Source: Spirochaetaceae bacterium
Lineage (GTDB): Bacteria > Spirochaetota > Spirochaetia > DSM-27196 > SLAA01
Direction of reading: 5' to 3'
NCBI GenBank assembly: GCA_003556605.1
Contig: PWQX01000203.1
Span: 1 to 39,200, forward strand
Length of the DNA stretch: 39,200 nucleotides
Shown here one piece after another: positions 1-39,200 of this stretch (positions are counted from its first letter, which is position 1; every line of letters starts with the position of its first letter). The notes beneath the pieces were generated by a model, which worked only from the letters and a program-made list of their open reading frames with translations, searched no databases and was not told where the DNA came from. The position numbers and the translations under genes are program-made.

Positions 1-2
1 CC

Positions 3-1712
3 GACCCTGTCTCACCTGAACGCCACCGCGAGCATCTGGAAGCGGAATTGACGCGGCTGATAGAGGACGAAAACCCGACCCGTGCGCTTCAAAAGATTCA
101 AAGCCTCCGCAGTGAATCCGTTTTTGAGCCCGAAGAGCTGGAACGCTATAACCGGCGCGCACTCACCGCACTGGAGTCCCGTTTCGCTCAATCAGTTGAT
201 TCCGGCCGTTATCAGTCGGCACTTACTGCGTTTCGCAGCCTCAAGGTGATTGGGCGCACCGAGAAGCTGGAGGAGTGGACCGAGGAACGCTTGCTGTATC
301 GTGTCGCCGAGCAGCACCGCGAAGAAGGCCATGTAGTCGCCGCGCTTACGACACTCCTACGGATTGAAGACTTGAGCGAGCTCGAAAGTGAAAGATTGCT
401 GGAATACGCCGAGCTGGGGAAGGACCACAACAACCGGCATGTGGTGCGGCGCGTGACCGAAGCGCTGCAGACACGGGATGTAGAGATACCCAACGAGCTG
501 GCCGAGTTTGCCGAACGGATCCCTGACCCGGCCGACATGGTGCAGGGTACTGCAACGGTCTGGGTAGACCGCGGTATTCGTTTGGAGCGCGGTGTGGGCA
601 GACCTGATCGCGTCATCGGCAGCGGTTTCTTCATCGACAAGCGTGGTTACCTGCTGACGAATTATCATATTATCGAGAGTGAGGTCGACCCCACCTATCG
701 GGGCTATTCCCGGTTGTACGTTCGCCTTGCCGATAATCCCGAGCAGCGCGTACCGGCGCGGGTAGTCGGATACGACCGGGTGTTTGACATTGCGTTGTTG
801 AAAGTTGAGGTAGAACCGGATTTCGTGTTCTCGCTTTCAGACATTCGGGAACTGCGTCCCGGATCGCGCATATACGCGATCGGCTCGCCCGGCGGTCTGT
901 ACTCGAGCATAAGCTCCGGGATCATATCGGCCACCGGCAGACGCTTTCTGCAGCTTGGGGATGTACTGCAGGTCGACGTGCCACTGAACCCCGGCAACTC
1001 CGGCGGTCCGGTGCTCGACGCCGACGGCGAGCTCGTCGGGGTAGTGTTTGCAGGTCTGGAGCAATTCGAAGGGGTGAACTTCGCTGTGCCGTCGTTCTGG
1101 ATCAAGCAGTTTCTCGCGGGACTGTACGAAGAAGAAGAAGTGAAACATTCGTGGCTGGGGCTATCGGTGCACGAAACCCGGCATGGTTTCGAAGTTACCT
1201 ACGTCGCCAAGCGTAGCCCGGCGGCTGATCTCGGCATTCGCAAAGGCGATCGGCTTACCTCAATCAACGGTACCGAGCCGAGAACTATCGCCGATGCGCA
1301 GCACATTCTGTTAGGGCTTGCGCCCGAAACGCTGGTACGAGTGGATTGGGTTCGTGAAGGCGAAAGCCAATCGGGATTTACGGCACTAGACAAACGCCCA
1401 TTTAGTCCGATTGAGGAGCAGCTGGAATACGTCGACGAGATTGATCTTTTCCCTCCGTTGTTCGGCATGGCCGTCACGAGCACCAGCACCTTACCGTGGC
1501 AGCGAAATTATGTAGTTCGTCGCGTGTACCCTAACACCATTGCCGATGAGACCGGGCTCTCGGAAAACGACCCGTTTTCGCTGCGCGGCTTTCAAGTTAA
1601 TGATGACCATAGGGTTGTGCTCTTGCAGATTGTCGTTCGCAAGCGCACCGAAGGCTTCCTCGAGAGTGGGCTGCAACTCGCTGCACTGTTGGAAACACAC
1701 AATTTCTTATAG
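3..1712 (+). CDS. HtrA/Deg-like trypsin-family serine protease with PDZ domain, 5' end outside window
   Basis: A periplasmic-type protein quality-control protease. The frame is open from the first base, so the TTG at 48 is probably not the start and the N-terminus lies upstream. About 165 helical, charged residues (repeat-like, TPR-style) come first. The protease domain follows, with all three catalytic residues visible: His in TNYHIIES (bases 666-668), Asp in FDIALLKVE (786-788) and Ser in PGNSGGPV (999-1001). A PDZ domain starts near WLGLSVHE (about base 1155), and a second weaker PDZ-like segment closes the protein. The N-terminal helical extension is unlike classic DegP and suggests a protein-interaction module. 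It is followed after 74 bases by lepA on the same strand. Identity as an HtrA-class protease is secure; the substrate is unknown. Confidence 0.88.
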   Translation, partial: DPVSPERHREHLEAELTRLIEDENPTRALQKIQSLRSESVFEPEELERYNRRALTALESRFAQSVDSGRYQSALTAFRSLKVIGRTEKLEEWTEERLLYRVAEQHREEGHVVAALTTLLRIEDLSELESERLLEYAELGKDHNNRHVVRRVTEALQTRDVEIPNELAEFAERIPDPADMVQGTATVWVDRGIRLERGVGRPDRVIGSGFFIDKRGYLLTNYHIIESEVDPTYRGYSRLYVRLADNPEQRVPARVVGYDRVFDIALLKVEVEPDFVFSLSDIRELRPGSRIYAIGSPGGLYSSISSGIISATGRRFLQLGDVLQVDVPLNPGNSGGPVLDADGELVGVVFAGLEQFEGVNFAVPSFWIKQFLAGLYEEEEVKHSWLGLSVHETRHGFEVTYVAKRSPAADLGIRKGDRLTSINGTEPRTIADAQHILLGLAPETLVRVDWVREGESQSGFTALDKRPFSPIEEQLEYVDEIDLFPPLFGMAVTSTSTLPWQRNYVVRRVYPNTIADETGLSENDPFSLRGFQVNDDHRVVLLQIVVRKRTEGFLESGLQLAALLETHNFL

Positions 1713-1786
1713 GTTCTCATCGCGCAGCGCTTTCGATTATACAGGCTTGAAAGGGGCTGCCGCTCTGTAGTACACAGTACAAGCTT

Positions 1787-3589
1787 ATGCACCAATCGCT
1801 TATTCGCAACTTCTGCATCATTGCACACATAGATCACGGAAAGTCGACATTGGCCGACCGGCTCATCGAGAAGGCAAAGATTATCTCGGCTCGTGATTTT
1901 CACGACCAACTGCTTGACTCGATGGATATCGAACGCGAGCGGGGAATTACGATTAAATCGCACGCGGTGAGCATGCCGTACCCGGCTTCCGACGGCGAAT
2001 CGTATCACTTAAATCTCGTGGACACACCCGGGCATGTCGATTTCTCATACGAGGTTTCGCGTGCGATCTCCTCGTGCGAAGGCGCGGTACTGTTGATCGA
2101 CGCGTCCCAAGGAGTTGAGGCGCAAACTCTTGCCAACCTGTACATGGCGATGGACCACAACCTCGCGGTGATCCCGGTCATTAACAAGATCGATCTGCCG
2201 AGTGCGGATGTTGAAAGCGTGCGACAGCAGATTGATCATGACCTCGGGCTTGACGGCGAGAACGCGCTTGCGATCTCGGCAAAAAACGGTATCGGGATTG
2301 ACGCGCTATTGGAGGCAATTGTCCAGCACATGCCGCCGCCGCAGGGCGACGCTAGTGAACCGCTCAAAGCCTTGGTCTTTGACTCAAATTACGACCCGTA
2401 TCGCGGCGTTGTCGTTCATTTGCGAGTTGTCGACGGTGCAATCAATACCGGCGACGAGATACGCATGTGGTGGAACAACTCGGTGCATACCGTCGAAGAA
2501 ACCGGTAACTTCCGCATTCGTCTCGCGCGTACCGACAGTCTGAGCACCGGCGAAGTCGGCTATCTCATAGCCGGCATCAAGAATCTCGGTGACGTGCGGG
2601 TGGGCGATACCATCACGAACGAACGGCGCCCGTGCCGAAAGGCCCTGCCTGGATTCCGCGAAGTGAAGCCTGTGGTATTTTCCTCGATCTACTCGGTAGA
2701 TACCAACGACTACGAAGAGCTCGTCAAAGCGATGGAAAAGCTGAAGCTCAACGACGCATCGCTGGTTTACGAGAAAGACAACTCTGCAGCATTAGGGTTT
2801 GGGTTTCGATGCGGCTTTCTTGGGTTGCTGCACCTGGAGGTCGTGCAGGAACGCCTGGAGCGGGAGTTTGGACTGAGCATTGTGCTCACTTCGCCTTCGG
2901 TAGAGTACCACATTACCTTGACCGATGGTGAAACCATGGTGGTGAATAATCCGCTGGACCTGCCGGACCAGGGGCTCATCGCCGAGGCACACGAGCCGTA
3001 TATTCGTGCTTCGATCATCACTCCTTCGAGTTATCTCGGATCGGTGATGTCGCTGTGTAACAGTAAGCGCGGGGTCCAAGAGAACCTTATCTACCTCGAT
3101 GAAACTCGCGTGGAGGTCGTCTACCAAATGCCGCTTGCTGAAGTCTTGTACGAGTTCTACGACTCGCTGAAATCGGTGAGCCGAGGGTATGCGTCGTTTG
3201 ATTACGAGCTGAGCGATTATCGCCCGGTGAACCTCGCCCGGGTAGATATTCTCGTGAACGGAAAGAGTGTCGATGCCTTAGCGCAGCTCATTGTACGCGA
3301 GCAAGCCGCCGCACGCGCGCGGCAGATCTGCAAAAGGCTCAAGGATGAGATCCCGAGACACCAGTTCAAGATCCCGATCCAAGGGGCAATCGGCAGTCAG
3401 ATCATCGCCCGCGAGACGATTTCGGCGTACCGTAAGGACGTAACCGCCAAGTGTTACGGGGGTGATATCACGCGAAAGCGTAAGCTGCTCGAGAAGCAAA
3501 AAGAAGGCAAGAAGCGCCTCAAGACCGTCGGCGGGGTCGAGCTTCCCCAGTCGGCATTCCTTTCGGCGCTGCGCAGCGACTCAGACTGA
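1787..3589 (+). CDS. lepA: Elongation factor 4 (LepA) GTPase
   Basis: A ribosome-associated translational GTPase that acts on stalled or mistranslocated elongation complexes. The 600-residue length is standard. The G1 motif AHIDHGKST, the G2-region ERERGITIKS, G3 DTPGHVDF and G4 NKID are all present, followed by domain II, the EF-G-like domains and the LepA-specific C-terminal domain rich in basic residues (near KCYGGDITRKRKLLEKQKEG). The ATG at 1787 gives the canonical N-terminus, although no strong Shine-Dalgarno sequence precedes it. It lies 74 bases after the HtrA-like gene and converges on the DUF115 gene. The sequence reads like spirochaete LepA, which is one of the reasons for the proposed host group. 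Confidence 0.97.
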   Translation: MHQSLIRNFCIIAHIDHGKSTLADRLIEKAKIISARDFHDQLLDSMDIERERGITIKSHAVSMPYPASDGESYHLNLVDTPGHVDFSYEVSRAISSCEGAVLLIDASQGVEAQTLANLYMAMDHNLAVIPVINKIDLPSADVESVRQQIDHDLGLDGENALAISAKNGIGIDALLEAIVQHMPPPQGDASEPLKALVFDSNYDPYRGVVVHLRVVDGAINTGDEIRMWWNNSVHTVEETGNFRIRLARTDSLSTGEVGYLIAGIKNLGDVRVGDTITNERRPCRKALPGFREVKPVVFSSIYSVDTNDYEELVKAMEKLKLNDASLVYEKDNSAALGFGFRCGFLGLLHLEVVQERLEREFGLSIVLTSPSVEYHITLTDGETMVVNNPLDLPDQGLIAEAHEPYIRASIITPSSYLGSVMSLCNSKRGVQENLIYLDETRVEVVYQMPLAEVLYEFYDSLKSVSRGYASFDYELSDYRPVNLARVDILVNGKSVDALAQLIVREQAAARARQICKRLKDEIPRHQFKIPIQGAIGSQIIARETISAYRKDVTAKCYGGDITRKRKLLEKQKEGKKRLKTVGGVELPQSAFLSALRSDSD

Positions 3590-3591
3590 CT

Positions 3592-3621
3592 AAGACAGCA
3601 GTACCACCCATCCGCTGTTTT
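3592..3621 (+). terminator. Weak terminator-like hairpin after lepA
   Basis: Three bases past the lepA stop, AAGACAGC (3592-3599) pairs with GCTGTTTT (3614-3621) across a 14-base loop, with one G-U pair. There is only a short T-run. It lies in the gap between the convergent lepA and DUF115 genes, where a terminator is expected, but the structure is weak. Confidence 0.3.
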
Positions 3622-3683
3622 ACCCCACTCAAGGCGCTGTCGTGCATCATCTGAAAGCGGCGCAGTACGCCTTGCGGCCGGCG

Positions 3684-5345
3684 TTATGTGCGGGCCGACG
3701 GGCTTGTGCTCAGCGAACGCTCGTATGCGTGCCGTACCACACGCAGATAGTGTCGTGCGGAGACGAGCAGTTGATATACCGTGGCAGTGCTCGCCTCCTC
3801 GGCCCGTACGCGAGCCGGGAAGTCCAAGTCAAGATAATCGCAGTCTCTCAGGATTGCCTTGAGCGCCGGCGGGTCGATGGTACCCCGGTGATACAACGCT
3901 TCAAGCTTCGCGACCGACCCGGTAAGGAGTTCAACCTCGCGGTCGAGCACCGCGACGGCCCTTTCGCCTACCGTACTGCTGCGGTGCAGATGGCGAGGCC
4001 CAGGCGTACGCACGGCCGGAGCCTCACTCGCGGCCGAAGCTCGCGGCACGGGTGCAGGCCGATCCGCGGGTGCGAGACCTAAGGAAAGCCCGGAGGCCGA
4101 AAGGTCGTATGCAGGACGCCGCAGCGAACTAAGAACGTCTCGTAGTTGATCTCGATACCCAGCGAGAATCGTGTCACTTCGCAGGCGCCGCGCGTCTTTG
4201 CCTGTCAGGGTGATCAACGGCCGCGAGAGCGCCTGGTCATACAACGTGTCAGGGGCGAGGCGGGTGGTGTAGCGCAGAAACCATCGGTGCGATCCGGTAC
4301 CGCGCGCGTGCGGCTTGCCGAGTCTAAACGCAAAATCCATTCCCAGCAGATATGTCGGTTGTTGCAGTTGCGGTGCGAGGGCTTCAAGGGCCGCAACGGC
4401 CACCGACCCGCGCGGAGCGATCCACGGTTCAAGCAGCTCAGCGGCTTTGATTCGATCAAGAAACGCAGTTTCTGTGAACCGCGAAGCGTAGAAGAAGCGG
4501 CGCTCAGGCGGAACGCGGCGCACCAGCTGCGGGGCGCTGCTGAGCTCAAAAGCGAACGCCGCCGGGTACTCTAACAACCCAATCAGATGCTCTCGATTGA
4601 TGAGCTGCGCTTCAAGCACCACCACGAGGTCAGGCATAATCCCGGCTGAAGCGAACCAACCGAGGGCGGTGTCGACAGCTACCAGTGCCATCGAGTCGCG
4701 ATACTGCGCTATCCAAGGCCCGAACTCCTCGAGTGATTCGCCCGCGCCAACCAGTACAACGGGCTTCTCAAAAGTCAGGTCTTTAAGGCTGCAGCCGCGG
4801 GTAAGCTCCGGTAGGTTGGAGGCGACATTCAGCAACCAGCGGCGGCCTAAACGGATGAGACTGAGCCGGTTCTGCCAGTTCTGTCGCAGCACGCCGCGTA
4901 GATGCGCTTCGATTCGGCGGTAGCGGTCGCGGTTGAGCGTGAAGCCTGCCGAGAGGCTTACGATATCACATCCGGAAAACGAATCCGGGCCAAGCTCAGC
5001 CAGCGCCAGATCAAGGCTTGTGGAATCGGCATTCGGGACGAAGCGCACGCGCGGGTCGTCACGCAAGCGCGGCGGCATGGCCTTGCGCGAGAGCTCGGCA
5101 AGCTGCGGTTCAAGCTCCACGCACAGCAATAGCCCTACAAAGTCGCCGCGGTCTAGGAGGCGCTCAACCCCGTACCACAACAGCGGTGAAGGAATGATTA
5201 TAAGATGGCGGGGAGGCAACGATGCCGCCGCCGCGCGTCGCTCGGCACCGGCACGGGGGGCGGTATCGGAGTACAGCAGTCTACCGCGGTATAGAACCTG
5301 GCTACCATCGGACCGCGGAACTACCTCAATCGTCTCGGGGCTCAC
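3684..5345 (-). CDS. DUF115/MAF-type protein (6-hydroxymethylpterin pyrophosphokinase MptE-like fold)
   Basis: A 553-residue cytosolic protein of the DUF115 (MAF_flag10/MptE-like) superfamily, which includes motility-accessory flagellin glycosylation factors. The core is visible at residues about 195-255: VVLVGAGESLEEF, then VAVDTALGWFASAG and MPDLVVVLEAQ, the nucleotide-sugar/pyrophosphate-binding style segment of the family. A Pro/Ala-rich linker near residues 420-460 leads to a helical C-terminus. Start is GTG at 5345, overlapping the stop of the upstream foldase gene as GTGA, so the two are translationally coupled. In flagellated bacteria such proteins modify flagellin with nonulosonic acids. 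Here no flagellar or sugar gene is adjacent, so that role is only a family-based suggestion. Confidence 0.75.
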   Translation of the reverse strand: MSPETIEVVPRSDGSQVLYRGRLLYSDTAPRAGAERRAAAASLPPRHLIIIPSPLLWYGVERLLDRGDFVGLLLCVELEPQLAELSRKAMPPRLRDDPRVRFVPNADSTSLDLALAELGPDSFSGCDIVSLSAGFTLNRDRYRRIEAHLRGVLRQNWQNRLSLIRLGRRWLLNVASNLPELTRGCSLKDLTFEKPVVLVGAGESLEEFGPWIAQYRDSMALVAVDTALGWFASAGIMPDLVVVLEAQLINREHLIGLLEYPAAFAFELSSAPQLVRRVPPERRFFYASRFTETAFLDRIKAAELLEPWIAPRGSVAVAALEALAPQLQQPTYLLGMDFAFRLGKPHARGTGSHRWFLRYTTRLAPDTLYDQALSRPLITLTGKDARRLRSDTILAGYRDQLRDVLSSLRRPAYDLSASGLSLGLAPADRPAPVPRASAASEAPAVRTPGPRHLHRSSTVGERAVAVLDREVELLTGSVAKLEALYHRGTIDPPALKAILRDCDYLDLDFPARVRAEEASTATVYQLLVSARHYLRVVRHAYERSLSTSPSART

Positions 5346-6847
5346 TGGCCTTGAGTGCTGAAATACCGGAAGAAGACTTCGAGAACGCGACTTTCGACGC
5401 GCTCCGGAGCAAACAACGTGCGATCAAGCTCCCGCCATTGCCAATCCTGCAGTAGGTTAGGGTAGTAGGTTTCGAGTATGTCACCTTCACCGGGCTCAAG
5501 CTCTCGCTCGTCGTCCATGTGCAACACAACATAGCGGTCCTCGAGCTCGATCGGCCCCGATGTCTCATCGGCTCGCAGGCGGAACGCTGTTTCAAAAAAC
5601 GCTTCGCGCTCGGCGGCATCGGCGACGGGTTCGCCGTCAACGGTTCGTACACGGCTAAACAGAGGAGAATCGCCGAAATTGATCGGAAAGTAATTGGTAG
5701 CTCCAAGGTCAACCTCAAGCTCACCTGCCGCCTCCAGGAAGCCGTTGGCGGCTGCGCCGGAAAACTGCTCGGCCCGGTCCAACGCCTGCGACTCGAGCTC
5801 ATGGGGCATCACTGCAAGCATGTGCTCGCGAACCCGCTCTCGATGCTCAGGATCGCTTATGTCCGGGTCTCTCGCCGGCTCATTGACTCGCAGAATCAAA
5901 TAGCCTTCGGCGCTTTCCAGAGGTCCCAAAACCGTGCCGGGCACGGCGCCAAGCAGCTCCTCGACGGTGCCGCTATCGAGCTCTTGTTCCAACTGCTGCC
6001 GTGGCACCCATCCGCGTTCACCTCCAGTCTCAGCCCAACGATCGTCGGAGTACGTTTGTGCAAGCTCCTCGAACGGTACGCTTTGCGCTTCGATCTGGCC
6101 ATACACCGAGGCCGCATCTTCCTCGGTACCAAATACCGTAATCTGCGAAATGTGCAGCTCGGTAAACTCTGCAGCATGATCGGCATAGTGCTGCTCAAGC
6201 TGTGCATCCGAGATCTCGTCGAAGCGGAACTCGGCGAACGCAAACCGGCGCTCGGTGCGGCCAAGGTGCTTCAGCATGTCACGCTCGTTTTCACTGAAGC
6301 GGGTTGATTGTACGGTATCCTGCAGGTACTTCTGCTGTACCAACCCGGCACGCAAAAAATCGCGCAAAGCTTGCCGTTCGGCAGAAGGCATCGAGCGGTA
6401 TCGCTCTGCACTGAACCGGCCATTCTCCAAGAATGCCGGGTATTGTGCGAGCTCTTGATCAATACGCTCAGAGGAAACGCTCATGCCGCTGGGTTGGGCG
6501 ACTTGCTGCACCGCCTTGTGAAAGACTGCCTGGTTGAATGCCTGTTCCAGCAACTGATAGCGATGTAATTCCGGGTTGGGGGCTTGGCTCTCGGGTTGCT
6601 GCTGAGCAAGCGTACGGAACTGGCGCTCAAAATAAGTCCCCGAGGCAAACTCAATGGGCTCGCCGTCGTAGCGTCCCACGACAATTCTCGGCGCAGTCTG
6701 GCCAATGAAGCTCGTGATAACCGGGCCACCGAGGAACGTGATCGCAATTAAGAGCAGAATTGCTACGCTGAAGATATACAGCAAGCCTCTTTTCTGCGAA
6801 TGGGGCTTGTGCGGTGTGTTGCTCTGGTCAGAGGTCTTCTTCGCCAT
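5342..6847 (-). CDS. Membrane-anchored SurA/PpiD-like peptidylprolyl isomerase
   Basis: An envelope foldase of the SurA_N/parvulin type. ATG at 6847 (MAKKTSD) was chosen over further-upstream in-frame codons because the membrane helix then follows a short, basic, cytoplasmic tail. One transmembrane helix lies at about residues 22-45 (LLYIFSVAILLLIAITF). The SurA_N-like helical chaperone region with the short motif YRYSM-type turn covers about residues 60-190. A PpiC rotamase domain begins near ELHISQITVF and includes the FEELAQTYSDD and GGERGWV signatures. The C-terminal part is helical, ending close to the DUF115 start. PpiD-like topology (N-terminal anchor, soluble foldase outside the inner membrane) suggests help for secreted proteins. 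The GTGA overlap with the DUF115 gene indicates a two-gene operon. Confidence 0.85.
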   Translation of the reverse strand: MAKKTSDQSNTPHKPHSQKRGLLYIFSVAILLLIAITFLGGPVITSFIGQTAPRIVVGRYDGEPIEFASGTYFERQFRTLAQQQPESQAPNPELHRYQLLEQAFNQAVFHKAVQQVAQPSGMSVSSERIDQELAQYPAFLENGRFSAERYRSMPSAERQALRDFLRAGLVQQKYLQDTVQSTRFSENERDMLKHLGRTERRFAFAEFRFDEISDAQLEQHYADHAAEFTELHISQITVFGTEEDAASVYGQIEAQSVPFEELAQTYSDDRWAETGGERGWVPRQQLEQELDSGTVEELLGAVPGTVLGPLESAEGYLILRVNEPARDPDISDPEHRERVREHMLAVMPHELESQALDRAEQFSGAAANGFLEAAGELEVDLGATNYFPINFGDSPLFSRVRTVDGEPVADAAEREAFFETAFRLRADETSGPIELEDRYVVLHMDDERELEPGEGDILETYYPNLLQDWQWRELDRTLFAPERVESRVLEVFFRYFSTQGQ

Positions 6848-6934
6848 GTGCGGAACTCTATCCTTAGTAGTGAGGTGAGTAGAGGATACCACTATCCGAA
6901 TTCCGGTGTCAACGCACGCGCAAGCTCGGGCGGC

Positions 6935-7398
6935 TTTCCCCACCTTGCCAACGATCCGCACCTGGGTATCCAAATGCCGTCAATCTGGTACAAGGTCTCG
7001 CTGCACGTGACCGGAGCAGACGCGTGGAACTATCACGGTTACTCTTTTGCCGGTCTGCCGGGAATCATAATCAGATCCGTATTTCCTGCCGCTGCGCTCA
7101 ACCCGCAACGGCCCGTGGGACACTGCCCTACGGCTACCGCATGCAGAACTCGCTCTGGCTGCTGATCGGGGATCCTGAGAACGAATGGTGAAGCGAATTT
7201 TCAACCGCGGACCGGTGGCTGTTGCCGGAGCGCTGGACGTGCTGCACCGTGCCGATTTCAGGGTAAACGAGCCGTTCGCGGCACTACGACGATATGCTCG
7301 AGCCGTGGGTGCCGGGCATCTACCGGTCGCACCCGTGGACAGCGCAAGAGATCCGTGATCAGTCGCGCCGGCGTCTGGTGTTGGAGCCGGTGAGGTAG
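6935..7398 (+). pseudogene. Relic of a penicillin acylase-family (Ntn hydrolase) gene
   Basis: Two separated pieces of one protein survive in different frames. Frame 2 at about 6935-7100 reads HLANDPHLGIQMPSIWY followed by a FAGLPGI segment, the conserved region just after the catalytic nucleophile in penicillin/acyl-homoserine-lactone acylases. Frame 1 at about 7267-7398 reads HYDDMLEPWVPG and then RRRLVLEP, the classic C-terminal end of the family, with its stop at 7396-7398. A normal member has around 700-800 residues, so several hundred codons are missing from between the two pieces. The nucleophile serine is also lost. The gene is dead. Confidence 0.7.
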
Positions 7399-8087
7399 GA
7401 GCGGTTGAGCCCAATGGAAAGCTATGATCGCCGAGTGGGCGGATACTTCGGGTCATAACGCGTTTCCCGAGCTCGACAAAGGGGGCATGGTGATAGCACG
7501 CTCGCGATTGCGGTTGGGGGGCAATACGTTGGTCTGATTACCGCCGATACTGCTGACAGCGCAAACAAGTTGGTTTTCCCGGCAGGCGACGTGCCGCTTG
7601 AAGAGATTGCTGCGGAGGCCCAATGAGGCGGCGCCGGGGCATGCGGGTTCCGGTAAACCTTGTCCGGTTAATTCGGGAACCTGCGCTGGACATGGATGAC
7701 TAGTGGCAAACGCCTACTATATAGACCCCGGGGAAGCCGGTATCGAAGCCGCTTACGAATAATCCCCGGGGCGGCTGGTATACCTGGTGCGACGGTAAAG
7801 GCAAGAGGCCGCTGATCTTTACTCACTGCAGCGGCTGCGATACGATACCGGAAGAGACCGATAGCGAGCCCCTCGCCGGCGCTGCCTCCGTTTCCTGAGC
7901 TCTGCTCGGATAAGAAGCATTATGCTGCTGCGGATTGCCGCGATGACGAAAGCGGGGTAGCGCGGTGAACGTCGGCCCGAGGCGGCGTGTGAAACGGGTG
8001 CCGGTATCCCCGGTACGTCGATACAGTGGAACCGGAGCTGCGCGAGCGGTTATCCGGCGTGACACAATACGATGGAGAGAAGCGGCC
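7399..8087 (+). other. Gene-free stretch with short coding-like scraps
   Basis: No intact gene is seen on either strand. A plus-strand scrap ending at the TGA near 7626 reads GDSTLAIAVGGQYVGLITAD and then VFPAGDVPLEEIAAEAQ, which looks like the C-terminus of a lost protein that I cannot name. A second scrap near 7780-7890 contains WCDGKGKRPLIFTHCSGCD. GACCCCGGGG near 7725 and CCCCGGGGC near 7764 could pair. The region is best read as decayed genes between the acylase relic and the URO-D gene. Confidence 0.45.
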
Positions 8088-9116
8088 ATGACCTCCTATG
8101 AACGCGTAATGACGAGCCTCCGATTCGAGGAACCGGATCGGGTGCCGATCACAGAGTTTGTGATCGATAAGAAAGTGTACACCGCCATCATGCCGAGTGC
8201 GAAGGAGCAGTATGATTTCGATGTAGAAATGGGCTTCGACGTCCTGCAGGCGCGCGCCTGGTACAAGACCGTCTCGGAGCAGGGGGGCAGTTTCACCGAC
8301 GAGTGGGGCATCGTCTATACGCGCAACGCCGAAGCGGTGGCACATCCGGTGAGGCCGGCGTTCTCAGAGCTGAGTTTTCTGAAGACGTTCAAGGTTCCGG
8401 ATCCGGACGATCAGGTACGGCTTGATACACTGCCCAAACTGGTGGCAAATCACAAGAAGGATCGGGCTATAGGGTTCGCCTTGCGCGCGATGTTTCTCTG
8501 GTCGGCGAACATGCTTGGCATGGAAAATTTGCTGGAGTACATGTATACCGAGCCCGATTTTGTGCACGACCTATTCGATACGCTTGTGGAGGCGCAGACA
8601 CGTCTGGCGGTGAACGCCGTGCGGGCCGGAGCAGACATCATTATCGAGACCGATGACTACGCATTCAACAACGGACCGCTCATGTCGCCCGAGATGTTCG
8701 ACCTGTTCATTACGCCTCGGCTCAAGCGGTTTGCGGATGCGGTGCACGTCGAAGGCGGATACCTCCTGAAGCACACCGACGGCAACATCATGAAAATCGT
8801 GGATTCTTTCATCGGCGCGGGCTTTGACGGGCTGCAGTCGCTGGATCCGATAGCAGGGATGGACATGGGCGAGATGAAGAAAAAATACGGCACGAAGATC
8901 TCCCTCTGGGGCAACATAGACTGCGGGCATTTGCTGGCCGACGGAACTCCACAGGACGTGGAAAATGCGGTTATCGACTGCATACGCAAAGGCGCAGCCG
9001 GTGGCGGCTTCGTGCTGATGTCCAGCAACAGCATCCCGCACTCTGCGAAACCGGAGAACTACCGTACGATGCTGCAGGCAGGGCGTGAGTACGGCAGATA
9101 TCCAATCATGGTATAG
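8088..9116 (+). CDS. Uroporphyrinogen decarboxylase (URO-D/MtaA-CmuA) family protein, probable corrinoid-dependent methyltransferase component
   Basis: A 342-residue TIM-barrel protein of the URO-D superfamily. The ATG at 8088 (MTSYERV) follows a GGAGAG ribosome site; the in-frame codons further upstream do not match the family. Recognisable features are the opening ERVMTSLRFEEPDRVPI, a GADIIIETDD segment, HTDGNIMKIVD, and SLWGNIDCGHLLADGTPQDV. The His of HTDG and the Cys of IDCG are the positions used for zinc in MtaA/CmuA-type methyltransferases, rather than the haem decarboxylase active site. These proteins move methyl groups between a corrinoid protein and a thiol. No corrinoid protein gene is beside it, though decayed DNA flanks both sides, so a larger methyltransferase locus may have been lost. 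The substrate is unknown. Confidence 0.85.
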   Translation: MTSYERVMTSLRFEEPDRVPITEFVIDKKVYTAIMPSAKEQYDFDVEMGFDVLQARAWYKTVSEQGGSFTDEWGIVYTRNAEAVAHPVRPAFSELSFLKTFKVPDPDDQVRLDTLPKLVANHKKDRAIGFALRAMFLWSANMLGMENLLEYMYTEPDFVHDLFDTLVEAQTRLAVNAVRAGADIIIETDDYAFNNGPLMSPEMFDLFITPRLKRFADAVHVEGGYLLKHTDGNIMKIVDSFIGAGFDGLQSLDPIAGMDMGEMKKKYGTKISLWGNIDCGHLLADGTPQDVENAVIDCIRKGAAGGGFVLMSSNSIPHSAKPENYRTMLQAGREYGRYPIMV

Positions 9117-10201
9117 GATGGGCGAGTAGAGCTGCGACACGGGCAGGCAATATCGTGCAGGCCGGCGGAGATGCTTGACGAGCTCCGCTTCCATCGTGCG
9201 CTCATTGAGCAAGATGCGAGCTTCGAAGCGCGCGACCAAAAACTCAACAGACTCAGATTGCCGTAGGAACGAAGATGGAGCCGTCACACGCTTACAGCCT
9301 TCATATCGAATCGGCTTACAGTGAGTTGACTCGCAGCGTCGATCTTGCGCCGGGTGGGCTTTTGATTCAGTCCACGTCATCTGATCGCTTCTCCAGGGGA
9401 CCGGCCGGGGTATTCTGGAGCGCGCCACGCTCGGGCACGGGGGTCGGTTAACTCAACTCCTACTGCGAAGATGCTGCGGACGAGATCCGCCTGCGGACCG
9501 GGCCGGTAGCCGGCCGCTTGACACTCCCGCGTCACCTCGCGCGTGATCCCGGAAATGTCGGCATAAGAGGCATACGCCGGCCGATAACGCTTTCACACAG
9601 CGACTCGTGTATCACATAGGCGGCCGGTAATCGGGCTGCAGACAGTGCGCCCGACCGGCACAGCGATAGAGCGGATTCCACGCAGACGAGTTCTTCCGTG
9701 GCATGCATAGCCAAGGGGCAGCGTGTTTAAGCGCAGAAGCCTGGTTTTCTTTACAACGTTAGAGCCGTCTGAACAAAAGACATTCGGGCAAATCGGCTTG
9801 TTAACATTACAAATTCTCATATTCTTATAAACGTACGTTTAGCTTAACGGAATCGTGAATGGAGCGTTAACCACTTGCTTGATGCAGATTCACTTCTGAG
9901 AAGCAACGCCCGGCAGGTGTGAAGCGACGATTGGCGGCCCCGGGGTAACGTCGGGGGCCGTGTGGACTACAGACCAGCTGAGGGGGTCTGAACAAGATAT
10001 AGCAGGCGAGTTTGAGGAGGTGGCCGAGGTCTGAGAGGAGATTAATCAATAGCTTCTAAACGAGGTTCTCGACACGGGAGTTCAGGTAAACGGAGGCACT
10101 CCGAGCGGTACGACTGAGCCCTATTTGGCAACGCTACGCAACTCCGAGCTCGGGATGCCTGAAATTCCTCATAGAAACCGCCCAACACAACGGGGGAGTC
10201 A
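9117..10201. other. 1.1 kb region without an intact gene
   Basis: No convincing open gene is present on either strand. Coding-like scraps on the plus strand include LDELRFHRALIEQDASFEA (about 9173-9230), HAYSLHIESAYSELTRSV (about 9282-9336) and, just before the next gene, EQDIAGEFEEVAEV followed by two stops and then DTGVQVNGGTPSGTTEPYL (about 9990-10130). None is recognised. The stretch between 9720 and 9860 is AT-rich (TTACAAATTCTCATATTC and similar) and could hold promoters, but no clear -35/-10 pair was chosen. It reads as an eroded gene region. Confidence 0.4.
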
Positions 10202-11566
10202 ATGACCGAAGAGCAAAGAAGGCAATTCGAAGAAGGCCGTAAGCGCCTGCAGCAGCTGGAACGATGGCGTGCCGCGCTCGTCGGCAGGGAGCACGATCTT
10301 GATGAGCAAAGCCGCCGTCGTCTTGCGCAGAAGATTGCGTTAGAGCATGCGCATGTTCAACGAATACTAGAGCCGCTACGTCAGGCTGCGAGCTCGGAGG
10401 AACTGGAAGGGCTCGCCTCCACCACGCGCGACCGAGAAACACCGGTAGGCGATAGCGACCGCAAACCACACAGCGGTGGTTGGTACGAGCGGGACGACCA
10501 ACCCTCTCGGCGGAAACACAGAGTGAGGCGTGGACGCAGAGCTTTATTGACGGCTGTGGCTGCGGTTGTGCTTGTAGTCGTGATCGGCGGCTACGTTGCC
10601 TCACTGCGGCTCGACAGTCACGCTGAGGCGCTGGTCGATGAGCAACTGCGCGAGGTCATCGAACAGTCGGGGCTCGGCGAGCTCATCAGCTACAGTCGTG
10701 TAGAGGTAAACTCGCTGTTCGGGCGAGTGCGATTCTTCGATGTTTCGCTTGTCTCGGCAAACCCGCGCTCGCAAGCGCATGCAGACGAGCTTCGTCTGCA
10801 GATGTCGCCGAATGATCTGGTGCGGATTGCGCGCAACCGTGAGACTGCAGTCGTCTCAGGAGTCCGAGTTTCCGTGATCGGGGGTTCCGTTGCCGACTCT
10901 CGACGCGCTGCCGATATCGAGTTCAAAAAGGTCGGGGTAGACCTTACGGGCAACTTTCCGCTTGAATCCATTGACCGCCCCGAAGCAGTGCGCTTTACCA
11001 AAGTTCATTTTGTCGTCGAAGGCGTGGGCTTCAGCGACGCCGAAAGCGGCTTCAGCGGCAGGATCGAGGAAGCCGGCTATACCGTCTCGGGTGATTTCAC
11101 CGTTGCCGACCTCAACGGAGGTTCGCAGCGATTACTCGCCCGCTTGGAGTCGCTGGATGCGCGAATCGGGGGTGCGAGCATCGGCCTTAGCGGTATGCCG
11201 GCTCGAGAGCTCGAGGAGTTTCAGGTGATGCTTGGCGGGTACGGATGGATTGCGGATTTGGATAACTGGTCGATCGAGGACAGCCGCATGCGGATGCTCA
11301 TCGAGCCGGACATTCTCAGCGTTGATTCGTTTCGGTTTGTCTCGCCGTTGCTGAGCGTCGACGGCACGTTGGAGATAGCGCTTGACACCGATCTGGAACC
11401 AGCCGCCGTCCGCGGTGAGCTGCAGGTCAACGAGATACACCACGATATTCGTGCGTTTTCTCGCCTGTACTTCAGCATGGCCGGTTACAGCATCCCGTCC
11501 GACGGCCCCTTTACGGTTGGGTTTGTGTTCGAGGAGCATTCCGGCGCGCATGTTGAAATACTCTGA
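10202..11566 (+). CDS. Inner-membrane-anchored protein with large extracytoplasmic part, unknown function, possibly C-terminally truncated
   Basis: 454 residues. The first ~110 are charged and helical, with basic clusters RRKHRVRRGRR immediately before one transmembrane helix (LLTAVAAVVLVVVIGGYVAS, about residues 115-134). The rest is beta-rich with repeated short strands such as VEVNSLFGRVRFFDVSLV and ADELRLQMSPNDLVRIAR. This resembles AsmA/DUF945-like or lipid-transfer-type proteins, but I do not assign a family. GGGGGAG at 10192-10198 stands close to the ATG. The frame ends abruptly after HSGAHVEIL. A coiled-coil-like C-terminal scrap, LEDKIRELSHMVAELRQQSS, follows directly in another frame and stops at 11651. 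The original protein may therefore have been longer and broken here. Confidence 0.6.
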   Translation: MTEEQRRQFEEGRKRLQQLERWRAALVGREHDLDEQSRRRLAQKIALEHAHVQRILEPLRQAASSEELEGLASTTRDRETPVGDSDRKPHSGGWYERDDQPSRRKHRVRRGRRALLTAVAAVVLVVVIGGYVASLRLDSHAEALVDEQLREVIEQSGLGELISYSRVEVNSLFGRVRFFDVSLVSANPRSQAHADELRLQMSPNDLVRIARNRETAVVSGVRVSVIGGSVADSRRAADIEFKKVGVDLTGNFPLESIDRPEAVRFTKVHFVVEGVGFSDAESGFSGRIEEAGYTVSGDFTVADLNGGSQRLLARLESLDARIGGASIGLSGMPARELEEFQVMLGGYGWIADLDNWSIEDSRMRMLIEPDILSVDSFRFVSPLLSVDGTLEIALDTDLEPAAVRGELQVNEIHHDIRAFSRLYFSMAGYSIPSDGPFTVGFVFEEHSGAHVEIL

Positions 11567-11756
11567 AGGTACGACCGGCTACCCTCGAGGACAAAATCCG
11601 CGAGCTCAGCCACATGGTTGCAGAGCTGAGACAGCAGTCATCGCGACTCTAAGGTCCAAGCCGCGCCGGGAACCTACTGTGAGCGTATTGTAGTTCACAC
11701 TACGCGCCCGCCACGTGTTGTGGATCTCACCGCAGTGTGGTAATGCGCGCGCTCGG

Positions 11757-12641
11757 TCACTCACCCAATCGCTGCGGCTTACGGCCACGGACCGTTACGC
11801 TTGCGATCTGCGATTTACCGGCGTGATACGCATCGATGGTCGCAAGATCGAACGCCTTGCTCAAGATCTCACGCGGCGGGGCTATGCGGTGCTCGGCGGC
11901 AATCTCGATCTCTACGAAACCGGCTTCGCCGAGGAGCTCAAGATAGAGTTCACGCTCGATCGCGCCGCCGATGCACCCCACATAGGCCTCAAGCGACTCG
12001 CGCACACCCGGAAGAAACGGACCGTCGACCACCACGTCCGACACGCAGAAGCGGCCGCCGGGTCTGATGATGCGGAACATCTCTTCGAAAGCCCTGCGCT
12101 TGTCGGGCACCAAGTTGAGCACGCAGTTGCTGATCACGATATCGGCGATATCGCCGGCAAGCGGCATCGCCTCGATCTCACCGTGGACGAACTCCACATT
12201 ATCAAAGCCGCGCTCGGCGGCGATTGAGCGCGCCGAGGCAATCATTTCATCGGTGAAGTCGAGCCCGATAACGCGGCCCTCGGCGCCCACCGCAGCACGC
12301 GCTACAAACGCGTCATTGCCCGCGCCCGATCCGAGATCAACAACGGTCTCACCGGCAGCAAGAGCCGCAAGTCGCGTAGGAATACCGCATCCAAGCCCGA
12401 GATCGGCCGCCACTTCATGCCCTTCGATACCCGCGTAGCTTTCGCCCACCATGCTGTACAGCTGAGAGATTCCAGCGAGCGAGACCTGTTCTCCGCTGCC
12501 GCAGCCGCTAGGCCCCTGTCCAACCGCGGGCCGTGTTGCGGCGATCGCGGCATACTTGTCGCGCACCGCGCGCCTAAGCTCATCGCCCTTGCCGGCCTCG
12601 GCCGCTGCGGTTTCGGCGCCTTTGTTCATACCGTTTTTCAT
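11757..12641 (-). CDS. arsM: Arsenite S-adenosylmethionine methyltransferase
   Basis: Methylates As(III) to mono-, di- and trimethyl arsenicals using SAM. ATG at 12641 is preferred to the adjacent in-frame GTG at 12644; AGGAG lies 6-10 bases upstream. The SAM-binding core is clear: VVDLGSGAGNDAFVA, then VIGLDFTDEMI and VEFVHGEIEAMPL. The arsenic-binding cysteines of the family are all visible: one in LGLGCGIPT, one in ISNCVLNLVPDK, one in AYVGCIGGAIE, plus an N-terminal Cys in GPSGCGSGEQ. It is the last gene of the operon, 67 bases after the aminopeptidase stop. Its presence with ArsR, ArsD and ArsA fixes the operon's subject as arsenic. A C-terminal extension (GRKPQRLGE) is ordinary. Confidence 0.93.
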   Translation of the reverse strand: MKNGMNKGAETAAAEAGKGDELRRAVRDKYAAIAATRPAVGQGPSGCGSGEQVSLAGISQLYSMVGESYAGIEGHEVAADLGLGCGIPTRLAALAAGETVVDLGSGAGNDAFVARAAVGAEGRVIGLDFTDEMIASARSIAAERGFDNVEFVHGEIEAMPLAGDIADIVISNCVLNLVPDKRRAFEEMFRIIRPGGRFCVSDVVVDGPFLPGVRESLEAYVGCIGGAIERELYLELLGEAGFVEIEIAAEHRIAPPREILSKAFDLATIDAYHAGKSQIASVTVRGRKPQRLGE

Positions 12642-12708
12642 CACGGTTCTCCTTCGTTTAACCTTCGTCCACCTGGTTCAATGCCTCAGAGTTCAAATCT
12701 GCGTCTCT

Positions 12709-13920
12709 TTATGGAGTGAGGCTCCAAAGCCCCTTACTTAACAACCCAACCTCGCTGCCGTCGGCGTTGACACCCCACACGTCGAGGCGGTCGGACCCCA
12801 CCATGAAATCAATATGTACGGTGCTGATATTGCCTCCCGAGGCGCGGAACTCCTCCTCGGAAAGCTCTTCCGCCCCATCAAGGCAGAAGCGATATGCCCT
12901 GCCGAGCGCGAGATGGCACGACGAGTTCCCGTCGAACAGCGTGTTGTAGTAGGGGCGACGCAGGCGCGCAACCGGCGAGTCCTGCGGGACGAGCGCAACC
13001 TCACCTAGACGACGGGCACCAGGGTCGCTTTCAACGATTCGCTCGAGCAACTCGCGATGGTGATCAGCCGCGTGCACCTCGCGAACCTCTCCGCCCTCGA
13101 TCCGCAACGTGAGCTCATTGATCGTGCTCCCGCTCACCACGAGCGGGCCGGTTGAGGTTACCAGGCCCTCAACAGCATCACAGTCGGGCAAGGTAAAGAC
13201 CTCTTCAATCGGGATATCGGCGATGAAAGGGATGTCTGAGGTGGTTTGGAACCCCGGGTGCTGCCACCGGTGCCGCGCCGGAAGCGCAATCCGAAGATCG
13301 GTTCCGGGCCCTACAAAACACAGCGCTTCAAACCGGTGTTCGTTCAGTACGTTGCAACGCTTTTCCAGCTCCTTGCGATGCGCTCGCCAGCGCTCGGGGA
13401 AATCCTCATGTCGTACGCGCGAGACCACGAAAATGTCTTCCCACAGCCGCCTCAGACCACGCCCAACAGACGGTTCATCGGGATATACCTTGCGCGCCCA
13501 ACTCTCGGTAGGAACCGTCGCGATAGACCAATTCACTTCGTTTCGAATGAAAAAACTCCACACGCGCTGCAGGTGCTCGTTCTCGAGTGTGAGCGCACGC
13601 GCCAGCGTTGCCGCAGGCGTGTGGTCAAATACGCCCGCGCAGGTACAGTCAAAGAACAGAAACGCATGCCCTTCGGCTGCCGCGCGTTCCATGATCTCGA
13701 CTTGCCACTGCGGTTGAGCTTCCAGCACCTCCGGTGAGGTATGCGTCAGTCGTGTGAGCTCGAGCCGGTCGTCCTGCCGGAACACCTCAACGTAGACCGC
13801 GCCGGCCTTGTAGGCCTCCTCGGCCGAGACACGTACGAACCACGCTGCGTCGACGGGAGCCTTCCAGATGATAAAGCGCTGGCCCGGCTGGATGTTCACC
13901 GCGATGCGGGCCCCCCCCAC
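12709..13920 (-). CDS. M29-family (thermophilic-type) metalloaminopeptidase, N-terminus apparently lost
   Basis: A leucyl/aminopeptidase T-like M29 enzyme, normally a two-metal aminopeptidase of about 400-410 residues. Family hallmarks are EEAYKAGAVYVEVFRQDD near the start, the central ADIPIEEVFTLPDCDAVEG metal-ligand region, HAADHHRELLERI, and the end IDFMVGSDRLDVWGV. The first residues read GARIAVNIQPGQR, whereas members usually begin with about 15 more residues. The only start is GTG at 13920, inside a G8 run (plus-strand C8 at 13911-13918), overlapping the end of the flavoprotein gene in another frame. The arrangement looks like a deletion junction joining the middle of a coaBC gene to the beginning of this gene. 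Whether the product is active is uncertain. Confidence 0.78.
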   Translation of the reverse strand: MGGARIAVNIQPGQRFIIWKAPVDAAWFVRVSAEEAYKAGAVYVEVFRQDDRLELTRLTHTSPEVLEAQPQWQVEIMERAAAEGHAFLFFDCTCAGVFDHTPAATLARALTLENEHLQRVWSFFIRNEVNWSIATVPTESWARKVYPDEPSVGRGLRRLWEDIFVVSRVRHEDFPERWRAHRKELEKRCNVLNEHRFEALCFVGPGTDLRIALPARHRWQHPGFQTTSDIPFIADIPIEEVFTLPDCDAVEGLVTSTGPLVVSGSTINELTLRIEGGEVREVHAADHHRELLERIVESDPGARRLGEVALVPQDSPVARLRRPYYNTLFDGNSSCHLALGRAYRFCLDGAEELSEEEFRASGGNISTVHIDFMVGSDRLDVWGVNADGSEVGLLSKGLWSLTP

Positions 13921-14402
13921 CCTTCACCGCCGCAGGCCATCTCGCCGTGCTCCGGCTCAACGAACTCGTAGCCGAAACGCTTCAGTTTCGCGACGTTGTC
14001 CTGCACCACCGGGTTCCGCCACATGCCTTCATTCATCGCCGGGCAGATGACAACCGGCTGCGTGCACGCGGTGATCGTGGTGGTGAGCATGTCGTCGGCA
14101 ATCCCTGAAGCGATCTTGCCGATGAAGTTCGCGGTAGCCGGTGCAACGATGGCGATATCCGAGAAGCGCGCGAGCGAGATATGCTCCACGCGGCTACTAT
14201 CGGCGTCGATAAACATGCCGACCGTAACTTTGTGGCGCGAAATTGTCTCGAGCGTGAGTGGCGTGATGAAGCGTGTCGCCGCCTCGGTCATGATGACGCG
14301 AACGTCAACCAGCTGGGAGCGCAGCAGGCCGATGAAGTCGGCCATTTGGTACGCCGCGATCCCTCCGGTGACGCCGAGCAGTATCTTCTTACCGGCCAGC
14401 AT
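13896..14402 (-). CDS. CoaC-type flavoprotein (phosphopantothenoylcysteine decarboxylase domain), CoaB half missing
   Basis: An HFCD-family FMN protein. It starts at 14402 (MLAGKKILLGVTGGIAAY), 9 bases after the YlbF stop. Catalytic-type residues are kept: His in VEHISLARFSD, the flavin-loop APATANFIGKIASGIADDM, and PAMNEGMWRNPVVQ. Normal bifunctional CoaBC continues after ACGxxGxGRL for about 210 residues of phosphopantothenoylcysteine ligase. Here the frame runs ACGGEGWGGP and stops within five codons, exactly at the G8 run. The ligase half is gone, so either this is a stand-alone decarboxylase-type flavoenzyme or a broken coaBC. If this were the cell's only coaBC it would be lethal, which favours a second copy or an assembly join. 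Confidence 0.75.
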   Translation of the reverse strand: MLAGKKILLGVTGGIAAYQMADFIGLLRSQLVDVRVIMTEAATRFITPLTLETISRHKVTVGMFIDADSSRVEHISLARFSDIAIVAPATANFIGKIASGIADDMLTTTITACTQPVVICPAMNEGMWRNPVVQDNVAKLKRFGYEFVEPEHGEMACGGEGWGGPASR

Positions 14403-14411
14403 AAGCGAGTA

Positions 14412-14777
14412 TCAGCAGGCCGCCGCCGGGGCTGCGGTAGCGGCGAAATCAAACCCCAGCGTATTGCTCAACGCCGCGTTACAATCACCGAGCACCGCTT
14501 GCACGTCGTTCTGCGCTTGAATCATTGCAGTGGTTGTGGGGTGCGCGTTCACCTTCTGTTGCAGCGCGCGTAGCTCGTTGATGTCTTCTTGCGTGAGCGT
14601 CCCGTCGGCTTGCTTCTGCTGAAACTCCTCCACAAGCGCGCCGTATGTGCTGCGAAGCTCGTGGAGCTCAGCGTCGTTTTCAAACGCTCCGCGCGCCGTG
14701 CGAAACTGTGCTATCGTGTCGTTGTTCTGCAGCGACTCTATGAACTGATTCGCTGCTTCTTGTAGTTTGGCATCCAT
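14412..14777 (-). CDS. YlbF/YmcA-family (Com_YlbF) protein with terminal cysteine, second copy
   Basis: A 121-residue all-helical protein of the YlbF/YmcA (RicF/RicA) family. Family wording is visible in the motif LRALQQKVNAHPTTTAMIQA and in QNDVQAVLGDCNAALS. In Bacillus these proteins form a complex with an iron-sulfur cluster that influences RNA maturation and competence. Here it sits in an ars operon, 18 bases after its paralogue, with GGAG in its leader. It ends GFDFAATAAPAAAC: a Cys at the very end and one internal Cys. The terminal cysteine corresponds to the CC tail of the paralogue, suggesting a metal or metalloid-binding role in this operon. That role is inference only. Confidence 0.75.
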   Translation of the reverse strand: MDAKLQEAANQFIESLQNNDTIAQFRTARGAFENDAELHELRSTYGALVEEFQQKQADGTLTQEDINELRALQQKVNAHPTTTAMIQAQNDVQAVLGDCNAALSNTLGFDFAATAAPAAAC

Positions 14778-14795
14778 AATTCTCGTTCTCCTCGT

Positions 14796-15188
14796 CTAGC
14801 AGCACCCGCCGGCGGGCTTGGTGAGCTCCGCAAAATCGAACCCAAGACGCTCGGTCATGTACTCGTTGAGCTCCTTGAGCGTCGCGATGAGCTGCTCCTG
14901 TGCCTTAAACAGGCGTGACAACGTGGGGTTGTTTATTACCTGCTGCTCGAGTTGTTGGAGCTCCTGTTGCTGATTCGCCGCGTCCGCTCCTCCCCAGCCG
15001 CCGGCCATCTGCGCGAACTGCTGAGCCTGCTGGAACTGCTGCAGCAGTTGGCGTGCTTGCTCGTCGCTTCGCAGCGCCGAACTCGCTTGCTCGAACTCGC
15101 GATATGCGGCTGTCTCGGCGATTGCTCCGGCAAGCTCGCGCGCAGCCGCGGTCATATCTTGTGTCGTGTCGGTTGATGTCGACATCAT
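14796..15188 (-). CDS. YlbF/YmcA-family protein with C-terminal GGCC tail, first copy
   Basis: A 130-residue helical protein, paralogous to the following gene: both share the pattern LQxLEQQVxxxPTxxxxxxAQ and the terminus LGFDFA. It begins ATGATG at 15188, overlapping the previous gene's stop as ATGA. Gln/Ala-rich central helices (residues about 40-85) are typical of the family. It ends KPAGGCC with two adjacent cysteines at the extreme C-terminus and no other Cys. Vicinal C-terminal thiols are well suited to bind As(III) or a cluster. A role as an arsenic or electron-transfer adaptor is inferred from context only. Confidence 0.75.
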   Translation of the reverse strand: MMSTSTDTTQDMTAAARELAGAIAETAAYREFEQASSALRSDEQARQLLQQFQQAQQFAQMAGGWGGADAANQQQELQQLEQQVINNPTLSRLFKAQEQLIATLKELNEYMTERLGFDFAELTKPAGGCC

Positions 15189-15604
15189 TGCTCTCCTTGC
15201 GTTTGTTGTGTGTTGTTTGCGCCGCCGGGGCGTTCGCCGCCTGAGCGCTCCGCGCCGTCCGCGTGTGCCCCGCCCGAGCGTTCCGCCGCGAGTGCCGCCT
15301 CAAGCGCTTCGCGGATCTTGCGCTCAGACAGCTTGCCGCCCGACTGCAGCAGCTCACCGTCGAGCATGACGATCGGCGCAGCGGCCTCGCCGCTTTGTAC
15401 CATCGCCATCACCTCGGGATGCTCGAAGAACTGTTTGCTGAACAGATGCACGGTCTCAAAGCGCACCGCATCGTCGAGGCGAGGCTTCAGTCGCCCGGCG
15501 AGCGCCTTCACGGCGTTCTCCCAGGTGTTCTCGCCGGCGCACTCGCTCAACGGCGGTGCGAATACGCGCACAACGTGTTCGGTTGCTTTGCGCCCGTCCG
15601 CCAT
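15185..15604 (-). CDS. ArsD/thioredoxin-fold-like small protein with low-complexity tail
   Basis: 139 residues when started at the ATG 15604 (MADGRKATEHVV), two bases after the zinc-ribbon gene's stop; in-frame codons further upstream would overlap that gene. The sequence runs beta-alpha-beta: VVRVFAPPLSECAG, then VRFETVHLFSKQFFEHPEV and AAPIVMLDGELLQSGGKLS. The last part matches the ArsD/thioredoxin layout (PVxxVDGxVVxxG). Only one Cys (SEC) stands where ArsD carries its CC pair, so it is not a conventional metallochaperone. The last ~35 residues are Gly/Ala/Gln-rich and probably disordered. It overlaps the next gene by four bases. It may be a divergent ArsD paralogue or a thiol-transfer partner. 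Confidence 0.6.
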   Translation of the reverse strand: MADGRKATEHVVRVFAPPLSECAGENTWENAVKALAGRLKPRLDDAVRFETVHLFSKQFFEHPEVMAMVQSGEAAAPIVMLDGELLQSGGKLSERKIREALEAALAAERSGGAHADGAERSGGERPGGANNTQQTQGEQ

Positions 15605-15606
15605 AG

Positions 15607-15828
15607 CTAACAGCACCCCGCTCCCATGCCGGGTCCGCACATCGACCCCGGATCAAATCCTCCTCCCGAGCCGGTGCTCGAGAGAATGCCGACCGCGCCG
15701 AACACCTGTGCGGTTTCTTTCGAACCGCACTCTGGGCACTCCGGCTCGATGCCGGCCGCCTTCTCGGCGACCGTAGCGATTACATCGAACACCTGTTCGC
15801 AGTCCTTACAGCGGTACTCGTAGGTCAA
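15607..15828 (-). CDS. FmdB-type zinc-ribbon protein with cysteine-rich tail
   Basis: A 73-residue protein. The start is TTG at 15828 (TYEYRCKDC follows), with GGGAGGG about 8 bases upstream. The zinc ribbon is CKDC (residues 7 and 10) and CPEC (31 and 34), as in FmdB/putative regulatory proteins of the FmdB family. After a Gly/Ser linker the tail reads MCGPGMGAGCC: three further cysteines, the last two vicinal and terminal. The linker plus Cys tail is unusual compared with plain FmdB proteins and echoes the tails of the YlbF proteins downstream. It lies 34 bases after arsA. A metalloid-binding role is inferred. Confidence 0.75.
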   Translation of the reverse strand: MTYEYRCKDCEQVFDVIATVAEKAAGIEPECPECGSKETAQVFGAVGILSSTGSGGGFDPGSMCGPGMGAGCC

Positions 15829-15862
15829 CGTCTATCCCTCCCTTGCTTCCTTCAATCTTCCT

Positions 15863-17788
15863 TTAGCTTTTCGCCCCTTGCGCGGCTGCTGCGTGCGAGG
15901 CCGGCTGGGCAACGGCAAACAACGCATCAGCGGCACGCTCAATCATCGAAAGACCGGTAATCTCGGTCTCGAACAGCGGCATAACCGTCACCGGCAGCTG
16001 AAAGCGCCGATTGATCTCCCCGAGGTACTTCTCCTGCATCTTCTTGCGGTTCTTGAAGTACTCGTTTGTGCAGTACTCGCTCTGCAACACCTGATTGGCG
16101 ACCACAAACTGCGTCTCGATTCCCGCCGCCCGCAGGTCCACCATCGCACGGTACGCCTCGATCACCGGCGTCGACTCGGGGTACACCACAAACGCAAACG
16201 CGCTGCGCTCGGGGTCCTTCATTTGCGCGATAATGCGGTCAAAGCGTGCCTGGGTCTCGCTTTTGACATCGGAGCTTTCGCCCGTGGTGGCAACCATCAT
16301 GCCGACCTGGTCTGCGTAATCGAACGGCAACTCGAGCAGCCGCAGCGTGTGGCCGGTGGGGGCGGTATCGAACACCACGATATCGTACTCATCGCGCTCT
16401 ACGTACCACATGAACTTATCGAACGCGGCCATCTCCTCGGTACAGGGTGACTCAAGCTCCTCGCGCACTGCGATAAGCATATCCTCGGAGTATTTCTGTT
16501 TCGCATCCTCAAGGATGCGTGCCTTGTACTCCTCAACCGCTTTCTCTTGGTCGATCATTACCGCGTCTAGGTTCGGCGCCCCTTCAATTGCAGTGATCGA
16601 GTCGCCGACTCGCTGCTCGAGCACCTCGCCGATATGCGAGGCCGGGTCGGTGGTGAGAAGCAGCGTCTTGAAACCGAGCCGCCCGAGCGCAAACGCCGTC
16701 GCGCACGATACCGTGGTCTTGCCGACGCCGCCTTTGCCGGTGAAGAACACCGCCTTGGTGCTTCCGGCAACCGGCCTTATTGAGTTCACAAGCGACTCAG
16801 AGTCCTGCTCAACGTATTCCGCCGCAAGCTCTTGCGCCGAACGCTTCAGGCTGAACTGCGCCGGAGCCTCCGCGGCGTCCGAAAACAGGTCACGGGCAAC
16901 GTGCTTCAGCCCTTCGAGCCCTTTGATCTCACCGTCGCGCTGATACATGCGCTTCACCGGCACCGTGAACTCGGTTTCAATGGTTTCGAGGTGGCGCTTT
17001 TGCATCTCGTAGCGGCTCTGAAAGAACGGATGCTCGCAAACATCTTGCGGCAGAACGCCGTTGACAATCAAGCGCGAGTTCTCAACACCGATCTCGGCGA
17101 GCTCGGCCGAAGAGCGCTTCGTTTCGTAGATGGAGGTGGCTTCCGGCTGCAGCACAAAGGTGAACTCGGTGCGCTCCGGGTCGCCGAGCAGGCGCGTGGC
17201 CTCGTCGTACTTCACCTTGTTCTCTTGAATCGAGGCTACCGGGCCGATGCAGGTATTGCCGCTTCCCTGCGCGCTTTCTTCTATATGCTTGCTCCAGTCA
17301 ACCGGAAGCTCGAGCAACCGCAGCGTGTGCCCGGTCGGCGCGGTGTCGAAGATCACCACGTCGTAGCCCGCGCCGTCCTGTGCGTTCTGTCCGTTCCGTC
17401 CGTTCTGTTCGTCGTCGGCGGTCATGAAGTCGACGAACCGGTCGAACGACGCGATCTCGGTGGTGCACGGTGAGTTGAACTGCTCTTCCATCACCTTGAT
17501 GACGCTTTCCGGCATCACCGCGCGCATCGGCGCAAGGATGCGCTCGCGATACTCCTCGGTTGCCTTGTCGGGGTCTATCTCCATACCCCAGAGATTCTCA
17601 ACGCCGAGCGGACGGATGTTGTGGCCGATCTCGGTCTCGAATACGTCGGAGAGATTTGAGGCGGGGTCGGTTGTGACGATGAGCGTACGCTTGCCCTGCT
17701 CAGCGTTGTGTACCGCGGTAGCGCATGCCATCGTGGTCTTGCCGACGCCGCCTTTACCTGAGAAGAAAATGTATTGTGTTTGATTCAT
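15863..17788 (-). CDS. arsA: ArsA arsenite-stimulated double-domain ATPase
   Basis: 641 residues with two homologous halves. Each half carries a deviant Walker A: SGKGGVGKTTM (residues 10-20) and TGKGGVGKTTV (350-360). Each also has TTDPAS (39-44, 379-384) and the signature DTAPTGHTLRLLELP (148-162, 474-488). Metalloid-site cysteines are conserved in both halves: Cys108 and Cys251 in A1, Cys449 and Cys573 in A2, in contexts SPCTTE/SPCTEE and DVCEHPFF/EYCTNEYF. Residues 125-142 of A1 hold an Asn/Gly/Gln-rich insert. In known systems ArsA powers the ArsB permease, receiving As(III) from ArsD. No ArsB or Acr3 gene is present in this window, so it either works with a distant pump or in a pump-free scheme. 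It starts at 17788 with GGGAG upstream. Confidence 0.96.
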   Translation of the reverse strand: MNQTQYIFFSGKGGVGKTTMACATAVHNAEQGKRTLIVTTDPASNLSDVFETEIGHNIRPLGVENLWGMEIDPDKATEEYRERILAPMRAVMPESVIKVMEEQFNSPCTTEIASFDRFVDFMTADDEQNGRNGQNAQDGAGYDVVIFDTAPTGHTLRLLELPVDWSKHIEESAQGSGNTCIGPVASIQENKVKYDEATRLLGDPERTEFTFVLQPEATSIYETKRSSAELAEIGVENSRLIVNGVLPQDVCEHPFFQSRYEMQKRHLETIETEFTVPVKRMYQRDGEIKGLEGLKHVARDLFSDAAEAPAQFSLKRSAQELAAEYVEQDSESLVNSIRPVAGSTKAVFFTGKGGVGKTTVSCATAFALGRLGFKTLLLTTDPASHIGEVLEQRVGDSITAIEGAPNLDAVMIDQEKAVEEYKARILEDAKQKYSEDMLIAVREELESPCTEEMAAFDKFMWYVERDEYDIVVFDTAPTGHTLRLLELPFDYADQVGMMVATTGESSDVKSETQARFDRIIAQMKDPERSAFAFVVYPESTPVIEAYRAMVDLRAAGIETQFVVANQVLQSEYCTNEYFKNRKKMQEKYLGEINRRFQLPVTVMPLFETEITGLSMIERAADALFAVAQPASHAAAAQGAKS

Positions 17789-17839
17789 TGTATGCTCCCG
17801 TGTGTGCTCTTAGCGGTAATTGCGTTTGCGCGGTCGGGG

Positions 17840-18181
17840 TTATACCGTTGCGGTTTCGGGCGACTGCGCGTAGGTGAGAAGCTCCTTGAAGGTCGGAAAC
17901 TCGCGCTGCTTCACCACTTTTCCGTTTACCGCGGTAACCGGCAACACATCGGTGCCCTGCTCCTGCAGCAGCGCCAATACCGCGGGGTTCTCCATGAACT
18001 TCTGCCCCTGCTGCTGTAAGAGGTAGCGGTGCACCTCAACACCGTGCTCGTTCTTGAGCTTCAAAGCAGCCTCGTTTACATCCAGCAAGGCTGGGTCTAT
18101 CGCAGGACCACACAGGCCGCCGGGGCAGCACATCGGTGGGTCGAATATCTCAATTCGGACGTTCGTATCGGTATCGCTCAT
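17840..18181 (-). CDS. arsD: ArsD arsenic metallochaperone
   Basis: 113 residues. It delivers As(III) to ArsA and has weak repressor activity in model systems. The vicinal cysteines are at 18-19 with a third at 24 (MCCPGGLCG), the C12/C13/C18 set of the classical protein. The thioredoxin-like fold is recognisable in FMENPAVLALLQEQG and VLPVTAVNGKVVKQREFPT. The additional C-terminal CC pairs present in some ArsD proteins are absent. It lies between arsR (65 bases) and arsA (51 bases) on the same strand. Confidence 0.95.
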   Translation of the reverse strand: MSDTDTNVRIEIFDPPMCCPGGLCGPAIDPALLDVNEAALKLKNEHGVEVHRYLLQQQGQKFMENPAVLALLQEQGTDVLPVTAVNGKVVKQREFPTFKELLTYAQSPETATV

Positions 18182-18246
18182 AATCTCACTCCCTTTCCCT
18201 TGGCTGCAATAGCCATAGCTCGACCAGTCGTAGGCGACTCGGTTGA

Positions 18247-18669
18247 TTACTCCGTCTTACTTCTTCCGAGCGTGTGGTCGCTCGGTTTGTCATCGCTAGG
18301 AACAACGCCTATCACGCACTTAGTCCCCGAACGCAGTGCGAGTCTTAATTCCAAGCCCCTCAGGTCCTTCTCGGTTTCCTCGGTTGGAAGCACCGTGCGC
18401 AGAAAGTCCCACAACTGCACAGCAAACGAATCGCCGGTTTCAAGACTGTGATAAGCCCAGGTCCCCTCACGATTCACCGTGACCAAGTGCGCACTCTTGA
18501 GTACGCTCAAATGGCGTGATATCTGATACTGCGGCAAATGCAGCGCGTCCATCAGCTCGCAGACACACAGGGGCTCGCTACTGCGCAACATCAGATTCAC
18601 GATCCGCAACCGGGTTTCGTCGGCGATTGCCTTGAATACTTCGCAAGCCCTCTGCATCTCACGCTCCAT
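18247..18669 (-). CDS. arsR: ArsR-family metalloregulator
   Basis: 140-residue winged-helix repressor. The metal site motif PLCVCEL (Cys35, Cys37) lies at the start of the DNA-binding region and is the As(III) sensor motif. The recognition helix region is QYQISRHLSVLKSAHLVTV, followed by a wing with GTWAYHSL. A further Cys (GTKCVIGVV) near the C-terminus occurs in many anaerobe ArsR proteins. It starts at ATG 18669, 7 bases from a perfect inverted repeat, so autoregulation and control of the whole downstream operon are expected. Confidence 0.95.
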   Translation of the reverse strand: MEREMQRACEVFKAIADETRLRIVNLMLRSSEPLCVCELMDALHLPQYQISRHLSVLKSAHLVTVNREGTWAYHSLETGDSFAVQLWDFLRTVLPTEETEKDLRGLELRLALRSGTKCVIGVVPSDDKPSDHTLGRSKTE

Positions 18670-18676
18670 ATGTTAA

Positions 18677-18694
18677 TATGCGCTACTACGCATA
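18677..18694 (-). promoter_or_regulatory. Probable ArsR operator upstream of arsR
   Basis: Perfect inverted repeat TATGCG-N6-CGCATA, immediately upstream of the arsR start codon and in AT-rich DNA. Dyads of this size and position are typical for ArsR/SmtB repressors. It is the only such perfect dyad seen in the arsR upstream region. Confidence 0.6.
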
Positions 18695-19142
18695 CAATAT
18701 ATCCGTTTTGCGCGCCGCCGTCAACGCCCGGAGGTGGTCTTTTCTGTTCAATTCTGTAGACCGCACCGCAGGTGGTGCCGATTAACCCCACCTCGTAATT
18801 GTTTTAGCCCGGCATAGCCGGTTCCCAGCCAGACTCGCGGCTGTCTGTAATACGGATTCAGCCGAGCTGGCGGGCGGGAACGCTTTTCAAGGTCCGGATC
18901 ACCGCGTATGTCTTTCCGCGTCGATCGAGAAGTTCTAAGCCGAAGGGGGTAGGCGTCGCCCTGACGGGCACGGAAATAAGGATCCGGAAGACTCCGCCGG
19001 CACATCGGCCCAAAAGCGGTAACTGAACAACCTCCTCTCGAAAGGATAGCCGCCCGAGCGGCCGAAACTGATGGACGTAGGCTTACGCGTGCTGGAGTGA
19101 TAAGGTGGTAAAGCGCGTAAGCATGTCTTATAATAAAATCAT
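18695..19142. other. Intergenic region between arsR and the coiled-coil gene
   Basis: About 450 bases separate the divergent genes. The arsR side carries AT-rich sequence (ATACAATATATCCG), likely the arsR promoter. The middle shows no gene, tRNA or hairpin that I can support. The plus side ends in a strong TATAAT before the next gene. Confidence 0.5.
19106..19134 (+). promoter_or_regulatory. Promoter-like TATAAT directly before the coiled-coil gene
   Basis: A perfect TATAAT at 19129-19134 lies only 8 bases before the ATG at 19143. The element 17 bases upstream (TGGTAA) is a weak -35. Initiation would fall almost at the start codon, giving a leaderless or nearly leaderless mRNA, which fits the absence of a Shine-Dalgarno sequence. 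Confidence 0.45.
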
Positions 19143-21119
19143 ATGGCCGGCTTCATACAACGTGCTAAACGGCTACGCCGTGGTGTCGTCGATTCGTCCG
19201 ATTCATCGCCTCCTCAGCGCGGCGTTGACAGCGGTGCGCAGCGTGACGGCGGCGACGAAACCAACGTGTTCCCTGAAGAAGAAAAAAGGGGAATTCTGGC
19301 CGAGATTGACCGCATCGTAGCCGAGAACAAGTTCAACGTCACACCACAGAGTTTCACCGTAAGCACCAAACGCACAGGAGCACGGTTTCCGCTTCTGGTG
19401 AACCTAATTGCCCTGGCGGTCTTGGCGGGCGGCGTTTATGCGATGCTTGAGCTCTATCGGGAAGAAGAGCAGATCATACGCTCCGGCGGGGGGGTTGTGC
19501 TCACCACTGAAAGTCGGCTGATCGCCGAGTTGCAACGTCGCACCGACGAACAACTGCAACAGAAGGAGCAGGAGATTTCTGCGATACAGGTTCGCCTGGC
19601 CGAGGTGCAATCCGAACGAAGCGCGATTGAGGCCGAGATCGAACAGCGTGTGCAGGAGCTCGAGCGTGAGCTGCGCGCCGAGATGGACGCAGAGCTGGAA
19701 GCCGAAAGGCAACGCTTGATTAACGAAGGCTTGTCGGAGGAGGAAATCGAACGGCTGCTGCGCGATTTTGAGCGCCGCCGGCTTGCTGAGTTACGCGCCG
19801 AGGTTGAGGCGTACCGCGAGGCGCTGGAGCGCCGGCAGCAGGAAAACACACAAGCTTTGGCGATGCTTGAGATTGAGCTTTCTCGGAGCCTGGAAGAACG
19901 ACGCCGCGAGCGCACCGCACTGATCGAGGATGCGCGCCTGCGCGAAAGCGAGTTGCGTGCCCGTTACGAGGAGCGGCTAGCAAGCCGCAGCGAGGAAGCG
20001 GCGACCGCACAGCGGCAGTTGGGCGAGCTGGAACAGTTGCGCGAGCGAGAGAGCTTAGTTCAGCACCAGATTACCGGCTACTACCAGCGCATCCGCGGCG
20101 TAATCGCCGCCTCAGATTACGCGGCTGCGTCACAAACCATCAATCAGTTTCGCGAGTTTCTGAATCAAGACGCGGTCCGTTCGCTCCCGATGATGCAAAA
20201 CAGGTACGACGCCGAGCAGTATATTCTGGAATCGCTCGCGCGGTTGGTGGAACCGCAGATTGGGGCGGAGGAGCGCAGCAGCGGCGATCTGTTGGCGAGG
20301 GTTCAGCTTCTAGATGGAATTGCGGAATTGTTGGAAGCAGCTGCCCGGGCGCGTGAAGACGGCGACTCGGAGACGGCCGAGGAATTGGCCGGCGAGGCAT
20401 TTGCGCTGCTGCCGCAAGGCGCCGCGATGCAGCAGTTTCTCGCGGAGCGCGATCACCGGCTAATCATCGAGAATACACGCGATGAGCTCGATGCGCTGAT
20501 GCAGGCGCGCTTGTCTGAGCTCGCAGCCGAGTACGAACGGCATATCGCCGAGTTGGAGCAGGAACTGGCCCGCATCGAACAAAGCCGCGATCAGGCGCTA
20601 GTGGCGCTTGAAGAGGCTGAAGCTCACGATCAACCGCCGGTGGCCGATGTCTCGGAAGAACCGGACCAGCCGGCGCCGGACGCTGCGCCGGCTGACCTTG
20701 CAGCCGATCGGGAGCTCTTGGCGGAGCTCTCCCGCTTGCGGCAGATGGAGCAGGAGCTGGAGGAGTTGCAGAGCGCGTATGAGAAATTCCGCATGACCGA
20801 GGCGCAGATCGTCGGTGCCGGTGTAGATCCGTTTTCGCTGATCGAGGGCAAACTACTACTGGATTCTTTTCTTAGATCAAGCGGTGTTCAGAAGCTGTTC
20901 CCGGAACTTGACCAACACATTCGCCGATATGATCACGCGTTTCAGGCTACCGGCCGGCGTGCGGCGATTTCCGACACTATCGAGATTGTCTACACACTCG
21001 CCGGTTATACTAATGAAAGCGCACGGCGGGATTACCTGCTGCAGGAGCGCAGTCGAGCTAGCGACCCGCAATTGAGCGAGTTCTTGGACGAGCTCGTGAT
21101 GCTGATCGACAACTCCTGA
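19143..21119 (+). CDS. Large coiled-coil membrane protein, unknown function
   Basis: 658 residues. The short N-terminal cytoplasmic part includes the segment ENKFNVTPQSFTVSTKR. One transmembrane helix follows at about residues 78-97 (PLLVNLIALAVLAGGVYAML). From about residue 110 to 310 it is a continuous Glu/Arg/Gln-rich coiled coil (ERELRAEMDAELEAERQRLI and similar). A Leu-rich globular region follows, then a second coiled coil around residues 430-500, a Pro/Asp linker and a third (about 525-560). It has one membrane pass with long rods on one side, suggesting a structural or tethering role in the envelope. I do not recognise the family. The ATG has no ribosome site; see the promoter entry. 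Confidence 0.75.
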   Translation: MAGFIQRAKRLRRGVVDSSDSSPPQRGVDSGAQRDGGDETNVFPEEEKRGILAEIDRIVAENKFNVTPQSFTVSTKRTGARFPLLVNLIALAVLAGGVYAMLELYREEEQIIRSGGGVVLTTESRLIAELQRRTDEQLQQKEQEISAIQVRLAEVQSERSAIEAEIEQRVQELERELRAEMDAELEAERQRLINEGLSEEEIERLLRDFERRRLAELRAEVEAYREALERRQQENTQALAMLEIELSRSLEERRRERTALIEDARLRESELRARYEERLASRSEEAATAQRQLGELEQLRERESLVQHQITGYYQRIRGVIAASDYAAASQTINQFREFLNQDAVRSLPMMQNRYDAEQYILESLARLVEPQIGAEERSSGDLLARVQLLDGIAELLEAAARAREDGDSETAEELAGEAFALLPQGAAMQQFLAERDHRLIIENTRDELDALMQARLSELAAEYERHIAELEQELARIEQSRDQALVALEEAEAHDQPPVADVSEEPDQPAPDAAPADLAADRELLAELSRLRQMEQELEELQSAYEKFRMTEAQIVGAGVDPFSLIEGKLLLDSFLRSSGVQKLFPELDQHIRRYDHAFQATGRRAAISDTIEIVYTLAGYTNESARRDYLLQERSRASDPQLSEFLDELVMLIDNS

Positions 21120-21127
21120 TCGTCTGG

Positions 21128-22453
21128 TTACGGTTGCCACCGCACGCCCAGACGAAACGAGCCTCCCGAGAGAATCCAGGCGCGCGCGGTATCGTCGGTG
21201 ACCAGGAACTCCTCGTCGGCGCTGCGGGAAGTGCCGTGGAGATGAACGGCGCCGGGTAACTGCCGCATCAAGATCTCGGGATGCTCAGTTTGATACAGTG
21301 ACGGTCGCCATTCTAGAAACACGCGCCAGCGTTGACTTGGACGGTTCTCCACGCCGAGGGTGGAAAGAACCCCCCAGGCCGCTACGGGATCACCTCCCCA
21401 GTAGCCCCGGGTATGAATTAGGCGCCAGAGTGCGCCGGCTGCAAGGTAAGCGCGCAGACGGTTGTAAGGAGGGTGCAGGTAACTCCCAAGCTGCAGATTG
21501 AAGACCGTCATGTCCTCGCTGAAAAGGATCTTATCCTCTTCGTCGGTCGGACGGTCGTCGTCATCGGCCAGAGGAGCAGCACCAACAAGGTAGGTCGTGA
21601 GTCCGCCGCGGATGAAGGCGTAATCACCGGCGATGCGGCGTGAACCCTCCAGTGAAGGATAGGAAGCGTTACTCAGCCCCAGATCCCAGCTATAGGCCGA
21701 TCTCGACTGCTGATCGAGTGCCACTTCCAAATCATCTTCGGCCACCAGTAGCATCTGCTCTACCGGATAATGCAACGGTGCGCGTGCCTCGAGTGTGTAC
21801 AGCGACGGCGCCGGTAAGCTCAGCTGCAGGATGCCCGAGTCGGGCACCTGTTGCGGTGTTTCGGTCAGTCCGTGAATGCTCGTTCCCGGGACCGCACGCA
21901 GCGTCAGGCTCGTGAAACGAACGTCGGCCAGCGCCGCGGTAACCAGCTCTTCATACATACCGTCGAACTCGTCCGCAGCCGGCCCCCACGCCCTCCGCAA
22001 TCTTGGGCCGCTCAAACCGGGTGGCTCCCGATAGCTCAGCTCAAACACCGGGGCAGCGGCGGTTACCGCGTACCCCCTAACCGTAATTCGGGCAGCCGCC
22101 GGGTCTTCCTGCACCGAAAGCTCAACCCAACCAATTGCGCCGCGTTCAATCGCTCGGCTGCGCACCTGTCCCTGCGCTCCTTCATCGATGAGCAAGCGCA
22201 CCGAAGGTCTTCGTGCCGCGAACGCCGCCGCCGCCGAGCTTCGCACCGTATCTACTGCTACAGCGTCGACTCGCTCACTGCTGTAGCTAAACACAAACAG
22301 CAATGGGACGGTGTATGCTCCAATCTGCGGCGGCTCACTCGGAGCGCCGGCAGGCTCCTCGCTGCGGCCGCGTGCCGAAAGCGACGCGGCGTTCAACACC
22401 AGCACCGCAGCAAGCAGCATACGGAACAAACGACCGTGATTGATCACCACCAT
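21128..22453 (-). CDS. Exported hypothetical protein, last gene of the cyclase operon
   Basis: 441 residues. A hydrophobic signal-like segment (MLLAAVLVLNAASLSARG) starts at residue 12, so translation might also begin at the ATG near 22420. The middle carries a PEGA-like beta segment (LSLPAPSLYTLEARAPLHYP). The second half has alternating strands with Trp/Tyr ends (SAYSWDLGLSNASYPSLEG, TVFNLQLGSYLHPPYNRL, WRVFLEWRPSLYQTE), typical of outer-membrane barrel edges, and it ends with WQP. The predicted site is outer membrane or periplasm. The start overlaps the previous gene's stop by ten bases. The function is unknown. Confidence 0.65.
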   Translation of the reverse strand: MVVINHGRLFRMLLAAVLVLNAASLSARGRSEEPAGAPSEPPQIGAYTVPLLFVFSYSSERVDAVAVDTVRSSAAAAFAARRPSVRLLIDEGAQGQVRSRAIERGAIGWVELSVQEDPAAARITVRGYAVTAAAPVFELSYREPPGLSGPRLRRAWGPAADEFDGMYEELVTAALADVRFTSLTLRAVPGTSIHGLTETPQQVPDSGILQLSLPAPSLYTLEARAPLHYPVEQMLLVAEDDLEVALDQQSRSAYSWDLGLSNASYPSLEGSRRIAGDYAFIRGGLTTYLVGAAPLADDDDRPTDEEDKILFSEDMTVFNLQLGSYLHPPYNRLRAYLAAGALWRLIHTRGYWGGDPVAAWGVLSTLGVENRPSQRWRVFLEWRPSLYQTEHPEILMRQLPGAVHLHGTSRSADEEFLVTDDTARAWILSGGSFRLGVRWQP

Positions 22454-23433
22454 GTCCGCGCCTTGTAGAGTCTCAGCCGTGACTTATCAAGCGTATAGAC
22501 CCACCGGCCGTCGGGGCTGTACGCGAACGCGAACTCAGCGTTGGACGCAACGTGATACGTGTCGAGCCGTTCGCCGGAATCGATATCGAACACTTCGTGG
22601 TCACGCTTGTCACGCAGCACCACGACCCCGCGGCGTGTGTAGAAGACCGGATCATAGTCACGCGCAGATACAGTAATGTAACGAGCTTCGTCGGTGACGA
22701 AGGTACCGCCGGCAAGACCCGGATCCTGCATGTCCACCGCCAAGCTTGCGCTCACCTCGATCACGAAAACGCGCGAAAGTGCGTCGTTCCACAGCACAAG
22801 TCCCGAGCGCGCGCGGCCGACGTCATGCTGCGCCGCCTTTAGGCGAAAGCCTTCACGCGCATTCGCATCCGCATCGGGGTGTATGTCGTTGGAGCTAATG
22901 CCATTTAGTTCGTTCCAGTCGCTGTCATACAGCGGTCCCGCTTCGAGTGAGTGATTCTCAACGCCGAGCAAAACCACGCCGGATGGTGTAGCGACGCCTG
23001 TTACCCGCTCGCTATCCGGCGGGTTGTCGTAGATCTCCTCTTCTTCGAGCGAGAAACCGCGGTCGAAAAGCATCCGTTCTACCACGAAGTTTCCGTTGAC
23101 ATCGACAAATGCGTTGCGTATGTCCCACACATCCGAACGGCTCATGCGCACCTTCAGATCCTCGTCGAAGGCGACGGTACGCTCGCCGCCGCCCTTATCA
23201 CGACCGCGGACCAGCAAGTATCGGCGACTGCCGTTGTCGAGAACGGTCATCTCTACGTCGCTTCTGCGCAGGTCTCCGAAGACATCGTCGACCATGACAG
23301 TCGACGTCAATCGATCGTCGAACGGCGGTGCGGCCGGATCATAGAACAGCTCGCAAGCTCCGAGCAGCCCGAGTGCGGCCGGAAGCAGTGATAGAAGCAC
23401 CGGCGCAACCATCGAGTGTCTCAGCGTCGCCAT
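22444..23433 (-). CDS. Lipoprotein, probable beta-propeller-like surface or periplasmic protein
   Basis: ATG at 23433 (MATLRHSMVAP) gives a signal peptide ending in a lipobox LLGAC, so Cys anchors the mature protein; further-upstream starts would bury this signal. The mature part is acidic and beta-rich with repeated short blades (RRYLLVRGRDKGGG, VVLLGVENHSLEAG, LVLWNDALSRVFVIEV), ending FAYSPDGRWVYTLDKSRL, a WD/PQQ-like last blade. It overlaps the preceding gene by 13 bases and the following one by 10. The role is unknown. Confidence 0.65.
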   Translation of the reverse strand: MATLRHSMVAPVLLSLLPAALGLLGACELFYDPAAPPFDDRLTSTVMVDDVFGDLRRSDVEMTVLDNGSRRYLLVRGRDKGGGERTVAFDEDLKVRMSRSDVWDIRNAFVDVNGNFVVERMLFDRGFSLEEEEIYDNPPDSERVTGVATPSGVVLLGVENHSLEAGPLYDSDWNELNGISSNDIHPDADANAREGFRLKAAQHDVGRARSGLVLWNDALSRVFVIEVSASLAVDMQDPGLAGGTFVTDEARYITVSARDYDPVFYTRRGVVVLRDKRDHEVFDIDSGERLDTYHVASNAEFAFAYSPDGRWVYTLDKSRLRLYKARTWW

Positions 23434-24605
23434 GGCAACAGCACTCCTGTCGAGAAATAACCGTGCGTGCCGCGGACCAAGTAGCCGGTCGCGGCCTCGC
23501 TGTAGTAAATCAGATCGGCCTCCAGAAACGGCGCAAAGCGGTCGAACTGCCACCTTACAGCCAGCGCAAACAGCTTCAGGTAGGTGTCGGCAAAAAAATA
23601 GGCGGTTTCCTCGCCGCCGAGCAGCGACAGCGTTACTCCGGCGCCGGTCGAAAGGCCGAGACGGAAGCGGTCACGCAGCGCTGTGACTGCGTAACCTCCC
23701 AGCGAGAGGCGCGTATCGAACACCCCCGATGCCCGCGACCCGGACTCGAAGCGATATCGGGTTGAAAGCTGGTTGGTGCTTTGCACGTAGAAGCGATTGG
23801 GGTACAGATAACGCCGGACCCCCACCGCCGCACCCGCCCAACGCTGAGGCATCCAAGACAGGCTAATCTCCCAGTTCACGCGCGGGCGCAACTCCGGCAG
23901 CTGTACATCCATGTGTTCGTCGGTAATGAGTATCGTCTGCCTCTCGCTGTGGTAGCCGTCGAGGTGTTTCCACACCACCAACTTCGACCCCAGCGTCAGC
24001 GGCAGAAACGGCGCTTCGAGCTTTCCATCTGCGATAACACCCAACGGAACCGAGCCGGCGACTTCCACCCCCGCGCCCTCGTTCGGCGAGCGCAACGTCA
24101 GTTGCTGCAAGACCGGCGGTGGTTCGGGGTGAGTGCCGGAAATCCCGGTCGCAGCACGTGCATGCCGGGCTGTATCGGCCGCTGCCTGTCGTATGGTATT
24201 GACCAGCCCAAGATCCGTTGTGCCGACGTAACTCCCGCCGCCGAGCACCCGTTCGCTCGCCGCATCGGTAACAGTTATCACCAGCGTCAGGCGCTCACCG
24301 TTCAGCAAATAGCGAAGATTCAGCGCCAGCTCGGCAGTCTCGGCAGGATCGCGGCTCACTGCGAACCCCAGTAATTCCAACTCGCCCGCAAGCGCTTCGG
24401 TCAGCAGCCGGATCAATCTCTGCTCGCTCTCCTGCGGAACCTCGCTCGGTCCACCCGGCTGCGGTTCGTTAACCAGTACTCGCAGCGGCAGGCTCTCCGC
24501 CGATACGAGCGCGGGTCTACACAACAGCAGGCAGCTGAGAAGGATTAGCACCGAGATCAGCGTTCGCCTTCTTCCAGGGATCTTTCCGCCGGACCCAACG
24601 CTCAT
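23421..24605 (-). CDS. Exported protein with PEGA-like region and beta-barrel-like C-terminus
   Basis: ATG at 24605 overlaps the cyclase stop as ATGA, which fixes the start (MSVGSGGKIPG). The signal peptide is LISVLILLSCLLLCRPALVSAES. Residues about 30-140 form an alpha/beta domain comparable to the N-terminal domain of LpoB/CsgG-type or FlgT-like proteins (RLIRLLTEALAGELELLGF). A PEGA-like sandwich follows (GVEVAGSVPLGVIADGKLEA). The last 160 residues are alternating strands ending in aromatic residues (FAPFLEADLIYYSEA, FSTGVLLPWRR), as in an outer-membrane barrel. No enzyme motif is seen. Translational coupling to the cyclase implies a shared pathway. Confidence 0.65.
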   Translation of the reverse strand: MSVGSGGKIPGRRRTLISVLILLSCLLLCRPALVSAESLPLRVLVNEPQPGGPSEVPQESEQRLIRLLTEALAGELELLGFAVSRDPAETAELALNLRYLLNGERLTLVITVTDAASERVLGGGSYVGTTDLGLVNTIRQAAADTARHARAATGISGTHPEPPPVLQQLTLRSPNEGAGVEVAGSVPLGVIADGKLEAPFLPLTLGSKLVVWKHLDGYHSERQTILITDEHMDVQLPELRPRVNWEISLSWMPQRWAGAAVGVRRYLYPNRFYVQSTNQLSTRYRFESGSRASGVFDTRLSLGGYAVTALRDRFRLGLSTGAGVTLSLLGGEETAYFFADTYLKLFALAVRWQFDRFAPFLEADLIYYSEAATGYLVRGTHGYFSTGVLLPWRR

Positions 24606-26260
24606 TTGCTCTCCATCACCTCGACACCGCTCCATTCCGCCGGAGGCGGCTGTTGCTTATAGCGTTCGGCGCGCTCGTAAATACGGCGCGCCGCCGTGTC
24701 CTGCGGTGCAAGCCTCAGCACCTGTGCAAGCGCTGCCGCTGCGGCTTTGAACTCCCGATTGAAGTAACGTTCCATCGCCTCGTTATGCTGATCCCAAATC
24801 TTCTCTTGGGTTGGGTCAAGCTCAAGCGCGGCGGTATAGATTCGCACGCCCGTAGACTTCCCCTTGACCGCAACTGCATCAAGCACCCGTGTCCGTAGCC
24901 GGCCTTCGATGCGCTGCTGCAGTGACTGCGAGATGAGAAGCGGCACTTGATAGTACTTGGTCAACCCCTCGAGCCGTGAGGCAAGGTTCACCATATCTCC
25001 GATAACGGTGTAGTCCATCTTCTTGTCGGTGCCGATATTTCCGACGGTGACAACGCCGTAGTTGATTCCAACGCCTATTTGGAACTCCGGCTTTCCGGCG
25101 GCCCGTTGGTGGGCGTTAAACGACTCGAGATTTGTACACATCTCAATCCCGGCAACTACCGACTGATAGGCGTCGTCTTCGTGTTTTACCGGGGCGCCGA
25201 AAAACGCCATAATCGCGTCACCGATATACTTGTCGATAACCCCGCCGCGGTTCATTATGATATCGACCATTACCGAAAAATAGTGGTTCAACGACTGTAC
25301 CAGGTCGTCGGGGTTCATTGCTTCAGAGATCGAGGTGAACGACCGAATATCCGAGAACAGCACCGAGAGTATGCGGTTTTCGCCGACCAGCATCGACTCA
25401 GGGTTTGCATAGTAGCGATCGATCAGCTCCTGCGGCACGTACTTCTGAAAGATATTGCGAATCTTGCTCTCTTTCTTACGTGCCACCACCGCCTGCAGCG
25501 CGTAAGACTTGATCTGCGCATAGGCGCGCTCAAGCTCCTCGGTCATGATATTGAAGGTGTGGGCCAGCTCGCCGGTCTCGTCCCGGTACTGTACCGGCAC
25601 GCGCTCGCTAAGATCGTTGGAAGCGATGATATTGCGCATCGAAACAACGACGCTCTGCAACGGCCGTGTCAGAGTTCCGGCAAATGCTATAAGAAAGAAC
25701 ACCGCCAGCACCGTCGCTCCGGCGAGAATGGCCGCGGTGCGGTTGGTGATGCGCTGCAGGTCGCGATAGAAGACCTCGTAGTGCTCGGTATGCAGGATGT
25801 ACCAGTCATACGGGGCAAAGTAGAATCCCTTGGCGACGCGTTGGACCCCGGCCAATGTAGGGGTTATGAGCTCGGCAGGGCGGGTTTCGATCAGCTGCCT
25901 GAGGGTATCGCGCTCGTCGGGCAACGGTACGCTGTCCTCGGTTGCCATCACCAGCTGCTTTTCGCCGTCGAACCCGAACACGGCTTCGGTTTGGGTGCGA
26001 AGGATGCCGCGTGCGTAGCTCTCCAGGCCGAGCTTGGTCGCTTCCACCATCTCCGGAACCTCAGTCAGGTCGTTGTCAACCAGCAACTGCCACTGTCCCC
26101 GGGCGTAGCGTTCAAGCTCGGATGTCTTGAAATCCAAAAACTCGTGCGCTATACGCGAGATGCCGGTAGTGGCGCTGAAGTACGAGCTGACGCCGACCAT
26201 CACAACGGCAACGACCACGATCGGTAATACAACCAGAACTACTTTTACTCGTATCCTCAC
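24602..26260 (-). CDS. Membrane adenylate/guanylate cyclase (class III) with HAMP domain
   Basis: 552 residues. Transmembrane helix 1 is at 5-25. An extracytoplasmic sensor region (30-170) comes next, then helix 2 at 176-197 and a HAMP segment (198-250, TRPLQSVVVSMRN). The class III catalytic domain runs from about 293 to 470, with metal aspartates Asp304 (FSDIRSFTSIS) and Asp348 (KYIGDAIMAFFGAP), and the transition-state region DMVNLASRLEG. The Lys before YIGD favours ATP over GTP. A helical C-terminal tail (DQHNEAMERYFNREFKAA) resembles one TPR. Together this is a transmembrane sensor producing cAMP. It is the first gene of a four-gene operon whose other members are exported, with ATGA overlap to the next gene. 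Confidence 0.93.
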   Translation of the reverse strand: MRIRVKVVLVVLPIVVVAVVMVGVSSYFSATTGISRIAHEFLDFKTSELERYARGQWQLLVDNDLTEVPEMVEATKLGLESYARGILRTQTEAVFGFDGEKQLVMATEDSVPLPDERDTLRQLIETRPAELITPTLAGVQRVAKGFYFAPYDWYILHTEHYEVFYRDLQRITNRTAAILAGATVLAVFFLIAFAGTLTRPLQSVVVSMRNIIASNDLSERVPVQYRDETGELAHTFNIMTEELERAYAQIKSYALQAVVARKKESKIRNIFQKYVPQELIDRYYANPESMLVGENRILSVLFSDIRSFTSISEAMNPDDLVQSLNHYFSVMVDIIMNRGGVIDKYIGDAIMAFFGAPVKHEDDAYQSVVAGIEMCTNLESFNAHQRAAGKPEFQIGVGINYGVVTVGNIGTDKKMDYTVIGDMVNLASRLEGLTKYYQVPLLISQSLQQRIEGRLRTRVLDAVAVKGKSTGVRIYTAALELDPTQEKIWDQHNEAMERYFNREFKAAAAALAQVLRLAPQDTAARRIYERAERYKQQPPPAEWSGVEVMESK

Positions 26261-26341
26261 AGCTGTTACCCCACAAACTGCGCAGCGGACCGCTTGTCAT
26301 CAACGGCTCGCTTTCTCCGGCGCGGTCTACTGAAACGCGTT

Positions 26342-26977
26342 CTACCAAAAGAAAAAGGTTATCCCGAGCCCAACTCCAACCGTATGTGCAATCACTGTCG
26401 TGTCGCCGTTTTCGGTGGTACGGCGCGAGAACGAATAGACCACCTCCCCGCCGCCGGCGACACGCTCGGTAAAGAAATAGTTAACCCCGAGCTTGGGCGA
26501 AACGGAAAACCCGTTTTCTACCCGGTCATCCACTTGCTCGTCGTCCTTCACGGTTCTGCGTTCGTACGCGACGGCGAGCCGTCCGACCGGTACCCAGGGA
26601 GACTCTCGCAGCTCGAAGTAATACGCCCCCTGGATTCCCAGTGAAAGCCCCAGCTCCGTTCTTACATTGTCGGCAGAATCGACGGCACGGGAAAACTCGG
26701 CGCGCACCGCCGGACCGAGCGCTACATAATCTACGATGAAGTAGCCGCCGGCGATGTGCAGGTCGTACGATTGCTGAGAAGTATCGGCGTCTCCGTCGGC
26801 GGTATTGTCGTTAGCCCAAGAGGCAAAGCCGGTGAGACCGCTGAAACCCGATAGATACCAAGCGCCCTGCTGCAGGGTCGGCCGGGACTCCGTCGCGGCT
26901 GCCGGCTGAGCGTCCTGCGCAGAGGCAAAGCCACCTAACGATGAGAACAGTACTATCGCCACAATCCATCTGCGCAT
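26342..26977 (-). CDS. Small outer-membrane beta-barrel protein (OmpW/OprF-N-like)
   Basis: ATG at 26977 (MRRWIVAIVLF) with GGAGGG 6-11 bases upstream; upstream in-frame codons lie in promoter DNA. The signal peptide ends at FASAQDA. The mature ~190 residues consist of alternating strands with glycine turns (LGLSLGIQGAYYFEL, GRLAVAYERRTVKDD, FSVSPKLGVNYFFTERV). It ends VGLGITFFFW, with the terminal aromatic residue required for barrel insertion. Length and layout fit an eight-stranded barrel. The function is unknown. It is divergent from the lipoprotein gene. Confidence 0.75.
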   Translation of the reverse strand: MRRWIVAIVLFSSLGGFASAQDAQPAAATESRPTLQQGAWYLSGFSGLTGFASWANDNTADGDADTSQQSYDLHIAGGYFIVDYVALGPAVRAEFSRAVDSADNVRTELGLSLGIQGAYYFELRESPWVPVGRLAVAYERRTVKDDEQVDDRVENGFSVSPKLGVNYFFTERVAGGGEVVYSFSRRTTENGDTTVIAHTVGVGLGITFFFW

Positions 26978-26992
26978 CGCTACCCTCCAATA

Positions 26993-27021
26993 TTGTATTA
27001 TTGTTTTACCGGGACTATAAT
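26993..27021 (+). promoter_or_regulatory. Promoter for the lipoprotein gene
   Basis: TTGTAT (26993-26998), a 17-base spacer and a perfect TATAAT (27016-27021). The ATG at 27033 is only 11 bases after the -10, so the message is nearly leaderless and no Shine-Dalgarno sequence exists. Confidence 0.6.
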
Positions 27022-27025
27022 TCAA
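26997..27025 (-). promoter_or_regulatory. Overlapping divergent promoter for the barrel protein gene
   Basis: On the minus strand TTGAAT (27025-27020) and AATAAT (27002-26997) are 17 bases apart. This is a good promoter pair that physically overlaps the plus-strand promoter, so the two genes cannot be fired at the same moment and are probably co-regulated or mutually exclusive. Confidence 0.45.
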
Positions 27026-27032
27026 TGCAGCA

Positions 27033-28187
27033 ATGAGAATTGGTCGAAGCCTAAGTATATTCTTGATCATAGTAGCTGCAGCGGCGGCAGCATGTAGCGC
27101 TCCGCCGGTGGATGTCGAGCTATCGGTTGCCCTCGCGAGCGCCGATCAAATGACGTTACAGCAGTCGTTTGCCCTGCGGCGCGGCTCGCTGCATGGCCTC
27201 GACCCTTACGTGCGCAGTATTCGCTACTATCCGTCGCTTATCGGCAGTTTTACGCCGGTAGAGCAGCAACCGCTGGGATACTTTGTTGTCGACGGGGGCT
27301 CGCACGTTGCGGCGACGCCGGTCGTTGTGCAGGAGCTCGACCCAATTAGGGTAGGTGAGGGCGAGCCTACGATCGAGATATCGACGGCACCTGAAACGGT
27401 TGAACCGTATCACGTGGCGCACAGCGTGCGCGCAAACGGCGGAGAAAAGCTTGTGCTCTACCGCTACCGGCCCGACCCGGCCGACTTCGGCGCTCGCGTG
27501 CTGGTGGTTACTCCAATTGATCCCGACCCCGTTTTCCAAGGGGTCTACGGCGAGAGCCTCTCCGCCGAAGTCTTCGACAACGACCCGGTTCCGGCGGCGG
27601 GAATATACGCCGCGAGCTGGACACCGGCCGTACCTGGTGAACGGCTCGCGGCGCTGGTATTATCGGAGAATACGCTTGACTCCCGGCCGTTCGGGCCTGA
27701 CCCGCCCGACGATTTCAGCACCCAGCCGCCGGTTTCGGAGGCCGATGCACCTTCGATAGAGTTCGAGTACGGTCGGGTGGTCTTGGCCGAGAACCTGACC
27801 GGCTTTGACGACGGAACCGTTACCTATGCCAACTTCCCGATCTCGGGACGCTACCGCACTTTTGTCAGCTTCTCCGCTGCGGATCCTCCTGCTGATGCTC
27901 AATACACCGAGCTCGGGGTCGCCGGCAGGCTCGAAACGATTCTCGCTTCCGGTGAGCTGCTAACGCGCACCCGCGACCGCTGGGTGATCTCGGGACCGTT
28001 GGGTGAGCCACTCGGATCGTTTCCCGCAGGCAAACTGCAGTTCGTGCATGAGCGCGACGACATCGACAACTCCGGCAACTGGCACGCGGTGTTCACTTTA
28101 ACCTACTGGGGAAGCGTAGACAATGAGGATTACGTGTTTGTGCGTGTCTATTCGGTTCGCTCCAACCGGCTGCGGGGCCTAGAATAG
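27033..28187 (+). CDS. Lipoprotein of unknown function
   Basis: 384 residues. The signal peptide MRIGRSLSIFLIIVAAAAAAC has a lipobox AAAAC, so Cys21 is the lipidated residue. The mature protein is beta-rich and acidic with no recognised enzyme motif. It contains segments such as GKLQFVHERDDIDNSGNWH and ends YVFVRVYSVRSNRLRGLE. Promoter and start are discussed in the promoter entry. It stands alone, with a gene relic downstream. Confidence 0.7.
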   Translation: MRIGRSLSIFLIIVAAAAAACSAPPVDVELSVALASADQMTLQQSFALRRGSLHGLDPYVRSIRYYPSLIGSFTPVEQQPLGYFVVDGGSHVAATPVVVQELDPIRVGEGEPTIEISTAPETVEPYHVAHSVRANGGEKLVLYRYRPDPADFGARVLVVTPIDPDPVFQGVYGESLSAEVFDNDPVPAAGIYAASWTPAVPGERLAALVLSENTLDSRPFGPDPPDDFSTQPPVSEADAPSIEFEYGRVVLAENLTGFDDGTVTYANFPISGRYRTFVSFSAADPPADAQYTELGVAGRLETILASGELLTRTRDRWVISGPLGEPLGSFPAGKLQFVHERDDIDNSGNWHAVFTLTYWGSVDNEDYVFVRVYSVRSNRLRGLE

Positions 28188-28274
28188 CGGGCTTCACTTT
28201 TTCACCGTCTTCCCCAAGCTCTGCGGCTCTTTCTCCTCCGGCGTATTCTGGCCAATCCCCTCCGCAGCAAGCGC

Positions 28275-28496
28275 ATGCTGGGAACGGTTGTAGTTACTTC
28301 GATTGGCTCGCTTGGTCGTGTTGCCGGGTGGATGCTTCCGCGCTCGATGCGTAACCTCTGTGTTGAGTACCTTCTCGTGGATGCCTACGCTCTCGGCGCA
28401 TACGGGTATCCTCGCGCTATTACGATGAACATCGATATCTGGATAAAACCCGACCGCGACAATGCAGAAGCTGTCTTGCGGGCGATTGACTCTTGA
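28275..28496 (+). pseudogene. Remnant of a nucleotidyltransferase-like (DUF6036/AbiEii-type) gene
   Basis: 73 codons read VEYLLVDAYALGAYGYPRA followed by MNIDIWIKPDRDNAEAVLRAI. This matches the pattern of small MNT-type proteins (LVGGYAV..HGYPRATxDIDIWVxP..NAxxVLxAL). The GG of the nucleotide loop has become DA and the first metal Asp position is changed. The rest of the protein (about 100 residues) is missing. It is best read as a decayed toxin-antitoxin or nucleotidyltransferase gene. Confidence 0.5.
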
Positions 28497-28906
28497 AAGA
28501 ACGTGTACGCGAACTCGCAGTTTTTGAATCAGAGAGAGGCTGCCTTGTCCGCGCCAAGAAAGGAAACTCCCGCGTCGCTAGTTCATCTCCGAGGCCCTCT
28601 GTCTACAGAAGCCGGTATTCGTGGTTCCCCAGACAGGCCGGTTCGAACAACAACTGGACTCCTGGATGCTTGAAGCGTCCGGCTGGGGGCAGTGAGCATG
28701 AATGGAGAACATCGACGAGCTCTTCTCAGCGAGGCTTGCGACTCCGGCAGGGGAGCGCAGCAGCGCTCGCTGAGGTTTCAAGCCGACGCGCACTGCGGAA
28801 CTCAGGACAAAGGCTGCGCCGCCCGTACCCGCAAGCATGCCCGGGGTCGGCACACCGGTATACCGGGTCTTGTGGGTGCCGCAGGCGGGGTGCTCCGGCT
28901 CAGGGC
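28497..28906. other. Gene-free 410 bases downstream of the nucleotidyltransferase relic
   Basis: Nothing intact is seen. Short plus-strand scraps such as DRPVRTTTGLLDA occur but stop quickly, and open frames here have no ribosome site or family resemblance. No cobalamin- or metal-type riboswitch feature was recognised. It ends at the stop of the ABC ATPase gene on the opposite strand. Confidence 0.4.
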
Positions 28907-30292
28907 CTAGTCTTCTACGTCTATGACCACCGCGTCGGGCCAGCGTTGAAGTGCGCTTTCGAGCAACGAAGGGCGAACCACCGCGACCGCGACACCGCGC
29001 GAGAGATTATCGACGGCTTCCAGGCCCGCGATAAAGCCGGTGGCTCGATGGAGCTCGAGTAACCCCAGCTCGTCGATGACCAGAATATCGAACTCGTCTT
29101 TCCCGGCACGCCTTAGAACGTCGTTACCCCAGTTGAGTGTGTCGTCGAGAAAGCGCCAGCGCTCGGTTGTGTTTCCTCCGTCTGTCCCACCTCGCCGCAC
29201 ATTTGCGAGCCTTTGCCGCTCACCGGAAGCGAGGTCGACAAGGTCTATCGCAACCTTGTGGTCTTCAACAAACACCGCTTCAGAGTGCACGCCACCCACG
29301 GATAGCCCGCGCGGCCGCGCCGCCTTCACCAGACGATCGCACCAGCGGCTCTTCCCCGACCCCCGTGGTCCGGTCACGATAACTCGTTGAGGGTGGGCCA
29401 CGGAAGCTTGCATCAAGCGGGCCAGCGTTGAGTCAGGTTGAAGGAGCGCCTCAGGCTCGACCGCCACCGTCTTAACCTCGTCGGGAACCACATCAACACG
29501 TCGCGGTAGAACCGCTCGCGGTACCCGCCGCCCATCTACAACTTTGGATATCACCTCGATCGGCATCGAGTAGGCTTCGCCCAAAATAGTCTCGGTCATG
29601 GTGCTCTCGACAGGACCGGCCGACAGGATAGATCCGTGCCGCATCAGTAGAACTCCGCCGGCAAACATCAGCGCGCTATTTGGGCTGTGCGATGTTACGA
29701 CGAACGCCAGACCGTGTTCGCGCGCCAAATCATGGACGACCTCCAACACCCGAAGCTGATTGCGTGGATCAAGATGCGCATCGGGTTCGTCCATCAAGAG
29801 CACGTCGCAGCGTTGGGTGAGACCACGCGCCACCATAACCATCCGGCGCTCCCCACCACTCAGCTGTGCGTATCGGCGATTGTGAAAATCGGAAAGCCCA
29901 ACGCGATCGAGCGACTCAAGCGCAATCTCGCGGTCGATGCGAGCAGGTGCGGCAAACTGTGAGAGATGAGGTGCGCGCCCCATCAACACCACATCGAGCA
30001 CAGTGTAGCCGAACACCGCCTCGTGCATCTGTGGGATCATACCGATCCGCTTAGCCCGTTCGGTCGGACTCATCGATTCCAGGTCAACACCGTCTATCTC
30101 GATGCGTCCAGTATCGGCCTGCAGTACACCGCAGAGACACGAGAGCAAACTGGTCTTCCCGCCGCCGTTATGGCCGAGAATGAATACCACCTCACCGGCC
30201 TCCACGGTGAGCGAGACGTCCTTAACGACCGGAACCGCGGGGTTATACCCGAAGGTTAGGTTCCGGGCTTCGAGCTTCACAGTGCTCACCAT
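28907..30292 (-). CDS. ABC importer ATPase (FecE/BtuD class) fused to a THEP1-like NTPase
   Basis: 461 residues from ATG 30292 (MVSTVKLEARNL), which overlaps the permease stop by seven bases. The first ~255 residues are a complete metal-chelate-type ABC ATPase: Walker A GHNGGGKTS, Q-loop IPQMHEAVFGY, signature LSGGERRM, Walker B VLLMDEPDAHLD. After a linker, residues about 295-461 form a second P-loop domain with Walker A VTGPRGSGKS (about 306-315), GGVHSEAV, and Walker B ILVIDELGLLEL. This pattern belongs to THEP1/NTPase_1 nucleoside-triphosphatases. The fusion is unusual; the added domain may regulate transport or process a nucleotide-linked ligand. Both ATP sites look intact. Confidence 0.85.
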   Translation of the reverse strand: MVSTVKLEARNLTFGYNPAVPVVKDVSLTVEAGEVVFILGHNGGGKTSLLSCLCGVLQADTGRIEIDGVDLESMSPTERAKRIGMIPQMHEAVFGYTVLDVVLMGRAPHLSQFAAPARIDREIALESLDRVGLSDFHNRRYAQLSGGERRMVMVARGLTQRCDVLLMDEPDAHLDPRNQLRVLEVVHDLAREHGLAFVVTSHSPNSALMFAGGVLLMRHGSILSAGPVESTMTETILGEAYSMPIEVISKVVDGRRVPRAVLPRRVDVVPDEVKTVAVEPEALLQPDSTLARLMQASVAHPQRVIVTGPRGSGKSRWCDRLVKAARPRGLSVGGVHSEAVFVEDHKVAIDLVDLASGERQRLANVRRGGTDGGNTTERWRFLDDTLNWGNDVLRRAGKDEFDILVIDELGLLELHRATGFIAGLEAVDNLSRGVAVAVVRPSLLESALQRWPDAVVIDVED

Positions 30293-31365
30293 CCAACTCC
30301 TTGGCGTCGGAGCAGCAGCACCAGCAGCGGAACACCGATGATGCCGGTTAGCACACCCAGCGGTAGCTCGGCGCTCAAGACCGAGCGCGAAACGGTGTCG
30401 ATTGCAACCAGAAACGCCGCGCCGAGTGCAGTCGCCATCGGCACCAACCGCGAATGGTCCGGGCCGACCAACATTCGCGCGGCGTGCGGCGTTACGAGCC
30501 CGACCCACCCGATGACCCCACCAACCGATACCGCTGCGGCGGCAACCAAGGTGGCGACCGCGATCAACACGAGCTTCATTCGCTCCGGGTTCATCCCAAG
30601 CGCCCGTGCCTCGGCGTCTCCCAGCGACAAGACGTTGAGCCTCCAGCGTACCAACACGAATACGGCGATTCCGACGGAAGTAACCGCGAGCAAAAAGGGA
30701 ATTCGTTCCCAGCTTACTCCGGTGAGGCCACCCATGAGCCAGAATGTAATAGCCGGAAGAGTGTCGAGGGGATCGGCAAGATACTTGAGTAGCGAAGTCA
30801 GCGAAGCAAAGAACGAGCCGACAAGTATGCCCATCAAGGTGAGCACGATCTTCGGAGCCGATGCGTGACGCCGCGCTCCCAAAAATGCAATAGCCACCGC
30901 CAACAAGCCGAAGCCGAACGCCCCAAGCTGTATCATTGCCGCACCGCCGCCAAGGAGCATCACGACAGCCGCGCCGAAACCGGCACCGGCGGTGACACCC
31001 AGCAGGCCGGAGTCGACAAGCGGATTGGTGAAGATGCCTTGGAAAACGGTTCCGGTTACACCGAGGCCCGCCCCGATCGCCAATGCAGCGAGGACGCGGG
31101 GCAAGCGCACGTACAACACTAACCGCCGTGGGATCTCGGGCACATCAATTGCCGCGTCCGGTATGACCGGCGAGAGCAGCGAACGTACAACATCAAAAAC
31201 GCTGATTTGATACACGCCGAGCGCCAATGCCACAACGCCAAGCGCCAGCGGCGAGAGCAGCGTCGCCGCTGCCAAAATGTTCTGCACGGGGCCGGGCCCT
31301 ATCGGCGCCCGATTGCGCCCGTCACCCACCGTGCCGACGGCTGAGTTGGCTCGCTTGCTCTTCAT
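30286..31365 (-). CDS. FecCD/BtuC-family ABC permease
   Basis: 359 residues with about nine to ten transmembrane segments. Family hallmarks are RLPRVLAALAIGAGLGVTG, FQGIFTNPLVDSGLLGV, RALGMNPERMK, and the region GWVGLVTPHAARMLVGPDH that contacts the ATPase. ATG at 31365 comes three bases after the binding-protein stop. It transports iron-siderophore, cobalamin, or metal-oxyanion ligands in other species; the ligand here cannot be read from the permease. Confidence 0.92.
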   Translation of the reverse strand: MKSKRANSAVGTVGDGRNRAPIGPGPVQNILAAATLLSPLALGVVALALGVYQISVFDVVRSLLSPVIPDAAIDVPEIPRRLVLYVRLPRVLAALAIGAGLGVTGTVFQGIFTNPLVDSGLLGVTAGAGFGAAVVMLLGGGAAMIQLGAFGFGLLAVAIAFLGARRHASAPKIVLTLMGILVGSFFASLTSLLKYLADPLDTLPAITFWLMGGLTGVSWERIPFLLAVTSVGIAVFVLVRWRLNVLSLGDAEARALGMNPERMKLVLIAVATLVAAAAVSVGGVIGWVGLVTPHAARMLVGPDHSRLVPMATALGAAFLVAIDTVSRSVLSAELPLGVLTGIIGVPLLVLLLRRQGVGW

Positions 31366-31368
31366 CGC

Positions 31369-32679
31369 TTACTTACACAAGGTAGTGAGCTCATCGTCGC
31401 TCAGTGTATAATCATAGAACCGCCGGTAGAAAAACGCGGCTTCCGCGCCACACTGAAGACCAGTCGCCGCTCCGTGGAGATTCTCCGCAAGCCAGATCAC
31501 GCCTAAGACCGAGTCAGGGACCGGCGTGTCCCACGGAGCAACCAGCTTCGGCACCCGCAGGACATCTTCGCTGCGCACCGCATCGAGCAGTTGCCACTGC
31601 GGGTCGTCGAGAATGGCCTCAACGGAGGCCTGTCCGTACGGTGCCACCAGAATCAGATCGGGGTCCCACTGCAGAACATGCTCCACGTCGACATCGTTCC
31701 ATGTCCCCCTCAAGTGCTCGGTGACCGAACGCCCGCCGGCAGCGGCGATCAGCGCACTTTGATACATATCGCCGGAAGCAACTCGAGTACGGTTGGAACC
31801 TGTGAACAACACTCGAGGCCGAGTTTCTTGCTGTTGCCGGTTGCGCGTGTGGTCTTGAATGGTGTCCAGTACGTGGTCGTAATACGCGCTCCATGCCTCA
31901 GCTCGAGCAGTGGCATCGGGCCCCAACGCTCGGCCCAGAATGCGCATCGCCTCAACGATTTTCCGACCCGACTCCGGTCGTAAGCCGAGGAGCGGCACGC
32001 CGATCCTCTCGACTGAGTCAGACCAGCTTGCGTCAGCCGGTGCGGTCACCAGACCCGGCGTTATCGATGCCACGAACTCCACGTTTGTCGTCTCTTGCGG
32101 CGTCTCAATGCTCCGTTCTGGAAACTTAGGGTCTATGCGTTCCATCGCGGCTGCGCCGGCGGGATCACGCGCGCCAAGGTAGTTGGCAAACATAATCCGA
32201 TCACCGGCTCCGAGTACATACAGCATGTACGTCGTCAGCGAGTAAGGGCTGAATATGCGTTCCGCAGGTTGCGGAATATCCACCGAGCGGCCTCTTTGGT
32301 CGGTCACGGTAACGTTTGCGGGAAGCTCCCCGGCATCGATGAGGCTCTGCTGGGCAGCCTTTGAGGCCGCGAACCGCAGAAAAGCCTTCGACTCCGGAGT
32401 TTCACGAAGCAACGTGAGCACTGCCTCGTCGGTCACCGCAACCGAGTTCACATCACGCCAAGAGACCGTGCCTTGGGCAAGCCTGAGGTCCGGCTCACCC
32501 CCGTGCTCGCGCACGCTAATGTCGTGCTCAAACGCGTCGGCGAGCGCCGAGAAAACCGGTTGCAATTCTGATGCAACATCGATTACCAAGGTCGGCGTCT
32601 GGGCGCAGACCGGTGAGGACACAAGCAGAGTCAAAACGAAAGCTGAACAGCAATGGCGTGTTTTCTGGATACCATACAT
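31369..32679 (-). CDS. Periplasmic substrate-binding protein with a ModA-like N-terminal segment
   Basis: 436 residues with signal peptide FVLTLLVSSPVCA. Residues about 28-118 read like a shortened ModA/SBP domain (TLVIDVASELQPVFSALADA, then AFLRFAASKAAQQSLIDAG). From VTDQRGRSVDIPQPAERIF onward the protein is a typical BtuF/FecB-type domain to the C-terminus (QWDPDLILVAPYG, FYRRFYDYTLSDDELTTL). AGGAG lies 8 bases before ATG 32679. The composite architecture hints at an oxyanion such as molybdate or tungstate, as with MolBCA, but this is inference; iron chelates or cobalamin are alternatives. Confidence 0.85.
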   Translation of the reverse strand: MYGIQKTRHCCSAFVLTLLVSSPVCAQTPTLVIDVASELQPVFSALADAFEHDISVREHGGEPDLRLAQGTVSWRDVNSVAVTDEAVLTLLRETPESKAFLRFAASKAAQQSLIDAGELPANVTVTDQRGRSVDIPQPAERIFSPYSLTTYMLYVLGAGDRIMFANYLGARDPAGAAAMERIDPKFPERSIETPQETTNVEFVASITPGLVTAPADASWSDSVERIGVPLLGLRPESGRKIVEAMRILGRALGPDATARAEAWSAYYDHVLDTIQDHTRNRQQQETRPRVLFTGSNRTRVASGDMYQSALIAAAGGRSVTEHLRGTWNDVDVEHVLQWDPDLILVAPYGQASVEAILDDPQWQLLDAVRSEDVLRVPKLVAPWDTPVPDSVLGVIWLAENLHGAATGLQCGAEAAFFYRRFYDYTLSDDELTTLCK

Positions 32680-33163
32680 GAGGCCTCACTCCTAAGTAGC
32701 AGCCTGCCATGATATTTCCGGCGAAAGCCCTTACGTCAAACCGGCGCGAGTACTGTACAGCATCAGCGCGTGTTGTGTCACCTTGCCTTCGACGGCCGGA
32801 TCTCGGTGCGGTTGCACAGCGGTTCAAGGCTGCGCGGGTAGCCGCTTGGCCCATTTCAAGAGTTCCTGCGAGTGTCGACCACCCGTCCCGGTGTGTGCTT
32901 TTCCGCCGGTAGCTCCGTCGCCTTCAGAAGATGATCCAGCCGGATCACGCTGCTGGGCACCGGGAACTCGGCAAACAGTGGTTTCGTCTATTGCTTTCCC
33001 TGGTCTTGGGCCAGCGAACATCCGATCACCGGAATGATGACGCGGGTGTTCTCCTGACTCTCGCGGTCGCGGTAATTGCGGTTCACGTAGCCGTTGATTT
33101 GTCTCGCATGGAGTTTCGAGGCTAGCGAGGTGGAATCGATGAACAGAATCGGATAGGTTGTAG
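32680..33163. other. Upstream region of the ABC operon with relics
   Basis: No intact gene. On the minus strand about 33185-32988 a frame reads FIDSTSLASKLHARQINGYV and continues for roughly 35 codons before breaking. It is coding-like, possibly transposase- or integrase-derived, but I cannot assign it. The ABC promoter should lie between 32690 and 32860; I see CCGG stems there but no recognisable cobalamin B12-box or Moco motif. Confidence 0.35.
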
Positions 33164-33700
33164 GTGATGACTGTGGTGCTTTCACAGTTGTCGCCGGCGG
33201 AGATCGGCGCTATGTCACCGGCCGATTTCGAGGTTTTCAAAGCGCGGCTGCGCGCATGCACGCACCGCACCGACGTTGGACAGATGATTCTGGACTCCGA
33301 ACAGTTCGTTCACCGCAAGGTGGTGCTCGAGCGGTCCGGAGTCACGATCGACGAAATCCGCCAAGCGGCACTAATCGGCGGCATCGCCTACAGCGCCGAG
33401 TAGACGATCGAACGTTGCCGCCGGCGCTGTTGGCTGCCGCGATCGCGTTGCGCTATTTCGACGAGCACTATCCGACGTTTTTCGACCGATTGCCCGACGG
33501 CGTCTATGCTCGGCTCGAAAACGACCTCGCCGAGCGGTTGCGGCCGGTTGTCGAAGATGGCGCGCGGGCTAACCTGCTCGGGCGCGTCACGAACAAAGCC
33601 GCAGTGCCGCAGGAGGGCGAGAAAAAATCATTAAAGACCGTTTTCACGGCCGGCTTTGGTTCATCACGACGGGCTCCCCGGCTACGGTTCTTCAGCATTA
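33164..33700 (+). pseudogene. Frameshifted accessory/phage-like gene
   Basis: Frame 2 from 33164 reads FEVFKARLRACTHRTDVGQM and ends at the TAG 33401-33403. Coding-like sequence then continues in frame 1 from the same point (LPPALLAAAIALRYFDEHYP, then YARLENDLAERLRPVVEDG), running to about 33690. One indel near 33400 would rejoin them into a protein of about 175 residues. The family is not recognised. Its position right before a YmfQ-like relic suggests a phage-tail or baseplate neighbour. Confidence 0.4.
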
Positions 33701-33714
33701 AGCAGGGGGGAACT

Positions 33715-34008
33715 ATGGCTGAAATGACAGTTGGACAAGAGCATATCCGCGGGCTGTTACCGCCGGGCCCGATATGGGAGCCGGTAGAGGGCGGAGACTT
33801 CGATAGGTTGCTTCTCGGACTCGGCGAGAACATAGACGACTTCCGGGAGTTCTTGCGGAATCTGGAAATGGCCCGCGACGGCGAAGGGAAACTTACCGAC
33901 ATTGAGCTGGCGCATGTCGACGGGACACGGCGAAGCGAGCTCGTACGGGTGATTCTGCGGTTCACGCCGCGGCATGCATGGGCGGGGCTGCGGATAGCTT
34001 TTGTGTGA
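33715..34008 (+). pseudogene. YmfQ/DUF2313-like phage tail protein, truncated
   Basis: 97 codons from ATG 33715, preceded by AGGGGGG. The N-terminus EHIRGLLPPGPIWEPVEGGD and the following FDRLLLGLGENIDDFREFL match the hallmark LLPPGPxW and helical start of Mu-like YmfQ tail-fibre-assembly proteins. Members normally have about 190 residues; this one ends early after HAWAGLRIAFV. No other tail genes are nearby, so it is a prophage remnant. Confidence 0.55.
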
Positions 34009-34444
34009 TGATCATGCCGCCGGCTGGCCCGGCCGGGCCGAGTCTCTCGTAGCGGGGTGCTCGGTGCTGGCACCGCCGGCGGCTTTTTGCGGGGCGCGCG
34101 CACTGAGACATTAACGGGATCATTTTGATCTCGTTTATCCGGGGCGCAATTCGCGCGGGCGGCGGAGAACCCGACAGAGGAAGAAATACCGGTTCCGGTG
34201 ATACTTCCTCTCCGCGCGTGCAGGGGCGAACCGCTGAAATCCAGAGGTACTTCCCTCCCACCTACCCCGAGAAAATCGCGCACAGGCCCACCTCGCGGGG
34301 GTTCGGCCGGCGGGAGAGCGATCCTTGCTGGCATTCTGTGTCCGGGTACAAATAAAGCCGGACTACCCGCGTTACACGGCCCGCCCGGAGGCAGGAGCTT
34401 GCCGACGGAATAAGCTTTAGGGCATTGTACTCTTCGCGGTCACG
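34009..34444. other. Gene-free stretch with GC-rich inverted repeats
   Basis: No gene. GCCGCCGGC near 34018 and GCCGGCGGC followed by TTTTT near 34075 are complementary and could form a long-range terminator-like stem behind the phage relic. The rest contains dispersed repeat copy A (next entry). Confidence 0.4.
34211..34316 (+). repeat. Dispersed repeat, copy A
   Basis: About 90 bases here (34211-34300) align with 36336-36424 at roughly three-quarters identity, including the nearly shared core of ACCTCGCGGGG preceded by CGCACA. The final 25 bases (34292-34316) match 38067-38091 with one mismatch. No long open frame is conserved between copies with confidence. A proline-rich reading (PPTPRKSRTGPPRG) occurs in both A and B and may be a chance product of the repeat. 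Confidence 0.6.
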
Positions 34445-35158
34445 CTACTTCGATGATTGCTTAACTATGTTCTCGAGCTGCTCAAGCAGATCAGTATGGC
34501 CAGAACTGCTTAAAGGTGACGTAGTGAAAAACACTCGATCTTCTATCGCGGTACGCCCCCTAGTTTCGATTGTAAGCTCTTTATCGCTGAGCGTAACATA
34601 CTGTCTCGATAAGGACTCGGGTGGTTTCAGATATCGTATCGCGAATTTGATACTTCGCGGGAAAATATCGAGCGTGGCGCCGAACGAATGCGTCGACGCT
34701 TCAATCGTGCTCTCGAATCCGTCAAGCGGGCCTTCCTTAAGCAGTTGTGGAAACTCGAAATCAAGCACCGCAATGCATTGGGTCTCCTCGGAATGCAATA
34801 TTGGTTCGTATTCGCGTGAGCCAGGACGGTGATCTATTTTCGCAATAAATTGCCGCAACTCTTCAAAGAACTTCGCCGCATTAACGGAGTCACTGTTGAC
34901 CGTGATTAAGACTCGACGTTCTTCAATTTTCAATTCTTCTATCAAGATCCGAGAATCGTCTATCTGGTACGTACCATTTAGGAAGCGGAGCCCTGGACCC
35001 TGAAGCTGCCAAGCTCGTTCGAGTTCACCTGGTACTGTGAAGTCGTACTTAGCCGCGAGTTGACTGCGGGTTTGGTTGTTTAGAAGTATCGCGTACGGAA
35101 TCTCGTCGGCGGGGAAAACGCGAATTTGCTTTACCCTCAAGTCGCGAATCTTCGGCAT
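34445..35158 (-). CDS. Unknown protein, third gene of a hicA-hicB cassette
   Basis: 237 residues from ATG 35158 (MPKIRDLRVKQIR), 4 bases after the hicB stop; longer in-frame starts would lie inside hicB. It is soluble, with no signal peptide or membrane helix. Segments such as LLNNQTRSQLAAKYDFTVPG and ILIEELKIEERRVLITVNSD suggest an alpha/beta protein. The C-terminal half contains FESTIEASTHSFGATLDIFP. I do not recognise a family. The lower GC of this gene and its two upstream partners sets them apart from the core genes, pointing to acquisition together. Confidence 0.65.
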   Translation of the reverse strand: MPKIRDLRVKQIRVFPADEIPYAILLNNQTRSQLAAKYDFTVPGELERAWQLQGPGLRFLNGTYQIDDSRILIEELKIEERRVLITVNSDSVNAAKFFEELRQFIAKIDHRPGSREYEPILHSEETQCIAVLDFEFPQLLKEGPLDGFESTIEASTHSFGATLDIFPRSIKFAIRYLKPPESLSRQYVTLSDKELTIETRGRTAIEDRVFFTTSPLSSSGHTDLLEQLENIVKQSSK

Positions 35159-35162
35159 ATTA

Positions 35163-35765
35163 TCAAGCCTCCACTCTTTCCGGCTCATAAGATTGGATGG
35201 CAAGTCGATCAGCGTTTTCGGATTGGTCGGTTTTCCATTCGTCCAGGTTATACACGTTGGTATCAGCCCCAAGGTTCTCGTAGTCCGAACGAACAGAAGT
35301 CGACAGCGTTTCAACCGCGGAAAGAAATCGAAGGACCGGTCGAATCTGCATGTTTGTCAAGAATACAAGCCGTTCCGTATTTCGAAGCTCCTGCCTTATT
35401 TGGCGCAGCATTTGGCCGACAAGAGGAGGATACCCGCTTTCTAGCCGAGTAGTGATGTATTGATTAAGCGACACACCTTGCTCTTGTGCTTCATAGGCGA
35501 GTCGCCGATGCGTCTCTGGCGGAATCCGTAACGACAAATGCCCCGAGTACTTACGGCCGGATAGGGGCTTCGGAATCGGCTCTTCATCTTCGTGCAAGAT
35601 CTCCAGGGAGTCCGAAACCGTTTCCCGGATCGCGCCAAGGGCTTCCTCCATCGTATCTCCAAATGAACTAAGGAGAGGAAACTCGAGGCACGTACCCACA
35701 TAAGCCTGGTCCTCTTCCGACCAGTTAACTCGGTAGGTGTAATTCTCCGCGATCTCGCTATTCAC
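35163..35765 (-). CDS. hicB: HicB-family antitoxin with long C-terminal extension
   Basis: 200 residues. Residues about 8-60 are the partial RNase-H-like HicB domain (YTYRVNWSEEDQAYVGTCLE, then GDTMEEALGAIRETV). Residues about 68-108 form a ribbon-helix-helix DNA-binding domain (LSLRIPPETHRRLAYEAQEQ). About 95 more residues follow, helical and acidic, which usual HicB proteins of 110-150 residues lack. It overlaps hicA by eight bases, the normal toxin-first order. It should neutralise HicA and autoregulate the cassette. Confidence 0.88.
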   Translation of the reverse strand: MNSEIAENYTYRVNWSEEDQAYVGTCLEFPLLSSFGDTMEEALGAIRETVSDSLEILHEDEEPIPKPLSGRKYSGHLSLRIPPETHRRLAYEAQEQGVSLNQYITTRLESGYPPLVGQMLRQIRQELRNTERLVFLTNMQIRPVLRFLSAVETLSTSVRSDYENLGADTNVYNLDEWKTDQSENADRLAIQSYEPERVEA

Positions 35766-36021
35766 TATCTTGTCCCCGCTTCATATTTATTGCTCGTGTT
35801 ACCTGCTCAATTTGGTACGGCTTCGCGTCGCCATTCTTATCGGCCTGGATATTGACGGTGCCAAACCCTGTTATCTCAATCCCGGTCTTAAAAATGTGCT
35901 CATGCTTACCTTTTGACTTGCGAGGCTTGCCGAATTCCCGCACACACACCTTATACAGTTCATCGAACTTGAGGTTATGGCGCTTGGAAAGGATTTCGAG
36001 GCTGTCTTTTGCAATTACGAA
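35758..36021 (-). CDS. hicA: HicA-like toxin, start codon unclear (possibly 5'-broken)
   Basis: The HicA double-stranded-RNA-binding-like core is visible: SLEILSKRHNLKFDELYKVC, then GKPRKSKGKHEHIF with the catalytic-type His in KHEHIF, and VNIQADKNGDAKPYQIEQV. The frame is open from the TGA at 36022-36024 but contains no ATG. Only an ATT (36015) or a late GTG (35949, MCVREFGK) could start it. The latter would remove the first helix. GGGAGGGAG and ATGATG lie just upstream in a different frame, so a small indel between about 36012 and 36030 may have broken the gene. Toxicity is therefore uncertain. Confidence 0.65.
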   Translation of the reverse strand, partial: FVIAKDSLEILSKRHNLKFDELYKVCVREFGKPRKSKGKHEHIFKTGIEITGFGTVNIQADKNGDAKPYQIEQVTRAINMKRGQDSE

Positions 36022-36702
36022 TCAACAGCATCATAACGGAAAACTCCCTCCCTGTCACCTGAGGCAATGGTATCACTACTGTCACCACAATTCAACCGAA
36101 TTATCGGCTATCGAGAGCCTTCTTTAACCACGCCCGAGAACCACGATGCGCGTAAGCACACATGGCGAACAGACAGGGGTTAATCGACGAGCGAAACGGC
36201 TTGAGATGTGAAGACCCCTTCTCGAGCAAAAATGGAGCTTGGCGGTCGGAAGGCAAGTGCCACGGCATGAGTGCATGAGTTACATGCAGCGGTCGAAGGC
36301 GTTCCGGGATCATGCGCTTGCGGGCAGGCTATAGGCTCCCCGCGCGGCCCGAAACCGCCGAAACGTACAGGTATCCAAACACCACCGACCCCGAAAATGT
36401 CGCACACAGGGCCACCTCGCGGGGCAAATCTGGCGCGCGACCACCCGCGAGGAGCAAATCGGCAACCGCGGTATGAGCGGCGAAACCGTTGCGACCACCC
36501 GAAACAAACATGACTTAGGTGCCGAATGGACGCAGTCGGCAGCGCGTGTTACCCTGATAAGCTCTTGCTACCGCACAAATGAGACGCGATGAAGGTGGCG
36601 TGCTGAGCGTGCGTATGAGCTCAGAAACAGGTCACAACCATGGTCTTCGTTTACCGCACGACCAATGCGGTTTACACTATACCTATTAAGGAGGTAAGAG
36701 AG
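36022..36702. other. Region between hicA and the SAP-domain gene
   Basis: No intact gene is supported. It contains dispersed repeat copy B, and short direct repeats (GCGACCACCCG near 36437 and 36490). Near 36670 the sequence TTTACACTATACCTATTAAGG leads into the ribosome site of the next gene and may be part of its promoter. Confidence 0.4.
36336..36424 (+). repeat. Dispersed repeat, copy B
   Basis: Aligns with 34211-34300 over its whole length with small indels. Both end in CCACCTCGCGGGG. It lacks the 25-base extension shared by copies A and C. Both copies sit within 2.2 kb of each other and flank the hicAB cassette in the same orientation. Confidence 0.6.
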
Positions 36703-37218
36703 ATGGGCCTGTTTAGAAAGAAGAGTACTGATGGATCGAAAACAACACCAAAGGGCGCTCACACCGATTGGACGGCCTCACCCGCGCATCTCTCGCTGTT
36801 GAGCAAGTTTCTGAATAGCGAAGCTGCGGAGAGATTTGATAATGATGATAGGTGGGCTGCTGTACTTCATGAACACCCCGCGGATGCTATTCGAGGGTTT
36901 CGCGAAGACGGAGCCTTGGAAGCAGCAGACCTTGATGAAGTCATAGATCGGGTGTTTAAGGCGGGCGACCTCAAGACGATGCTCAAGGAACGTGGACTCA
37001 AGATATCAGGTCCAAAGAATGAGCTTATTCAGCGACTGATTGAGAACGATCCGGCAGGGATGAAAACCGCAACAAAGAACTCGGTTGTATATCGATGTTC
37101 AGAGAAAGGGGGCGCAGCTTGCTGGTCGCTTATCGTGAGTGCCGCCGATCTTCTCGCCGAGCATGGTACGCTGTCGCGGGAGTGGCTGTACGCACGTTTG
37201 TTTAGGATTGACAGGTAG
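36703..37218 (+). CDS. SAP-domain protein
   Basis: 171 residues from ATG 36703, with a strong AAGGAGGT 7-14 bases upstream; an earlier in-frame ATG lies before this site and is not used. Residues about 90-120 form a SAP-type helix-extension-helix (LKTMLKERGLKISGPKNELI), a DNA/RNA-binding module. Upstream is an acidic helical region (RWAAVLHEHPADAIRGF). The C-terminus YRCSEKGGAACWSLIVSAAD resembles a small ribbon or may be a shifted frame. SAP-domain proteins of this size are common on phages and plasmids. Function unknown. Confidence 0.7.
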   Translation: MGLFRKKSTDGSKTTPKGAHTDWTASPAHLSLLSKFLNSEAAERFDNDDRWAAVLHEHPADAIRGFREDGALEAADLDEVIDRVFKAGDLKTMLKERGLKISGPKNELIQRLIENDPAGMKTATKNSVVYRCSEKGGAACWSLIVSAADLLAEHGTLSREWLYARLFRIDR

Positions 37219-37279
37219 AACGAAGGTGGCCGACAGAAACTATCCCGCCAACGATCCGATGCGACGCCTAGATCCGCAA

Positions 37280-37786
37280 TTAGGCACCCTCATCTAAAGT
37301 CAGAGACTCAGATTGTCTCGGTAGCGCTAATGCCAGAATGTGCAGCACCCGCCTTCTGATACCCACGGCAGTCATAAAACTTGCGTTGTCTTGTTCCAAA
37401 CTATCGTAGAGGTCTCCTCTCTCATCGATGAACAGGCGAAAGCCGGTGTCAATATAATACCTGTCCGTTTCACGGCCTTGTGTGAGCGCCTCCGGCACAG
37501 ATTCCTCTCGCAGAACATACCCAACTGAACGATAGACCCACTCAGGCTCGACGCAAACGAACTCGAAGCAGATCTGGTAGGCTGACCACGGCGTCTGTAT
37601 CTTAAGCTGTTGATTCTCTCTTTCGGTGTGCCAGTGGTTCTCGTTGCCTTCCTGCAGCGCTATCTCGATGCGACCGATGATGTCTCTCGAGTGCTCCAGG
37701 TGTTTTCTGAATGCGCGATCGAGGAGTTCCTACAACGGCTTTTGATGCGGTCCAACGGTCTGATGTACATTCCAGTCGAACTTCAT
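37280..37786 (-). pseudogene. Gene interrupted by a single in-frame amber codon
   Basis: Minus strand, ATG 37786 preceded by GAGGTGG at suitable distance, reading MKFDWNVHQTVGPHQKPL, then TAG at 37732-37730. The same frame continues without interruption for about 150 codons (ELLDRAFRKHLEHSRDIIGR, FEFVCVEPEWVYRSVGYVL, RRVLHILALALPRQSES) to TAA at 37280-37282. Codon use and amino-acid pattern are coding-like throughout. No family is recognised. Either a recent nonsense mutation or recoding of TAG. Confidence 0.55.
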
Positions 37787-38160
37787 AGCTTTACCACCTC
37801 CGTCCGATCAGTATCGCAAGGCCCCACGGCGATTGACAAGTGCTGGACAACTGGGTTGTGCTACCTTGTCCAGTTTGTCGGCTTTTATGCGAATGCGGAG
37901 CACATAATCGTCCACCGTTAAGCCGTGCTGCGACGGCTGCGCGCTGAGACGTTTCCCGATGCAACCGAGATGACACTCAATGAGGCGATCCGGGCGGTGA
38001 CAGCGGCGCGGCGGCGAATACTGAATCTATGAGGTGTGTGTGATGAAGGACCTCCCGCCGGAGGGGCTCGCGAGGGTTCGGCCGGCGGGAGTTTGGGAGG
38101 GGGGGGATGGTGATGCGATTCGCGGAACGAGGGATACTACGGACGGCTTCGATTCTCCGT
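37787..38160. other. Region with a coding scrap and repeat copy C
   Basis: A plus-strand scrap 37922-38032 reads AVLRRLRAETFPDATEMTLN and continues to RRRILNL before TGA, like a transposase or regulator C-terminus but too short to assign. GC-rich hairpin and repeat copy C follow. No intact gene. Confidence 0.35.
38052..38091 (+). repeat. GC-rich inverted repeat containing dispersed repeat copy C
   Basis: CTCCCGCCGG (38052-38061) and CCGGCGGGAG (38082-38091) form a perfect 10-base stem. The 25 bases 38067-38091 match 34292-34316 with one difference. In copy A the left arm of the stem is absent. Confidence 0.55.
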
Positions 38161-38182
38161 GTACACGATTTGTACACGATTT
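38161..38182 (+). repeat. Tandem 11-base direct repeat
   Basis: GTACACGATTT occurs twice without a gap (38161-38171, 38172-38182), just beyond the tRNA-Pro terminator. Confidence 0.7.
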
Positions 38183-38196
38183 GGCCTATCAAAGCA

Positions 38197-38218
38197 AAAC
38201 CCGCCGAATGGCGGGTTT
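38197..38218 (-). terminator. Intrinsic terminator behind the tRNA-Pro array
   Basis: Perfect 9-base stem AAACCCGCC/GGCGGGTTT with a four-base loop; in the minus direction it is followed by TGCTTTGAT. This fits the end of a transcript coming from the tRNA-derived array at 38248-38419. Confidence 0.7.
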
Positions 38219-38247
38219 CTAACTCATTGCTATTAAGCAATTTACAG

Positions 38248-38391
38248 TCGGGCTGGGCGGACTGCGCCGCGCGCAGCCCGCGGACTCCAATGGCTTTACC
38301 CGTAAAGCAGACTCGGGCTGGGCGGACTGCGCCGCGCGCAGCCCGCGGACTCCAATGGCTTTACCCGTAAAGCAGACTCGGGCTGGGCGGA
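38248..38391 (-). repeat. 65-bp tandem repeat, two full units plus 14 bases, each with an internally deleted tRNA-Pro
   Basis: Units 38248-38312 and 38313-38377 are identical, and 38378-38391 begins a third that is continuous with the tRNA-Pro 3' half. On the minus strand each unit carries CGGGCTG (the 5' acceptor strand), CGCGCGGCGCAG (D-arm-like), TCCGCC (end of the T-arm) and CAGCCCGA (3' acceptor strand plus discriminator). The result is a 33-base acceptor-stem hairpin with the body removed (38248-38280 and 38313-38345). Each unit also holds a palindrome CTTTAC-CC-GTAAAG (38294-38307, 38359-38372). Confidence 0.85.
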
Positions 38392-38419
38392 TTTGAACCG
38401 CCGACCTCTCGGTCCCGAA
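38378..38419 (-). tRNA. 3' half of tRNA-Pro (CGG anticodon), 5' half disrupted
   Basis: On the minus strand: anticodon loop TTCGGGA (38419-38413, anticodon CGG), stem strand CCGAG, variable AGGTC, T-arm GGCGG-TTCAAAT-CCGCC (38402-38386), acceptor strand CAGCCCG and discriminator A (38378). No matching 5' half with CGGGCTG and a D-arm stands upstream. The CTCGG that should adjoin the loop is separated from it by seven extra bases (38420-38426). It is a remnant, likely a recombination/attachment site, not a working tRNA. Confidence 0.75.
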
Positions 38420-38756
38420 AGGCATGCCGAGGTCCGGAATCGATTCTGTGCTCCGATCGTGAGAGAACGGGGCCGGAAGCAACCTCAGCTCTCTGCCCCA
38501 AGTTGATCACTAAGGCAAGCACATCCGAGAGGGCGAGCATCGCATAGTGTCCTGCGGTCCGGACGAGAGCGTTATTAAAGAGGAGGAGTTTCAGATGCTC
38601 GCGGTCTTCGAAGACGTTCGTAGCGTATCCGTCACATGCCGAACTTGATTTCGAACTCGAGCAGCCAGGGGTCACATCAGCTAGCCTTTTTTGAAAATAG
38701 TGCTTGCCCTGAAAATGATTACACATCGTAGCTTCTCCTCATAGGAGGAGGATGCT
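38420..38756. other. Region upstream of the tRNA-Pro remnant
   Basis: No supported gene. A minus-strand frame (about 38700-38500) reads YATNVFEDREHLKLLLFNNA and then TAGHYAMLALSDVLALVINL, which is coding-like but runs into the tRNA remnant; possibly the fragment of a lost gene. AGGAGGAGG at the right end is the ribosome site of the next small ORF. Confidence 0.35.
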
Positions 38757-38894
38757 ATGCGTGAATGGATAACCTTGGCAGAGATCGTACAGGATGCGAT
38801 CGCTGGCGAACTCGACGACCGCAGAGCGCGATTAGGGCAGCGCCTTCGAACTGACTTTCGCGCTGTTCTTCAGGTACTCGACGTATCCCGATAG
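38757..38894 (+). CDS. Small protein, 45 residues
   Basis: ATG at 38757 after AGGAGGAGG (six bases away). It reads MREWITLAEIVQDAIAGELD and continues with an Arg-rich amphipathic helix, ending VLQVLDVSR before TAG. The strong ribosome site supports translation. It may be a complete small protein or the N-terminus of a decayed DNA-binding protein. Confidence 0.45.
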   Translation: MREWITLAEIVQDAIAGELDDRRARLGQRLRTDFRAVLQVLDVSR

Positions 38895-39200
38895 ATCGCT
38901 CGGCATACTGTTCTCCATAGTGGGCTGTCACTACTTGTTAACCGAGGTTCGCGTCGTAGCGCTTCGCCTCCTTCGCGCATCAGCTCCGGCAGCCGAGCTG
39001 TGCACAAATCCACACTGTCCACAAAGAGAGAGAAAAAGAAGCAAAAAGAGAGAGAAAGGACTACGACCACTGAGTTAGAATTCTATTCTGAGGCACGCTT
39101 ACCTTCGGTTAGATTTTATTCTGAGGCACTACGGGGTCATCATATTCCCCACAGATTATAGAACAGCGCTTAGTAGACCATGGCGTAGGTCCATTTCACC
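38895..39200. other. Terminal non-coding stretch with purine tract and direct repeats
   Basis: No gene seen. 39023-39060 is an almost pure purine tract on the plus strand (AAAGAGAGAG repeated). Confidence 0.5.
39074..39129 (+). repeat. Imperfect 22-23 base direct repeats
   Basis: 39074-39096 and 39108-39129 share GTTAGA, an AT-rich centre and ATTCTGAGGCAC, with a 34-base period. They could be operator sites or the border of an insertion element lying beyond the window. Confidence 0.5.

Follow-up and report, generated by a model that had tools for sequence, protein, structure and literature searches.

How ArsA works without ArsB has been a standing question since the Halobacterium NRC-1 knockouts, in which loss of the arsA operon caused sensitivity but loss of arsB did not, and which led to the proposal of an unknown transporter (PMC3600143). 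The same question is raised by a ten-gene, single-direction array (11757-18669, minus strand) in the window, the whole stretch of 39,200 nucleotides that was analysed, which is the entire contig C20 of a Spirochaetaceae MAG (3.88 Mb genome, 296 contigs, contamination 4.4%). The array and the sites upstream of it are as follows.

18696-18724, minus strand: sigma-70-like promoter TTGACG-17-TATATT, directly upstream of arsR
18677-18694, minus strand: putative ArsR-type operator TATGCGTAGTAGCGCATA, a sequence match with palindrome TATGC-N8-GCATA, ahead of arsR
18247-18669, minus strand: arsR, ArsR/SmtB repressor with CVC motif (NF033788, 83.9 bits, cut-off 55)
17840-18181, minus strand: arsD metallochaperone, MCCPGGLC intact (NF033727, 107.4 bits, cut-off 90)
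15863-17788, minus strand: arsA ATPase, two domains (PF02374, 505.6 bits; ArsA_halo NF041417, 684 bits, cut-off 800)
15607-15828, minus strand: FmdB-type zinc ribbon with tail MCGPGMGAGCC (TIGR02605, 48.7 bits)
15185-15640, minus strand: ArsD2, ArsD-like, thioredoxin fold, one cysteine (PF06953, E=0.012, below cut-off; hhalign to ArsD 94.4%)
14796-15188, minus strand: YlbF1 (HcsL-like), C-terminus PAGGCC (PF06133, Com_YlbF, 67.4 bits, cut-off 23.9)
14412-14777, minus strand: YlbF2, C-terminus AAAC (PF06133, Com_YlbF, 66.8 bits, cut-off 23.9)
13896-14402, minus strand: CoaC/HFCD-type flavoprotein decarboxylase with PAMNEGMW and MACG (PF02441, 113.6 bits)
12709-13920, minus strand: M29 aminopeptidase (PF02073, 384 bits)
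11757-12644, minus strand: arsM arsenite methyltransferase (NF008823, 296.7 bits, cut-off 263)

All ten genes of the same-strand operon in the original prediction were found where it had placed them, and their families were matched by Pfam or NCBIfam. From arsR to arsM, successive genes are separated by 65, 51, 34 and about 2 nt, an ATGA overlap, 18 and 9 nt, an overlap, and 64 nt. The promoter ahead of arsR was the sole sigma-70-like site detected in 11500-18900, which fits a single transcript for all ten genes.

A search of the whole of contig C20 detected no ArsB, Acr3 or ArsP, and ArsB and Acr3 were likewise absent from all 296 contigs of the genome. The genome-wide search detected an ArsP_1 permease on contig C147 (255 bits), as well as two other PF03773 loci with weak scores, one on C39 and one on C128. 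The C147 permease carries the ArsP cluster 1 motifs, HV(L/I)xCLxPAFFIAG as EHVLLCLIPAFFIAG and C(S/T)C as VCSCTVLPL, and its thioredoxin-like partner matches TIGR00412, the 'MTH895/ArsE family'. The permease family is broad, and its nearest named NCBIfam members, a Cu/Zn exporter and SaoE, are both far under cut-off. Because ArsB and Acr3 are absent from the genome, this permease is the best candidate exporter of the arsenic system; its transport of As(III) is putative, and it may be coupled to ArsA.

The sequence TATGYN8GCATA occurs in exactly two places in the 3.88 Mb genome, each preceding an arsR gene, one being arsR on C20 and the other arsR2 on C147, where the operon consists of arsR2, the thioredoxin-like gene (trx) and the ArsP-family permease. 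The two repressors are 42% identical, and the C147 promoter, read by eye as TTGACG-17-TATTAT, has the same layout as that of the arsA operon. Related operator sites precede arsR/arsD/arsA/FmdB operons in most relatives and arsR-trx-permease in genomes G000, G002, G003 and G004. G002 and G003 repeat the gene order of C147, namely permease, trx, arsR and sugar genes, indicating that this arrangement belongs to the genus. The regulatory link between the arsA operon and the C147 permease operon is strong, and ArsR would be expected to repress both at TATGYN8GCATA. The predicted lack of a pump was thus confirmed for the operon and the contig, but a candidate ArsP-family pump lies elsewhere in the genome, behind the sole second copy of the operator. 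The original prediction had named a co-regulated arsB or acr3 under the same operator as the finding that would refute it; this is what was observed, except that the candidate pump is of the ArsP family.

Among relatives, the idea of an ArsA that needs no pump was not supported, since ArsP and/or Acr3 was in or beside the cluster in 8 of the 13 genomes carrying this ArsA type. The arrangements were trx-ArsP-arsD-arsA-ArsD2-YlbF1-YlbF2 in G015, ArsP-arsR-arsD in G008, ArsP beside an FmdB-YlbF-flavoprotein-M29 arm in G005, trx-ArsP beside M29 in G006, both ArsP and Acr3 in G017 and G020, and Acr3 or an Acr3-like gene in G023 and G030. Gene arrangements vary widely among the relatives, and ArsD-ArsA is also found without the ars-type YlbF proteins. 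An ArsA-ArsP partnership was proposed earlier from operons and coevolution (PMC2963123). Co-occurrence of ArsA and ArsP was significant across the class (11/13 vs 103/382, p=4e-5), but we dropped it as evidence because the signal vanished within the order, where ArsP is near-universal (10/11 vs 27/35, Fisher p=0.42).

ArsA of the window contains both P-loops and equivalents of the As(III)-ligand cysteines Cys113, Cys172 and Cys422 in the motif columns. In the tree it is sister to the haloarchaeal ArsA clade (support 99/96; 43-47% identity), and canonical bacterial ArsA forms a separate clade (100/100). The ArsA_halo cut-off was not reached, nor was that of HcsL (NF041416) by YlbF1 (75.6 bits, cut-off 140), though the full-length profile homology of YlbF1 to HcsL is clear (hhalign 99.5%). 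YlbF2 aligned with HcsS through its C-terminal part (95.1%) and with HcsL (98.5%). FmdB and ArsD2 stand between arsD-arsA and the YlbF pair, of which YlbF1 ends in CC and YlbF2 in one C only. Because ArsA is sister to haloarchaeal ArsA and the YlbF pair corresponds to HcsL/HcsS, the window operon is, judged from sequence, a bacterial form of the arsDA-hcsL-hcsS system of Halobacterium, enlarged by further genes.

Both YlbF proteins exceed the PF06133 gathering threshold and have a fold like that of RicA/RicF, whose C-terminal cysteines and a third protein jointly ligate a cluster (PMC6751060). Extreme C-terminal cysteines were present in every complete copy of the ars-linked pair. The predicted role of cysteine-tailed adaptors was strengthened by this homology to HcsL/HcsS and Bacillus RicA/RicF, and the neighbourhood, which might have been unique to this contig, was found in the genomes of relatives. 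A scan of genome contigs with the YlbF1 alignment matched only three close Spirochaetaceae MAGs, the peptide patterns being too strict for a census, and a plasmid search with YlbF1 gave only one weak match, in Halococcus, over hcsL/hcsS. Our literature search found no paper linking YlbF with arsA or mentioning halo-CC-star.

Among the other accessory proteins, FmdB keeps its CC tail in G001 and G005. ArsD2, which probably starts at the ATG at 15604, gave an AlphaFold model (pLDDT 76) whose PDB matches were thioredoxins and ArsD (3mwh/3kgk); it shares the fold class of ArsD, but the CC-x4-C metal site is absent and NF033727 gave 14.7 bits against a cut-off of 90. The flavoprotein, whose 79% relative was found only in G005, is an extra paralogue, and its being the only CoaC of the genome was ruled out by a full-length CoaBC-like protein on C261. 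M29 is retained in G005, next to the flavoprotein, and in G006, next to trx-ArsP. Both enzymes may have roles in the arsenic system. Decarboxylation of a C-terminal cysteine by HFCD flavoproteins is EpiD-like chemistry, and its application to the C-terminal cysteines of FmdB, YlbF1 and YlbF2 was attractive but weak, since the tails occur in G015 and haloarchaea without the enzyme adjacent. Papers retrieved by a literature search on arsEFG did not bear on these genes.

We propose, with evenly divided confidence, that the two operons under one ArsR-type operator form a split arsenite/antimonite efflux system in which cysteine-tailed YlbF proteins relay As(III) between ArsD, ArsA and the permease. 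Without As(III), ArsR would occupy TATGYN8GCATA at the start of the arsA operon and ahead of arsR2-trx-permease, and As(III) binding would derepress both. ArsD and ArsD2 would gather cytosolic As(III), while YlbF1, YlbF2 and the CC-tailed FmdB would form thiol relays around ArsA or act as its scaffold; the YlbF and FmdB tails themselves could bind arsenic and pass it on in this order. ArsA, with both ATPase sites and three As-ligand cysteines, would then drive ATP-dependent loading of the membrane exporter, in this scheme the ArsP-family permease of C147. ArsM would methylate As(III) in parallel and may provide MAs(III) as a second permease substrate.

An unlikely alternative is that ArsD-ArsA and the cysteine-tailed YlbF pair make up an ancient machine for handling As(III), common to haloarchaea and spirochaetes, that is not tied to any one pump and occurs with ArsP, with Acr3 or with no pump adjacent. 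The CC of one YlbF tail and the C of the other would then provide the three thiols of a single As(III) site shared by the two proteins, passing arsenite to or from ArsA. An Acr3 in the cluster and the ars-type YlbF pair are mutually exclusive in the spirochaetes (6:0 vs 0:4), a pattern that would be consistent with the pair acting as a coupling factor for ArsP.

It is unlikely that labour is divided such that MAs(III) produced by ArsM leaves through the permease independently of ArsA, while ArsD, ArsA and the YlbF proteins constitute a chaperone system of their own that holds As(III) or is driven by ATP. Characterised ArsP does export organoarsenicals (PMC4435449), the C147 permease has the cluster 1 motif and CSC, and ArsM belongs to the same regulon. 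However, ArsM was not detected at E<=1e-30 in G015 (95% complete), which has an ArsP-type permease beside arsA and the full ArsD-ArsA-ArsD2-YlbF1-YlbF2 core; this argues that methylarsenite is not the sole substrate of the permease.

We consider it quite unlikely that the YlbF pair has a Ric-like regulatory role, in RNA processing or Fe-S sensing, and travels with the operon without taking part in arsenic handling. The best PDB match of YlbF1 is the RicA-RicF complex (6prk), and similar cysteine-tailed YlbF pairs lie beside unrelated metabolic genes elsewhere in the order. The ars-linked pair nevertheless forms a distinct group (>200 bits on model A3, vs about 120 or less for the others) and adjoins arsA/ArsD2/FmdB in spirochaetes and, as HcsL/HcsS, arsA in haloarchaea.

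Improbable, finally, is the original prediction, in which ArsA would power the passage of As(III) from ArsD, via the cysteine-tailed proteins, to ArsM, so that arsenic is detoxified through methylation without a pump. In its favour, arsM closes the apparent transcript and on pNRC100 also lies just downstream of arsD-arsA-hcsL-hcsS. Against it, a candidate permease sits behind the same operator, and Halobacterium becomes sensitive to both arsenite and antimonite when arsADRC is knocked out, but only to arsenite when arsM is (PMC3600143). Among the spirochaete relatives examined, arsM adjoins arsA only in the window and is otherwise at a separate locus, the closest relative (83%, G004) coming after an ArsR-like gene; G023, which has this ArsA (90% complete), lacks ArsM at E<=1e-30 as G015 does. 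ArsA feeding ArsM is therefore unlikely as a conserved function.

The locus connects the haloarchaeal ArsA/Hcs system to bacteria and identifies HcsL and HcsS as members of the YlbF/Ric family, in which metal ligation by C-terminal cysteines has a structural precedent. Because one concrete exporter candidate can be named within one operator-defined regulon, the question of ArsA without ArsB can be put to the test with a small set of genes.

Compared with known systems, the window resembles canonical bacterial arsRDA(B/acr3) operons in the order arsR, arsD, arsA and in the ArsA cysteines and P-loops, but its ArsA falls outside the canonical clade, and the operon has extra thiol proteins and no arsB or acr3. 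The Bacillus RicA/RicF (YmcA/YlbF) heterodimer is alike in fold, in having two YlbF paralogues, and in C-terminal cysteines, which in RicA/RicF serve with a third protein as ligands of a metal centre, whereas the window pair is linked to arsA and has its cysteines at the very end (-GGCC, -C). ArsP cluster 1 permeases with ArsE-type thioredoxins share with C147 the two motifs and an operon containing arsR and a thioredoxin-like gene; in this genome, in contrast, the permease is tied to a two-domain ArsA through the operator rather than the operon, and As(III) is its putative substrate. The haloarchaeal arsD-arsA-hcsL-hcsS operons (Halobacterium NRC-1 pNRC100 arsADRC/arsR2M; NF041415-NF041417) differ in that those seen lack FmdB, ArsD2, the flavoprotein and M29, HcsS has only about 62 residues, and the window proteins score under the NCBIfam cut-offs. 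They are alike in the sister ArsA, in arsD-arsA coming first, in the cysteine tails, in the correspondence of HcsL to YlbF1 and of HcsS to the C-terminal part of YlbF2, in arsM lying near on pNRC100, and in a pump that is often non-adjacent, with none beside the pNRC100 cluster.

The ars operon consists of ten genes on one strand, joined by short gaps or overlaps, and no second promoter-like site was found at 11500-18900 besides that ahead of arsR.

18669-11757, minus strand, ten-gene ars operon, from the arsR start to the arsM end
18724-18696, minus strand, promoter-like site TTGACG-17-TATATT ahead of arsR
18677-18694, palindrome TATGCGTAGTAGCGCATA, between the promoter-like site and arsR

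The closest named matches were Spirochaetaceae MAGs. Motif columns showed that the window ArsA kept both P-loops and the equivalents of the three arsenite-binding cysteines of E. coli ArsA; CC-x4-C was present in ArsD and CVC in ArsR. Elsewhere in the window, an ABC-transporter ATPase (PF00005) and an NTPase_1/THEP1-like domain (PF03266) are joined in a single ORF at 28907-30508 (minus strand), whose neighbours, a permease and a solute-binding protein, resemble a BtuF/BtuC-type importer, and a HicB-family antitoxin-like protein (PF05534; 35163-35765, minus strand) lies next to a protein of unknown family.

The headline of the original prediction, an ArsA with no pump, was not sustained when the genome (3.88 Mb in 296 contigs, the window being the entire contig C20) was searched. 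ArsB and Acr3 gave zero matches genome-wide even at E<=1, and ArsP_1 gave a single strong match (255 bits) on contig C147; its other matches, on C39 and C128, were weak or half-length. The C147 permease gene is part of a three-gene operon with arsR2, whose product is 42% identical to the window ArsR, and a gene for an 80-residue thioredoxin-like protein (TIGR00412 'MTH895/ArsE', 90.6 bits). Because the related genomes G002 and G003 retain the order permease, trx, arsR, sugar genes, C147 belongs to this genus. C39 (locus L038, 1068-2631) carries another ArsR-like gene, whose tail is Cys-rich, beside shorter PF03773 permease matches, possibly a further ArsR-controlled transporter of the same genome.

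Comparison of upstream regions revealed an operator shared by the window and C147 operons. TATGN6AGCGCATA had exactly two exact matches in the whole genome, and TATGYN8GCATA occurred at two places only, each immediately upstream of one of these two arsR genes, against eight hits for the reversed pattern. Both operators were preceded by a promoter, TTGACG-17-TATATT or TTGACG-17-TATTAT. At the sequence level, these results show a regulatory link between the two operons; the co-regulated pump with the same operator, which the prediction itself had named as its refutation, was found, with ArsP in place of ArsB or Acr3.

This ArsA type (identity >=67% over the matched part) was present in 13 of the 395 genomes screened in the class. 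In G015, trx, ArsP, arsD, arsA, ArsD2, YlbF1 and YlbF2 are consecutive; in G005, arsRDA diverges from FmdB-YlbF1-YlbF2-flavoprotein-M29, followed by ArsP-trx, and G006 carries most of these pieces on separate contigs. G008 has ArsP-arsR-arsD, G017 and G020 have ArsP plus Acr3, G023 has Acr3, and G030 has an Acr3-like protein scoring below the cut-off. Operators related to that of the window precede most of the relatives' ars operons, including FmdB in G005. Because the ArsP permease is very common throughout the order, its plain co-occurrence with ArsA there has no weight; weight lies with position and operator. An ArsA-ArsP partnership was proposed earlier from operon context and coevolution (PMC2963123). 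The ars-type YlbF pair (G000, the window genome, G001, G004-G006 and G015, G001 being counted on the basis of a contig-end fragment and G004 although its arsA is off the contig) and in-cluster Acr3 (G017, G020, G023 and G030) were mutually exclusive in this small spirochaete sample (6:0 versus 0:4, p=0.005, no phylogenetic correction).

Tails of the ars-linked spirochaete YlbF pairs are -PAGGCC and one terminal C. Those of the non-ars spirochaete pairs are mostly other Cys-Gly tails, with neighbours unrelated to ars. Tandem pairs of this kind, Cys-rich at their tails and not linked to ars genes, were seen at L019, L022, L024, L026, L030 and other loci; their neighbours were metabolic genes, including those for a pyruvate dehydrogenase-type E2, malic enzyme and a DHODB-like oxidoreductase. 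FmdB ends in CC, and ArsD2, which adopts an ArsD/thioredoxin fold, contains a single cysteine. The flavoprotein, an extra CoaC-type paralogue common only to the window genome and G005, retains PAMNEGMW and MACG and is accompanied by M29. Another CoaBC-like protein of the window genome (C261, locus L136, 2845-4131) has PAMHEPMY rather than the classical PAMNEGMW and is without the MACG stretch. The flavoprotein, M29 and the arsM position are lineage-specific add-ons.

The proposal that As(III) is handed over to ArsM is disfavoured because the arsM position is scattered, ArsM is absent from G015 and G023, and Halobacterium knockout phenotypes differ. The best-supported model is instead one regulon split over the window and C147 operons, in which ArsD and ArsD2 would act as chaperones, the YlbF pair and FmdB as a thiol relay, ArsA as the ATPase and the ArsP-type permease as the exporter, with ArsM acting in parallel; we infer every step of this arsenic transfer.

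The YlbF pair has counterparts in haloarchaeal operons of the order arsD-arsA-hcsL-hcsS. In hhalign comparisons, YlbF1 and HcsL aligned end to end (99.5%), and HcsS aligned with the C-terminal part of YlbF2 (95.1%); the best structural match of the YlbF1 model was the B. subtilis RicA-RicF complex, along with other YlbF structures. In the maximum-likelihood tree, spirochaete ArsA formed a single group (support 100/98) with haloarchaeal ArsA as its sister (99/96), separate from canonical bacterial ArsA (100/100), the depth of this grouping being uncertain since long branches meet (tool warning). At the H. lacusprofundi locus (L041), an M20-type metallohydrolase follows hcsS (8489-9748), roughly at the place of the spirochaete M29 peptidase. 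Acr3 adjoins the haloarchaeal genes in H. lacusprofundi and Halococcus, but not in pNRC100, Halocatena and Natronorubrum; haloarchaea do combine hcs genes with adjacent Acr3, unlike the spirochaete exclusion pattern. In Halobacterium NRC-1, this ars cluster confers arsenite and antimonite resistance, arsB plays no role and a transporter of unknown identity was proposed (PMC3600143). The window system is real and conserved but variable, a bacterial and expanded form of the Hcs-type ars operon of haloarchaea.
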